From Gemmatimonadota bacterium (lineage in GTDB: Bacteria > Gemmatimonadota > Gemmatimonadetes > Gemmatimonadales > GWC2-71-9): DNA of 48,564 bases. This document shows positions 1 through 48,564 of the stretch, one piece after another (position 1 is the stretch's first letter; every line of letters starts with the position of its first letter). The position numbers and the translations under genes are program-made. The stretch is from the NCBI GenBank assembly GCA_016209985.1, contig JACQVB010000232.1, forward strand, positions 1-48,564, given 5' to 3'. A model generated the notes under the pieces. That model saw nothing but the letters and a program-made list of their open reading frames with translations, made no database searches and was not told where the DNA came from.

Positions 1-1443
<1,443 letters not shown>

Positions 1444-1482
1444 CGGTCCATCCTGATGGGCTTAATAGAGTGGCTTGGGATG

Positions 1483-1511
1483 TTGACGACTTCCGGGACG
1501 ACTGATATAGT
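1483..1511 (+). promoter_or_regulatory. Sigma70-like promoter of cspA
   Basis: TTGACG (1483-1488) and TATAGT (1506-1511) are separated by 17 nt and lie upstream of cspA. Transcription would start near 1518, leaving a 5' leader of about 87 nt; long leaders are typical of cold-shock mRNAs. An AAGGAG-type ribosome-binding site precedes the ATG at 1605. Confidence 0.65.
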
Positions 1512-1604
1512 GACCCGGTTTTCGGGCTTCCTCTCAGGCAAGCTCCGGAGGGGCTCGTGAGAGGAAATCAAACTCAAGGTTTCCGTAGAAGGAGCGGGTA
1601 ACGT

Positions 1605-1811
1605 ATGTCCCGTATCACCGGCAAGGTCAAGTGGTTCAACGACGCCAAGGGATTCGGCTTCATCGAGCGCGAAGGCGGTCCTGACGTGTTCGTCCACTAC
1701 TCTGCCATCCAGGCGGACGGGTTCCGGTCGTTGAAGGAGAACGACCAAGTCGAGTTCGAGGTCCGCGAGGGCCCGAAGGGACTGCAGGCGGCCAACGTCA
1801 CCAAGGTCTGA
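1605..1811 (+). CDS. cspA: Cold-shock domain protein, CspA family
   Basis: This 68-aa protein is a single OB-fold cold-shock domain that binds single-stranded RNA or DNA and acts as an RNA chaperone. Both RNA-binding motifs are intact: RNP1 KGFGFI at residues 15-20 and RNP2 VFVHY at residues 28-32. The N-terminal GKVKWFN stretch is canonical and the length is normal for the family. An AAGGAG sequence sits about 10 nt before the ATG. The gene has its own promoter and a strong factor-independent terminator, so it is probably monocistronic. Cold induction cannot be judged from sequence; many CspA paralogues are constitutive. Confidence 0.97.
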
Positions 1812-1833
1812 CCGTCCGAGGAGCTTGCCCGAT

Positions 1834-1870
1834 GACGAGGCCCGGTCGGCACCGGGCCTCGTCTCTTTTT
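1834..1870 (+). terminator. Intrinsic terminator after cspA
   Basis: A perfect 13-bp stem (GACGAGGCCCGGT at 1834-1846 pairing with 1851-1863) with a 4-nt loop CGGC is followed by TCTTTTT. It lies 23 nt after the cspA stop codon. Confidence 0.93.
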
Positions 1871-1909
1871 GGCCCCCTTGCCCTCTGGTGTTCCCCGACA
1901 CACGGTTGA

Positions 1910-2221
1910 GTGATGCACGATTCGACTAAAGTGATCGTCGCTCCGTCCCACCTGGGAATGGAAACCCGCGGTGAATTCCGCCGCTCCGCCGTCGAGCTGC
2001 TCGATGGTTTGCCGGAAGGGAGCGGCTGCCTGATAGTCGATGTGAGCCTGTCGCGACTGGTGGACAGCGCCGGGCTCGGGACCCTGATCCTGATCCAGCA
2101 ACACGCCGCCGGTCGGAGACAAACGGTGCGACTCCGTGGCATCAGCGAGGAATTACGATTGCTCCTGGTCCTGACCAAGCTGGAAGACATGTTCGAAGTA
2201 GAGCAGCGGACCGGCTCGTGA
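1910..2221 (+). CDS. STAS-domain protein (anti-sigma-factor antagonist-like)
   Basis: This is a 103-aa single STAS domain of the SpoIIAA/RsbV type. The motif DVSLSRLVDSAGLGTLI near residues 44-60 contains the conserved DSAGLG, with Ser53 at the position phosphorylated by partner-switching kinases. GTG 1910 and ATG 1913 are adjacent possible starts with no strong ribosome-binding site. The stop codon overlaps the start of the next gene in GTGA, so it is translationally coupled to a receiver-domain protein. No RsbW-like kinase or sigma factor lies beside it. A role in partner switching or as a scaffold in a signalling complex is inference. Confidence 0.85.
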   Translation: MMHDSTKVIVAPSHLGMETRGEFRRSAVELLDGLPEGSGCLIVDVSLSRLVDSAGLGTLILIQQHAAGRRQTVRLRGISEELRLLLVLTKLEDMFEVEQRTGS

Positions 2222-2598
2222 ACGCGCCCGCGGCCCAACCAGCCTCGCCTCGCCGCGTCCTCTTCGTGGAGGACGAAGCGGCTTTGCGGCACGCCTACGA
2301 GCGCTATTTCGCGCAACGTTACGACATGGCCTTTGCTGGGACCGGCGCTGAGGGGTTTGCCGAGTTTCAAACTTTCGACCCCGACATTCTGGTGCTCGAT
2401 ATGCAGTTGCCGGACACCGACGGCTTGGCGCTCCTCAAGCAGATGCGCGATCGCCAACCGGGGCTTCCCGTAATCATCACTACCGCGTACGCCAGCATGC
2501 GCCCGGTGGTGGAAATGCTCGGTTTGGGGCACAATGGGTTCCTTGTCAAACCGTTCGAGCTGGAAGAGCTGGGGACCCTGATCGACGCCGCTGGATAG
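2218..2598 (+). CDS. Stand-alone response-regulator receiver protein
   Basis: This 126-aa protein consists of one CheY-like receiver domain with no output domain. The acidic pair E18-D19, the phospho-acceptor D61 (LVLDMQLPD), T88/T89 (VIITTAYAS) and the switch lysine K111 (LVKPF) are all present, so it should be phosphorylatable. It starts with GTG at 2218, overlapping the STAS gene by 4 nt, which suggests the two products work together. About 10 disordered residues precede the domain. The kinase is not in the window. The gene ends just before a heptamer inverted repeat. Confidence 0.92.
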   Translation: MNAPAAQPASPRRVLFVEDEAALRHAYERYFAQRYDMAFAGTGAEGFAEFQTFDPDILVLDMQLPDTDGLALLKQMRDRQPGLPVIITTAYASMRPVVEMLGLGHNGFLVKPFELEELGTLIDAAG

Positions 2599-2602
2599 CT
2601 GT

Positions 2603-2681
2603 CAGCCATCAGCCATCAGCCGCCAGCCAGAAGTCAGCCCGCCTGCTGCTTAACGCCCCGATGGCTGACGGCTGATGGCTG
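2603..2681. repeat. Heptamer inverted repeat (CAGCCAT family)
   Basis: The left arm is CAGCCAT, CAGCCAT, CAGCCGC, CAGCCAG (2603-2630). The right arm is ATGGCTG, ACGGCTG, ATGGCTG (2661-2681), with a 30-nt spacer. It lies between the convergent ends of the receiver gene and the TPR-like gene, and its right arm encodes part of the TPR-like protein's C-terminus. Confidence 0.9.
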
Positions 2682-3228
2682 CCTCGTCCCACCGCTTCCC
2701 GGTTTCCTTCTCCCACAGCGCTCTCGCTTCGGCGGCGGCCCTTACATCGCCGGCCACGTGAAGTTCCCGGGCGTTCAGCTTGAGGGCCTTCGGTCCGGCG
2801 CCGGCCGCGTAGGCGCGCGCGAATCGGGCACCCGCCGTCACGTGATCGCCCTCCCTCGCGTACAGTTCGCCCGCGGCCAGGGCTGCGTCGGCCCGCTCCT
2901 CGACCAGCAGGACGCTTTCGTAGGCGGCGAGCGCGTCGCGCGGCCGGAACGCACCCAGGTAACAATCCGCCAGCAGCATCCAGGCATCAGGCGAATGGCT
3001 GAACCGCCGGACGGCGTCCTGCGCGGTGGCGACCGCTCGGAGCCGGTCGTTCAGCCGGCGGAAATGCGCGCACAGATCCCGGTGGACAAAGTCGAACCGC
3101 GGCGCGAGTCGACAGGACAGCTGCAACCACCGCTCCGCTGCCTTGGGGCGGCGAGTCTCCAGGCGGGCGGCCCGCCCCGCCGCATAGCGAGAGAGCGCCT
3201 GGCGGGCGGAGTCGAGGACGCGGTTCAC
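2650..3228 (-). CDS. TPR-like helical-repeat protein
   Basis: From the GTG at 3228 this encodes 192 aa. The pattern of Ala, Leu, Tyr and Trp (for example SPDAWMLLADCYLGAFRPRDA followed by ADAALAAGELYAREGD) resembles two to three tetratricopeptide repeats covering about residues 20-150. Such repeats mediate protein contacts; no enzymatic motif is visible. The reading frame continues open upstream to 3507, but that part is antisense to hemC and crosses a repeat, so the GTG at the start of MNRVLDSARQAL is preferred. The last residues (WDEAAISRQPSGR) are encoded by the heptamer repeat. Function unknown. Confidence 0.7.
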   Translation of the reverse strand: MNRVLDSARQALSRYAAGRAARLETRRPKAAERWLQLSCRLAPRFDFVHRDLCAHFRRLNDRLRAVATAQDAVRRFSHSPDAWMLLADCYLGAFRPRDALAAYESVLLVEERADAALAAGELYAREGDHVTAGARFARAYAAGAGPKALKLNARELHVAGDVRAAAEARALWEKETGKRWDEAAISRQPSGR

Positions 3229-3241
3229 GCGTGGAATTCTA

Positions 3242-3321
3242 ACGGCATGACGGCGGGACGGCATGACGGCATAGTTTCGTACCTCCGCCCTTCGATTTGC
3301 CGTTGTGCCGTTGTGCCGTTG
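3242..3321. repeat. Octamer inverted repeat (ACGGCA family)
   Basis: The left arm is ACGGCATG, ACGGCGGG, ACGGCATG, ACGGCATA (3242-3273). The right arm is three copies of TGCCGTTG (3298-3321). It occupies the divergent spacer between the TPR-like gene and hemC, so any hemC promoter lies in or beside it. Related copies lie at 755-786 and 33299-33384. Confidence 0.85.
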
Positions 3322-3358
3322 TCCCCTCTTCGCCCTCATCCCGCTATGTTCCAACGTC

Positions 3359-4297
3359 ATGTCCTCCCTGAAGATCGGCACCCGCGGCAGCGCGCTCGCG
3401 CTCTGGCAGGCAGAACGCGTGCGCAGCCGGCTCGCCGAGCGGGGAGTCACGTCCGAGCTGGTCGTCATTCGCACGTCTGGGGACGAGGGTTCGCGCCGGC
3501 CATCCAACTACATCGAAGGAAAAGGGCTATTCACCAAGGAGCTGGAAGAGGCTTTGCTGGACGGCCGCATCGATGCAGCGGTACACTCGGCCAAGGATCT
3601 GGGCGCGATCTTGCCGGCCGGCCTCGAGCTCGCCGCCTTTCCCGAACGGGAGGATCCGCGCGACGCGCTGGTGGCGCGGCCCCGTGGCGGTCTGAAGGAA
3701 TTGCGACACGGCGCCCGGGTTGGAACGACCAGTTTGCGGCGAATCGCCGCGCTGCTATCGCAGCGGCCTGACGTCGAGATTGCCGCCCTGCGGGGTAACG
3801 TGCCCACTCGCGTGAAGCGGGTCGAGCAGGGGGAGATCGACGCCGCGCTGCTGGCGATGGCCGGGCTGAAACGCCTGGGTCTGGCCAAGGGCGCGGTGCC
3901 GCTGGATCCCGCCTCGTTCGTTCCCGCTCCCGCCCAGGGAGCGCTCGCGATCGAGACCCGTTCAGACACGGCCGCGCAGCGCGCCGTCAGTGAGTTGGAT
4001 GACCTGGCCATCCGCGTGGCGGTCGAAGCGGAGCGCTCCGCCATGGCGGAGCTGGAAGGGGGCTGCCGCGTGCCCCTGGGAGTCATCTGCCTGGAGTCGG
4101 CCGGCGTGCCGACGCTTCACCTGCGAGTCTACGCTCCTGATGGGTCCCGCTACCTCAGCGCCCAGGGCGTCGTGGATCCCCGCAATCCTCGCGAGAGCGG
4201 TCGGCGCGCGGCGCGCGAGCTGTTGGCCGCGGGCGCCGCCGAGTTGATTCGCGGTCCACGTGAGGATTCTCCCTCTCCCTCCGGGAGAGGGGGCTAG
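3359..4297 (+). CDS. hemC: Hydroxymethylbilane synthase (porphobilinogen deaminase)
   Basis: HemC polymerises four porphobilinogen molecules into hydroxymethylbilane in tetrapyrrole synthesis. The 312-aa product starts at the ATG at 3359 (MSSLKIGTRGSALALWQ); the frame is open further upstream but that part lies in a repeat. Diagnostic residues are the dipyrromethane-cofactor cysteine C236 (LEGGCRVPLG), the catalytic aspartate D80 (HSAKDLG) and the arginine-rich TSLRR stretch at 124-128. The last dozen residues (REDSPSPSGRGG) and the stop codon come from a CCCTCTCC/GGGAGAGG hairpin, so the natural C-terminus was probably altered by that element. hemB follows after 8 nt, forming a two-gene operon; hemA and hemD are absent here. 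Confidence 0.97.
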   Translation: MSSLKIGTRGSALALWQAERVRSRLAERGVTSELVVIRTSGDEGSRRPSNYIEGKGLFTKELEEALLDGRIDAAVHSAKDLGAILPAGLELAAFPEREDPRDALVARPRGGLKELRHGARVGTTSLRRIAALLSQRPDVEIAALRGNVPTRVKRVEQGEIDAALLAMAGLKRLGLAKGAVPLDPASFVPAPAQGALAIETRSDTAAQRAVSELDDLAIRVAVEAERSAMAELEGGCRVPLGVICLESAGVPTLHLRVYAPDGSRYLSAQGVVDPRNPRESGRRAARELLAAGAAELIRGPREDSPSPSGRGG

Positions 4298-4306
4298 GGG
4301 GAGAGG
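4269..4306. repeat. CCCTCTCC hairpin at the hemC/hemB junction
   Basis: CTCCCTCTCCCT is followed by CGGGAGAGGGGG and then by GGGGGAGAGG. It supplies the hemC stop codon, and its final GGGGGAGAGG can serve as the ribosome-binding site of hemB. The same word occurs at 23171-23254, 32356-32390 and, as one arm, at about 35551-35571. Confidence 0.75.
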
Positions 4307-5313
4307 TGAGCGGTTTCCCGACGGTCCGCATGCGAAGACTCCGGCGCACCGCCGGATTACGCCGGTTAGTCAGCGAGTCCCGGCTCGATCCGGCTCAGCT
4401 GCTGTGGCCGCTTTTCTTCAAGACGTCAGGCGACGCCACCCCGATCCCTTCGATGCCGGGTGTATCCCAGCATCCGCTGCGCGACGCCGGAGACCTCGCG
4501 CGCCGCGCCGCTGACCTCGGCTTGGGAGGGGTGCTGTTGTTCGGCATCCCCGATCACAAAGACGAGGCGGGATCGGAGGCGTGGGCGCAGCAGGGCGTGG
4601 TCCAGGAGGCCACCAGGGCCATGAAGCGGGCGGCGCCCGACACGGTCGTAGTGACGGACGTATGCCTCTGCGAATACACCTCGCACGGCCATTGCGGCGT
4701 GCTCAAAGGCGATCGGGTGGACAATGACCCGACGCTCGAGATCCTGACGCGCACGGCTGTCTCGCAGGCCGAGGCGGGGGCCGATCTCGTGGCGCCGAGC
4801 GACATGATGGACGGTCGGGTGGCGGCGATTCGCGCGGGCCTGGATCAGGCGGGCTTTTCGGAAATCCCCATCATGTCATATGCCGCGAAGTACGCCTCGG
4901 CGTTTTACGGCCCATTCCGCGAAGCGGCGGGCAGCGCCCCACAGTTCGGGGATCGTCGTTCCTACCAGATGGATCCGCCCAACAGTGACGAAGCGCTTCG
5001 CGAGATCGCCCTGGATCTGCAGGAAGGGGCCGACATCGTGATGGTGAAGCCGGGACTGCCCTGCCTGGACATCATCCGCCGCGCCAAGGAGCAGTTCGGC
5101 GGTCCGATCGCGGCCTATCAGGTCAGCGGCGAGTACAGCATGATCAAAATGGCGGCGCAGCTCGGTGCGCTGGACGGTGACCGCGCCCTCTGGGAGGCGA
5201 CCATCGCGCTGCGCCGGGCCGGGGCCGATATCATCATTACCTACGCGGCGCCGGAGCTGGCTGAAAAACTGGGGAAGAGGGAAGAGGGAAGAGGGAAGAG
5301 TACTGCAGTCTGA
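4306..5313 (+). CDS. hemB: Porphobilinogen synthase (5-aminolevulinate dehydratase)
   Basis: HemB condenses two 5-aminolevulinate molecules into porphobilinogen. The 335-aa protein has both Schiff-base lysines, K195 (MSYAAKYASAFYGPF) and K248 (IVMVKPG), and the zinc-site cysteines C120, C122 and C130 (DVCLCEYTSHGHC), so it is a zinc-type enzyme. The GTG at 4306 follows a GGGGGAGAGG sequence; ATG 4330 is an alternative start. The last residues (GKREEGRGKSTAV) lie beyond the family's usual end and are encoded by GGAAGAG heptamers. Because that repeat is palindromic, the convergent aquaporin gene ends with almost the same peptide. It is in an operon with hemC. Confidence 0.97.
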   Translation: MSGFPTVRMRRLRRTAGLRRLVSESRLDPAQLLWPLFFKTSGDATPIPSMPGVSQHPLRDAGDLARRAADLGLGGVLLFGIPDHKDEAGSEAWAQQGVVQEATRAMKRAAPDTVVVTDVCLCEYTSHGHCGVLKGDRVDNDPTLEILTRTAVSQAEAGADLVAPSDMMDGRVAAIRAGLDQAGFSEIPIMSYAAKYASAFYGPFREAAGSAPQFGDRRSYQMDPPNSDEALREIALDLQEGADIVMVKPGLPCLDIIRRAKEQFGGPIAAYQVSGEYSMIKMAAQLGALDGDRALWEATIALRRAGADIIITYAAPELAEKLGKREEGRGKSTAV

Positions 5314-5381
5314 GCGCCGACGGCCGGCTGGAAGCCTCGATCAGGTTTTACTTTTCCCTCTTCCCTCTTCCCTCTTCCCTG
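5273..5381. repeat. Heptamer inverted repeat (GGAAGAG family) between convergent hemB and aquaporin
   Basis: Four perfect GGAAGAG units (5273-5300) face three CTCTTCC units plus partial copies (5352-5381) across a spacer of about 51-57 nt. Each arm codes for the C-terminal tail of the gene running into it. As a long hairpin between convergent genes it may act as a bidirectional terminator (inference). Confidence 0.93.
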
Positions 5382-6066
5382 CTTCCTCCAGCTCTCCAGG
5401 CAACAAGATCTTCGCCCAGATGATGGCCGCGACCGCGGCGCCGAACAGCGGCCCGATCCAGTAGGCTGCGTGGCCATGCCAATCATTGGCCACCAATGCG
5501 GGCCCAAAGGCACGGGCTGGGTTCATTGCCGCGCCGGTCAACGGCCCCCCCACCAGGATGTCGAACAGCAGAACGATCCCGATACCGAACCCTCCCACCT
5601 TGGGTGCCTCGGTCGAGACCACGGTTCCGAACACCGCGCTTACCAGGAACAGAGTGAGGACCGCCTCGATCAGGATTGCCCGGGTCAGCGTCACGTCGCC
5701 GGCGATCCGGGGGACGCCGTAACTGGTGACTTCACCGGCCATGGACGGCGTCAGTGCCTTGATCAGGGCCGCCGCCGCAACCGCCGCGATGAGCTGCGCC
5801 GCCACGTGCAATGCGGCCCGCGGGAGATCGATCTTGCTGGCCATCCACACCGCGAAGGTCACTGCCGGGTTGAGATGCCCGCCGGAGATGGCCATGGTCA
5901 CGGTCACCATCACGGAGAGCACCGCCGCGTGCGCGAACGCGATGCCGGCGAGCCCCAGGGCCCCGCCTTTGGCCGCATCCACCACGATGGAGCCCGCGCC
6001 GATGAAGACCAGCGCGAAGGTGCCGAGAAACTCGGCCACGAAAGGTCGAACGAAGGTGCGGTTCAT
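5341..6066 (-). CDS. Aquaporin (MIP-family channel) with TIP-like filter
   Basis: This is a 241-aa six-helix membrane channel with both NPA motifs, SGGHLNPAVT (NPA 66-68) and GAAMNPARAFG (NPA 182-184). By hand alignment to E. coli AqpZ the aromatic/arginine filter is H46, I170, A179 and R185, instead of F/H/T/R. This His-Ile-Ala-Arg set resembles plant tonoplast intrinsic proteins, which pass water and in several cases ammonia, urea or hydrogen peroxide. The substrate is therefore uncertain. The start ATG overlaps the ketoacyl-synthase stop codon in ATGA, making it the last gene of the minus-strand train. The tail GKREEGRGKSKT is repeat-encoded. Confidence 0.93.
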   Translation of the reverse strand: MNRTFVRPFVAEFLGTFALVFIGAGSIVVDAAKGGALGLAGIAFAHAAVLSVMVTVTMAISGGHLNPAVTFAVWMASKIDLPRAALHVAAQLIAAVAAAALIKALTPSMAGEVTSYGVPRIAGDVTLTRAILIEAVLTLFLVSAVFGTVVSTEAPKVGGFGIGIVLLFDILVGGPLTGAAMNPARAFGPALVANDWHGHAAYWIGPLFGAAVAAIIWAKILLPGELEEAGKREEGRGKSKT

Positions 6067-7295
6067 GCGCGCTTCAATACCAGCGATGCGTTGATCCCGC
6101 CGAACCCGAAGGAGTTCGACATTACCAGCTCCGGATCCGCATCGCGGCCCTCATTGGCGAGATAGTCGAGGTCGCAGGCCGGGTCGGGCTTGGCCAGGTT
6201 GATGGTGGGAGGCAGCCACCGGCGTGCCATCGCCAGGGCGCACACGGCTGCCTCGATCGCGCCCACGGCGCCAAGCGAGTGCCCATAGTAGGCCTTGGTG
6301 CCACTCACCATCAGCCGGTAGGCGTGATCGCCGAAGACCCGCTTGATCGCGCGGGTTTCGGTGCTGTCGTTCAACGGGGTGGACGAGCCGTGGGCGTTCA
6401 CATAGGAGACGTCCTGCGGCGAAGCCCCGGCATCGCGCAGCGCCAGATCCATCGCCCGGGCCGCTTCCCGCCCATCCGGCTTGGGCGCGGTCATGTGATG
6501 GGCGTCGTTGGTCAGCGCGTACCCCAGGACCTCGGCGTAAATCTTGGCGCCGCGCGCCTCGGCCCGGCCACGCTCTTCCAGCACCAGCACCGCGGCCCCT
6601 TCGCCCATGACGAACCCGTCGCGGGCCTCATCGAACGGCCGACACGCGGTCCCCGGATCTTCGTTCCGGGTGGACATCGCGCGAATCAGGGCGAAGGCGC
6701 CGAAGCAGAGCGGCGCGAGCGGCGCTTCCGACCCGCCCGCCAGCATGATGTCGGCCTGGCCCGAGCGGATCGCGCGGAACCCCTCGCCGACCGCGATCGT
6801 CCCGGAGGCGCAGGACATGGCGTTGGTGGAGTTGGGTCCGGTGAATCCGTGTTCGATCGCGATGTTGCAGGAGACCGCGCCGCCGAAGACGGCGAGCGCC
6901 AATGACGGATTGACGCTGCGGATCCCTTCCGCCAGGAACCCGGGGAATTCCTGCTCCGCGTAGGCGATCCCTCCGAGCGCCGACCCCATGCTGACGCCAA
7001 TCCGGTCGCGGTCCTCTCGCTCCGGCACCAATCCGGCATCCGTCACCGCGAGTCGCGCGGCCGCGACACCGTACTGCGAGAAACGGTCGAAACGCTTGGC
7101 GGACTTGCGCGGCATGTGATCCTGGGGATGAAAATCCCGGACCTCGGCGGCGATGCGGGTGCGGAACGGCTCGGCATCGAAACGCGTCACGGCGCCGATC
7201 GGAGAGCGCCGGGCCTGCAGGCCCGCCCACAGCCCCTCGGCCCCGATGCCTGCCGGCGTTACGCATCCTACTCCAGTGATCACGACCGACCTCAC
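6063..7295 (-). CDS. Beta-ketoacyl-ACP synthase II-like protein
   Basis: This 410-aa condensing enzyme of the FabF/KAS II type starts at the GTG at 7295, which overlaps the upstream stop codon in GTGA; sequence further upstream in this frame is antisense noise. The thiolase-fold catalytic set is complete: nucleophile C162 (AMSCASGT), H302 (NAHGSSTPLND), K334 and H339 (GTKAYYGHSLG). Malonyl-ACP-dependent elongation is the family reaction. It sits among a cyclase-like protein, a methyltransferase and flavin enzymes rather than in a fab operon, so it probably serves a dedicated acyl or polyketide pathway. No acyl carrier protein gene is next to it. I leave the symbol blank because it may not be the housekeeping FabF. 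Confidence 0.93.
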   Translation of the reverse strand: MRSVVITGVGCVTPAGIGAEGLWAGLQARRSPIGAVTRFDAEPFRTRIAAEVRDFHPQDHMPRKSAKRFDRFSQYGVAAARLAVTDAGLVPEREDRDRIGVSMGSALGGIAYAEQEFPGFLAEGIRSVNPSLALAVFGGAVSCNIAIEHGFTGPNSTNAMSCASGTIAVGEGFRAIRSGQADIMLAGGSEAPLAPLCFGAFALIRAMSTRNEDPGTACRPFDEARDGFVMGEGAAVLVLEERGRAEARGAKIYAEVLGYALTNDAHHMTAPKPDGREAARAMDLALRDAGASPQDVSYVNAHGSSTPLNDSTETRAIKRVFGDHAYRLMVSGTKAYYGHSLGAVGAIEAAVCALAMARRWLPPTINLAKPDPACDLDYLANEGRDADPELVMSNSFGFGGINASLVLKRA

Positions 7296-7747
7296 GCCGC
7301 CTCCGCGCGCCGCTTGACACCGGCGAGGGTGCGCGACGCGATCCCGTGAATGAACACAGGACCGATGATCAGGTTGGCGGCCGGAGCGCCGATCAGCGGC
7401 CAGGAAGGCCCGGTCCATTCATGCACGATCATGATCTCCACATCCGTGTCTCGGGCACGCACACTCCACTCGACGTCCATGCCCCGGGTAATGCCTTCCA
7501 CGTGCCGATACCGCACTACTCGCGCGGCGGCGTCGATTTCCATGCGCGAAACCCAGCGGGTAGGATAACGAAGTATCCCGAATGGCCGCCATGCCGCCAT
7601 TTCCACGACGCAACCCGCGGCCGTGCGTTCCAGGACCCGGACCCAGCGGTAGTGCGACAGGAATTGCGGCCAGCGCTCGACGTCTGCCGCGATGCCGAAC
7701 ACCTGGTCCAGCGGCGCCCGAACGGCGATGCGATCAACCGTCCGCAT
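7292..7747 (-). CDS. SRPBCC / polyketide cyclase-like protein
   Basis: This 151-aa single-domain protein has the pattern of the START/Bet v 1-like (SRPBCC, COQ10/polyketide cyclase) family. It shows an N-terminal strand VDRIAVRAPLDQVF, a helix DVERWPQFLSHYRWVRVL, central strands ending in VEWSVRARDTDVEIMIVHEW, and a long C-terminal amphipathic helix. Such proteins hold hydrophobic ligands in a deep cavity, and some fold or dehydrate polyketides. The start ATG at 7747 overlaps the methyltransferase gene by 14 nt and the stop overlaps the ketoacyl synthase by 4 nt. Function as aromatase/cyclase is suggested only by context. Confidence 0.85.
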   Translation of the reverse strand: MRTVDRIAVRAPLDQVFGIAADVERWPQFLSHYRWVRVLERTAAGCVVEMAAWRPFGILRYPTRWVSRMEIDAAARVVRYRHVEGITRGMDVEWSVRARDTDVEIMIVHEWTGPSWPLIGAPAANLIIGPVFIHGIASRTLAGVKRRAEAA

Positions 7748-8519
7748 GTGGCGCCCGCCATGCGGCCACGACTCGATAGCCCGGCCGGCGATGCACCGGC
7801 GTCGGCATTCCCGCAGCCAACAGTAACTCCGAAAGCCCGCGGACGGAAAACCCCCGGCGCACCGAGGTGACCCCGTCGCGGCGGGTGACCGGATGAAACC
7901 GGAGGGCCCAACCGGCGAGCCAGATGCCCGCCGCGGCGGCGGCCGAGCGCCGCAGATCGGCGATCACCACGCCGCGACGCGCCACTCCGGAGAGTTCCCG
8001 CAGCAATCCGACTGCCGGGTCGGTGCGGAAATGGTGAAGCACCTGGCTCACCACCACGATATCGAAGGAGCGCGGCGCCAGCGGCAGCGACCACGCGTCG
8101 GCCACGATGCTCCGGAGCCCCCGCTCCCGGCACAACCCCGCGGCCGCACGATGCCAATCCAGAGCGATGGGGGTCAGCATCGTCCCTCGCTCCCTCGCGC
8201 GGCGTGCCACGTACGCCGCGATATCGCCTCCTCCTGCTCCGATATCAAGGATGGTCAGATGGCCGGATTGTCGGATGGTCGCATCGGAGTTGACCATCTG
8301 ACCGTGTGACCATCCGGCCGTCTGACCCTCCGACCCTCCGACCCTCCGACCATCCGCCTTAAGTAGTTCTCTCACCCCGAACCACACCGCCGCCCGTCCG
8401 CCAAAAAGGGTGTTGGACCGGGCGATGTCGCGCAGGGTGGCGCGCGCCAACGCGGGAGGACAGGAGCTTCCGTCGAGCACCTCGTTGCCGATGGGGGACG
8501 TGAGGGCGGTGGTGGTCAC
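7734..8519 (-). CDS. Class I SAM-dependent methyltransferase with repeat-encoded insertion
   Basis: This 261-aa methyltransferase has glycine-rich motif I LDIGAGGGD at residues 91-99, an acidic residue after strand 2 (PIALDWHR), motif IV-like DIVVVSQVLHHF and a motif V-like stretch. The GTG at 8519 overlaps the flavin-reductase stop codon (GTGA). Residues about 55-88, between the N-terminal helices and motif I, are encoded by an octamer inverted repeat (8249-8355), forming a Gly/Ser/Gln-rich insert in an otherwise normal fold. The substrate is unknown. Order of genes suggests it acts with the adjacent FAD oxidoreductase and ketoacyl synthase. Confidence 0.88.
   Translation of the reverse strand: MTTTALTSPIGNEVLDGSSCPPALARATLRDIARSNTLFGGRAAVWFGVRELLKADGRRVGGSEGQTAGWSHGQMVNSDATIRQSGHLTILDIGAGGGDIAAYVARRARERGTMLTPIALDWHRAAAGLCRERGLRSIVADAWSLPLAPRSFDIVVVSQVLHHFRTDPAVGLLRELSGVARRGVVIADLRRSAAAAAGIWLAGWALRFHPVTRRDGVTSVRRGFSVRGLSELLLAAGMPTPVHRRPGYRVVAAWRAPHADG
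8249..8355. repeat. Octamer inverted repeat (GGATGGTC family) inside the methyltransferase gene
   Basis: The left arm is GGATGGTC, AGATGGCC, GGATTGTC, GGATGGTC, GCATCGGA (8249-8288). The right arm has eight octamers of the GACCNTCC type (8292-8355). The spacer is only about 3 nt. The whole element is read through in frame by the methyltransferase gene. Confidence 0.93.
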
Positions 8520-9007
8520 TTGATGGTGCCGTACCCACGGTGAAAATGAATCAGCGGCTTGCAGTCGAAGACCCTTCCGTCACTCACCTGACCCACGAAG
8601 ATCGTATGGTCTCCGCCCCAGTATTGGCCCCATTTCCGGCAGGTGATGTGCGCCAGCGCACCCTCGATGAGCGGCAAGCGGTCGAGGCCCGCCGTCCAGG
8701 GTACGCCGGCGAATCGGTCGGGATGACTGTCGGCGAAGCGGCGGGACAACCATTCCTGGTCGGCCGCGAGCACGCTGAGCGCAAAGGATTCCGCTTCACA
8801 GAGCACCGGATGCAGGTCGGCCGTGCGCTCCACGCAGAGCAGCACCAGCGGCGGCTCGAGTGAGAGACCGGCCACCGCGCTGGCGGTCATGCCGTGCGGC
8901 TGCCCCGCCGAATCTAACGCGGTGGCGATGGTCACTCCGCTGGCGAATCCCGCCATGAGGTCGCGAAAGAGGTCCGCGCTCGCTACCGGCGCCGGCCCGC
9001 GGCTCAT
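8516..9007 (-). CDS. Flavin reductase-like FMN-binding protein
   Basis: From the ATG at 9007 this encodes 163 aa of the flavin reductase-like (split-barrel, FMN-binding) family. Characteristic stretches are DLMAGFASGVTIATALD near the start, GMTASAVAGLSLEPPLVLLCV in the middle, and the C-terminal GDHTIFVGQV followed by PLIHFHRGYGTI. These proteins usually supply reduced flavin to a partner monooxygenase. The start codon overlaps the stop of the FAD oxidoreductase (ATGA), which makes a reductase-oxygenase pair plausible, although the neighbouring oxidoreductase binds its own FAD. The open frame further upstream is antisense to that gene and is excluded. Confidence 0.92.
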   Translation of the reverse strand: MSRGPAPVASADLFRDLMAGFASGVTIATALDSAGQPHGMTASAVAGLSLEPPLVLLCVERTADLHPVLCEAESFALSVLAADQEWLSRRFADSHPDRFAGVPWTAGLDRLPLIEGALAHITCRKWGQYWGGDHTIFVGQVSDGRVFDCKPLIHFHRGYGTIK

Positions 9008-10206
9008 ATCACCAGCTGCATGACGTTCCACGGGCGGAAGAGGCGCGACACCGGGACGAAGTCGCCGGCGATTCCGATCATCAGATCGGCGAGGTGCTGG
9101 CGGGTGGCTACCCGAGACGCGATGCGGTCGAACGCCGCCGGCAGGGCGACCGCGCCGCTCACCAGCCGCTCGAACAGCCATTTTCCGCGGAAGCTTGCCG
9201 TGCGCGCCCGGTCGTAGCCGGCCAGATCGCGCGCTCCAAAGCGCCCGCGCTCGAGAGCCGAGAGCGCGTGCGCCGCGGCCAGCTCGGCGCCGTGCAGCGC
9301 CGCGTAGATGCCTTCGCCGGTGAAGGGATCGTGGAAATCCGCCGCGTCGCCGGCCAGCATGATGCGGTCGGTTGTTGCGCGCGTGGTCCACCGCCCAAAT
9401 GGTCCCACGGCACGCACCGGAGTCACCAGCCGAGCGCGCTCCATGCGCCGGGATACTTCGGCAAACCCACCCAACAGTTTCCGGAACCACCGTTCCGGAG
9501 GGGCGAGCGGCGTCACCCGATCCAGATCGGCCACGATCGCGACGTTGGTCACCCCGTGCCCGATCGATGCGATGCCCACGTACCCGAAGCTCGCGACGTG
9601 CATTTCGCCCACGTCCGTCATCGCAGCGACGTCGCTGGCATGGGTCGCCAGCGCGACCCGCCGGCAGGACCGCCGGCGCGAGAGCTTCAAGCGGCGGGCG
9701 ACTCGCGAGTTCAATCCGTCCGCGGCGATAACCAGGCGCGCCCGCAGCAGCTCCCTCGTGGTTCCGGTCCCGACGGTCACGTCGACATGGTCGTCCGCTA
9801 CTGCCGTCAGATCGGCGACCACCCCATCGCGGAGACGGGCGCCACGCTCACTTGCCGCTTCGGCGATCAACGCGTCGAGGACTTCGCGCGGCAAGGCCAG
9901 GCCGTAATCGCGATATGCCCGAAGACCGTGCGAACCGGCGAACCGGCCGGTGAAGCTGGCGCCGCCGGGACCCACGATGCGCATCCCGGTGAGGCGGGCG
10001 GGGCCGAAAGCATCGATCCGGGAGAGCAGGCCCAGACGGTCCAACACCCGGGTCGCCTCGGGACTCAGATACTCGGCGCACGGCTTGGGCCGGGGAAAAC
10101 GGGCCCGCTCGAGCAACACGACGTCCACGCCGCGCTCCGCCAGGAACGCGGCGGTGGCGGAGCCGGCGGGGCCGGCGCCAATGACGGCGACGTCGTGGAT
10201 CCTCAA
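9004..10206 (-). CDS. FAD-dependent oxidoreductase, geranylgeranyl-reductase-like
   Basis: This 400-aa flavoprotein has the N-terminal dinucleotide-binding motif VAVIGAGPAGSATAAFL, the second FAD motif GDAADFHDPFTGEGI near residue 285, and a VIAADGLNSRVAR segment, the pattern of the PHBH/geranylgeranyl-reductase superfamily. Members either hydroxylate or epoxidise substrates or reduce isoprenoid double bonds; sequence alone does not decide. The first in-frame start that keeps the complete FAD motif is the TTG at 10206. It leads a tightly overlapped run of six genes ending with the aquaporin. The 139 nt upstream are filled largely by a GCGGAGT inverted repeat. Confidence 0.9.
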   Translation of the reverse strand: MRIHDVAVIGAGPAGSATAAFLAERGVDVVLLERARFPRPKPCAEYLSPEATRVLDRLGLLSRIDAFGPARLTGMRIVGPGGASFTGRFAGSHGLRAYRDYGLALPREVLDALIAEAASERGARLRDGVVADLTAVADDHVDVTVGTGTTRELLRARLVIAADGLNSRVARRLKLSRRRSCRRVALATHASDVAAMTDVGEMHVASFGYVGIASIGHGVTNVAIVADLDRVTPLAPPERWFRKLLGGFAEVSRRMERARLVTPVRAVGPFGRWTTRATTDRIMLAGDAADFHDPFTGEGIYAALHGAELAAAHALSALERGRFGARDLAGYDRARTASFRGKWLFERLVSGAVALPAAFDRIASRVATRQHLADLMIGIAGDFVPVSRLFRPWNVMQLVI

Positions 10207-10218
10207 GATCCCAGCCCG

Positions 10219-10341
10219 GAGGAGCGCGGAGTGCGGAGCGCGGAGTGCGGAGTGAGCGGCAGGGGCAAACCGCGTGTCTGCGACCTGGAGAGCGGAATCT
10301 GCATCTTTTCACTCCGCACTCCGCGCTCCGCGCTCCACACT
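10219..10341. repeat. Heptamer inverted repeat (GCGGAGT family)
   Basis: The left arm is GAGGAGC, GCGGAGT, GCGGAGC, GCGGAGT, GCGGAGT (10219-10253). The right arm is ACTCCGC, ACTCCGC, GCTCCGC, GCTCCAC (10311-10338), with a 57-nt spacer. It fills the only wide gap in the minus-strand gene train, between the lipoprotein and FAD-oxidoreductase genes. Sister copies are at 34074, 35572 and 37711. Confidence 0.93.
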
Positions 10342-10345
10342 GTCC

Positions 10346-10813
10346 TCACCCGATCCTCACAAACTCCACCCCTCCCAGGAACAACTTGTTGCCGCTGACG
10401 AAGACCGAGAACGAGACCGTCCCGCTGGTCCCATCGAAGTGAATGGTCGCGGTACTGCCGGCCACCGTGTACGAGCACGGCGAACGCTGGGTCTCCGGGA
10501 ATCCCTGCAGAACCGAGTTTGTCACTACGGTCCTCTCGCACGCTCCACCAGTCGCGAAGAGCCACGTCGTTTCCGATGTGATCACGTCGGTTTGGGTCTG
10601 GACCACGAGCGTCCTGCGCCAGGTTCCGGTGATGACCTGGCCGGGCGTTCCGCCGCCCGTTCCTCCGCCCACGGCCGTGGGAAACCGCAGCGCACCGCTT
10701 TCGCACCCGGTGGCTGGCAGCAGAGTCAAGGCCAGCAGGAGAGCAGCGCGGCGATGCTGCCACCCGTTCCCGTCGCCAGGAAATTGACGCCGTCGTTGTC
10801 GAGCCATTTCCAC
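10346..10813 (-). CDS. Predicted lipoprotein of unknown function
   Basis: This encodes up to 155 aa. A hydrophobic stretch (RRAALLLALTLLPATGCES) ends in a lipobox with the modified cysteine near residue 37, so it should be lipidated and exported. A short glycine-rich linker follows, and the rest is beta-rich with two cysteines. The ATGs at 10813 and 10807 are the only standard starts before the signal peptide; they give a long N-terminal region and an overlap of about 80 nt with the DUF92 gene. I do not recognise the family. It ends just before the GCGGAGT repeat. Confidence 0.68.
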   Translation of the reverse strand: MEMARQRRRQFPGDGNGWQHRRAALLLALTLLPATGCESGALRFPTAVGGGTGGGTPGQVITGTWRRTLVVQTQTDVITSETTWLFATGGACERTVVTNSVLQGFPETQRSPCSYTVAGSTATIHFDGTSGTVSFSVFVSGNKLFLGGVEFVRIG

Positions 10814-11586
10814 CCGCTCACCGTTCGGCAGGCACGACCACAGTGGTGCCGTCTCCGTTCGGTCCTCTCGTTACACCCGTCGCACTGAAATTTGCCTTGT
10901 ATGGTGGCGCCCAGAAGCGAATCGGCCAGCATGCCCAGGACCCCGCCGATGAATCCCGCGATCGCCGCCCGGTGAGAGAAGCCTGCCACCGCGCCAGCCG
11001 CAGCCAGGACCACTGCGCCCGCGATTCCGCCCCACGTTCCGATACCGCTCACGGCTCCCGATGTGCCACGGGGAACCCGGGCCCAGGTGGTGACCAGCCG
11101 TGGTTCCCCGCCTCTTCTGACTCCGATCTCCGTTGCCCAGGTATCGGATTGAGCGGCCGCGAGGGACCCCAGCACCACCGCCGATCCCAGCAACGGTGTT
11201 GAGGGAACCAGCGCGGAGCCAGCGGCCGCCCAGAAGCCGTTGGCCAACACCTGTCGGGCGGTCCGGGGTCCTTCCGACGCTTGGTGCGTGGTGCGTGGTG
11301 CGTGGTGCGTGGGAGAAGCCGAACGTGGCCACGGCGTGGCGCCCGGGTCTCGACCCGCGACGCCACGTACCACGCACCACGCACCACGCACCTTCAACCG
11401 ACTGAGCACGCTTCCCGATACGAAGAACAGGACCAGCGCCACCGCCGCCGGAATGCCGCCCGCCCCGAATACCACGGCGCCAATGATGGAAGCGGCCAGC
11501 GCGCCGTCCAGCGTGAGCCAGTGCGCCGCAAAACCCAGGATCGCGATCGCGGGCGCCAGCGCGATGCCGAGCGCCTGCGGCGTCAC
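10726..11586 (-). CDS. DUF92-family integral membrane protein
   Basis: This is a 286-aa multi-spanning membrane protein of the DUF92 (TIGR00297) family, recognised from RQVLANG, AAAQSDTWATEIG, GTSGAVS-type and GMLADSLLGATIQGKFQCD motifs and the Cys/His-rich segment before LDNDGVNFLAT. Plant and cyanobacterial relatives include VTE6, a phytyl-phosphate kinase, so a prenyl-phosphate kinase role is possible but unproven. The GTG at 11586 overlaps the anti-sigma stop (GTGA). Residues about 65-102, in a cytoplasmic-loop position, are encoded by TGGTGCG heptamer arms and replace the usual short linker. It lies between a redox-type anti-sigma and a lipoprotein. Confidence 0.87.
   Translation of the reverse strand: MTPQALGIALAPAIAILGFAAHWLTLDGALAASIIGAVVFGAGGIPAAVALVLFFVSGSVLSRLKVRGAWCVVRGVAGRDPGATPWPRSASPTHHAPRTTHQASEGPRTARQVLANGFWAAAGSALVPSTPLLGSAVVLGSLAAAQSDTWATEIGVRRGGEPRLVTTWARVPRGTSGAVSGIGTWGGIAGAVVLAAAGAVAGFSHRAAIAGFIGGVLGMLADSLLGATIQGKFQCDGCNERTERRRHHCGRACRTVSGWKWLDNDGVNFLATGTGGSIAALLSCWP
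11282..11393. repeat. Heptamer inverted repeat (TGGTGCG family) inside the DUF92 gene
   Basis: Four perfect TGGTGCG units (11282-11309) face CGTACCA, CGCACCA, CGCACCA, CGCACCT (11366-11393) over a 56-nt spacer. The element is translated in frame within a loop of the DUF92 membrane protein. Confidence 0.95.
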
Positions 11587-11843
11587 GCGTCGCGAGTGCG
11601 ATCCAGCAGGATCTGCTCGAAAATCCGTTTCTTGAGCTCGGGAGGGGCATTCTGGGCCCGGCTTCGCGCCTCGAGAAACCGGAGGAAGGCCCGCTCGAAC
11701 TGGCAATGGTCGAAGCAGTCGGGGCATTGGCTGATATGCGCTCGAACCGCGGCTTTGACTTCGGCCGTCAATTCCTCGTCGAGATATCCGTAGAGGTTCT
11801 CGACCACTTCGGTGCACTCCAGCCTGCGGGGTTCCGCGGTCAT
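11583..11843 (-). CDS. Zinc-binding anti-sigma factor, RsrA-like
   Basis: This 86-aa protein has the ZAS-family layout C10, H36-x3-C40-x2-C43 (HISQCPDC) together with the YGYLDEELTAE helix that is typical of RsrA-like thiol-responsive anti-sigma factors. In that family oxidation of the cysteines releases zinc and the sigma factor. Its ATG overlaps the stop of the ECF sigma gene (ATGA), so the two form a cognate pair. No transmembrane segment is present, consistent with a soluble redox sensor. The acting signal is inference from the family. Confidence 0.9.
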   Translation of the reverse strand: MTAEPRRLECTEVVENLYGYLDEELTAEVKAAVRAHISQCPDCFDHCQFERAFLRFLEARSRAQNAPPELKKRIFEQILLDRTRDA

Positions 11844-12406
11844 GGACTTCTCCGCTTGATGTATCCCATTTCTACGGCGTAGTCATAGAGGCGGCGCTGC
11901 AACGCGCGGCGGGCCCGGAAGAGCCGGGATTTGACGGTCCCGACCGGCGCACCGGTCACGTCGGCGATCTCTTGATAGGTCATTCCTTCCATGTCGCTCA
12001 GCACCAGAGTCTCCCGGAACTCGTCCGGCAGGTCGTCCACCGCCTGAAGGACCTCGTCATCGATGATCTGGTCAAAAAACCGTCCCTCGGGGTCTTCCTC
12101 TTGAACCTTGTCGAACAGGGAGAAGGTTTCCGCGGTGGAAATGTCCACCGTCGGCCCCCGTTGCTTCTCCTTGCGGTACTCATTTATGAAGGTGTTGCGC
12201 AGGATGGTGAGCAGCCAGGCCCGGACATTGGTGCCGGTCTCGTACCGGTGCCACGACCGGAAGGCCTTGAGCATGGTGTCCTGCACCAGGTCCTGGGCTT
12301 TCGCCGGCTCACCGGTGAAGCGCAAGGCGACCCGGTAGACCGTGTCGAGATGGGGCAGGGCCTCGCGCTCGAATGCGCTGCGCTTTTCGTCGGCGGTCTG
12401 GGGCAT
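11840..12406 (-). CDS. ECF sigma factor, SigR-like
   Basis: This 188-aa group IV sigma factor starts at the ATG at 12406 (MPQTADEKRSAFEREAL); the 18 upstream residues of the open frame are not needed. Region 2 runs from LPHLDTVYRVALRFTG through DLVQDTMLKAFRSWHRYETGTN to RAWLLTILRNTFIN, and region 4 is DLPDEFRETLVLSDMEGMTYQEIADVTGAP followed by VGTVKSRLFRARRAL. With its RsrA-like partner it resembles the SigR (ECF12) disulfide-stress group. It heads the minus-strand train of about ten genes, so it may drive its own operon; I could not find a convincing SigR-type promoter upstream. Confidence 0.93.
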   Translation of the reverse strand: MPQTADEKRSAFEREALPHLDTVYRVALRFTGEPAKAQDLVQDTMLKAFRSWHRYETGTNVRAWLLTILRNTFINEYRKEKQRGPTVDISTAETFSLFDKVQEEDPEGRFFDQIIDDEVLQAVDDLPDEFRETLVLSDMEGMTYQEIADVTGAPVGTVKSRLFRARRALQRRLYDYAVEMGYIKRRSP

Positions 12407-12494
12407 GGTTGGTGTAGGATGGCTGGCCGGGCCGGGTAGGCGCAATGGCAGTACTTCCACTATTTTGATCCTCTAGCTTCCGCATTCACGCACA

Positions 12495-12571
12495 CCGCTG
12501 TCATCCCGAGCGAAGCGAGGGATCTGCGGGCCCATCGGCTTCTTGACGAAGCGAAGGATCTTTGACAGCGG
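12495..12571. repeat. REP-like palindromic element
   Basis: The outer stem CCGCTGTCA (12495-12503) pairs with TGACAGCGG (12563-12571). Inside are TCCCGAGCGAAGCGAGGGATCT and a degenerate second copy, GACGAAGCGAAGGATC. Motifs of this GAGCGAAGCGA type recur as extragenic palindromes in many soil and sediment bacteria. It fills the divergent spacer between the sigma gene and the V4R-like gene. Confidence 0.75.
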
Positions 12572-13182
12572 TCGTGACGAGCGCTATCCACGCCATCGTT
12601 CCCTTGACGATCCTCGAGGCCATCCAGCATCTGGATGCCCCGACCCAGGACGGGCTCGAGGAATTCCATCGCGAGCTGGCCGTCAAACGGCTCGGGATGA
12701 GTGAGACCGTCGCCGCCCAAATCGAGCGCTTCCGCCGTCTGGCCGACCGCGGGCGACGGGTGGAGTCTGAGGAGGTCGCCGCCCTGTTTCGATTGGCTGG
12801 ACGCCGCAACGACGCGGGCCTGGTCTTTGCCGACGCCGGCCGGCACGCCGGCCGCAGGGCGATACGTTCCGCCGCCGGGACCGGAGCCCTCGCCCTCCGC
12901 GGCGTGCCCGGGTTCGCCCGGAATGGGCTGGGTTTTGCCATCGCCCGCCGCGCCCTTCGCGTATTTGACGCCACCCTCGACCGCAGCGAAGGATTGACTT
13001 CGGCCACCATCCCCGATCCGCCGTCGGCGCTGGCCACTCCCCGGGCCGTGGGCTGCGGATTCTACGGCTCGGCCATCGCCGAAATCCTCCGCGACCTCAC
13101 CGATTTCGACGGCGCGATGTTTCATGTGAAGTGCCGCTCGAAGGGGGATGCCGAGTGCCGGTGGAGCGCGAGAGAAGCGTGA
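12562..13182 (+). CDS. V4R-domain-like protein
   Basis: This encodes about 206 aa. The C-terminal part (AVGCGFYGSAIAEILRDLTDF, then MFHVKCRSKGDAECRW) looks like the V4R (4-vinyl reductase) small-molecule-binding domain, which characteristically ends in a Cys-x5-6-Cys pair. The N-terminal half is helical and unrecognised. The TTG at 12562 lies inside the REP-like element and GTG at 12574 is an equally possible start. The stop codon directly abuts an octamer repeat. V4R domains sense hydrocarbons or other ligands in regulators and occur in bacteriochlorophyll-associated proteins; no DNA-binding domain is seen here, so the role is unknown. Confidence 0.6.
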   Translation: MTAVVTSAIHAIVPLTILEAIQHLDAPTQDGLEEFHRELAVKRLGMSETVAAQIERFRRLADRGRRVESEEVAALFRLAGRRNDAGLVFADAGRHAGRRAIRSAAGTGALALRGVPGFARNGLGFAIARRALRVFDATLDRSEGLTSATIPDPPSALATPRAVGCGFYGSAIAEILRDLTDFDGAMFHVKCRSKGDAECRWSAREA

Positions 13183-13324
13183 GGCGGGTCGGCGGGTCGG
13201 CGGGTCGGCGGATCGTCTGCTCCCGGCGTGGGTTCAACCCCGTCTTGCAAGGCGTTGCATTCCACGATAAGCGACCCGCCGACCCGCCGACCCGCCGACC
13301 CGCCGATGGGCCGACCCGCCGATC
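13183..13324. repeat. Octamer inverted repeat (GGCGGGTC family)
   Basis: Three GGCGGGTC units and one GGCGGATC (13183-13214) face six octamers of the GACCCGCC type (13273-13320) over a 58-nt spacer. It fills the space between the V4R-like stop codon and the start of the M24 peptidase. A sister copy lies inside comEA at 47916-48034. Confidence 0.95.
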
Positions 13325-14503
13325 ATGACTGTCCTCCTCTCCCGCATCGATCTCACCGAGCTCTCCGGCGCCCTTCGCGCGCTCGGCGTCGACGGCTGGC
13401 TCATCTACGACTTTCACGGCATCAACCCGGTCGCGCGTCGGGTGCTGGGTCATCTCGGTCTCGGGACGCGACGGATTTTTGTCTGGTTGCCGGCCGTCGG
13501 ACGCCCGGTCGCCATCGCCCACAAGATCGAGCTACAACCCCTTCTCGCGTTCCCCGGTGAAGTACGCCCGTACGCAACGTGGCAGGAGCTGCACGCCGCC
13601 CTGGGACAGCTGGTGCGCGGGCGACGGATGGCCGTCGAGTGGTCGCCGGAAGACGCAGTCCCCTATCTCGACCGGCTACCGGCCGGCGTGGTGGCGCTGC
13701 TGGAGCGTCTCGGCGGCACCATCGTGTCTTCCGCGCCCTTGGTGACCCGATTTGCGGCGCGCTGGTCGAGTGATGAATTGCGCGATCACCGGAGCGCGGC
13801 CGCGACATTGGCTGATATCGCCCGGGCCACCCTGCGTGAGGTCGTCCGCCAGCCGGCTCGGGCCCAAGAGTTCGAAGTGCAGCAGCTCGTGCTCGAGCGG
13901 ATGAAAGCAGCCGGTCTGGTGACGACCGATCCGCCGATCGTGGCGTTTGGATCGAATGCGGCCAACCCCCATTACGAGCCCTCGGAGTCCCATCCCACCG
14001 TACTTCAGGCCGATCAGGTCGTGCTGTTGGACCTCTGGGGCGGGGTGGGTCGCGGTACGGTGTTCGCGGACCAGACCTGGATGGGATTCTCCGGGTCCCG
14101 GGTGCCGGACGACGTTGCGGGGGTCTGGAGCGCCGTGCGGGACGCCCGGGACGCCGCGGTGGAACGTCTCCGTCGGGACCTCGGCGCGGGCCGCAAAGTT
14201 GCCGGTCGCGACCTGGACGCCGCTGCCCGACAGCTCATTACCCAGCGTGGCTACGGTGCCGCGTTCGTGCACCGCACCGGCCACTCGATCGATGTCGACC
14301 TTCACGGCTCGGGCCCTCACCTCGACAGCTATGAGACCGACGACAGTCGGGAGCTGATTCCGGAAGTGGGGTTTTCGGTGGAGCCCGGCATTTACCTCGA
14401 GGGACGCTTCGGCGTGCGCAGCGAGATCAATGTGGTGGTGCACGCCGACGGGCCTGAGGTGACTCCGGCGGAGCCGCAGCGCGAGCTGATCCTGCCGGGT
14501 TGA
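13325..14503 (+). CDS. M24-family metallopeptidase (Xaa-Pro aminopeptidase-like)
   Basis: This 392-aa protein has a creatinase-type N-terminal domain (about residues 1-150) and a pita-bread catalytic domain. The dinuclear-metal ligands are all in place: Asp in LLDLWGGV, Asp in VFADQTW, His in HRTGHSID, Glu in SVEPGIY and Glu in VRSEINVVV. It should hydrolyse N-terminal residues before proline from short peptides in the cytoplasm, although some family members act on other amide substrates. The ATG at 13325 immediately follows the octamer repeat, leaving no clear ribosome-binding site. It is preceded by the V4R-like gene on the same strand. Confidence 0.92.
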   Translation: MTVLLSRIDLTELSGALRALGVDGWLIYDFHGINPVARRVLGHLGLGTRRIFVWLPAVGRPVAIAHKIELQPLLAFPGEVRPYATWQELHAALGQLVRGRRMAVEWSPEDAVPYLDRLPAGVVALLERLGGTIVSSAPLVTRFAARWSSDELRDHRSAAATLADIARATLREVVRQPARAQEFEVQQLVLERMKAAGLVTTDPPIVAFGSNAANPHYEPSESHPTVLQADQVVLLDLWGGVGRGTVFADQTWMGFSGSRVPDDVAGVWSAVRDARDAAVERLRRDLGAGRKVAGRDLDAAARQLITQRGYGAAFVHRTGHSIDVDLHGSGPHLDSYETDDSRELIPEVGFSVEPGIYLEGRFGVRSEINVVVHADGPEVTPAEPQRELILPG

Positions 14504-14971
14504 TTCAACGTCGAGCGACCGATCGCTCTTGGCAGAAGCGCAGTGTCCTGAATCGACGGCAGTCGCACTTTTTCGAGCATTAAGGTGCGATTGCCGGGGC
14601 GCGTTAAAGAAACAGTAAAGTCGAAATTAAAGTTTTATGCTCTTTGGCGTAACTTTATGCAAAACCGCGCGATAACCTCCCTAATACCAAATACCTAGAG
14701 CCCCGTCCAAAAAAGGGGACAACTCAGGGTTTTCCCCGGTTGACACTTCTTGTACCTGCTGTACACATTGGCCGCCATATCGTTGCGGTTCGGCACGTTC
14801 GGCGGTTTCTCATAGCGACTGACGGCCGTGCTTGGGGCGCTCTGCGGCGGAAGGCCCCGGGAGCAGCTCGAGCGCGGTTGCCTATTCGCGGGCCTCTCAC
14901 CCCGCGTCCAAGACCGCCTACAGCATCGAAGACCGCAGGTCCGAGTTTCACTTCCGTTGGAGGTACGACCC
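14504..14971 (+). other. Gene-free regulatory region before the TonB receptor
   Basis: I see no gene in these 468 nt. The part at about 14580-14700 is clearly richer in A and T than its surroundings. It holds three TAAAG boxes at 14605, 14616 and 14628, spaced 11-12 nt, and an inverted CTTTA at 14653. A promoter follows at 14740-14767, then a leader of about 200 nt before the ATG at 14972. A small hairpin at 14513-14528 lacks a T run. Confidence 0.5.
14740..14767 (+). promoter_or_regulatory. Promoter of the TonB receptor operon
   Basis: A perfect TTGACA (14740-14745) is followed after 16 nt by TACACA (14762-14767). It lies about 205 nt before the receptor start and just downstream of an AT-rich block with repeated TAAAG boxes, which may be operator sites. 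Confidence 0.5.
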
Positions 14972-17900
14972 ATGAGAAACAGATGGGTGCGAGCAGTTCT
15001 CGCAGCGGTGACGCTCTCGCTGGGAGGGGGCGCGCTATTGGCACAGGGCACCAGCGGCAAGATGGAAGGAACGGTTACCGATCCCGCCGGCCAGCCCGTC
15101 AATGGCGCGCAAATCATGGTGATGGGCACGTCCTTTGGGACCGTGACCGACGCCAAGGGCTACTACTTCATCAATAACGTTCCGGTCGGGACGTATAACG
15201 TGCGGGCGCAGTACATCGGCATGCAGCCGGCCGAGATACAGAACGTCCGCGTGCTGGCCGGCCAGACCATGACCGTGAAGTTCTCGCTGAGCACCGCGGT
15301 GCAGATCGGCGGGATTTCGGTGGTGGCGGAGGCGGCGCCGTTGGTCCCACGAGACCAGGTGACCTCCAAGCCGATTGTGACCGGCGAGGTGATCGACGAC
15401 CTTCCGGCGGACGATATCCGGCGGGTCTTGACCCTGCAGCCCGGTGTGGTGGAGTCCGGCCGGACCGCCGGTCTCTCGATCCGCGGGGGACGCGCCGGCG
15501 AGGCCGCGGTCTACGTGGACGGCGTCGAAGTCCGCAGCGTTCGTACCGGGGCTTCCCGCCTGGACGTGGGGACCAACGCGGTGGAAGAGGCTTCAGTTAC
15601 CACCGGCGCGCTGGGCGCGGAATTTGGCGACGCGCAGTCCGGCATCATTTCCTACGTGACCCGCGCCGGCGGCCAGCGCTTCCAGGGTTCGCTCTCCGCG
15701 CAGACCGATGAGCCGTTCGGCAAATCGATCTCGGTCGGCTACAATCGCGGCGAAGCCTCCTTCGGCGGCCCGATTTTCGGAAATCTGACGTTCTTTGTTG
15801 CCGCCACCGCGCAGGGCCAGAAGTCGGACTTCCTCGGTCTCGGTGCCGACACCGTTCCCACGTTCTTCATCGGTGACCCGGATACCACCGCGATCGACGG
15901 CACCGACACGGTGACCATTCCCCGGTTCGTGCAGTACGGCGGCCAGTGCGATCCCGCGAAAAACTTCGACACCGCGTGCAGGGGCCGCCAGCGTCCCATC
16001 AATTGGACCACCAATGGGACGGCCAACGCCAAACTTCAGTACACCTTTGGCCAATCGCGCCTATCAGTCTCCGCTCTCACGGACCAGGAGCAAAGCCGTG
16101 ACTTCAGCGCCCGGGGAGCGTTCTACCCCTCCTCGTCCATTGGGAATCGGAGCAATTCCAACGTCTACGTCCTGAATTGGGTCCAGCAGTTCCTCAAGGG
16201 CGCCGATCGCGCGCTGGCGCTCGATGCCAGCCTCTCCTACCAGACCGACCGCAGTATCGGCGGCCCGATGACCGTTGATTACGAAGCGGCGAACCGCGAT
16301 CCCAGTTTCGGGCTGGCGTTTTCGCCGGTGAAGTTCCTGGTGGACTTCGATCATTTCTCCGACGACACCGGGCCGGGTGCGATCACGCAACTGAACACGC
16401 AGGCCGCCTGGGATCAGTTGATTCAGAACGTGCGAACCAATACCGGCACGCGCGTCCCGTTCCTCGACAAGGGCAAGCGGTTTGCCCAGCCTTACCGCAT
16501 GAATCCCTGGGGCGTCGGATCTGGATTCCCCACCGTCGGACTCGATATCGGGAACAATCTGGCCCAGGAACGACGGATGTACGGCCGGATCAACATGGAC
16601 CTGCAGCTCGACCGGTACAACCGCTTCAAGTTTGGCGGCGAAGCGCAGCAGAGCCGGGTGAATTACTTCCAGTCCAGCTCGATTCTGCGGCAGACCTTCA
16701 TGCAGGCCTACTCGGAGAAGCCGTTCAAATATGGAGCGTTCGGAGAAGATCGGCTCGATCTGGGCGACGTGGTGATCGTGCTGGGCCTGCGCTACGATGC
16801 GTTCGATTCCAAGGCGCTCTTCCCGGTCGTTCCGGGACGCACCTTTACCAATCCGGCCTACAGCGCGACCGATCCGCTGAATGCCAATGTCTGGAAGAAG
16901 GCGGGCACGCACCACGCCCTTTCGCCGCGCATTCAGGTGTCCTTCCCGGTTACCGAGGCTACCGGCTTCCGGCTCTCCTACTCCCACCAGGTGCAGACGC
17001 CTGATTTCAACTCGATGTTCCAGGGAAGCAACAACGACCTGTCCTACACCAACACCAACGACCGCTTCGGCGGCGACGTCGATTTCGGCAAGACCATTCT
17101 GTTCGAGTTCGGCATCCGGCACGCGTTCGGGCAGGACATGGTGCTGGACGTGTCGGCGTACAACAAGGACAAGGTCTCGGACCTGGCCTACCGGATCGTG
17201 TCGTATTTCGATCCCAAGGACCAGCGGCCGATCTCGTTGAACGTTCTCACCAACGCCGACTTCGGGAATGTGCGCGGCGTTGACGGCAATCTGATCCGCC
17301 GCATCTCCAACATCTTCACGGGACAGGTGTCCTACACCTTCCAGATCGCGCGGGGGACCGGGTCGGATCCCTTTACCTATCTGAGTACGCTGTCGCGCGA
17401 GATCATCCAGGTGACCGGCGACCGCGCCCCACCGGCGCAGGCGTTGCTGCCCACGGAAGACAACCGGACCCACAACATCGCCGGGTCCCTCTCGGCGAGC
17501 TTCCCGCGCGATTACCTCCCCGGCTCGGCGGCCGGTACCATCCTGCGCAACGCGGGCGTCTTCGCGACGTTCCGGTTTGCCAGCGGTCTGCCCTATACCC
17601 GGATGAAGAACGTCGGGGGTGGCGCCACCGCGCCCTTCGTGAACTTCGGGCTGGCCGGCACGCGCCTGGAGCCGGTCAACAGCTCCACCATGCCCTGGAT
17701 CAAGTCCTTCGATCTGCGGGTCAACAAGGGGGTGCGGTTCGGCCGGCTGGATGCCACGTTCTTCGCCGACTTCCGGAACCTCTTCAACTTCCGGAACGTG
17801 GTGCAGTTGTTCGCCGAAACCGGCGACGTCACCAACGAGCTGTATCGCGATACGTTCGTGAACCCCGTGAAGGAAACGCTGAAGAACGAGGCAGTTGCCA

Positions 17901-18169
17901 GCGGGAAGGCCATCCAGATCAAGTCGGGCAGCGAGTTGATCGATGCGGTCGACCTCCGCGGCAGCTGCTCTTCGTGGCAGGGCCCCGGTGGCGCGGTGGA
18001 CTGTGTGCTGCTGCGTCGCACCGAAGCCCGCTGGGGCGACGGCAACATGATCTTCGACGCGAACGAACAGACCACCGCGTTTACCGCGCGCTACAACGTG
18101 TTCAACGGCGAATACACCAATCTGGGCCAGTCCCGGCACATCCGGCTCGGGCTCGAGCTCAACTTCTAA
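14972..18169 (+). CDS. TonB-dependent receptor, Oar-like, with carboxypeptidase-regulatory domain
   Basis: This 1065-aa outer-membrane protein starts at the ATG at 14972, 8 nt after GGAGG. A signal peptide (RAVLAAVTLSLGGGALLA) is predicted to leave Q25 at the mature N-terminus. Residues about 32-105 form a carboxypeptidase regulatory-like Ig fold (GTVTDPAGQPVNGAQIMV). The plug follows, with LTLQPGVVESGRTAGLSIRG and VYVDGVEV, and then a beta-barrel to the end, RLGLELNF. The ligand cannot be deduced. The next gene begins 18 nt downstream, and a PorV-family protein follows, so this receptor probably works with a secreted partner. Confidence 0.93.
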   Translation: MRNRWVRAVLAAVTLSLGGGALLAQGTSGKMEGTVTDPAGQPVNGAQIMVMGTSFGTVTDAKGYYFINNVPVGTYNVRAQYIGMQPAEIQNVRVLAGQTMTVKFSLSTAVQIGGISVVAEAAPLVPRDQVTSKPIVTGEVIDDLPADDIRRVLTLQPGVVESGRTAGLSIRGGRAGEAAVYVDGVEVRSVRTGASRLDVGTNAVEEASVTTGALGAEFGDAQSGIISYVTRAGGQRFQGSLSAQTDEPFGKSISVGYNRGEASFGGPIFGNLTFFVAATAQGQKSDFLGLGADTVPTFFIGDPDTTAIDGTDTVTIPRFVQYGGQCDPAKNFDTACRGRQRPINWTTNGTANAKLQYTFGQSRLSVSALTDQEQSRDFSARGAFYPSSSIGNRSNSNVYVLNWVQQFLKGADRALALDASLSYQTDRSIGGPMTVDYEAANRDPSFGLAFSPVKFLVDFDHFSDDTGPGAITQLNTQAAWDQLIQNVRTNTGTRVPFLDKGKRFAQPYRMNPWGVGSGFPTVGLDIGNNLAQERRMYGRINMDLQLDRYNRFKFGGEAQQSRVNYFQSSSILRQTFMQAYSEKPFKYGAFGEDRLDLGDVVIVLGLRYDAFDSKALFPVVPGRTFTNPAYSATDPLNANVWKKAGTHHALSPRIQVSFPVTEATGFRLSYSHQVQTPDFNSMFQGSNNDLSYTNTNDRFGGDVDFGKTILFEFGIRHAFGQDMVLDVSAYNKDKVSDLAYRIVSYFDPKDQRPISLNVLTNADFGNVRGVDGNLIRRISNIFTGQVSYTFQIARGTGSDPFTYLSTLSREIIQVTGDRAPPAQALLPTEDNRTHNIAGSLSASFPRDYLPGSAAGTILRNAGVFATFRFASGLPYTRMKNVGGGATAPFVNFGLAGTRLEPVNSSTMPWIKSFDLRVNKGVRFGRLDATFFADFRNLFNFRNVVQLFAETGDVTNELYRDTFVNPVKETLKNEAVASGKAIQIKSGSELIDAVDLRGSCSSWQGPGGAVDCVLLRRTEARWGDGNMIFDANEQTTAFTARYNVFNGEYTNLGQSRHIRLGLELNF

Positions 18170-18187
18170 GGCGGGGACTCGTCAACC

Positions 18188-21100
18188 ATGCGTTCAAACC
18201 GAATCGTCCGGGTCGCCGCCGCCGCGCTCCTGCTGGTGGCGGGGACCATGATCGCGGCAGCGTCCGCCGATGCGCGGCCGGCCCCCGGGAGACCCGCGGC
18301 ACGCCGCGGGTTCAACCTCCTGGCCTCGGCCGAGTTACCGATGGACGTGAACCGCATCTTTTGCGGCATCAACAATCTCGGTGAGGTCTGCGTCGCCCTG
18401 GCCGGCTCACCCGTCGCAGGCGGGGGTATATGGCCCAAGGGCACGCCGGACCAGTACATCTTCAACTCCGGTCTGCAGGTAGCCGGCATCATCCCGGCCA
18501 ACGCCGGGTTTGCCTGGGCCAACGACACCGTCGGTGCCTACTTCATGGACCCGCGCGGCACCCAGGCGCAGGGGAGCGGGCTCACGCCAGTGTACAACTC
18601 GCTCGACCCTGCCGACGTAGCAAACTGGCCCAATGGCGCCATGGTTCGCGACGCAGCGCTCTACAGCCCTGTGCTGCTGGGGCGAAAGGTCGTCTCCCAG
18701 CAGGACATCTGGGTACGGTCATGGGACGGCAACGCCTCGCTGCTCTCAGGCCGCACGCATCCGATGGGCGTGGCAGTAGACATTCGCGGCATGGGCTGGA
18801 ATTATCCGTCGGGCAACGAGGACATCCTCTATTTCATTTACACGTTCTACAACGTGACGGCGTCGGATCCCACCAAGTACTCCTCGCTGGATCCAGCGAT
18901 CCAGGCGGAAATCGCCGCGGTCGGCCAGCAGTTCCAGGACGAGGTCAAGTCGAAACTCAACGTCACGATCCCCGCCGCCGGGTATCGCTTCGACTCACTC
19001 TACGCGGCCTTCTTCGAGGATCCCGACGTGGGTGATGCCGGCTCGAATTATTCAACCGCGATCCTGCCCTTTAACCTGGGCATCGCGTACAAGGCGGACT
19101 TCCTCGAGCCCAACTGGCAGTTCCCGCCGGACATTTTTGGCAATCCGTTTGCTGCCGCGCCCGGGTTCACGGGCGTCAAGTACCTAAAGAGCCCGATCGA
19201 TCCGGCCACTGGCCAGGAAGTCGGTCTCACGATGTTCTCCAACACCGTGAACCTGGCCACCGGCTTCCCCGATCCCGTCGGTGTCGTGCAGCTCTGGCGG
19301 TATCTGTCTGGCAATGTGAGCCCGGCGCGGGGTGACAACCCGTGCTCGGTACAGAACCCCAAGGTGCGCAAGCTCTGCTTCCTGTATCAGACGGCCACCG
19401 ATACGCGGTTCTACCAGGCTTCGGGCCCGTTCTCACTCGACCCCGGCAAGTCGGCCACCATCGTGGTGGCGTACGTCCATGGCGCGCCCGTCGCGAAATG
19501 GCTCGCCGGGCGCATCGGAGATCCCACGCTCAATCCTCCGGGCACTCCGCCCAGCGGCGACACCATCTTCGCCCGTCCAGCGTCGGTGCGGTTCATCGAC
19601 AGCATCGCGGGTTGGGTGAGCGCGGCTGACGGGAACGGCAACAGCATCATCGAGGAGAACGAAATCACGGTGGTGCAGCGGTCCCTGCTCGACAAGGCGA
19701 AGGTGGCGCAGGCGGTATTCGGCAAGCAGTTCCTGCTCACCGCCGCGCCGGAGGCCCCGCCCTTTTACCTGGTTCCGGGTGACAACCAGGTGACCGTGGT
19801 GTGGAGCAAGTCCCCCACGGAGACGACTGGTGACCCCTACTTCGCGGTGGCGTCCGATCCGTCGGACCCCGCGCTGTACGACCCCAATTTCCGCAAGTTT
19901 GACGTCGAGGGATACCGGGTCTACCGCGGGCGCACGACGGGCGCTCTCGAGCTGGTCGCCCAGTACGATTACGCGGGAACCGCCTTCACCGATGTGACCG
20001 GGAACTTCGACTACGGCAACCGCTGCGCTCCGGAATTGGGCCTGGATACGCTGCCGGGGTGCCCGGTGGACTTTTCCGCCGGCGAGACCAACGATCTGGA
20101 CATCGTGAGTCCGTTCGTGCAAGTGCAGAACGGCGGCCGGGTTTTACTCGCGGACACGACGGTGGCTACGCTCAAGTCAGACACGGCGGTGACCGGTGGC
20201 GCGTCGGGCTATCCGCCGCTGGAGAACACGGGAGTCCCGTTCGCCTTTGTCGATAAGGGCGTTCGCAACTCGTTCACCTACTACTACGCCGTCACGGCAT
20301 TCGATATCAATTCGGTCAAGGCGACCGGTCTTGGTTTTACCTCGCTGGAATCGTCCCGGGTCACCAAATCAGTCACGCCGAGGGCAGCCGCCCCCAATCA
20401 GGTAGTGGCATCTTTGAGCGTGACGCTCCAGGGTGATAGTGGCGTGATCCTCGATCCGACGACGCCGTGGAGTATCGACGCGACCACCGGAAAGTTCTCC
20501 GGCAGCCCGCCGCCTACCGACATGCTGCAGGGCACGTTCGCGCCGTTGGTTCCAGCCCTCCTGCCGGCGCTGAACCTGTCCGCGAAAATCGACTCGGTGG
20601 TGCCGCGTTACTACACGGATTTCGACTGCGGTGACGCGATAAACGCGTTCGGCGCGTGCTTCGAGGTGTTCGGAAAGTTTACCAAGGACGGGACCGCTAC
20701 GGCGTTCAAGAAGCTGGCGAACATCCCGGTCTGGTCGGCGTTCGGTGAACCAACCAGCTTCACGGTGTCGCTTGGCGCGGTGCCGGTGGCAGCCGATGCC
20801 GCAGCAGCGGCGAGGTACGGAATCCCGTCGGGGTTCTCGTCGTTCAATGCGACGGTGACCGCGGGGACGTACCAGTCGATCGGGTTGTCTTCCTTCGAGG
20901 GCCAGGCAGCCAGACGCCAGGGCACCGGGGGCATACCGTCCCTGGGTGGTAACGCCTCGAATCCGTACTCTCCGGGCGGCTCGCGTTGGTTTGACGGCAG
21001 CAGTGAATCGACCGATCACCCGGCCAATGGTATTCGAGTCGGTCACCTGGCAGGGACGGACACCGTTTGGGCGCCGATTCACCACGTGAAGCCCCCGGTC

Positions 21101-22027
21101 TCCGGTTCGGCCCTCGCCAATTCCGGAACCGTCCAGTTCTTCGGCTATTGCGTCGCGAATCTCGCTCGGGAGGCCGACGTCCAGTTCACCTGGGGCTCCG
21201 GTGGAACCATCAGCTCGGTACGGGACGTCACGCATCACGTTGCCGTGCCGTTCTCAGAGGCTGTCCGGTCATCGTACGGATTCATGGGAGACTTCGACGG
21301 TGACGGGGTAATCAGTTGGCTTGATTTCTTCTATCCGGAAGGGATCGCCTCGTGCGGGTATGACAACGTCGGCATTCCTGACCCGATTCCGTCACCGCTA
21401 CCCAAGCTGTCGCAGAACCCGGTTGTGATGGCGGTGAGTACCTCTACTTCCGGGGCACCGGCAGCGACCGGAACAGGGTTTGGGCTCTATGTGAATGGCG
21501 AGCGCTATATCGTCCAGCTTACCGGCGGCGCAGCCCCTGCTTCGGGGACGAAGTGGACGCTACGCACGTACGCCGGGTACGTTCGGGCGTCTAACGCCTC
21601 GACGGCGACGCCGAGCGGCTATACCTACCTCGCCCGCCCCCGTCCAGCGCTGATTCCGGGTGCCCAGGTAGTCTTCAAAGTCGCCGCTCCCACCGCACTG
21701 GCCGAGGAGACCGACAGCACCATTGCGTTGGTGCATACGGTGCCCGATCCGTACTACGTGACCACGTCGCTGGAAGCCTCGACCAACACGAAGATTCTGA
21801 AATTCGTGAACTTGCCACCCAAAGCCATCATCCGGATCTACTCGGTGAGCGGCGTTCTCGTAAAGGTGATCGAGCACAACGATGTGAGCTTTGGCGGCGA
21901 GCAAACCTGGGATCTGCGCAGCCGGACCAACCAGTTCGTGGCCAGCGGGGTCTACTTCTATCACGTCGAGTCGGCGTCCGGAAAGACCAAGATCGGGCGT
22001 CTCACCGTCGTGAACTTCGCCCAGTGA
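18188..22027 (+). CDS. Large secreted protein with FnIII-like segment and sorting-domain-like C-terminus
   Basis: This 1279-aa protein has a signal peptide (AAAALLLVAGTMIAAASA). The N-terminal half contains several Asp/Asn-rich beta segments with no family I recognise. A fibronectin type III-like module spans about 520-710 (FYLVPGDNQVTVVW, FDVEGYRVYRG, YYYAVTAFD). The last 95 residues (VHTVPDPYY, LKFVNLPPKAIIRIYSVSG, SGVYFYHVES, GKTKIGRLTVV) resemble FlgD-Ig/type A sorting domains of type IX secretion cargo. A DGDGVISWLDFF segment near residue 1038 looks like a dockerin/EF-hand calcium site. It sits between a TonB receptor and a PorV homologue in one operon, so export to the surface is likely. 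Confidence 0.85.
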   Translation: MRSNRIVRVAAAALLLVAGTMIAAASADARPAPGRPAARRGFNLLASAELPMDVNRIFCGINNLGEVCVALAGSPVAGGGIWPKGTPDQYIFNSGLQVAGIIPANAGFAWANDTVGAYFMDPRGTQAQGSGLTPVYNSLDPADVANWPNGAMVRDAALYSPVLLGRKVVSQQDIWVRSWDGNASLLSGRTHPMGVAVDIRGMGWNYPSGNEDILYFIYTFYNVTASDPTKYSSLDPAIQAEIAAVGQQFQDEVKSKLNVTIPAAGYRFDSLYAAFFEDPDVGDAGSNYSTAILPFNLGIAYKADFLEPNWQFPPDIFGNPFAAAPGFTGVKYLKSPIDPATGQEVGLTMFSNTVNLATGFPDPVGVVQLWRYLSGNVSPARGDNPCSVQNPKVRKLCFLYQTATDTRFYQASGPFSLDPGKSATIVVAYVHGAPVAKWLAGRIGDPTLNPPGTPPSGDTIFARPASVRFIDSIAGWVSAADGNGNSIIEENEITVVQRSLLDKAKVAQAVFGKQFLLTAAPEAPPFYLVPGDNQVTVVWSKSPTETTGDPYFAVASDPSDPALYDPNFRKFDVEGYRVYRGRTTGALELVAQYDYAGTAFTDVTGNFDYGNRCAPELGLDTLPGCPVDFSAGETNDLDIVSPFVQVQNGGRVLLADTTVATLKSDTAVTGGASGYPPLENTGVPFAFVDKGVRNSFTYYYAVTAFDINSVKATGLGFTSLESSRVTKSVTPRAAAPNQVVASLSVTLQGDSGVILDPTTPWSIDATTGKFSGSPPPTDMLQGTFAPLVPALLPALNLSAKIDSVVPRYYTDFDCGDAINAFGACFEVFGKFTKDGTATAFKKLANIPVWSAFGEPTSFTVSLGAVPVAADAAAAARYGIPSGFSSFNATVTAGTYQSIGLSSFEGQAARRQGTGGIPSLGGNASNPYSPGGSRWFDGSSESTDHPANGIRVGHLAGTDTVWAPIHHVKPPVSGSALANSGTVQFFGYCVANLAREADVQFTWGSGGTISSVRDVTHHVAVPFSEAVRSSYGFMGDFDGDGVISWLDFFYPEGIASCGYDNVGIPDPIPSPLPKLSQNPVVMAVSTSTSGAPAATGTGFGLYVNGERYIVQLTGGAAPASGTKWTLRTYAGYVRASNASTATPSGYTYLARPRPALIPGAQVVFKVAAPTALAEETDSTIALVHTVPDPYYVTTSLEASTNTKILKFVNLPPKAIIRIYSVSGVLVKVIEHNDVSFGGEQTWDLRSRTNQFVASGVYFYHVESASGKTKIGRLTVVNFAQ

Positions 22028-22043
22028 CCGGGAGAATCTGACA

Positions 22044-23168
22044 ATGAAGAACTACGTCACTTGCACGCTCGCGGTCGTCGCCCTGGGTGGGTCACTGACG
22101 CAGCAGGCCACCGCGCAAGACAGTTTTGACAACACCGGATTCGGTACCAAATCGGCCGAATTCCTGCTGCTGGGCGCCGGAGCACGCGGAGCCGCGCTGG
22201 GCGGGTCGTTCGCGGCCATCGCCAACGACGCCAGTGCGCTTTACTGGAATCCTGCCGGTCTGGCGCTCATGCCCCGCGCCGAAGCGCTGATTTCCACCTA
22301 CCGCTACGTCGCCGACACCCGCTACAGCTGGGCGGGTCTCGCGTTTCCCCTGAGCGGTGGCGAGCGCGCCATCGGGTTCCAGGGCGGCACCTTCGGCTTC
22401 TCCGACCAGCCGGTCTACACGGTCGAGAATCCCGAAGGTGACGGCACCACCTACAGCGTGGCCGAGAGCTTCCTCGGCCTCACCTATGCCCAGCAGTTCT
22501 CCGACCGGTTCTCAGCCGGAATCACGGGCAAGTTCATTTCGGACAAGTTGGGCAAGACCGCCGGCACCGCCATCGCGGTGGACTTCGGCACCAACTTCCA
22601 CGCCTCCATCGGGCCACGACCGATCCGGGCGTCGTTCGTGATCCAGAATCTTGGATCGACCCTGGAGCACAGCGGATCGGCGCTGGAAACGGCCGTAGAG
22701 CGGGAGCCGCCACTGGACCAGTCCAACATTCCGCAGCAACCGCAGAACGCCCGTCTGACCACCAAAGAGTGGAACCTTCCCATCACGTTTAGAGTGGGGC
22801 TGGCCTTTGACGTGATGAATTCAGCCTCGAGTCGCTTTACCTTGCTGTCGGAGTTCACCCAGCCGGATAACTCCAACGCCGCCGCCAACGGGGCGGTGGA
22901 ATGGTCCCTGATGAACGTGGCCAACAGTCATGTGAGCTTTAATGTTCGCGGCGGCTACACCTACCAGCCGGATAACAACCTTACCCCCGACGAGACGGTC
23001 GTCGGATTCTCCAGCACGCTGTCGTCCAAGGAGAACCTGGACGGACTGGCGTTTGGCGGCGGCCTCGCGTACAACCGCGGAGGCTTCGGGCTGTCGCTGG
23101 ATTATGCCCGGCGGAATCTTGGAATCTTGGGAGGAACGGATTTCTTTAGTGCGACAATTTCGTGGTAA
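22044..23168 (+). CDS. PorV/PorQ-family outer-membrane beta-barrel protein
   Basis: This 374-aa FadL-like barrel has a signal peptide ending in TAQ, giving Q25 as the mature N-terminus. It shows the PorV/PorQ signature LLLGAGARGAALGGSFAAIANDASALYWNPAGLAL at residues 41-75 and a C-terminal strand ending in Trp (FFSATISW). In Bacteroidota, PorV shuttles cargo bearing a C-terminal sorting domain from the type IX translocon to attachment. Here it lies 16 nt after a gene encoding a protein with such a C-terminus, which supports a cargo-receptor role. A purely structural barrel is the alternative. GGGAGA precedes the ATG. Confidence 0.88.
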   Translation: MKNYVTCTLAVVALGGSLTQQATAQDSFDNTGFGTKSAEFLLLGAGARGAALGGSFAAIANDASALYWNPAGLALMPRAEALISTYRYVADTRYSWAGLAFPLSGGERAIGFQGGTFGFSDQPVYTVENPEGDGTTYSVAESFLGLTYAQQFSDRFSAGITGKFISDKLGKTAGTAIAVDFGTNFHASIGPRPIRASFVIQNLGSTLEHSGSALETAVEREPPLDQSNIPQQPQNARLTTKEWNLPITFRVGLAFDVMNSASSRFTLLSEFTQPDNSNAAANGAVEWSLMNVANSHVSFNVRGGYTYQPDNNLTPDETVVGFSSTLSSKENLDGLAFGGGLAYNRGGFGLSLDYARRNLGILGGTDFFSATISW

Positions 23169-23170
23169 CA

Positions 23171-23254
23171 CCTCACCCCTGTCCCCTCTCCCGAGCCTGC
23201 CCTGAGCCGCCGCACTGAGCGCAGCGAAGTGGCAGCGAAGGGGGAGAGGGGTGA
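23171..23254. repeat. CCCTCTCCC inverted repeat with inner GCGAAG motif
   Basis: The left arm CCTCACCCCTGTCCCCTCTC begins at 23171 and the right arm GGGGGAGAGGGGTGAG ends at 23254. The loop holds CCTGAGC and GCAGCGAAGTGGCAGCGAAG, related to REP-like motifs. It follows the PorV-family stop codon at once and may serve as a terminator. Confidence 0.8.
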
Positions 23255-23300
23255 GTTTCGGGTCAGGTGAAGTGACGAACCCACTGGTGTAGAATGAGAC

Positions 23301-24728
23301 ATGACGATTACAGTCTTTGGCTTTAGGGCGGCGCTCCGGATCCTCTTCGGAGCGCCGTTCCTGTTGCACTCTTCCCTCTTCCCTCTTCCCTCTTCCCCCG
23401 TCTCGCAGGGGGACAGTGTCGAGCTCCGTGCCGCCCGGTTTTATCGTGGCGCCGGGGGCACGCTGGTGGATGGTTTCGCCAAGGTGCCGTATGCGATTCT
23501 GGATACGCTCCGGGGGGCGGGCGGGAAGGCGGCATACCGCGTTCAGATCTCGGTCCGGGACAGCAGCGGGCTCGAGCTCACCTCGTCGGGCTGGTCCCAG
23601 AACGTGCCGGCGGAAATACTCAGGTTTGCCCATGCGTCCACGGTCGAGCACTTCGCCTTCGCCGCGGTACGCGGCCGGTACGATGTCGAAGTCACGGTGA
23701 TCGATTCGGCCAGCGGCCGGCGCTCCCGCGCTACCACCAGCATAGAGCCTTACACCGCGTCGCCGTTCGCTTCCGATCTCATTCTCACGAGCGGCATCCG
23801 GCGGGCATTGGCGGGTGATTCGGTGCCTCGTCCGGGGGAGATCCGCAAGGGATCGGTATTCCTGGTGGTGGCTACCCGCCCGGTGCTGACGCCCCAGGAC
23901 GAAAAACTCTATTACTACGTCGAGCTCTATCCCGGTCGGGCGGCGCGGGCGGAATTGACCGCGCAGGTGAGGGCGACGGACGGGCGGGAACTGTTCTCTG
24001 CGGTACCTCAAACCAGCAACGTCTCGGCTGGGGGCGGAGTCGCGGCCAGCGTGCTGAACCTGGGAGGTCTGCCGCCCGGGTCCTACCGACTCACTCTTGA
24101 CGTGAAGCTGCCCGACACCACGATCGCTCGTGACGGTGAGTTCGAGGTGGCGGGATTCGAAGCGGCAGCGCTCGCCCGAGGCGCAGAGGCCGCCGCGCCC
24201 GCCAACCGTGCGGACACCAGCTTTGCTTCGCTCAACGAGGCGCAAGTGGATTCTCTCTATCTGCCGCTGATGCACATCATGGAGGCGGACGAGCGGGGGC
24301 CTTATGAGTCGTTATCGCTCGTAGGCAAACGCAACTTCTTGCGCCAATTCTGGACCAAGCGAGATCCTTCGCCGGGCACGCCGCAGAACGAGGCTCGCGA
24401 GCAGTATTATGCCAGAATCGCGGAAGCCAACCAGCGCTATCGTGAAGGTGGCGCCGCTCGCATTCCAGGGTGGCGGACCGACCGCGGCCGCATCTTCATC
24501 CGGTACGGAGATCCGGATGAGACGCTCAAGCGGCCCCAGAGCGGCCCCACCCGGCCCTACGAGGTGTGGAAATACACCCGCGGGCGCCCGCGGAAGTTCG
24601 TCTTTCTCGATGATACCGGATTCGGCCATTACCAGCTGATCTACTCCGACGAACGCCGGGAGCCGAGCCGGTCGGATTGGGAGTACATGCTGGGGCTGGA
24701 GGCGGCGGCAGACGTGAAGCGATTCTAG
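23301..24728 (+). CDS. GWxTD-domain protein
   Basis: This 475-aa exported protein carries the GWxTD signature (GWRTDRGRIFIRYGDPDE) near residue 390. The domain is found in Acidobacteriota, Gemmatimonadota and other FCB-related lineages and its function is unknown. Upstream are two Ig-like beta regions (about 40-270) and a helical LYLPLMHIMEADERGPYESL stretch. A signal peptide is present but unusual: four CTCTTCC heptamers (23369-23396) encode a Ser/Leu/Pro run directly before the likely cleavage site, which would leave Gln at the new N-terminus (SQGDSVEL). It follows the PorV gene after a hairpin and is convergent with a nucleotidyltransferase. Confidence 0.88.
   Translation: MTITVFGFRAALRILFGAPFLLHSSLFPLPSSPVSQGDSVELRAARFYRGAGGTLVDGFAKVPYAILDTLRGAGGKAAYRVQISVRDSSGLELTSSGWSQNVPAEILRFAHASTVEHFAFAAVRGRYDVEVTVIDSASGRRSRATTSIEPYTASPFASDLILTSGIRRALAGDSVPRPGEIRKGSVFLVVATRPVLTPQDEKLYYYVELYPGRAARAELTAQVRATDGRELFSAVPQTSNVSAGGGVAASVLNLGGLPPGSYRLTLDVKLPDTTIARDGEFEVAGFEAAALARGAEAAAPANRADTSFASLNEAQVDSLYLPLMHIMEADERGPYESLSLVGKRNFLRQFWTKRDPSPGTPQNEAREQYYARIAEANQRYREGGAARIPGWRTDRGRIFIRYGDPDETLKRPQSGPTRPYEVWKYTRGRPRKFVFLDDTGFGHYQLIYSDERREPSRSDWEYMLGLEAAADVKRF
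23369..23396. repeat. Single-arm CTCTTCC heptamers in a signal-peptide region
   Basis: Four perfect CTCTTCC units lie in frame in the GWxTD gene. No GGAAGAG partner arm is visible within about 200 nt on either side, unlike the three two-armed members of this family. Confidence 0.9.
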
Positions 24729-24742
24729 GTCGGGACCGCCAC

Positions 24743-25186
24743 TCAGCTCGTGCCCTCCAAGTCGGCGAGATCCGCCAGATCCCGCGGTCGCCCGGCGGCT
24801 CGCTTGCTCCTGATGAGGTCCTCCCGCCCGATGACGGGCACCGCTAGCCCCCACAGGTGAACCGTCGTACGGCGAGGCCACGCCTCATCGAAGGTAACGC
24901 CCCCAATAGTGGTCAGGATGTCGATCCGACTGGGAGCCACGCCGATCTGGAACACCAGATCGTCCGAGACAAGATCCTCGCGGGCGAGGTCGTGCAACGG
25001 GGCTCCGAACGCGGCCAGCGCCGCCCAAACCCGCTTCGCATTCTCGCGGGTGGGGCGCACCCAGATGTCCAGATCACCCGTCGCGCGCGGACGGGCGTGC
25101 ACCGCCACCGCGTGGGCCCCGATCACCATGAAGTCGGCTCCCGCCTCGGACAACGCGGACAACATCTCTGCGAAGTCTCGGTTCAT
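24743..25186 (-). CDS. MNT-like nucleotidyltransferase
   Basis: This 147-aa protein has the minimal nucleotidyltransferase fold: FMVIGAHAVAVHARPRATGDLDIWV contains the G-[AS]-x and DxD-type metal site (GDLDIWV). It is followed by a helix with PTRENAKRVWAAL and the RIDILTTI strand. Relatives occur as stand-alone enzymes and in toxin-antitoxin or abortive-infection pairs of the AbiEii/MNT-HEPN kind. It starts with ATG at 25186 inside the 3' part of a small upstream ORF. Its target is unknown. It ends 14 nt from the convergent GWxTD gene. Confidence 0.82.
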   Translation of the reverse strand: MNRDFAEMLSALSEAGADFMVIGAHAVAVHARPRATGDLDIWVRPTRENAKRVWAALAAFGAPLHDLAREDLVSDDLVFQIGVAPSRIDILTTIGGVTFDEAWPRRTTVHLWGLAVPVIGREDLIRSKRAAGRPRDLADLADLEGTS

Positions 25187-25331
25187 GATCCAGACCTTTG
25201 AACGCCCACGCTTGCAGGGTGAGTTGCCAGACCATCTCGAGGCGGGCGGCCGGGTCTCCGGGGGTTACGTCGTCGGCGCCTTCGTCGCCCAATCGAAGCT
25301 TGCGAGTCAAGTACGTGGACCGATCAATCAT
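25074..25331 (-). CDS. Small conserved-looking protein upstream of the nucleotidyltransferase
   Basis: This 85-aa frame begins MIDRSTYLTRKLRLGDEGAD and continues ARLEMVWQLTLQAWAFKG and RLRRDVVRVVRGG. From memory this resembles short proteins often encoded next to nucleotidyltransferases of this type, with the RRDVVRVVRGG part near their C-terminus. If so, it overlaps the nucleotidyltransferase gene by about 110 nt in another frame, which is unusually long. The last 15 residues may be read-through noise. Function unknown; a partner or antitoxin role is speculation. Confidence 0.5.
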   Translation of the reverse strand: MIDRSTYLTRKLRLGDEGADDVTPGDPAARLEMVWQLTLQAWAFKGLDHEPRLRRDVVRVVRGGSRLHGDRGPRGGGARPSARDG

Positions 25332-25599
25332 GGAGACCGCCAGAGAAGGTCTTATGGGACGAAGAAAGATACTTCATTAGCCTTAGCCTTCGACTTCGTT
25401 CAGGGCGGGCCGGTCGCCCGAGGGGCGGCTCGGACAGAGCGTCTGGCGCGCGCCTTTCAAGGCGCACCCAACCAGCCGAGCCCGGACTTTAGTCCGGGAC
25501 TCCTCAAAAAAACGTGCCGCCTGACTGGTGCAGACCTTCTCTAGCTCGCCACGCGGAGTCCCGTACTTCACCTTGTGCCGCGGCCGACGTAAAGCGGTT
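25332..25599. other. Gene-free spacer with small palindromes
   Basis: No convincing gene lies in these 268 nt between the small ORF and ctaA. Visible structures are a GCGCCTT-TC-AAGGCGC palindrome near 25449-25464 and CCCGGACT-TT-AGTCCGGG at 25481-25498, plus a GCCTTCGACTTCGTTCAGGGC stretch near 25385 that resembles dispersed REP-like words. Confidence 0.45.
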
Positions 25600-26559
25600 T
25601 TAGCCGGTCGCCGGCTTCGCGCGCGCCAGCGCTTGCCGGGCTAGCCCTACCACCGCCACCCACAGCGCCGTTCCCACCGCGGCGTGCACCGCCCGCCACT
25701 CCGCCGGCAGGTGCCGAAGCACCATCACCGCCGCGACGGTCACCTGTCCCACGGCGCAAGCGACGGCTGTCCCCACCCAGACCCGTACGGTGGCGGATGC
25801 TCCCCGGCGCCATGCGCGCATGGCCATACCGATGAGGTGTCCGAAGAGAACGTACCCAACTAGCCGGTGCATCCATTGGAGGTGCGCGAGTCCACCGGTC
25901 CCCGCCTCGGGCCAGAAACGGCCGTTACAGAGGGGAAAGCCCTGACACGCAGTTGAAGCGCCCGTAGTCGCGGTGAGGCCGCCTAACAAGAGTGCACCGG
26001 CGGCCAACACCAGCGCCGCGATTGCGGAACGCTCAAGGTGTCCCGAATCAGCTGGTCTTGGGTCTTGGGTCTTTGGTATTGGGTGGTTCCCAATGCCTAA
26101 GACCAAAGACCTAAGACCTTCCTGCGCTCGCCAGCCGGCTATGAGCAGCGTGGCGAGCAATGTCATGGCCGTGCCGAGATGCAACACGACGGCCAGTGAG
26201 TGCAGGTCGACCTTGACCACGATCGCGCCGATCACCGCGAGAGAGAAGTAGAGCCCCAGTGCCAGTAGCGCGGGCCGCAGCACCCCTCCTGGGCCGGGCA
26301 CGCCTGGAAGTGAGCGGCGCGCCAGAGCAGTCGCTGCGAGGCTCACGATGAGCACGAAGAGGCCGAGCGCCGCAATCCGGTGGGCGAACTCGATCGCTAC
26401 GTGATAGTCCGCGAACGAAGGGATGACCTGGCCATTGCAGAGGGGCCAATGGTCTCCGCATCCCAGGCCTGAATCGGTAATCCGCACCACCGCGCCGAGG
26501 ACGATCAGCGCATAAGCGAAGGCAGCCGTCGCGAAGGCGAGGGTACGAAGAGTTTTCAT
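25600..26559 (-). CDS. ctaA: Heme A synthase, CtaA/COX15 family
   Basis: This 319-aa eight-helix membrane protein oxidises the C8 methyl of heme O to make heme A for cytochrome aa3-type oxidases. Conserved elements are VRITDSGLGCGDHWPLCNG near the N-terminus, the heme-ligand histidines in EFAHR (H60) and VLHLGTAM (H127), and their second-half counterparts HLQWMHRLVGY and AVHAAVGTALW, with ACQGFPLCNG between. Residues about 148-170, in the loop joining the two four-helix halves, are encoded by a GGTCTTG heptamer inverted repeat. The start is the ATG at 26559. No ctaB or oxidase genes are adjacent. It is divergent from the permease gene. Confidence 0.94.
   Translation of the reverse strand: MKTLRTLAFATAAFAYALIVLGAVVRITDSGLGCGDHWPLCNGQVIPSFADYHVAIEFAHRIAALGLFVLIVSLAATALARRSLPGVPGPGGVLRPALLALGLYFSLAVIGAIVVKVDLHSLAVVLHLGTAMTLLATLLIAGWRAQEGLRSLVLGIGNHPIPKTQDPRPADSGHLERSAIAALVLAAGALLLGGLTATTGASTACQGFPLCNGRFWPEAGTGGLAHLQWMHRLVGYVLFGHLIGMAMRAWRRGASATVRVWVGTAVACAVGQVTVAAVMVLRHLPAEWRAVHAAVGTALWVAVVGLARQALARAKPATG
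26054..26118. repeat. Heptamer inverted repeat (GGTCTTG family) inside ctaA
   Basis: GGTCTTG, GGTCTTG, GGTCTTT, GGTATTG (26054-26081) face CCTAAGA, CCAAAGA, CCTAAGA (26096-26116) with a short spacer. It is translated in frame between the two halves of heme A synthase. Confidence 0.92.
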
Positions 26560-26580
26560 GGCGGGAATAATAAGCGGTTG

Positions 26581-26601
26581 ATGGCCGATGGCTGATGGCT
26601 G
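26581..26601. repeat. Single-arm ATGGCTG heptamers
   Basis: ATGGCCG, ATGGCTG, ATGGCTG lie in the ctaA/permease divergent spacer. The word is the one forming the inverted repeat at 2603-2681; no opposing arm is seen here. Confidence 0.75.
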
Positions 26602-26615
26602 AATTACCTTGTGTC

Positions 26616-28046
26616 ATGCCGGAACCGATCGCCGCTAGGCCGCAAACCAGCCCCTCTGCTCCCGATCGGTGGGGCGAGCGCCTCCCTCGAAGATTGGGTC
26701 TCTGGAGCTCGGTCGCAGTCGTCATCGGAGCCACCATTGGCAGCGGCATCTTTCGGACCCCCGCCGTAGTGGCGGGTCGGGTCCCCGAGTTGTGGCTCTT
26801 CGTCACCGGGTGGGTGCTCGGTGGAGTGATCGCGCTCGCGGGTGCGCTCACCTTTGCCGAGCTGGCGGCGATGTATCCCCGAAGCGGGGGCATCTACGTC
26901 TACATCCGCGAGTCGTTCGGGCGGGCACCCGCGTTTCTGTTCGGTTGGGCAGAGCTGCTGATTATTCGTCCTGCCGCTCTGGGGGCGGTGGCCATCGTGT
27001 CCGCCGAATACTTCTGGCGGCTGATCGGGCGTGACGGAGCCGCCCTGCTCCTCGGGCCCCTGTCTCTGGCGCAGGGCACTGCCATCGTCTTCATCGCACT
27101 GGTGTCCGCCGTCAACTATGGCGGTGTCCAGCTCGGGGCCATCCTGCAGAACGTGAGTACGGTCCTCAAGGTGGGAGCGCTGGTCGCGCTCATCCTGCTG
27201 GGATTCATCCTCAGTCCGACCTACCCGCCTCCGGCGCAACCGGTGCAATCCCTGCTCCCCGCGTCATCCGCGCTATCCGCTTTCGGCCTGGCGTTGGTCT
27301 CGATTCTCTGGGCCTACGATGGCTTCGCCGATCTCGGCTTCATCAGCGGCGAAGTGCGGGACCCGCAGCGCGTGCTGCCGCGGGCCTTGCTGAGCGGCAC
27401 GGCGGCCGTGGTCGCCATCTACCTCTCGGCCAATGCCGTGTACCTGCATCTGGTTTCGCTGCCCCGGATGCCCGGATCGCCGCTCATCGCCGCCGATGCC
27501 GCGCAGGTCATCCTCGGTCCGATCGGCGTCCTCTTTGTGTCCGCGGCGGTCATGGTCAGTACCTTCGGCACACTCAACGCGTCCACCATGACGGGACCGA
27601 GAGTGTTCTTCGCGATGGCAGAGGATAGACTCTTCTTTCGCAAGTTGGCGGAAGTGCATCCCAAGTTCGGCACACCGGGGAATTGCATTCTGCTGGCCGG
27701 CGCCTTGGGTATCATCTTCGTGTCGGTCCGCGGCTTCGCCCAACTCGCCGACCAATTCATCATCGGGATCTGGCCGTTCTACGCACTCGGCGTTGCCGGA
27801 GTATTTGTTCTGCGTCGTCGTCGCCCGGACGCGGAGCGCGTCTACCGGACCTGGGGCTACCCGGTGGTTCCCGTGGTCTTCCTGATCGCGTCGCTCTTCC
27901 TGCTTGGCAACTACATGATTTCTGAGCCGCTGATCTTCGGAGCGGATGTGCTGGTGATTCTGGCGGGACTGCCGGTCTACTGGGCATGGGAGAAAAAAGC
28001 GCGGAGAGCCACGGGGGAAGAGGGAAGAGGGAGGAGGGAAGAGTAA
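26616..28046 (+). CDS. APC-superfamily amino acid permease
   Basis: This is a membrane transporter of about 476 aa with some 12 helices. The first helix carries the APC substrate-binding signature VIGATIGSGIFRTPAVV, and helix 6 contains ILWAYDGFADLGFISGEVRDPQR, both typical of the LAT/amino acid-polyamine-organocation group. The substrate is unknown. I place the start at the ATG at 26616; ATG 26595 lies inside heptamer repeat sequence. The C-terminal tail (RRATGEEGRGRREE) is encoded by GGAAGAG heptamers and probably extends the native end. No transport partner is adjacent. Confidence 0.92.
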   Translation: MPEPIAARPQTSPSAPDRWGERLPRRLGLWSSVAVVIGATIGSGIFRTPAVVAGRVPELWLFVTGWVLGGVIALAGALTFAELAAMYPRSGGIYVYIRESFGRAPAFLFGWAELLIIRPAALGAVAIVSAEYFWRLIGRDGAALLLGPLSLAQGTAIVFIALVSAVNYGGVQLGAILQNVSTVLKVGALVALILLGFILSPTYPPPAQPVQSLLPASSALSAFGLALVSILWAYDGFADLGFISGEVRDPQRVLPRALLSGTAAVVAIYLSANAVYLHLVSLPRMPGSPLIAADAAQVILGPIGVLFVSAAVMVSTFGTLNASTMTGPRVFFAMAEDRLFFRKLAEVHPKFGTPGNCILLAGALGIIFVSVRGFAQLADQFIIGIWPFYALGVAGVFVLRRRRPDAERVYRTWGYPVVPVVFLIASLFLLGNYMISEPLIFGADVLVILAGLPVYWAWEKKARRATGEEGRGRREE

Positions 28047-28126
28047 GGCACTGACCGGAGGCTTTTTCGGCCACGAAGAGTGGATGTTTTGGCGGTACTC
28101 TTCCCTCTTCCCTCTTCCCTCTTTCC
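28016..28126. repeat. Heptamer inverted repeat (GGAAGAG family) after the permease
   Basis: GGAAGAG, GGAAGAG, GGAGGAG, GGAAGAG (28016-28043) face three CTCTTCC units and CTCTTTCC (28098-28126) over a 54-nt spacer. It contains the permease stop codon and precedes the second TonB receptor. Confidence 0.95.
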
Positions 28127-28257
28127 ATTTGCTAGTACGTTGTCCCCTCGTTACTTACGTGTTACTCGCGCTCCTTGACACCCCCCTTCCCAGTGCTGAA
28201 CTTTCCCTTGTCCTTATGAGCAGTACCTACCGGTTGGTCCTCACAGGAGAACAGGCC

Positions 28258-31200
28258 ATGCGTCGTCTACTCGGCACCGCTTCGGCGGTGGCGTTGTTTC
28301 TCTTTTTTGCAGCCGTTCCGTTGCAGAGCCAGGGTGTTACCGGCGCCGCCGTTCGCGGAACCGTGACCGACGATGCGGGTCAGCCGGTTACTGGTGCCCT
28401 GGTATCGCTGGTCAACACCTCGACCGGCCAACGCTACGAGACGCGTTCGGTCGGAAACGGTGGTTTCAACTTTGAAAACGCGGCCGTCGGTGGCCCGTAC
28501 ACGCTGAGCGCCCGCTCCATCGGATATCAGCCGGTCAGCCGCACGGAAATCACGTTGACGCTGGGCCAGGCGGTGATCCTCCCGCTGCAGATGACGCGTC
28601 AAGCGGTGCAGTTGGAAGCGATCACGGTCACGGGCCAGGAATTACAGAACCCCGTGCTGTCGTCCTCGCACACCGGCGCGGCGAGCATCGTGACGAGCGA
28701 CAAGCTCGCGGGCCTGCCCAGCTTGAGCCGCAACTTCACCGACTTCATCGCGACCGTCCCTCAGGTCGTCGGGACCTCGATCACCGGGCAGAACAACCGT
28801 TTCAACAACATTCAGATCGATGGCGGCGTGAATAATGACCTGTTCGGACTGGCGGGCAGCGGTACGCCCGGTGGCACGGCCAACGCGAAGCCCATCTCGC
28901 TGGAAGCGGTGCGCGAATACCAGGTTCTCATAGCGCCCTTCGATGTCCGGCAGGGAGGTTTCACCGGTGGTCTGGTCAACGCGGTAACCAAGTCGGGCAC
29001 CAACGCCTTTCACGGCTCCTTTTTCACCTACATGCAGGACGAGGCGCTGGTCGGCAAGGATACCGCGGGCGGCAAGATCGCGGATTTCACCAATCGGCAG
29101 TACGGGTTCACTTTCAGCGGGCCGATCGTGCGGGACAAGGCGCAGTTCTTCGTGAGTGGAGATTTCCAGGATCGGGGCACGCCGTTTTCCGGAACCACGA
29201 TCGGCAGCGACACGACGGGCGGTAAGGACTCGCTCAATATCGGCATCCGGCGGGTGACCGCCGAGGCGATTGCAGCGGCGGTTCAGTCCAAGTTGGGCTT
29301 CGATCCGGGCACCTGGGACCGGCCGAATCTCAATAACCCGGATCGGAATGTCTTCGCGAAGCTCACCGCCCAAGCGGGATCCAGCGGGCAGGTCGAGCTC
29401 TCGACCAACTACGTCAAGGCGAACAATGACGTTCTCGCTCGCACGTCTGTGGTGAATCAGTCCAGCCTGTCGAGCACCGGCTATCAGCTGTCGAACAGCG
29501 GCTACACCATCGCCAACACCACCAGCACCACGCGTGCCAAATGGACCGCGCCCATCGCGGGCTCCTCCAATGAGTTGTTGCTCGGCTATTCGCGCATCCG
29601 CGACCACCGCGAGACGGTGACCGATATCCCCTTGATCTTCATCGGCGGCGATCGCGCGGGTACCTACGTCAGCGTCGGCCGGGAGCCGTCGTCCCAGGCG
29701 AATGTGCTGGATCAGGACATCATCGAGGTGACCGATAATCTCACCAAGGTGTTCGGCGACCATCGCGTCACGGTCGGCACTCACAATGAGTTCTTCCAGT
29801 TCCACAACGTATTCCAGCAGGCCAAGACCGGTATCTGGACCTTCGCCAATTTGGCGGCATTCAATGCCAACACGCCGAACCGGTTCGTGCGGACCGTGCC
29901 GGTGAATCCGACGCTGCGGCCCGAGGGCGCCACCGCCGACTTCAAGGTTCAACAGCTCGGCGGATACCTGCAGGATCAGTGGACGCCGGCCGCAGGGTTG
30001 ACCCTGACGTTCGGCGTGCGCGCCGATGTCCCGATGCTGGACCAGCCGGTCAAGAACGACTCGCTGCAGATTCTGCTGGGGATCGACAATTCGGCGTTCC
30101 CGTCGGGCAACCTCCTGTGGTCGCCCCGGGTGGGCTTCAATTACGATGTGGCCCAAGGGCGTACGGTCGTACGCGGCGGGACCGGGCTCTTCGCCGGCCG
30201 GCCGCCATACGTGTGGCTTTCCAACGCTTACGTTGGCACCGGCCTCGAGCAGGCGACTCTGACTTGCACCGGCGCGAATGTTCCGACGTTCACCTTTGAC
30301 CCGGCGAGCCAGCCCACCACTTGCGTAGGGTCGGGCGCTACGCCGCCCACTCCTGGTATCGTGTTCTTCGATCCGGCCTTCAAGTTCCCGCAGAACCTGC
30401 GTGCTGCTCTCGGGCTGGATCAGCGGCTCTTCGCCGGCTTCGTCGGCACCGTGGACTTCGTCTACACCAAGTGGGTGAACCAGCTCTACGTGACCGACGC
30501 CAACCTCAACGGGCCGGTCGGCACCGCCACCGGTGAGGGCGGGCGCACCATGTACGGGACCATTAGCACCGCCGGCTCGACTACCACACCGTCGCGCCGG
30601 AGCACACGATTTGCCGAGGTCCTACGTCATATCAACAAGAGCGCGGACCGCTCGTGGTCGCTCACCTTCCAGTTGCAGCGGCAAGTGGGCCGGGCCCGCC
30701 TGAACGTGGGCTACACCCGCTCGAAGACGGAGGACCTGATCTCGCTCACGTCCAGCGTGGCGAACTCCAACTTCACCAACGCCCCTCTGGACGGCACGCT
30801 GGACAACCGGAATCTGCGCACGTCGTCGTTTGACGTGCCCCACAAGATTACCGCCAGTGGCACCGTTGACATCCCGGTAATCGACGTGAATATCGGATTG
30901 TTCTTCCAGCGACGTTCCGGCGGCACGATCACCTACGTCGTATCGAATGACGCGAACGCAGACGGCAAGGGCGCCAACGACATCGTCTATGTGCCGAGGG
31001 ACGCGGCCGACATCACCCTCAATACCCCGGCGCAGTGGGCGACGCTCGATGCGTTCATCACGTCGCAGGCCTGCCTGAATTCGCAGCGGGGCAGCATCAT
31101 GGTGCGCGGCACCTGTCGACAGCCGTGGAGAAACTCGCTGGATGGCCGGCTGATCAAGCGCATCGGCACCATCCGGGGGCAGGCGCTCGAGCTGATCGCC

Positions 31201-31395
31201 GACTTCATCAACTTCCCGGTCTTCAAAACCCGTCAGACCGGGAGCGGTTTCGAGAACACCAACATGCTGACGCTGGTGCGCTGGGACGCCGTGAACAACC
31301 GCGGCGTGTACAATCTCAACCTGCCCACCGTGAGCCAGAACGTAATCAACACGTCCCGGTGGCGGATCCAGCTGGGAGCCAAGTACAGGTTCTAA
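28258..31395 (+). CDS. TonB-dependent receptor, Oar-like (second copy)
   Basis: This 1045-aa outer-membrane receptor starts at the ATG at 28258, preceded by AGGAGA at 28245. The signal peptide (VALFLFFAAVPLQS) predicts Q25 as the mature N-terminus. A carboxypeptidase regulatory-like domain covers about 30-105 (GTVTDDAGQPVTGALVSLVN). The plug contains FTDFIATVPQVVGTSITG and IQIDGGVNNDLFGL, and VREYQVLIAPFDVRQGGFTGG leads into the barrel, which ends RIQLGAKYRF. Its layout matches Oar-type receptors more than siderophore receptors. It stands alone between two repeat hairpins with no periplasmic partner nearby, so the ligand is unknown. Confidence 0.93.
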   Translation: MRRLLGTASAVALFLFFAAVPLQSQGVTGAAVRGTVTDDAGQPVTGALVSLVNTSTGQRYETRSVGNGGFNFENAAVGGPYTLSARSIGYQPVSRTEITLTLGQAVILPLQMTRQAVQLEAITVTGQELQNPVLSSSHTGAASIVTSDKLAGLPSLSRNFTDFIATVPQVVGTSITGQNNRFNNIQIDGGVNNDLFGLAGSGTPGGTANAKPISLEAVREYQVLIAPFDVRQGGFTGGLVNAVTKSGTNAFHGSFFTYMQDEALVGKDTAGGKIADFTNRQYGFTFSGPIVRDKAQFFVSGDFQDRGTPFSGTTIGSDTTGGKDSLNIGIRRVTAEAIAAAVQSKLGFDPGTWDRPNLNNPDRNVFAKLTAQAGSSGQVELSTNYVKANNDVLARTSVVNQSSLSSTGYQLSNSGYTIANTTSTTRAKWTAPIAGSSNELLLGYSRIRDHRETVTDIPLIFIGGDRAGTYVSVGREPSSQANVLDQDIIEVTDNLTKVFGDHRVTVGTHNEFFQFHNVFQQAKTGIWTFANLAAFNANTPNRFVRTVPVNPTLRPEGATADFKVQQLGGYLQDQWTPAAGLTLTFGVRADVPMLDQPVKNDSLQILLGIDNSAFPSGNLLWSPRVGFNYDVAQGRTVVRGGTGLFAGRPPYVWLSNAYVGTGLEQATLTCTGANVPTFTFDPASQPTTCVGSGATPPTPGIVFFDPAFKFPQNLRAALGLDQRLFAGFVGTVDFVYTKWVNQLYVTDANLNGPVGTATGEGGRTMYGTISTAGSTTTPSRRSTRFAEVLRHINKSADRSWSLTFQLQRQVGRARLNVGYTRSKTEDLISLTSSVANSNFTNAPLDGTLDNRNLRTSSFDVPHKITASGTVDIPVIDVNIGLFFQRRSGGTITYVVSNDANADGKGANDIVYVPRDAADITLNTPAQWATLDAFITSQACLNSQRGSIMVRGTCRQPWRNSLDGRLIKRIGTIRGQALELIADFINFPVFKTRQTGSGFENTNMLTLVRWDAVNNRGVYNLNLPTVSQNVINTSRWRIQLGAKYRF

Positions 31396-31499
31396 GTGAG
31401 AAGTGAGAAGTAAGAAGTGAGAAGGGGGAGCCGAGAAGAACCGGATCCCCCTTCTTCCTTCTCACTTTCCTTCTCACTCTCTCACTCTCACTTCTCACT
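31394..31499. repeat. Heptamer inverted repeat (AAGTGAG family) between convergent genes
   Basis: AAGTGAG, AAGTGAG, AAGTAAG, AAGTGAG, AAGGGGG (31394-31428) face imperfect CTCACTT/CTCACTC words (31461-31499). Both flanking stop codons, that of the TonB receptor (TAA) and that of dapD (TAG), lie in its arms, so it separates two convergent genes. Confidence 0.9.
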
Positions 31500-32334
31500 A
31501 TCTGAGTACGTCCTCCAGCACCAGTTTCGCGTCGGTTTTCTCGTCCCGGTATTTCACGATGACCGGGGTGTACACCGAGATCCCGATCTCACGAGCCTTG
31601 GCCGTGGTGGCCGGCCGGGTTCCTGGCACGACCACCGCTCCCGCCGGAATCTCGAGCGGGTGGTCCCCTTCCTTTCGATGCCACCGGTCCTGGGTCACGT
31701 CGTACACCGCGGTGGCGCCCGTGAGGATCGTTCCCGGTGCGAGGACCGCCCGTTCACGCACCAACGCTCCTTCGTAGACCCCGCAATTGCCCCCCACGAA
31801 AACATCGTCTTCGATGATGACGGGCAGCGCGCCGGCCGGCTCGAGCACTCCGCCGATCTGTGCCGCGGCCGAGAGGTGAACCCGCTTGCCGATCTGGGCG
31901 CAGGATCCGACCAGGGCGTGCGAATCGACCATGGTGCCCTCGCCCACATAGGCGCCGACGTTGATGTACATGGGCGGCATACAGACCACGCCGGCGGCCA
32001 CGTAGGCGCCGGTGCGAATGGACGAGCCACCGGGAACGACCCGCACGTTGTCCTGCGGGACCAACGTCTTGACCGGGTAAGTGTCCTTATCGAAAAAGCG
32101 CAGCGGGCCCGATCCGGATTGGTCTGCCAGCTTCCCCAGCCGGAACCCCAACAGAATTCCAGCCTTGACCCAGGAATTGGCGCGCCAATTTCCGTTCGCA
32201 TCCCGAGACGCGGCACGCACCTTCCCCTGATTCAGTAACGCCAGGAACTCGTCGAACGCGTGGCGTGCATCCTTCTCGCTCCCGGGGGAGACACCGGCAG
32301 CGAACCCCAGAATCTGCTCTTCGAGTTTCAACAC
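31498..32334 (-). CDS. dapD: Tetrahydrodipicolinate N-succinyltransferase
   Basis: DapD succinylates tetrahydrodipicolinate, committing the operon to the succinylase branch of diaminopimelate and lysine synthesis. The 278-aa protein has a helical N-terminal domain and a left-handed beta-helix of hexapeptide repeats (about 105-210), with the diagnostic MPPMYINVGAYVGEGTMVDSHA run and GGVLEPAGALPVIIEDDVFVG. The start is the GTG at 32334 (TTG 32331 possible); the ribosome-binding site is weak. It is last in the minus-strand dap operon, 30 nt after dapA across a hairpin. Its stop codon lies in the AAGTGAG repeat. Confidence 0.95.
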   Translation of the reverse strand: MLKLEEQILGFAAGVSPGSEKDARHAFDEFLALLNQGKVRAASRDANGNWRANSWVKAGILLGFRLGKLADQSGSGPLRFFDKDTYPVKTLVPQDNVRVVPGGSSIRTGAYVAAGVVCMPPMYINVGAYVGEGTMVDSHALVGSCAQIGKRVHLSAAAQIGGVLEPAGALPVIIEDDVFVGGNCGVYEGALVRERAVLAPGTILTGATAVYDVTQDRWHRKEGDHPLEIPAGAVVVPGTRPATTAKAREIGISVYTPVIVKYRDEKTDAKLVLEDVLR

Positions 32335-32355
32335 CTCGAGTGGCGCTCTTTCGTT

Positions 32356-32390
32356 CCCCTCTCCCTATGGGAGAGGGGACAGGGGAGAGG
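32356..32390. repeat. Perfect hairpin (CCCCTCTCCC) between dapA and dapD
   Basis: CCCCTCTCCC (32356-32365) pairs perfectly with GGGAGAGGGG (32369-32378) around a 3-nt loop, followed by ACAGGGGAGAGG. The dapA stop codon is in the loop. No T run follows on the minus strand, so processing or attenuation is as likely as termination. Confidence 0.85.
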
Positions 32391-33267
32391 CGACGCCCGC
32401 TTCGCGCAACGTATCGAGCAGGGCGGGGCGCTTCGCTTCGGAAAGCGGAACCAGCGGCAGCCGGATTCCATACTCGATTCTTCCCATGGCGTGAAGCGCC
32501 GCTTTCACGGGAATTGGATTCGATTCGATGAAGTTCAGGTTCATGAGCGGCAGCAGGCGGTAATGAATCGAGCGCGCCACGTCGAAGGTTCCCTTGAGCG
32601 CGCTATCGATCAGGCGGGCCATGGGCGCGGGGACTTCGTTGGACACTACCGAAATCAGGCCGTCCCCTCCGCAGGCCATCACTGCCAGCGCAAAGGCATC
32701 ATCACCCGAGAGCACCGAGAAGCTCTCCGGACGGGCTCTGATAATGTCCATGATCTGCCCGAGGTTGCCGCTCGCCTCTTTAACGCCGGCGATGCCGGCC
32801 CGCTCGGCCAGCCGCAGGGTCGTGGCGGCGTCCAGGTTTACCGAGGTGCGACCCGGGACGTTGTAGAGGATCACCGGTCGGCCCGCGGCATCGGCGATGG
32901 CGCCAAAATGCTGGTAGAGACCTTCGGGAGTCGGCTTGTTGTAGTACGGGGTCGCCGAAAGAATGTAGTCGGCTCCGGCCGCGGCGATCCGCTTGGCCTC
33001 GGCCACGGCGGCCCTGGTGTCGTTGGATGTCGCGCCGCCTACCACCTTCACCCGCCCGTGCGCCACCTCGACCACGGCGCTGACTACCTCCGCGCGTTCC
33101 TCGGGCGACATCGTGGCCGCTTCGCCCGTGCTGCCGCAGGGCACCAGGAAATGGATGCCCTCGCTGATCTGCCATTCGACCAGCGCCCGAAGGGCGGGAA
33201 AATCGACGGCACCGTTCAGCCTCATTGGCGTCACGAGCGCGGTGCCGCACCCTTGGAGGCGCGTCAT
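32365..33267 (-). CDS. dapA: 4-Hydroxy-tetrahydrodipicolinate synthase
   Basis: DapA condenses pyruvate with aspartate semialdehyde. The 300-aa TIM barrel has the Schiff-base lysine K163 (GIAGVKEASGNL), the catalytic Tyr135 (LYNVPGRT) and the pyruvate-binding CGSTGEAATM motif. The start is the ATG at 33267 (MTRLQGCGTALVTPM). Its last residues (ASPLSPLP) and stop codon come from the CCCTCTCCC hairpin. It lies downstream of dapB, from which it is separated by an ACGGCATA octamer repeat, and upstream of dapD. Confidence 0.96.
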   Translation of the reverse strand: MTRLQGCGTALVTPMRLNGAVDFPALRALVEWQISEGIHFLVPCGSTGEAATMSPEERAEVVSAVVEVAHGRVKVVGGATSNDTRAAVAEAKRIAAAGADYILSATPYYNKPTPEGLYQHFGAIADAAGRPVILYNVPGRTSVNLDAATTLRLAERAGIAGVKEASGNLGQIMDIIRARPESFSVLSGDDAFALAVMACGGDGLISVVSNEVPAPMARLIDSALKGTFDVARSIHYRLLPLMNLNFIESNPIPVKAALHAMGRIEYGIRLPLVPLSEAKRPALLDTLREAGVASPLSPLP

Positions 33268-33298
33268 ACGTTAGGATAGCTCCAACGACCGGATAGAA

Positions 33299-33384
33299 AC
33301 GGCATAACGGCATAACGGCATAACGGCATGCCGTGCGGTGGTCGGGTGGACGGGTAGGGATGCCGTCATGCCGTCATCCCGTTT
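33299..33384. repeat. Octamer inverted repeat (ACGGCATA family) between dapB and dapA
   Basis: Three ACGGCATA units and ACGGCATG (33299-33330) face TGCCGTCA, TGCCGTCA, TCCCGTTT (33361-33384) over 30 nt. The dapB stop codon lies in the right arm. Confidence 0.93.
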
Positions 33385-34069
33385 CATCGGTCTCTCCGAA
33401 CAGCACCTGCTCCAGGGTGAATACGCCCTGCCTCGGCCGCTCCACCAGCCACCGGGCGGCGGTCACGGCGCCGGCCGCGAAAATGGTACGATCACGGGCC
33501 ACGTGCTGAAAGGTCAGTGATTCACCGGGGCCTTCGACGTGCAGCTCATGCGTGCCCGGTACCTCCCCGCTGCGGATGCTGGTGATGGGATAAGCCCGAG
33601 TGTGGTCGGCCCCCCGGAGCACCTGCTGCATGGCGCCGGCCGTGCCCGACGGCGCGTCCTTCTTGGCACGATGATGAATGTCTACCAGGTAGGCGTCAAA
33701 TTCGGGCCGTTGGGCGAGCGCGTTGCCGATCTCGCGTGCCGCGCGCAGCAGGAACTGGACGCCGAGAGAGAAGTTCGGCGCGTATACCAATGCCGATTGG
33801 GATGTTTCGACCGAGGAACGCACCTCCTCGAGCCGGCCGTACCAGCCGGTGGTCCCGCATACCACCGGGACCTTCCAGCCTGCGAGCTTGATGAGATTGT
33901 CGGCCGCGGCATCGGGCTGGGTGAACTCGATCGCGACCTCGGCGCTCCGCAGCGATTCCCGGGTCAGCTGCCCGATATCGATCTCGGCCCGGATTTCATG
34001 CCCCTGCGCGAGCGCAACCTCGCGCACCGCGTGCCCCATCTTGCCGAAGCCCACGATCGCGATCCTCAC
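33374..34069 (-). CDS. dapB: 4-Hydroxy-tetrahydrodipicolinate reductase
   Basis: DapB reduces the DapA product with NAD(P)H. The 231-aa protein starts at the GTG at 34069 (MRIAIVGFGKMG); the frame is open further upstream only because it crosses the repeat. The Rossmann motif GFGKMG, the VCGTTGW stretch and the catalytic DIHHRAKKDAPSGTA (His132, Lys136/137) identify it. It is slightly shorter than the E. coli enzyme (273 aa). It sits between lysC and dapA, with a heptamer element on the upstream side and an octamer element on the downstream side. Confidence 0.95.
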   Translation of the reverse strand: MRIAIVGFGKMGHAVREVALAQGHEIRAEIDIGQLTRESLRSAEVAIEFTQPDAAADNLIKLAGWKVPVVCGTTGWYGRLEEVRSSVETSQSALVYAPNFSLGVQFLLRAAREIGNALAQRPEFDAYLVDIHHRAKKDAPSGTAGAMQQVLRGADHTRAYPITSIRSGEVPGTHELHVEGPGESLTFQHVARDRTIFAAGAVTAARWLVERPRQGVFTLEQVLFGETDETG

Positions 34070-34073
34070 CTGA

Positions 34074-34198
34074 GCGCGGAGCGCGGAGCGCGGAATGCGG
34101 AGCTGGCCGCAGAAACAGCGGAGGAGGAGCCGCCCATTGCCCGTTCGATGAGTCGGTCGCCCGCGCGTTCCGCGTTCCGCGTTCCGCGTTCCGCGCTC
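34074..34198. repeat. Heptamer inverted repeat (GCGCGGA family) between lysC and dapB
   Basis: Three GCGCGGA and one ATGCGGA (34074-34101) face four CGCGTTC and one CGCGCTC (34164-34198) over a 62-nt spacer. It fills the whole intergenic space, and the lysC stop codon begins in the right arm. Confidence 0.95.
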
Positions 34199-35549
34199 AG
34201 GCGAAGAACTCCTCATGCAGCCTCGTTACCGCCTCGACGGCATGGGCGTCCTGAATCACGAAGGTGAGATTGATCTTCGAGGCACCCTGTGAGATCATCT
34301 CGATCGGCACCGACGATAGCGCCTTGAAGATGCGGGCGGGAATGCCCGGCGTCTCGCGCAGCCCTTCGCCCACCACGCACACGATGGCGCGATCGCGGAC
34401 CAGCGTGACTTCGCCCAGTGTCTCCAGGTCGGCCAACAGGCCGGCCTCGGCCGAACCGTTCTCCAGGGATACCGACACGCTGACCTCGCTGGTCGTCACC
34501 ACGTCCACCGCGATGCCGTGCCGCTCGAAAATCTCGAACATCGCCTTGAGGAACCCGTGGGCGCCCAGCATGCGGGGGGCCCGCAGGTTGATGATGGTAA
34601 CGCCGCGCTTCCAGGCGATGGACTTGACCGTGTGGGCGGCGCGCGGCGTCTGGCTGGTGACCCTGGTGCCCTGCGCGTCCGGCCGCAAGGAGTTCTTGAT
34701 CCACACGGGAATGCCCAGCTCGACGAGCGGGAGAATCGTCGCCGGATGCAGCACCTTGGCGCCGAAGAACGCGAGCTCGGCGGCCTCATCGTAACTCGCC
34801 TCCGGTAGCGACCTCGCCGATGGAATGACCCGGGGGTCCGCCGTCATGAGCCCGTCCACATCGGTCCAGATTTCGACTTCCTCCACTTTGAGTGCGGCGC
34901 CCAGCAGCGCCGCGGTGAAATCGGAGCCTCCGCGGCCGAGCGTGGTCGGCGTGCCCCGGAGCGTCGCGCCGACAAAACCCTGGGTCACCGGCACTTGCCC
35001 CTTCCGCACCGCCGCGTCCAAGTAGGCATGGGCGCGCTCGGCCAGCATCCGCCGATCGGGCACTGCCCGTCCGAAGGTGCCGTCAGTGATGACCACCTGC
35101 CGCGCGTCGACCCACGTCCCGGGAATGTCGTGGGATTCCAGCGCGTGGGCCATAATTTCAGCGGTCCACAACTCGCCATGCGAGACCACCGCGTCTTCGG
35201 CCTTGGCGCCGGTTTCCCGCAGCAGGGCGAGTGCCTCCAGCATGAGTTCGAGCCCGGCAAAATGAGTTCCGATGACCTCGTCGGTCTGGCTGCGTAGCTC
35301 TGGGCGGAAAACAACCTGGGTAATCGCCGCCTCGTGACGCTCCCGCAGCTCCCGCACGACCGCTAGCGCCGAGTGAAGGTCTCCTTCACCGGCCAGGCGG
35401 GCTGAATCGAGCAGCCGATCGGTGACTCCCGACATGGCCGAGACCACCACGATCGGCCGTCGCTCCCGTCGCGAGCCGATGATCTCCGTGGCGCGCAGCA
35501 TCGCGGGCCCGTCGCCGACCGACGTGCCGCCGAATTTCATGACAATCAT
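34197..35549 (-). CDS. lysC: Aspartate kinase
   Basis: This 450-aa aspartokinase phosphorylates aspartate, the first step towards lysine, methionine and threonine. The N-terminal kinase domain has MKFGGTSVGD and the TLGRGGSDFTAALLG and VEIWTDVDGLMTADPR motifs. Two ACT domains follow (about 305-450), with FEIFERHGIAVDVVTTSEVSVS and VPIEMISQGASKINLTFVI, so feedback control by lysine or threonine is likely. The ATG overlaps the asd stop codon in ATGA. It is monofunctional, with no homoserine dehydrogenase fused. Confidence 0.96.
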   Translation of the reverse strand: MIVMKFGGTSVGDGPAMLRATEIIGSRRERRPIVVVSAMSGVTDRLLDSARLAGEGDLHSALAVVRELRERHEAAITQVVFRPELRSQTDEVIGTHFAGLELMLEALALLRETGAKAEDAVVSHGELWTAEIMAHALESHDIPGTWVDARQVVITDGTFGRAVPDRRMLAERAHAYLDAAVRKGQVPVTQGFVGATLRGTPTTLGRGGSDFTAALLGAALKVEEVEIWTDVDGLMTADPRVIPSARSLPEASYDEAAELAFFGAKVLHPATILPLVELGIPVWIKNSLRPDAQGTRVTSQTPRAAHTVKSIAWKRGVTIINLRAPRMLGAHGFLKAMFEIFERHGIAVDVVTTSEVSVSVSLENGSAEAGLLADLETLGEVTLVRDRAIVCVVGEGLRETPGIPARIFKALSSVPIEMISQGASKINLTFVIQDAHAVEAVTRLHEEFFA

Positions 35550-36685
35550 GCCTCACCCCTGTCCCCTCCCCGAGTGCGGAGCTGGGAGCGTGGAGTGCGG
35601 AGTGAAGAATGCTCATGCTCACTCCGCGCTCCGCGCTCCGCGCTCCGCACTGGGGGATGGGCGGGCACCAGGCCGCGCGCGACGAGCAGCTCCGCATTCA
35701 ACACCGCCGCGCCGGCGGCCCCGCGAATGGTGTTGTGTCCCAGCGCCGTGAACCGAAGACTCAGGATTGGACAGGGACGAATCCGTCCCACCGAGACCTG
35801 CATCCCATTTCCCAGGCCGGCATCCAGGCGGGGCTGCGGGCGATCCGGCGCCTGCTGCACCACGATCGGCGGGCAGGGAGCGCTGGGCAGGCGCTCGACT
35901 TCCGGCAAACCGCGGAAGGCCGCTATGGCCTGGGCGGCAGCTTCGGGCGTAGCGGGTGAGATCAGGCCCACGGAGATCGATTCGGTGTGTCCGTCCACGA
36001 CCGCCACCCGGTTGGTATGCACGCTGAGTGCGATCCTGGCGCTGAGGATCTTCTGCGTTTCGCGCTCGATCTTCTCCTCCTCCCCCTCCACCCGCGGAAT
36101 CACGTTACCGAGGAGATCCAACGACGGGACGCCGGGGTATCCCGCCCCGGATGCGGCCTGCATGGTGGCGACGAAAGCGCGCTCCACTCCGAACGCGCGG
36201 TGCAGAGGAGCCAGCGCCATGGCCAGGACGACGGTGGAGCAGTTGGGATTGGCGACGATGAAGCCTTTCCACCCGCGGCCCTCCCGCTGCGCGGGGATCA
36301 GCGAAAGACTCTCGGGGTTGATCTCGGGGATGAGCAGGGGAACGTCCTGCTCCATCCGGTAATTGCGCGCGTTGGTCACCACCACGGCGCCTTGGGCCGC
36401 GAAATCGGCTTCGATAGCGCCGGCCACCGAGGCATCGAGTGACGAGAAGGCGATGGCACCCGGAATGCCCGGTTGGCACGGCTGCACTTCCATCTGCGCG
36501 ATATGCGGAGGCAGGGGGTATGGGTCGATCCAGCGAACCACGTCGCCGTAACGCTGGCCGGCGCTCCGCTCGGAGGCCGCGAGGGAGGCGATCTCGAACC
36601 ACGGATGATTCGCGAGGAGAGTGATGAACTTCTGGCCCACCGCGCCGGTGGCGCCCAGTACCGCGACCGGAACCTTCTCGCTCAT
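35546..36685 (-). CDS. asd: Aspartate-semialdehyde dehydrogenase
   Basis: Asd reduces aspartyl phosphate to aspartate semialdehyde. The 379-aa product starts at the ATG at 36685 (MSEKVPVAVLGATGAVGQK), overlapping the dapE-like stop codon in ATGA. The NADP motif GATGAVGQ at 11-18 and the nucleophile C149 (ANPNCST) are present, as is the later AFVATMQAASGAGYPG run. The last 40 or so residues, after GLVPAHPP, are encoded by GCGGAGT-type heptamers and by one CCCTCTCC-family arm, forming an Arg/Ser-rich tail absent from the family. Despite that insertion the stop still overlaps lysC, so coupling is preserved. Confidence 0.95.
   Translation of the reverse strand: MSEKVPVAVLGATGAVGQKFITLLANHPWFEIASLAASERSAGQRYGDVVRWIDPYPLPPHIAQMEVQPCQPGIPGAIAFSSLDASVAGAIEADFAAQGAVVVTNARNYRMEQDVPLLIPEINPESLSLIPAQREGRGWKGFIVANPNCSTVVLAMALAPLHRAFGVERAFVATMQAASGAGYPGVPSLDLLGNVIPRVEGEEEKIERETQKILSARIALSVHTNRVAVVDGHTESISVGLISPATPEAAAQAIAAFRGLPEVERLPSAPCPPIVVQQAPDRPQPRLDAGLGNGMQVSVGRIRPCPILSLRFTALGHNTIRGAAGAAVLNAELLVARGLVPAHPPVRSAERGARSEHEHSSLRTPRSQLRTRGGDRGEA
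35572..35651. repeat. Heptamer inverted repeat (GAGTGCG family) inside the asd 3' end
   Basis: GAGTGCG, GAGCTGG, GAGCGTG, GAGTGCG, GAGTGAA (35572-35606) face CACTCCG and three CGCTCCG (35620-35647) over 13 nt. It is flanked at 35551-35571 by one arm of the CCTCACCCCTGTCCCC word. The element is translated as the C-terminal tail of Asd. Confidence 0.9.
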
Positions 36686-37683
36686 CTCGTCCCGCCCGCG
36701 ATAAGGCCGCTGGCGAGGCGTTGGTACAGGGCGACGCCATCCAGCAAATCGCGCTTCGCGACTTTCTCGTTCACGGTGTGCGCGACCTTGATCGAGCCGG
36801 GCCCAATGAGGAACCCCTCGCCCCACGATGAGAGAAAGGGGAGATCGGTGCCGAACCGGACGACCGAGGTTTCGAATCCGGGAACCGGGCGCAGGTGGAT
36901 GGGAGGAAGCTCGACCCCAAACTCGATAGTGATCTCGCCACGCGCGGCACGGGCGACAGCGGCGCGAAGCTCGGTGGTGTCGCGCACGGTTCGGAACAGC
37001 AGCTCGGCCTCGCAGTGGTCGGGAATCACATTGGGCCGGACGCCACCCTTGATGGTGCCGATATTGAGGGTGCCCGGTCCGAGGACGTCATCGGCGGGCA
37101 GAGGGATGCGGCGGATCCCCTCAAGCGCCGCGAGCATTCGCTCGATCGCCGAGGCACCTTCCTCGGGGTATGCCGAGTGAGCCGCCCGGCCTTTCGCGGT
37201 CAGCTTGGCATACAACGAGCCCTTGTGACCCAGCGCCAGCCGGTTTTCGGTCGGCTCACCATTGATCATGAACCGTCCCTTGGGCTCGAGGCTTTCCGCC
37301 GCCCGGGCGCCGTCCGACCCGTACTCCTCGCCCACGAGAAAGAGAAGCGCAATCCGGCGCTCGCCTTGCGCGGCCATGGCTTCGGCCGCGGCGATCTGAG
37401 CCGCCGCTATGCCCTTGGCGTCCGCGGTTCCACGGCCGTGCAGGTGGGTTTCGTCTTCGCGAAAAGGAAGGTTGGGCGGGACGGTGTCCATGTGAGTCGA
37501 GAAGAAGACGATCGGTGTCTCGCGCAGCGCCAGCACATTCCACCGTCCAGGAGTCACTTCCTGCCGCCGGACGTGGTAGCCCAGCCGCTCCAGTGCGCGC
37601 GACAGAAACTCACCCACGGCGCCTTCCTGACCGGTGGGCGAATCGATCTGCACGAGCTCGCGGGTGAGGGCGATGGGGTCCAT
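36682..37683 (-). CDS. dapE: M20-family deacylase, probable succinyl-diaminopimelate desuccinylase
   Basis: This 333-aa zinc peptidase-fold enzyme has the M20 metal-site motifs FSTHMDTVPP (H64, D66), GRGTADAKG (D88), LVGEEYGSDG and a late HTVNEKV histidine. Its position at the head of asd-lysC-dapB-dapA-dapD, with dapD present, argues that it removes succinate from N-succinyl-LL-diaminopimelate. The GHKGSLYAKLTAKGRAAHSAYP stretch and moderate length also fit LysK/ArgE-type deacylases, so the substrate is inferred. The ATG is at 37683; the stop overlaps asd by 4 nt. dapC, dapF and lysA are not in the window. Confidence 0.85.
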   Translation of the reverse strand: MDPIALTRELVQIDSPTGQEGAVGEFLSRALERLGYHVRRQEVTPGRWNVLALRETPIVFFSTHMDTVPPNLPFREDETHLHGRGTADAKGIAAAQIAAAEAMAAQGERRIALLFLVGEEYGSDGARAAESLEPKGRFMINGEPTENRLALGHKGSLYAKLTAKGRAAHSAYPEEGASAIERMLAALEGIRRIPLPADDVLGPGTLNIGTIKGGVRPNVIPDHCEAELLFRTVRDTTELRAAVARAARGEITIEFGVELPPIHLRPVPGFETSVVRFGTDLPFLSSWGEGFLIGPGSIKVAHTVNEKVAKRDLLDGVALYQRLASGLIAGGTR

Positions 37684-37710
37684 GACGTGCGGCGAAACAT
37701 AGCGATCTGA

Positions 37711-37794
37711 ATGCGGAGTGCGGAATGCGGAGTGACCGAGGCCGGCTAGGATAGGGGTTCGCTCCGCGCTCCCCGCTCCCCGTTCCGCGCTTCC
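37711..37794. repeat. Heptamer inverted repeat (GCGGA family) between lptG and dapE
   Basis: ATGCGGA, GTGCGGA, ATGCGGA (37711-37731) face CGCTCCG, CGCTCCC, CGCTCCC, CGTTCCG, CGCTTCC (37760-37794) over 28 nt. The right arm touches the lptG stop codon. Confidence 0.93.
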
Positions 37795-38880
37795 CTAGGT
37801 CGGCGCCCTCTTCAGCAGCCAGAGTCCCACCCCTCCGAACAGCATATTGGGCATCCACGCGGCGAGCGTTGGAGGGAGCAGGCCGCCGGAGCCGACCGCG
37901 CGCGAGAGTTGGATCAGGGTCAGGAAGAATATGGTGGTCGCCAGGCTGACCGCGACACCGTAAGCGGCGCCGGCGCGCGGCCCGGTGATGGCCAGCGGTG
38001 CCGCAAAAATGGCGATGATCAGGCAGGTCACCGGGATCGCAATCTTGAGAGCACGGTCCACCGTCAGCTTCCGCGCTTCACCGCCCGAGCGTTCCAGCGC
38101 GTCGATGTAGCGGCCCAGCTCGGCGTACCCCATTTCTTCCGGCGCCTTGGGCTCGGCGAGCAAGGCCTGCGGTTTCTCCACCAGGCTTCGGTGGTACATC
38201 GAGTCGAACGCGAACGCGAGCTCGCTGGCGTCGCCGCTCGCGATCCGGAGGCGTCCATCGCCTACCGTCCAGCGGGAGAGCGAATCGAGGTATCTGGCGA
38301 AAAACGCTTGAATGACGAGCGTGGGATACTGCGGGCCGCTGCCCTCCCGCTCGAGGACCAGGTCGCGCATGGTCCGCTCGTTAATGTCCAGCGAGCGGAT
38401 CATGTACACCCATCCGCGATCCGCCCGGAACACGAAGTTGTAGCGGGTATTCACGGTTCGGAACTGTTTTTCGCCCAATAGCTCCAGTTGCCGCCGCGTG
38501 GCCGGCGGGGCCAGTTCCCCGACACCCAGCGCGGCGCCCGCGACCAGGACCCCCGCCAGAAAGACCGGCATCACGATCCGGTAGAAGCTCCGGCCGGTGG
38601 CCTTGGCGGCGGTCAGCTCCGAATACCGGCCCATGGCGCCCACGCTGAACACGGTGGCAAAGAGCACGGCGGCCGGCAGGACCATGAACACCTTTTCCGG
38701 CAGGCTGAAGATGTAGCTCGTCGCGATGGCTTTGGGCGCGAGCCCGCGCGCGAGGTACTCGTCCAGCTTGTCGGTCAGCTCGATGGCGATGACGACGAGA
38801 GGAAACCCGAGGGTCGTGATGAGAAACACCTTGCTCCACTCGCGAAGCAGGTAGCGGTCGAGAATCCCCAAGACTCGCAT
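37795..38880 (-). CDS. lptG: LPS export permease subunit LptG
   Basis: This 361-aa inner-membrane protein of the YjgP/YjgQ family is, with LptF, the transmembrane part of the LptB2FG transporter that extracts lipopolysaccharide from the inner membrane. The start is the ATG at 38880 (MRVLGILDRYLLREW), overlapping the lptF stop by one nucleotide (TGATG). Three N-terminal helices, a periplasmic beta-jellyroll (about 135-260) and three C-terminal helices are visible, and the GRYSELTAAKATGRSFYRI stretch is the coupling-helix region. LptF and LptG are similar; I assign G because it is second. Confidence 0.9.
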   Translation of the reverse strand: MRVLGILDRYLLREWSKVFLITTLGFPLVVIAIELTDKLDEYLARGLAPKAIATSYIFSLPEKVFMVLPAAVLFATVFSVGAMGRYSELTAAKATGRSFYRIVMPVFLAGVLVAGAALGVGELAPPATRRQLELLGEKQFRTVNTRYNFVFRADRGWVYMIRSLDINERTMRDLVLEREGSGPQYPTLVIQAFFARYLDSLSRWTVGDGRLRIASGDASELAFAFDSMYHRSLVEKPQALLAEPKAPEEMGYAELGRYIDALERSGGEARKLTVDRALKIAIPVTCLIIAIFAAPLAITGPRAGAAYGVAVSLATTIFFLTLIQLSRAVGSGGLLPPTLAAWMPNMLFGGVGLWLLKRAPT

Positions 38881-40319
38881 CAGGCCCGTCGCGTGCCCTG
38901 CTGGCGGATCTGCCAGAGCCACCCAAGACCCACCAGCGAGAAGACGATGTCGGGCCCCCACATGGCCCAGAACGGAGGAATGATCGACCGGTTGCCGAGC
39001 GCCTCTCCCGCGATCAGTCCCATGTAGTAGATGGTGAAGACCACCATGCTGAGGCCGACCACGAGCCCGACCCCCCCCCGCGGAAACCGCAGCGCGGCGG
39101 GAACCCCGATGAGCACGAACACGATGCATGCCGCCGCGATCGCCTGCTTCTTGTACGACTCCACGAGATAGTTGGCTTCCCGCACCTTTGCTCCGCCCGC
39201 CCGCATGCGCAGGCCCTGCACCTCTCCCCATCGCGGCGCCGGCATGGTGCCGGTCACGAACACCTGTTTCGCGGGCTGGTTGAAGTGCTGGATGATCTCT
39301 GGCGTGCTGTCGCGGCGCCCGCCTTGTTGCGCGTTGAGGTCCGCCGGAACCAGGAAGCCCCCGAACCGGCCGAGCCAGCGGCAGTACAGCGGGGGCCTGG
39401 ACTCCGGCAGGGCGGTATCCGCGACCACAGGTCCCAGGCCCACCAGCGCACGGAGGTCGCTGGTTTGGAGTGCCGCGGCGCGACGGTCACTCTGGATGCG
39501 GTCGCGATGTGCCGCGGTGATCACCGTGTCCATCTCGCACACGCTCATTTCGCGGTCGCCCTTGAACGTGTCGGTTTCGCTCCGGTCCAGGGCGTTGGTC
39601 ACGCCGACCACCCGGATCAGGTCGCGACGGAAGTGCATCTGCTGGAATGTCTTGGGATCATACCGGTTGAACTCGTGCATCACCCCGTCGAACAAAGTCA
39701 GGTTCAGGTCCTGTTGGTTGGGACTAACCGCCATGAGTCCGCTGTCGGCGTAGACGATGCGGCCGTGTTCCTGATCGCTCATGTCGTAGATGGTGACGTC
39801 GCGCAGGCCGAAGGTTGCCTGATCGATCCGGCCGGCGCGGAGAAAGAAGCGGGAGCGCTGGACTTCGTTCACCACCTGCTCCTTCAGCGCGAACGTCGGC
39901 TTCTTGCGGGCGATGTCCTGGAGCAGCGAGCGCAGCCGGTGGTTGGACCGCGGTAACACGTGATCGCTGAAGAGAAAGGACACGACAGCGACCCCCGCTG
40001 AAGCCACCAGCAACGGCTGCAACAGCTGAGCGAGAGAGACGCCGTTGGCTTTGAGGGCGGTGAGCTCGTTGTCGGTCGAAAGACGGGTGAAAGCGTAGAG
40101 GACCGCGACCAGCACGGCCATGGGAAGCGTCATCGCAACGATGAAAGGAACCGAAAGCGCGAAGACCTCGACGATCACGCTCCAGGGCAGTCCCTTGCCG
40201 ACCAGATCACCGAAACGCTTGGCGATCTGATTGAGCAACATGATGCCGGTCGTCGCGGAAAGGGCGAAGACGAACGGGATCGCGTGCTGCTGGAGGACGT
40301 ACCTACTTACTATCTTCAT
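38880..40319 (-). CDS. lptF: LPS export permease subunit LptF
   Basis: This 479-aa YjgP/YjgQ-family inner-membrane protein pairs with LptG. The start is the ATG at 40319 (MKIVSRYVLQQHAIPFVFAL); the longer open frame runs into the divergent sprA gene. The conserved AFTRLSTDNELTALKANGVSL segment is the region that contacts the ATPase LptB. The periplasmic jellyroll is about 100 residues longer than in LptG, and three helices close the protein. lptB and lptA/C/D are not in the window. No ribosome-binding site precedes the ATG, and a palindromic TATAAC box ends only 13 nt upstream. Confidence 0.9.
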   Translation of the reverse strand: MKIVSRYVLQQHAIPFVFALSATTGIMLLNQIAKRFGDLVGKGLPWSVIVEVFALSVPFIVAMTLPMAVLVAVLYAFTRLSTDNELTALKANGVSLAQLLQPLLVASAGVAVVSFLFSDHVLPRSNHRLRSLLQDIARKKPTFALKEQVVNEVQRSRFFLRAGRIDQATFGLRDVTIYDMSDQEHGRIVYADSGLMAVSPNQQDLNLTLFDGVMHEFNRYDPKTFQQMHFRRDLIRVVGVTNALDRSETDTFKGDREMSVCEMDTVITAAHRDRIQSDRRAAALQTSDLRALVGLGPVVADTALPESRPPLYCRWLGRFGGFLVPADLNAQQGGRRDSTPEIIQHFNQPAKQVFVTGTMPAPRWGEVQGLRMRAGGAKVREANYLVESYKKQAIAAACIVFVLIGVPAALRFPRGGVGLVVGLSMVVFTIYYMGLIAGEALGNRSIIPPFWAMWGPDIVFSLVGLGWLWQIRQQGTRRA

Positions 40320-40331
40320 GCCAAGCCAGAA

Positions 40332-40339
40332 GTTATAAC
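40332..40339. promoter_or_regulatory. Shared palindromic -10 box of the divergent lptF and sprA genes
   Basis: Only 25 nt separate the two start codons, and in them lies the perfect palindrome GTTATAAC, which gives TATAAC on both strands. On the minus strand it forms an extended -10, TGTTATAAC. Transcripts would begin within a few nucleotides of each start codon, so both may be leaderless or nearly so. No good -35 box is seen on either side. Confidence 0.45.
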
Positions 40340-40344
40340 ACACA

Positions 40345-43300
40345 TTGCGTTTACGCTCCCTCTTCCGCTCCGCCCTCGTGGCCGCTGCCGCGCTGTTCGC
40401 GCGGACTCTTGCGGCCCAGGCGCCCGCGGATTCCCTCCCCCGTCCGCTCCAGCGGTTCCCGGGTGACACCATCGTTGTTCGTCCGGTGCCGGAGGTGGAA
40501 CCCGGTGGGCTCTACGGCTTGCGCGTCCCGCCCGCATTGGTTGCTCTCCGGTGGGCCCGGGGTATCGAGCGGTCTGTTGCCGCGGCGCGCTCCCGTCGTC
40601 GTCGTGACCGGGTCCTGGCCCTCTCGCGAGCGGCTGTCCTGCCGGACACCCTGGCGGCCGCGGAGCCGGCACCGGAAGGCCCGCCGGCGCGGGAGGCGCC
40701 GTCCACCTTCGAGGCGCTGGGCCGCTATGCCGATGTCGGTCTCGAGCTGCGATCGCGGCTCGAGCTCAAGATGGACCGCCTGAAGAACGAGCACTGCACG
40801 GCTTTCGACATTTCCAGCCTGACACCGGGATGCCGCTCCACGTTCCCCACGCCTGCCATCGGCCAGCAATTCTCGGTGCGGGCGGGTGGCATCGTCAGCC
40901 AGCGGGTCCACGTCAACGTGGACTATGACACCGAGCGCGAATTCAACGCCAACAACAACATCAACGTGTTTTACCAGGGACTCGAAGACGAGATCCTGCG
41001 GCGGGTCGACATCGGAAACGTCACCTTCGAGGCGCCCCGTTCCCGGTTCATCACGGCCAGCATTCCGGCGAACTCCTTCGGCATCCAGGCGCTCGGCCAG
41101 GTGGGGCCGCTCGAGTTCAGGACCATCTTCGCGCAGCAACGAGGGTCTTCGCTCCGCACGCGGGTGTTCACCATGGGCGATCAGGCGACCCAGCCGATCG
41201 ACCGCGAGAACCGCGATCTCGACTTCGAAGCCGGCCGATTTTTTTTCGTCGTCAACCCGCGGGACCTGCCCGGCTATCCGGCGGTCGACATCCTGCGGCT
41301 CGCGCCGGACCAGTTGCCCGCGGCCGACCGCCTGGCCGCCGTCCGGATCTACCGGCTCCGCGCGCAGTCCGGACAATCCGGCTCCAACGCGAACCTGGGA
41401 GGGATCGATGCCGTCGCCATCCGGCGCGACAGCCCCCAACGGGTAGGGCCGTTCTCCTGGGAGCGGCTGGTCGAAGGCCGGGACTACTACCTCGATCCCT
41501 CGGGAGTGTGGTTCGCGCTGGTGACCAGGGTCAGCACGGAAGATTTCCTCGCGGTTTCCTACGTCACGGTCTCGGGTGACACCGTGGGGACCTTTCCCGC
41601 GATCAACACTGGAGCCGATACCCTGGAGCTCATCTATGAGCCCCGCCGGGGAACCGAAGTGCCGACCTTCGCCTACGAAATGCGCAATGTGTATCGCATC
41701 GGCGGCGGGAATCTCAGCCGGTCATCCATCGAGCTGGCGATCGTTCTCAATGAGTCCGAGCGGCCGATCGACGGCGAGGGGACGTATCTCTCGCGGCTGG
41801 GGCTGGCCCGCTCGAACGATGCGTCGTCTCTGGACGAGTTCAACCGCGTTTTCCCGCGCGAACGGGACCCCAACTCCGGTGCGCCGCTCAAGGACCTCTT
41901 CGTGGTCTTCCCGCACCTCGTACCCTTCGCCGATTCCGCCCGGCTGACTCCCGAAGAGCGCAACGACTCGCTCTATCGCACCCCGATCCACCTGCTCTCG
42001 AGTCAGGGCCCGCCTCCCAAGTTCCGGTTACGCGTCCACTATGAGGCCACCGGGGCGGGCGACCGCTCCACCCTCAGTCTCGGCGCGCTGCAGGTCCGTG
42101 AAGGAAGCGAGAGGCTCTATCTCGGTACCCGGGAGCTGGTACGGGGCAGGGACTATCAGGTGGCATATGATGTCGGCGTCGTCACCTTCCTGAATCCCGA
42201 CTCGCTGTTCCAGGGCACCGTGCAGATCCGGGCGCAGTTCGAGGAGAATCAGCAGTTCGACGAAGCGCCCAAGAACAACTTCGGCCTCTCGGGCACTTAC
42301 CATCTCGGCTCGGTCGGCACGGTGAGCGCGATCGGGCTGTATCAGTCCGAGCAAACCGCCTTCACCCGGCCGCCGCTCGGCTTCGAGCCGCGCTCGGGGT
42401 TGATCGGGGGCTTAAGCACCGACCTCGGGGTTCGCGGCTCCGGCCTCACCCGGGCCCTCGACGCGCTGCCCGGACTCCGGACCGCGGTGCCGTCGAGCTT
42501 CACCCTGCGCGGCGAGATCGATGTGTCGCGTCCCAATCCCAACCAGCGCGGGCAAGCATACATCGATGAATTCGAGGGTCTTGCCGCCGTACCCCTCCGC
42601 CTGGTCCAAAACACCTTCCAGCTCGGCAGCCGGCCCTCATCGGGCCGGGGGCTTTCGCCCCTCTTCCTCGGGGCCGACGGCAACCTGTCGCCCTTCGATG
42701 CCGCGACCATGATCTGGCAGAACGCCATTCAGGCGGGCTCGGTCGCGCTGGAGTTCGAGCCCCAGCAGATCGACTCCAGCATCGTGATTGCCGGGGCGAG
42801 CCGCCAGGTCGAGACCGTACTCTGGCTCACGATGAAGCACGATACCATCGGGGGAGCTCCCGACCCGGTCACGGGGCGGGCCCGGTGGATCCGGCCGCAC
42901 ACGCCGGGGCCCCGGTGGCGCAGCATCACCCAATCGCTCGACCGCTCCGGTCTGGGCGTCGACCTCTCCCGGACCGAATTCCTCGAATTCTGGGTGCTGG
43001 AGGACGCCGATCGCACCGCGCAACAGCAGCAAGCGACGCTGCTCTTTGATTTCGGGACGGTGTTCGAGGACGCCACCTCTCCGGCTCCGGACACGTTCCG
43101 GGTCGTCGGCAAGGACACCGTGTTCTCCGGTTTGCAGTTTACCGGAGCCGGGCGGTTGGATACGGAAAAGGACTCGCTGACGAATGTGTTCAATGCCGCG
43201 ATCAGCGACGTCGGCGTGCACGGCGATCTGATCGATTCGATCGTCGATGCCGGGTCCGGCACGGTGGTGCACGACGTATCCACCTGCCAACTCCCCTCGG

Positions 43301-46300
43301 GCGGCGTCCCCGCGTTTCCGCTGGGCGACCTTGCCGCGGACTGCACGCGGCGAAACGGTTTTGCCGACTCGGAGGACCTGGACGGTGACAACCGGCTGGA
43401 CAGCAACGTCGGCATCGCCCGGGAAGATCTCCTCCGCTACGTCTTTCCCCTGGGAGATGAGCGCTATCACGTGAAGGATGGCGGCAAGATCCCCGATCAG
43501 GGCGGTCGCTTCCTCACCTGGCGTCTCTATCGGATACCGTTCCGCACCGACACGCTCCAGGTCGGGACTCCCAACGTCCATCAGGTGAGGGCGCTGCGCA
43601 TCACGCTGGCCGCTCCCAACCGGGGGAGTGACGAGAGGGAATTCTTCTTTGCTCTGGCGCGGGTTCGTCTGGTGGGGGCCCCCTGGGTCAAACGCGCGGG
43701 AACGCCGCTCGCGGGGATCGCCGGCAGCCGGGCCGAGCTCCACGGCGAGGTCGTCGCGTCCATCATCTCGACCGAGAACAAGGATCTGGGCTACACCTCG
43801 CCGCCCGGCGTCACCAACCAGACCCAACAGGTGGGCGGCGCGCTGCAGTTCGGCTCCCAGCAGATCAACGAGCAGTCCCTCCGCCTCCTGGCGCGCGATC
43901 TCCGCACCGGCGAGCGGGCCGAGGCCTTCGTGCGCTTCGCGGACGAAGCGGACAAGAACTTCCTCAAGTACCGGAACCTGAGGGTGTGGGCGCGCGGCCG
44001 CGGGCCCGGCTGGGAAGACGGCGATCTCGAGTTCTACATCAAGGTGGGAAAGGACGAGAACAACTTCTACTTCTATCACCTCCCGGCCCGAACCGACCGC
44101 TGGGAACCGGAGGTGGTAATCGATCTCGACCGGTGGAAGGCGCTGCGCGCGACGGTACAATCCGCCTGGCTGCGCGGTGATCCTCCTTCGGGCGCCGCCC
44201 AATGCGGTGGCGATTCCACCGCATATGTCGCCTGTGACGGCGCCTATCTGGTGCAGGTCCGGGACCCGGGAGTCTCGCCGCCGAACCTGGCGCGGGTCTC
44301 GGAAGTGGCCGTCGGGATGTTGCGCCGCGCGCAATCGGTGGCGATCGACCAGGCCGAGCTGTGGGTGGATGACATCCGCCTGAGCGGCGTGGTTGGCGAT
44401 GCCGGAGTCGCCGCGGCCATCGATGCCCGGCTTGCCGCCGCCGACTTCGCCGAGCTTAACCTCTCCCTCTCCAACAAAGACGCAAAGTTCCGGCAATTGG
44501 GAGAAGAGCCGAATTATGTGGGGAACGGCGCCGCGTCATTCGCTTCGACGTTCCAGCTCGCCAAACTGGCTCCCGAACGTTGGGGGTTGAGCGTGCCGCT
44601 CACCATCCAGCACCTCCGCACCCGGGACGACCCCTTCTATGTGAGCCGCAGCGACATTCGAACCGACGCGATCGTGGGCTTGCGGCGCCCTCGCGGCAGT
44701 GCGACCACCTATCAGGTCGCCGTGCGGCGCGCGAAACGGGGAGCGACGCTCTGGGAGCGCATGCTGCTGGATCCGGTGTCGGTCGCCGCGATGCGGCGGG
44801 ACGCCGATGCCACCGCCGAGTTGTCGACAGCCCGAACGGTCAACCGGCAGGCGTCGGTAGGGTATCTCAATCCGGCGGGCGCGCGAACGCTGGCGCTACC
44901 CGGGTTTCTGTCCCGAATGGTCGACGCGCTCCCGCGCGTAGTGAGGGAGAGTGAATTCGGCCGCTCGCTGCGCACGGCGCGACTGCGATGGAATCCCTAC
45001 CAGCTCCGGTACTCATCGCTGCTCACCGACAGCCGGATCGACCGGTCGACCTTCCGCGTGCCCGTAACTCTCCCCGGCGATTCGGCGATCGTTCCGCTTT
45101 CCAGCCTGGTTCACACCTGGCGAAATGACGCCGGTATCGACCTGCGACCGTTCAATACCCTGGCGTTCCGCGTGGACTATTCCCGCATCCAGGACCTGCA
45201 GCACTATGGGGACTCCACCAGCCTGGGCCGGGTGCTGGACGAGGAGCGCACCTCGTTCCTCGGACGTGACGTGGGATTCGAGCGGACCCGGTTACTCAAC
45301 ACCGTGGTCAACATTTCGCCGGTGATCGGCAGCTGGTTGCGCCCACGGGCGAGCTTCACCAGCTCCTTCGCGTTCAACCGGGACCCCAGTGGTCGCACGC
45401 CCATCCGGCTGGGGCAGGATTCGAGCGGCGCATTCGCCGCACCGCACTCGTTGGGGAATTCCCGGCGGCGGGACTACGGCGCCACGGTCGACCTCTCCGC
45501 CCTCATCCGCGGTCTGGTGGGAGATTCGTCCTCGCTGTGGCGGATCTCCCGCCTGCTGCAACCGCTGGACCTGTCCACCGCGCGCGAATATCGCTCCAGC
45601 TTCGACCGCGCACCCTTCTTCGCCGACACCCGCTACCAGCTGGCGCTCGGCGGCGTGGAGTCGTTCCGGAGTCGGAACGGAATCCTGGCGACCGGTGCTG
45701 CCGATGTCCGGAACCGCAGCGCGAGCGGCGGTCTCGATCTCCCGCTCGGCTTGAGGCTCCGCGGCCTCTATCAGGAGGTCCAATCGGTGAATTGGGTGCA
45801 TCGTGGCGACGGCCAGGGTGAGCTGCGGCAGTCCAGCCGGGAATGGCCCTCGGGGAGTCTGGCCTGGCTCTACAGTCCCCGATGGGCGCTGGGCAAGGTC
45901 ATCAGTACGGTGGCTTCCCAGACCCGCTACCGGCGCTCGGTCTCCACCACGGTCCAACCGGCGCTGGGATCGGCGACTGCCCGTACCGAAAACCGCTCGA
46001 CCTCCCTCAATCCGTCGCTCACGCTCACCTGGGCGGGCGGAGTGCTGACCACGGCACAACTAGGCCGGACGCGAATCGAAGAGGTCACCTCGGGAAACAT
46101 CACCCGAACCAACCGCAAAGATATTGGTGGCAATTTGAGCTTTGCCTTCCGGGCACCCGCCGCGCTGGTCCGGCTGCGCAATCCGCTGCGGAGCAGCCTC
46201 GCGGTCACCGTATCGGATATTCTGGTCTGTCTGGTACGCGCCAACAGCCAGGAATGTGTGCCGGTCTCGGATAGTCGCCGCCGCCAGGCCGATTTCCGGC

Positions 46301-46446
46301 TCGATACCGGCTTTTCACCCTCGATCACCGGGGGGGCGTCCTTCGGTTATGTTTTGACCGAACAGCGGCACACCGCGACCAAGCTGTCGCAGGCGAATTT
46401 CACGGTCTTTGCCGAGATCAACTTCTCCGCGGGTCAGATGCGATGA
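40345..46446 (+). CDS. sprA: Cell-surface protein SprA (type IX secretion translocon)
   Basis: SprA (Sov) is the giant outer-membrane barrel through which type IX cargo passes in Bacteroidota. This 2033-aa homologue has the family's most conserved stretch near residues 190-250: EFNANNNINVFYQGLEDEIL, RRVDIGNVTF, IPANSFGIQA. It continues with repeated strand-rich blocks to a final NFTVFAEINFSAGQMR. An in-frame stop at 40336 means the TTG at 40345 is the first possible start; it gives a signal peptide ending LAA and Q25 as the mature N-terminus. It is somewhat shorter than the Flavobacterium and Porphyromonas proteins (about 2400-2500 aa). The stop overlaps the glutaminyl-cyclase gene (ATGA). 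Confidence 0.95.
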   Translation: MRLRSLFRSALVAAAALFARTLAAQAPADSLPRPLQRFPGDTIVVRPVPEVEPGGLYGLRVPPALVALRWARGIERSVAAARSRRRRDRVLALSRAAVLPDTLAAAEPAPEGPPAREAPSTFEALGRYADVGLELRSRLELKMDRLKNEHCTAFDISSLTPGCRSTFPTPAIGQQFSVRAGGIVSQRVHVNVDYDTEREFNANNNINVFYQGLEDEILRRVDIGNVTFEAPRSRFITASIPANSFGIQALGQVGPLEFRTIFAQQRGSSLRTRVFTMGDQATQPIDRENRDLDFEAGRFFFVVNPRDLPGYPAVDILRLAPDQLPAADRLAAVRIYRLRAQSGQSGSNANLGGIDAVAIRRDSPQRVGPFSWERLVEGRDYYLDPSGVWFALVTRVSTEDFLAVSYVTVSGDTVGTFPAINTGADTLELIYEPRRGTEVPTFAYEMRNVYRIGGGNLSRSSIELAIVLNESERPIDGEGTYLSRLGLARSNDASSLDEFNRVFPRERDPNSGAPLKDLFVVFPHLVPFADSARLTPEERNDSLYRTPIHLLSSQGPPPKFRLRVHYEATGAGDRSTLSLGALQVREGSERLYLGTRELVRGRDYQVAYDVGVVTFLNPDSLFQGTVQIRAQFEENQQFDEAPKNNFGLSGTYHLGSVGTVSAIGLYQSEQTAFTRPPLGFEPRSGLIGGLSTDLGVRGSGLTRALDALPGLRTAVPSSFTLRGEIDVSRPNPNQRGQAYIDEFEGLAAVPLRLVQNTFQLGSRPSSGRGLSPLFLGADGNLSPFDAATMIWQNAIQAGSVALEFEPQQIDSSIVIAGASRQVETVLWLTMKHDTIGGAPDPVTGRARWIRPHTPGPRWRSITQSLDRSGLGVDLSRTEFLEFWVLEDADRTAQQQQATLLFDFGTVFEDATSPAPDTFRVVGKDTVFSGLQFTGAGRLDTEKDSLTNVFNAAISDVGVHGDLIDSIVDAGSGTVVHDVSTCQLPSGGVPAFPLGDLAADCTRRNGFADSEDLDGDNRLDSNVGIAREDLLRYVFPLGDERYHVKDGGKIPDQGGRFLTWRLYRIPFRTDTLQVGTPNVHQVRALRITLAAPNRGSDEREFFFALARVRLVGAPWVKRAGTPLAGIAGSRAELHGEVVASIISTENKDLGYTSPPGVTNQTQQVGGALQFGSQQINEQSLRLLARDLRTGERAEAFVRFADEADKNFLKYRNLRVWARGRGPGWEDGDLEFYIKVGKDENNFYFYHLPARTDRWEPEVVIDLDRWKALRATVQSAWLRGDPPSGAAQCGGDSTAYVACDGAYLVQVRDPGVSPPNLARVSEVAVGMLRRAQSVAIDQAELWVDDIRLSGVVGDAGVAAAIDARLAAADFAELNLSLSNKDAKFRQLGEEPNYVGNGAASFASTFQLAKLAPERWGLSVPLTIQHLRTRDDPFYVSRSDIRTDAIVGLRRPRGSATTYQVAVRRAKRGATLWERMLLDPVSVAAMRRDADATAELSTARTVNRQASVGYLNPAGARTLALPGFLSRMVDALPRVVRESEFGRSLRTARLRWNPYQLRYSSLLTDSRIDRSTFRVPVTLPGDSAIVPLSSLVHTWRNDAGIDLRPFNTLAFRVDYSRIQDLQHYGDSTSLGRVLDEERTSFLGRDVGFERTRLLNTVVNISPVIGSWLRPRASFTSSFAFNRDPSGRTPIRLGQDSSGAFAAPHSLGNSRRRDYGATVDLSALIRGLVGDSSSLWRISRLLQPLDLSTAREYRSSFDRAPFFADTRYQLALGGVESFRSRNGILATGAADVRNRSASGGLDLPLGLRLRGLYQEVQSVNWVHRGDGQGELRQSSREWPSGSLAWLYSPRWALGKVISTVASQTRYRRSVSTTVQPALGSATARTENRSTSLNPSLTLTWAGGVLTTAQLGRTRIEEVTSGNITRTNRKDIGGNLSFAFRAPAALVRLRNPLRSSLAVTVSDILVCLVRANSQECVPVSDSRRRQADFRLDTGFSPSITGGASFGYVLTEQRHTATKLSQANFTVFAEINFSAGQMR

Positions 46447-47351
46447 AGGCGTGTCTCTACGGCTGGTTGCTGTTGGTTGCGGCTTCCGGGTGCAAGGCCC
46501 AGGGAGAACGCACCCGCGAGTTCAACGGCGACAGCGCGCTCGCGTACGTGAAGACCCAGCTCGCGTTCGGACCGCGCATCCCCAATACCGAAGGCCATGG
46601 GAAGACCGGCGACTGGATCATTGCGCGGCTCAGGACCCGGGCCGACAGCGTCGAGGTGCAAGCCTTCACCCACGTCGCCCTGACCGGCGAGGCGCTGAAG
46701 CTGCGGAACATCATCGGCCGATTCCGGCCGGATCAGACCGACCGCATTCTGATGCTGGCGCACTGGGACACCCGGCCGAAAGCCGATCACTCGGCCAATG
46801 TCGGCGATCAGCAGCGACCGGTCCCCGGCGCGAATGATGGCGCATCGGGCGTGGCGGTCCTCCTCGGTGTTGCCGACGCGTTGAAACGGCAGCCGCCGGC
46901 GTTCGGGGTCGACCTCCTCTTCGTGGACGGAGAAGACTATGGCGACTTCAGCGCCGACAAGGATGTGCTGCTCGGATCGCGCTACTACGCGGAGCACCTT
47001 CCGGCGGGCCCGAAGCCGCTGTTCGCGGTGCTGTTCGACATGGTGGGTGATGCCGACCTCACCATCTACCAGGAATCGAACTCGGTCGCCAACGCGCCTG
47101 AGGTGGTCGAGCGGGTGTGGACTCGCGCCGAGGAGCTCGGCTTCGGACGCTACTTCCGCCCCAGCGCGGTGTACGCGCTGACCGACGACCACGTGCCCCT
47201 GCAAAAGGCGGGCATCCGCGCCATCGACGTGATCGACTTCGAGTACGGCCCGGACAACCGGTACTGGCACACGGTCGAAGACACCGAGGACAAGATCAGC
47301 GCGAAGAGCCTGGCGATCGTGGGAGAGGTAGCGGTGTCCCTGACGAGGTGA
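46443..47351 (+). CDS. Glutaminyl-peptide cyclotransferase-like M28 lipoprotein
   Basis: This 302-aa exported lipoprotein (lipobox VAASGC, Cys17) belongs to the M28 fold and matches bacterial glutaminyl cyclases better than aminopeptidases. It shows AHWDTRP, the zinc ligand D132 in GANDGASG, E164-D165 in FVDGEDYG, FDMVGD, TDDH (249-250) and H276 in YWHTVEDT. Such enzymes convert N-terminal Gln of exported proteins to pyroglutamate. It overlaps sprA by 4 nt, so the cyclase is made together with the translocon. The likely clients in this window carry Gln after their signal peptides. Peptidase activity remains the alternative. Its stop codon lies in a heptamer repeat. Confidence 0.88.
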   Translation: MKACLYGWLLLVAASGCKAQGERTREFNGDSALAYVKTQLAFGPRIPNTEGHGKTGDWIIARLRTRADSVEVQAFTHVALTGEALKLRNIIGRFRPDQTDRILMLAHWDTRPKADHSANVGDQQRPVPGANDGASGVAVLLGVADALKRQPPAFGVDLLFVDGEDYGDFSADKDVLLGSRYYAEHLPAGPKPLFAVLFDMVGDADLTIYQESNSVANAPEVVERVWTRAEELGFGRYFRPSAVYALTDDHVPLQKAGIRAIDVIDFEYGPDNRYWHTVEDTEDKISAKSLAIVGEVAVSLTR

Positions 47352-47436
47352 AGAGTGTAGAGTGGAGAGTTTAGAGTTTAGAGGGAAGGGTACTGCAGCC
47401 GGATCACTCTTCCCTTCTTCACTCTACACTCTACCC
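47349..47436. repeat. Heptamer inverted repeat (TGTAGAG/GGAAGAG-like) after the cyclase gene
   Basis: TGAAGAG, TGTAGAG, TGGAGAG, TTTAGAG, TTTAGAG, GGAAGGG (47349-47390) face imperfect CTCTTCC, CTCTACA and CTCTACC words (47407-47436). The spacer begins TACTGCAG, as does the spacer of the element at 5273. It contains the preceding stop codon. Confidence 0.88.
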
Positions 47437-47515
47437 GCCTTTCTTCCGCGGTAATCTGCTGGTGCGTGCGATGTTTTGATGTCTGCGTATCGCTTCCGGC
47501 GACCCATCATTTCGC

Positions 47516-48229
47516 GTGTCCTCCGAGCGGCGTGCGGTCTTTCTGCTCATAGCGTTGGGAATTGCCGGCGTGCTGGTGCGGTCGTTGGTTCATTCCGGCG
47601 GCGCCCCCGGAGCCGTGGCCTATCACGCCTCCGGCGGTCCGCGCTCTCCGTTCGATTCGGTTGCCGCGCGCGCGCGCCGGCTGGCTCGGCCGCTTCGGAA
47701 AGGCGAGCGAATCGATCTCGACGCGGCCTCCAGGGAGGAAATCACGCGGTTGCCCCGCATCGGTCCCGGACTCGCGGCGCGCATTGTGAATGACCGCGAA
47801 GAACATGGGCCTTTCGGCTCGCTGGAGGGGCTCGATCGCGTTAGTGGGGTGGGGCCATCGGTGCTGGGGGCGGTGAAGCCCTATGCAGCGTTCTCGGGGA
47901 AGGTGGCGGTGGATCGGCGGGTCGGCGGGTTGGCGGGTCGTGACTTCCGCGACAGTCCGATTCTTCGCGGGACCGAACCCAGCGTCACATCGGTTCTGCG
48001 ACCCGCCGATCCGCCGACCCGCCGGCCCGCCGCCCCTGTGAGCCTCAACACAGCTACGGTCGAGGAGCTTGCCCAACTTCCCGGCATCGGACCGGCCAAA
48101 GCGCGAGCAATCGTCGCGGACCGGGAACGCCGGGGGCCCTTCCGAACGCTCGATGACTTGACCCGCGTTCCGGGCGTAGGTCCGGGGATTACACGGCGAC
48201 TGCAAGGACGTGTACAGCCATTGCCTTGA
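47516..48229 (+). CDS. comEA: ComEA-like DNA-binding protein with two helix-hairpin-helix domains
   Basis: This 237-aa protein has one N-terminal transmembrane helix (VFLLIALGIAGVLVRSLV) and two ComEA-type helix-hairpin-helix modules: residues about 67-125 (ITRLPRIGPGLAARIV, RVSGVGPSVL) and 176-235 (LNTATVEELAQLPGIGPAKA, RVPGVGPGI). ComEA binds incoming double-stranded DNA in natural transformation; single-module proteins are the norm. Here the modules are joined by about 40 residues encoded by an octamer inverted repeat. The start is the GTG at 47516, without a clear ribosome-binding site. A pilB homologue follows, consistent with a pilus and DNA-uptake region, but comEC is not visible. Confidence 0.88.
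   Translation: MSSERRAVFLLIALGIAGVLVRSLVHSGGAPGAVAYHASGGPRSPFDSVAARARRLARPLRKGERIDLDAASREEITRLPRIGPGLAARIVNDREEHGPFGSLEGLDRVSGVGPSVLGAVKPYAAFSGKVAVDRRVGGLAGRDFRDSPILRGTEPSVTSVLRPADPPTRRPAAPVSLNTATVEELAQLPGIGPAKARAIVADRERRGPFRTLDDLTRVPGVGPGITRRLQGRVQPLP
47916..48034. repeat. Octamer inverted repeat (GGCGGGTC family) inside comEA
   Basis: GGCGGGTC, GGCGGGTT, GGCGGGTC (47916-47939) face GACCCGCC, GATCCGCC, GACCCGCC, GGCCCGCC (48000-48031) over a 60-nt spacer. It is translated in frame between the two helix-hairpin-helix domains. The same word forms the element at 13183-13324. Confidence 0.95.
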
Positions 48230-48253
48230 CACCCCTTTCGCCTCCGGTAGCTT
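48226..48253 (+). promoter_or_regulatory. Possible promoter before pilB
   Basis: TTGACA (48226-48231), overlapping the comEA stop codon, is followed after 16 nt by TAGCTT (48248-48253), a weak -10 match. It would place a GGAAGAG inverted repeat in the pilB leader. Confidence 0.3.
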
Positions 48254-48261
48254 AACGGCAG

Positions 48262-48371
48262 GGAAGAGGGAGTAGGGAAGAGGGAAGGGGAAAGACCTTG
48301 CGAGAAGCTCACTTAGCCGTGAAGACGTTGGTGCGACTTCACTCTTCCCTCTTCCCTCTTCCCTCTTCCCC
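48262..48371. repeat. Heptamer inverted repeat (GGAAGAG family) before pilB
   Basis: GGAAGAG, GGAGTAG, GGAAGAG, GGAAGGG (48262-48289) face four perfect CTCTTCC units (48342-48369) over a 52-nt spacer. It fills the comEA-pilB spacer and would fold in the pilB 5' leader if transcription starts at the TTGACA upstream. Confidence 0.94.
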
Positions 48372-48414
48372 CATCTTTCGCGCGACCCATGAGTTCAAGT
48401 AAGTCAGGAGCGTA

Positions 48415-48564
48415 ATGGCAACAGCAGCCGCGGCCCCCGAACGGCTGGGCGATCTCCTGGTTCGGGAGAAGCTCATCACTCGGGATCAACTCGACAAAGC
48501 ACTGGGTGAGCAAAAGACCAGCGGAAACCGGCTGGGCTACTGCCTGGTCAAGCTGGGGTTCATC
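48415..48564 (+). CDS. pilB: Type IV pilus assembly ATPase PilB, N-terminal fragment
   Basis: Fifty codons are present before the window ends. After a short Ala-rich start comes an MshEN-type sequence: RLGDLLVREKLITRDQLDKA followed by LGEQ, then a second NRLGYCLVKLGFI. This matches the tandem c-di-GMP-binding motif at the N-terminus of PilB/MshE/GspE secretion ATPases. AGGAG at 48406-48410 supports the ATG at 48415. Adjacent comEA favours PilB over a type II secretion GspE, but the catalytic domain is not visible, so the choice is an inference. Confidence 0.8.
   Translation, partial: MATAAAAPERLGDLLVREKLITRDQLDKALGEQKTSGNRLGYCLVKLGFI

Follow-up and report, generated by a model that had tools for sequence, protein, structure and literature searches.

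How two divergent genes can both be supplied with promoters when their start codons lie only 25 nt apart is the question raised by the lptF-sprA locus of a Gemmatimonadota-like genome, found in a stretch of 48,564 nucleotides that is called the window here. An earlier note on this DNA placed a single palindrome at the centre of the problem, as the -10 box of both genes. The comparisons below point to a different arrangement, in which two promoters would overlap and face each other. The features needed at the outset are as follows.

38880-40319, minus strand: lptF, LPS export permease (Pfam LptF_LptG), first gene of lptF-lptG
40345-46446, plus strand: sprA, type IX outer-membrane translocon homologue with a TTG start (TIGR04189, signal peptide)
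40320-40344: gap of 25 nt separating the lptF and sprA start codons, as read in the sequence
40332-40339: palindrome GTTATAAC, with TATAAC on both strands; the earlier note's shared -10 box

The lptF-sprA pair and its conservation

The identities of both genes are given by family models. The lptF product scores 263.9 bits with Pfam LptF_LptG, far over the cut-off of 27.9, and this match carries its assignment to the LptF family; NCBIfam TIGR04407 is the best model for LptF, yet it remains under its cut-off (187 vs 230 bits). The sprA product is recognized by Pfam SprA_N (49.8 bits, cut-off 27) and, as an SprA/Sov translocon protein, by the SprA model TIGR04189 (526 bits, cut-off 200). The lptF ATG reads as CAT at 40317-40319 on the minus strand and the sprA TTG occupies 40345-40347 on the plus strand, in agreement with the 25-nt separation of the start codons described before. 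Likewise, a TAA in the sprA frame at 40336-40338 does bar an earlier sprA start, and the statement that neither gene has a ribosome-binding site holds, there being no Shine-Dalgarno site at lptF or sprA. The TTG start is backed by a signal peptide of the ordinary type, MRLRSLFRSALVAAAALFARTLAAQA, directly behind it; the gene caller had set the sprA start at 40378, within the signal peptide, rather than at the accepted 40345, and had set the lptF start 8 codons early. As called (34 nt), the pair is the closest of 29 divergent pairs in the own-genome sample, which comprises the window and 20 further stretches, 328,693 bases in all; the next closest pair is 109 nt apart.

Head-to-head pairing is widespread among the relatives. 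Of the 61 genomes searched, 59 have an LptF match and 47 an SprA match, and sprA lies head to head upstream of lptF in 46 of the 59 lptF loci examined, that is, in 46 of the 47 SprA genomes. In the remaining SprA genome (G013) the contig that carries lptF ends about 80 bases from the gene, and the SprA match is on another contig. Because the two genes are head to head in 46/59 lptF loci, their adjacency is of old standing in this order. A scan of named genomes returned three loci, 56-59% identical, all from Gemmatimonadota or Gemmatimonadetes MAGs, to which the genome is thus close.

An SprA match is absent from 14 of the 61 genomes, several of which are >95% complete; in these 14 the neighbour of lptF was viewed within 1.5 kb. 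The window also encodes a PorV-family protein (22146-23162; NF033709, 147.7 bits, over cut-off), so that a span of 25 kb holds genes for no fewer than two type IX secretion components, sprA included. The PorV family search gave two matches over cut-off. The GldL model, used as a test for the type IX motor/ring, matched nowhere, controls included, and is hence uninformative.

Predicted near-leaderless genes and the -10 box of the genus

Genes of this genome normally have no Shine-Dalgarno motif: in the own-genome sample one precedes 15 of 171 called genes, and the figure for a control stretch is 3 of 171, a count that covers three of four neighbour classes. Some divergent genes carry a -10-like hexamer close to the start. 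Within the own genome, 11 of 48 divergent genes have a TANNNT whose end lies 5-9 nt ahead of the called start, with 13 matches over the other 40 gap positions (Poisson 2.4e-6, computed with 14 background matches in place of 13). G001, the one other species on which the same-genus comparison rests, has the box at this gap in 7 of 43 divergent genes, or 16 matches if any candidate ATG/GTG start is admitted, and in G060, from a sister family, a peak at gap 6-8 comprises 8 matches among 49 divergent genes when called starts are used and 16 when any candidate is admitted. The peak is absent from G021, where 1 of 54 divergent genes has a box at gap 5-9; own-genome non-divergent genes with called starts have the box in only 2 of 67 cases, and a scan of all start-like codons made independently of gene calls gave no clear leaderless peak.

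The peak depends on the start codon. In a set of 263 genes, boxes at gap 5-9 number 31 before ATG where 6.3 would be expected from the other gaps, and a weak peak precedes GTG (11 vs 8.3), whereas TTG starts have none (3 vs 4.8). The last figure argues against the earlier proposal that sprA is leaderless; the only box 5-9 nt before the sprA start is TATAAC, at gap 5, and it stands before a TTG rather than an ATG or GTG.

The composition of the box emerges from positions that the search had left free. Position 5 is T in 26 of the 42 gap 5-9 boxes drawn from two genomes, own and G001, compared with 19 of 59 controls (Fisher 0.003). With the last position also left free, T is found there in 18/29 and C in 6/29, the controls having T in 25/87 and C in 24/87 (Fisher 0.0015), and TTG occurs 17 nt upstream of the box in 5 of the 42. 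G060 has T at position 5 in 12 of 15 boxes, its own lptF and sprA boxes included, vs 2 of 11 in the control. Given the enrichment of T at position 5 and at the last position, and the TTG 17 nt upstream, the -10 box of the genus is TANNTT, 5-9 nt before ATG, with a weak sigma-70-like -35. If the model holds, near-leaderless genes would be usual in the genus and not peculiar to the lptF-sprA locus. An SSU family search, made for the anti-Shine-Dalgarno tail, gave no match in the own genome, G001, G021 or G019, and a literature search found no paper joining Gemmatimonas, leaderless and transcription start sites.

Candidate promoters in and around the gap

The genus -10 model, which was built from typed counts with the first two positions assumed to be 0.9, was applied to the window and picks out a minus-strand hexamer in the gap and a plus-strand hexamer inside lptF.

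40330-40335, minus strand: TAACTT, candidate -10 box of lptF, 10 nt before the ATG; 12 of 97,118 window hexamers score as well
40311-40316, plus strand: TATCTT, putative -10 box of sprA, inside lptF codons 2-3
40308-40313, plus strand: TACTAT, a weaker overlapping box; 123 of 97,118 hexamers score as well
40322-40324: predicted position at which the two transcripts begin, nearly the same base pair for both, 7 nt past each box
40302-40313, minus strand: four rare codons, lptF codons 3-6 (ATA GTA AGT AGG); joint synonymous frequency 6.2e-6

Scores at least as high as that of TAACTT recur at 1 per 8,093 nt, and those at least as high as that of TATCTT, 28 nt before the sprA TTG, at 1 per 32,373 nt (3 of 97,118 window hexamers). 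TAACTT lies at gap 10, just past the usual 5-9, and precedes an ATG start with no Shine-Dalgarno site. The closest relatives have a minus-strand box at a similar place, TAGCTT at gap 9 in G001 and TAAGTT at gap 10-11 in G036, G006, G007 and G017, and TANNNT stands 5-10 nt before lptF in 18 of 58 loci (the 59 minus L018, whose contig ends too soon), for which 1,000 shuffles gave a mean of 2.6 and a maximum of 8. On the plus strand, G001 has TATCCT at the site equivalent to TATCTT, and its facing boxes are 12 nt apart. A good -35 is lacking for all five candidate boxes (3/6 matches at best), and a generic sigma-70 scan of 39,800-40,900 returned 0 promoters and 0 terminators.

These data are best accommodated, at a probability of about 0.5, by two overlapping promoters of the housekeeping type that drive lptF and sprA, their -10 boxes facing each other 13 nt apart. 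TAACTT would give rise to a near-leaderless lptF mRNA beginning ~4 nt before the ATG, and TATCTT to a sprA mRNA with a leader of ~22 nt. The opposite-strand transcripts would thus begin near 40323, with each promoter in the footprint and early transcribed region of the other, and because of this predicted overlap of footprints a single polymerase at a time could occupy the segment. The lptF half is the firmer and is probably correct; for the sprA half the chances are about equal either way. The earlier suggestion of divergent promoters in a very short gap is supported in a modified form, with overlapping promoters and a near-leaderless lptF. Its further claim, that transcription proceeds in one direction at a time, is probably right; the tie it drew between LPS export and translocon expression does not follow automatically, since the five E. 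coli bidirectional promoters tested did not compete, being too weak at the basal level (PMC12825309).

The first codons of lptF have a bearing on the putative sprA box. Read on the lptF strand, TATCTT becomes AAG ATA, which are lptF codons 2-3, and codons 3-6 are all rare, with usages of 3.7 (ATA), 5.9 (GTA), 6.6 (AGT) and 4.3% (AGG). Only 8 of 82,101 four-codon windows are equally extreme, as are the first codons of 1 of 243 called genes, a set in which lptF, with its start called early, is not in its true frame start and is not that one. Of the rare codons, G001 shares only ATA with the window. Such a run would fit an additional role of these bases on the plus strand, or it may serve only to prevent the 5' end of lptF from folding; in 196 of 200 shuffles folding was no weaker than in the real 5' end. 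A further consideration weighs against facing promoters: the plus-strand box needs just the codons AAG ATA, and it can arise independently of a sprA start, given that ATA is found at codon 3, with no adjoining sprA start, in 13 of the 36 genomes of the sister family f2 that lie outside genera g39, g43 and g52.

That family provides the most compact layout. An LptF match was obtained in 113 of 118 genomes drawn from f2, and the gap was inspected in 53 (43, then 10 more). In all 17 genomes drawn from genera g39, g43 and g52, TATCTT in lptF codons 2-3 is accompanied by a minus-strand box, 6-7 nt before the lptF GTG, that reads TATATT in 12, TAAATT in 4 and TAGATT in 1; these genera were picked after the motif had been seen, and 17 genomes in three genera amount to few independent events. 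In 16 of the 17, a GTG in the sprA frame lies 3 nt from the lptF GTG and 6 nt after TATCTT, and each -10 box sits inside the other gene. A signal peptide directly follows this sprA GTG in several genomes (L149, L052, L155, L181, L182), and g39 and g52 mostly also have a second GTG 15 nt further back. The exception, G123, keeps both boxes and has a stop in the sprA frame, with no in-frame sprA GTG there. The sister-family sprA was considered as proof of the plus-strand TATCTT box; G123 and the 13 of the other 36 f2 genomes with ATA only, outside this layout, weaken that use.

Three rivals must be set against the facing promoters. In the one closest to the earlier note, GTTATAAC would be a shared symmetric -10, from which TATAAC would produce a leaderless sprA mRNA and a short-leader lptF mRNA with starts ~21 bp apart. 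As described there, TATAAC is present on both strands at 40332-40339, in a perfect 8-nt palindrome centred in the gap, and 5' ends 6-7 nt past the boxes would come near the start codons, though with an lptF leader of ~6 nt that is not strictly leaderless. The palindrome is single in the 328,693 sampled bases (0.9 expected from composition; TTATAA also occurs once, vs 8.4 expected), its minus-strand TATAAC is preceded by an extended TG, and bidirectional promoters are common in prokaryotes (PMC12825309, PMC10268837). The same overlap geometry recurs in 6 of 58 loci as ATTATATT, 13 nt from lptF. Against this, position -7 of TATAAC is C on either strand, a departure from the -11A and -7T on both strands that define a shared -10 in PMC10268837, and -11 and -7 do not fall on each other reciprocally, as they do in the 18-bp form that is usual there. 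The palindrome is missing from the 21-nt lptF-sprA gap of G001, the only same-genus relative compared, leaderless TTG starts are not enriched, and 511 of 97,118 window hexamers, or 1 per 190 nt, match the score of TATAAC in the genus model. GTTATAAC is thus weakly supported and probably not the -10 box of both genes, and the shared-box explanation is unlikely. That the palindrome is instead an operator for a regulator, and no promoter element, is far less probable still: it is perfect and single in the sample, but it is lacking in same-genus G001 and has no second copy in the 328,693 bases.

The remaining rival concedes the near-leaderless lptF transcript from TAACTT and dispenses with the interlocked pair, sprA being served by a promoter deeper in lptF or by one that an alternative sigma factor uses. 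TATCTT has no clear -35, the sites of sprA promoters differ between genera, and the f2 genomes that have ATA at lptF codon 3 away from any adjoining sprA start fit this explanation as well. Nevertheless, TATCTT ranks in the top three among the hexamers of the window and has the right orientation. A separate sprA promoter is judged improbable, if slightly less so than a shared palindromic box.

Other loci show different layouts. L018, outside the 58-locus count as its contig ends early, also carries the ATTATATT layout, in which -10 boxes on both strands overlap by four bases; these loci have the geometry of the earlier note, with better boxes than those of the window. In seven loci (L012, L013, L017, L018, L025, L027, L041) the order is TTGTAG, 17 nt, TATAAT, 13 nt and the lptF start, with -35 variants among them; together these elements would form a near-consensus lptF promoter, the -10 of which also reads TATATT on the opposite strand. 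These seven are a cleaner candidate than the window for a symmetric bidirectional promoter. A TATATT-like sprA box lies 42-46 nt before the start in 15 of 36 loci, for a leader near 38 nt, and most sister genera of the own family use a box at this distance; the table of sprA starts began with 46 loci, of which 10 were dropped for want of a start passing the signal-peptide rule, and some accepted starts among its 36 rows look wrong (e.g. L007, L010). In 13 of the 36 loci (L004, L005, L006, L008, L011, L015, L016, L019, L020, L021, L040, L042, L054) the last 50 nt ahead of the sprA start contain TACCCC, often as TTACCCCGC, which sits between the TATATT-like box and the sprA start; it may be an element of the leader or, as the leader is rich in C, a product of chance.

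Relation to known promoters and secretion systems

A wider form of the facing-promoter proposal may be entertained tentatively, with odds short of even for its parts taken jointly: that lptF and sprA of this order evolved interlocked, face-to-face promoters, a gene's -10 box lying in the first codons of the neighbour and both mRNAs starting at nearly the same place; that g39, g43 and g52 represent the extreme, with starts 3 nt apart, both genes leaderless and each -10 box in the other coding sequence; and that a single DNA segment works as a switch, with LPS export on one side and the type IX translocon on the other. If this were true, promoters would need no space of their own, and each of two envelope genes that look essential would hold the other's promoter in its first codons, which would force codon choice and make transcription mutually exclusive. 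Near-leaderless TANNTT transcription would then be a habit in the phylum, for which the literature search found no start-site map.

The nearest parallels to the locus are the bidirectional promoters of Warman, Grainger and colleagues, where opposite transcripts likewise issue from a short piece of DNA and polymerases exclude each other sterically. By definition their opposite starts lie 7-25 bp apart, mostly 18 bp, and one -10 is shared by symmetry (PMC12825309, PMC10268837). By arithmetic, the palindrome would set the two starts ~21 bp apart and the favoured boxes ~0; the favoured boxes, unlike those promoters, do not overlap and face each other 13 nt apart, with predicted starts at about the same base pair. 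The lptF-sprA arrangement would thus belong to a known kind but differ in its geometry.

Leaderless or near-leaderless promoters are known from Deinococcus, Mycobacterium and Bacteroidota. The window shares with them a box a few nt before the start and the lack of a Shine-Dalgarno site, the box here being TANNTT; it differs in that the lptF gap is 10, not 5-9, and in that the Gemmatimonadota case is predicted from sequence. According to PMC5397173, promoters of this type have the -10 a few nt before the start codon and no Shine-Dalgarno site.

With the SprA/Sov proteins of type IX secretion the locus has in common a TIGR04189 match far over the cut-off and a PorV-family gene in the same window; it is set apart by its Gemmatimonadota-like genome and by its position head to head with lptF. 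Type IX secretion may be present in Gemmatimonadetes, according to a review (PMC11285876). Since Porphyromonas anchors type A cargo to LPS and so links LPS with type IX secretion (PMC9143113), a joint control point for the two systems would make sense.
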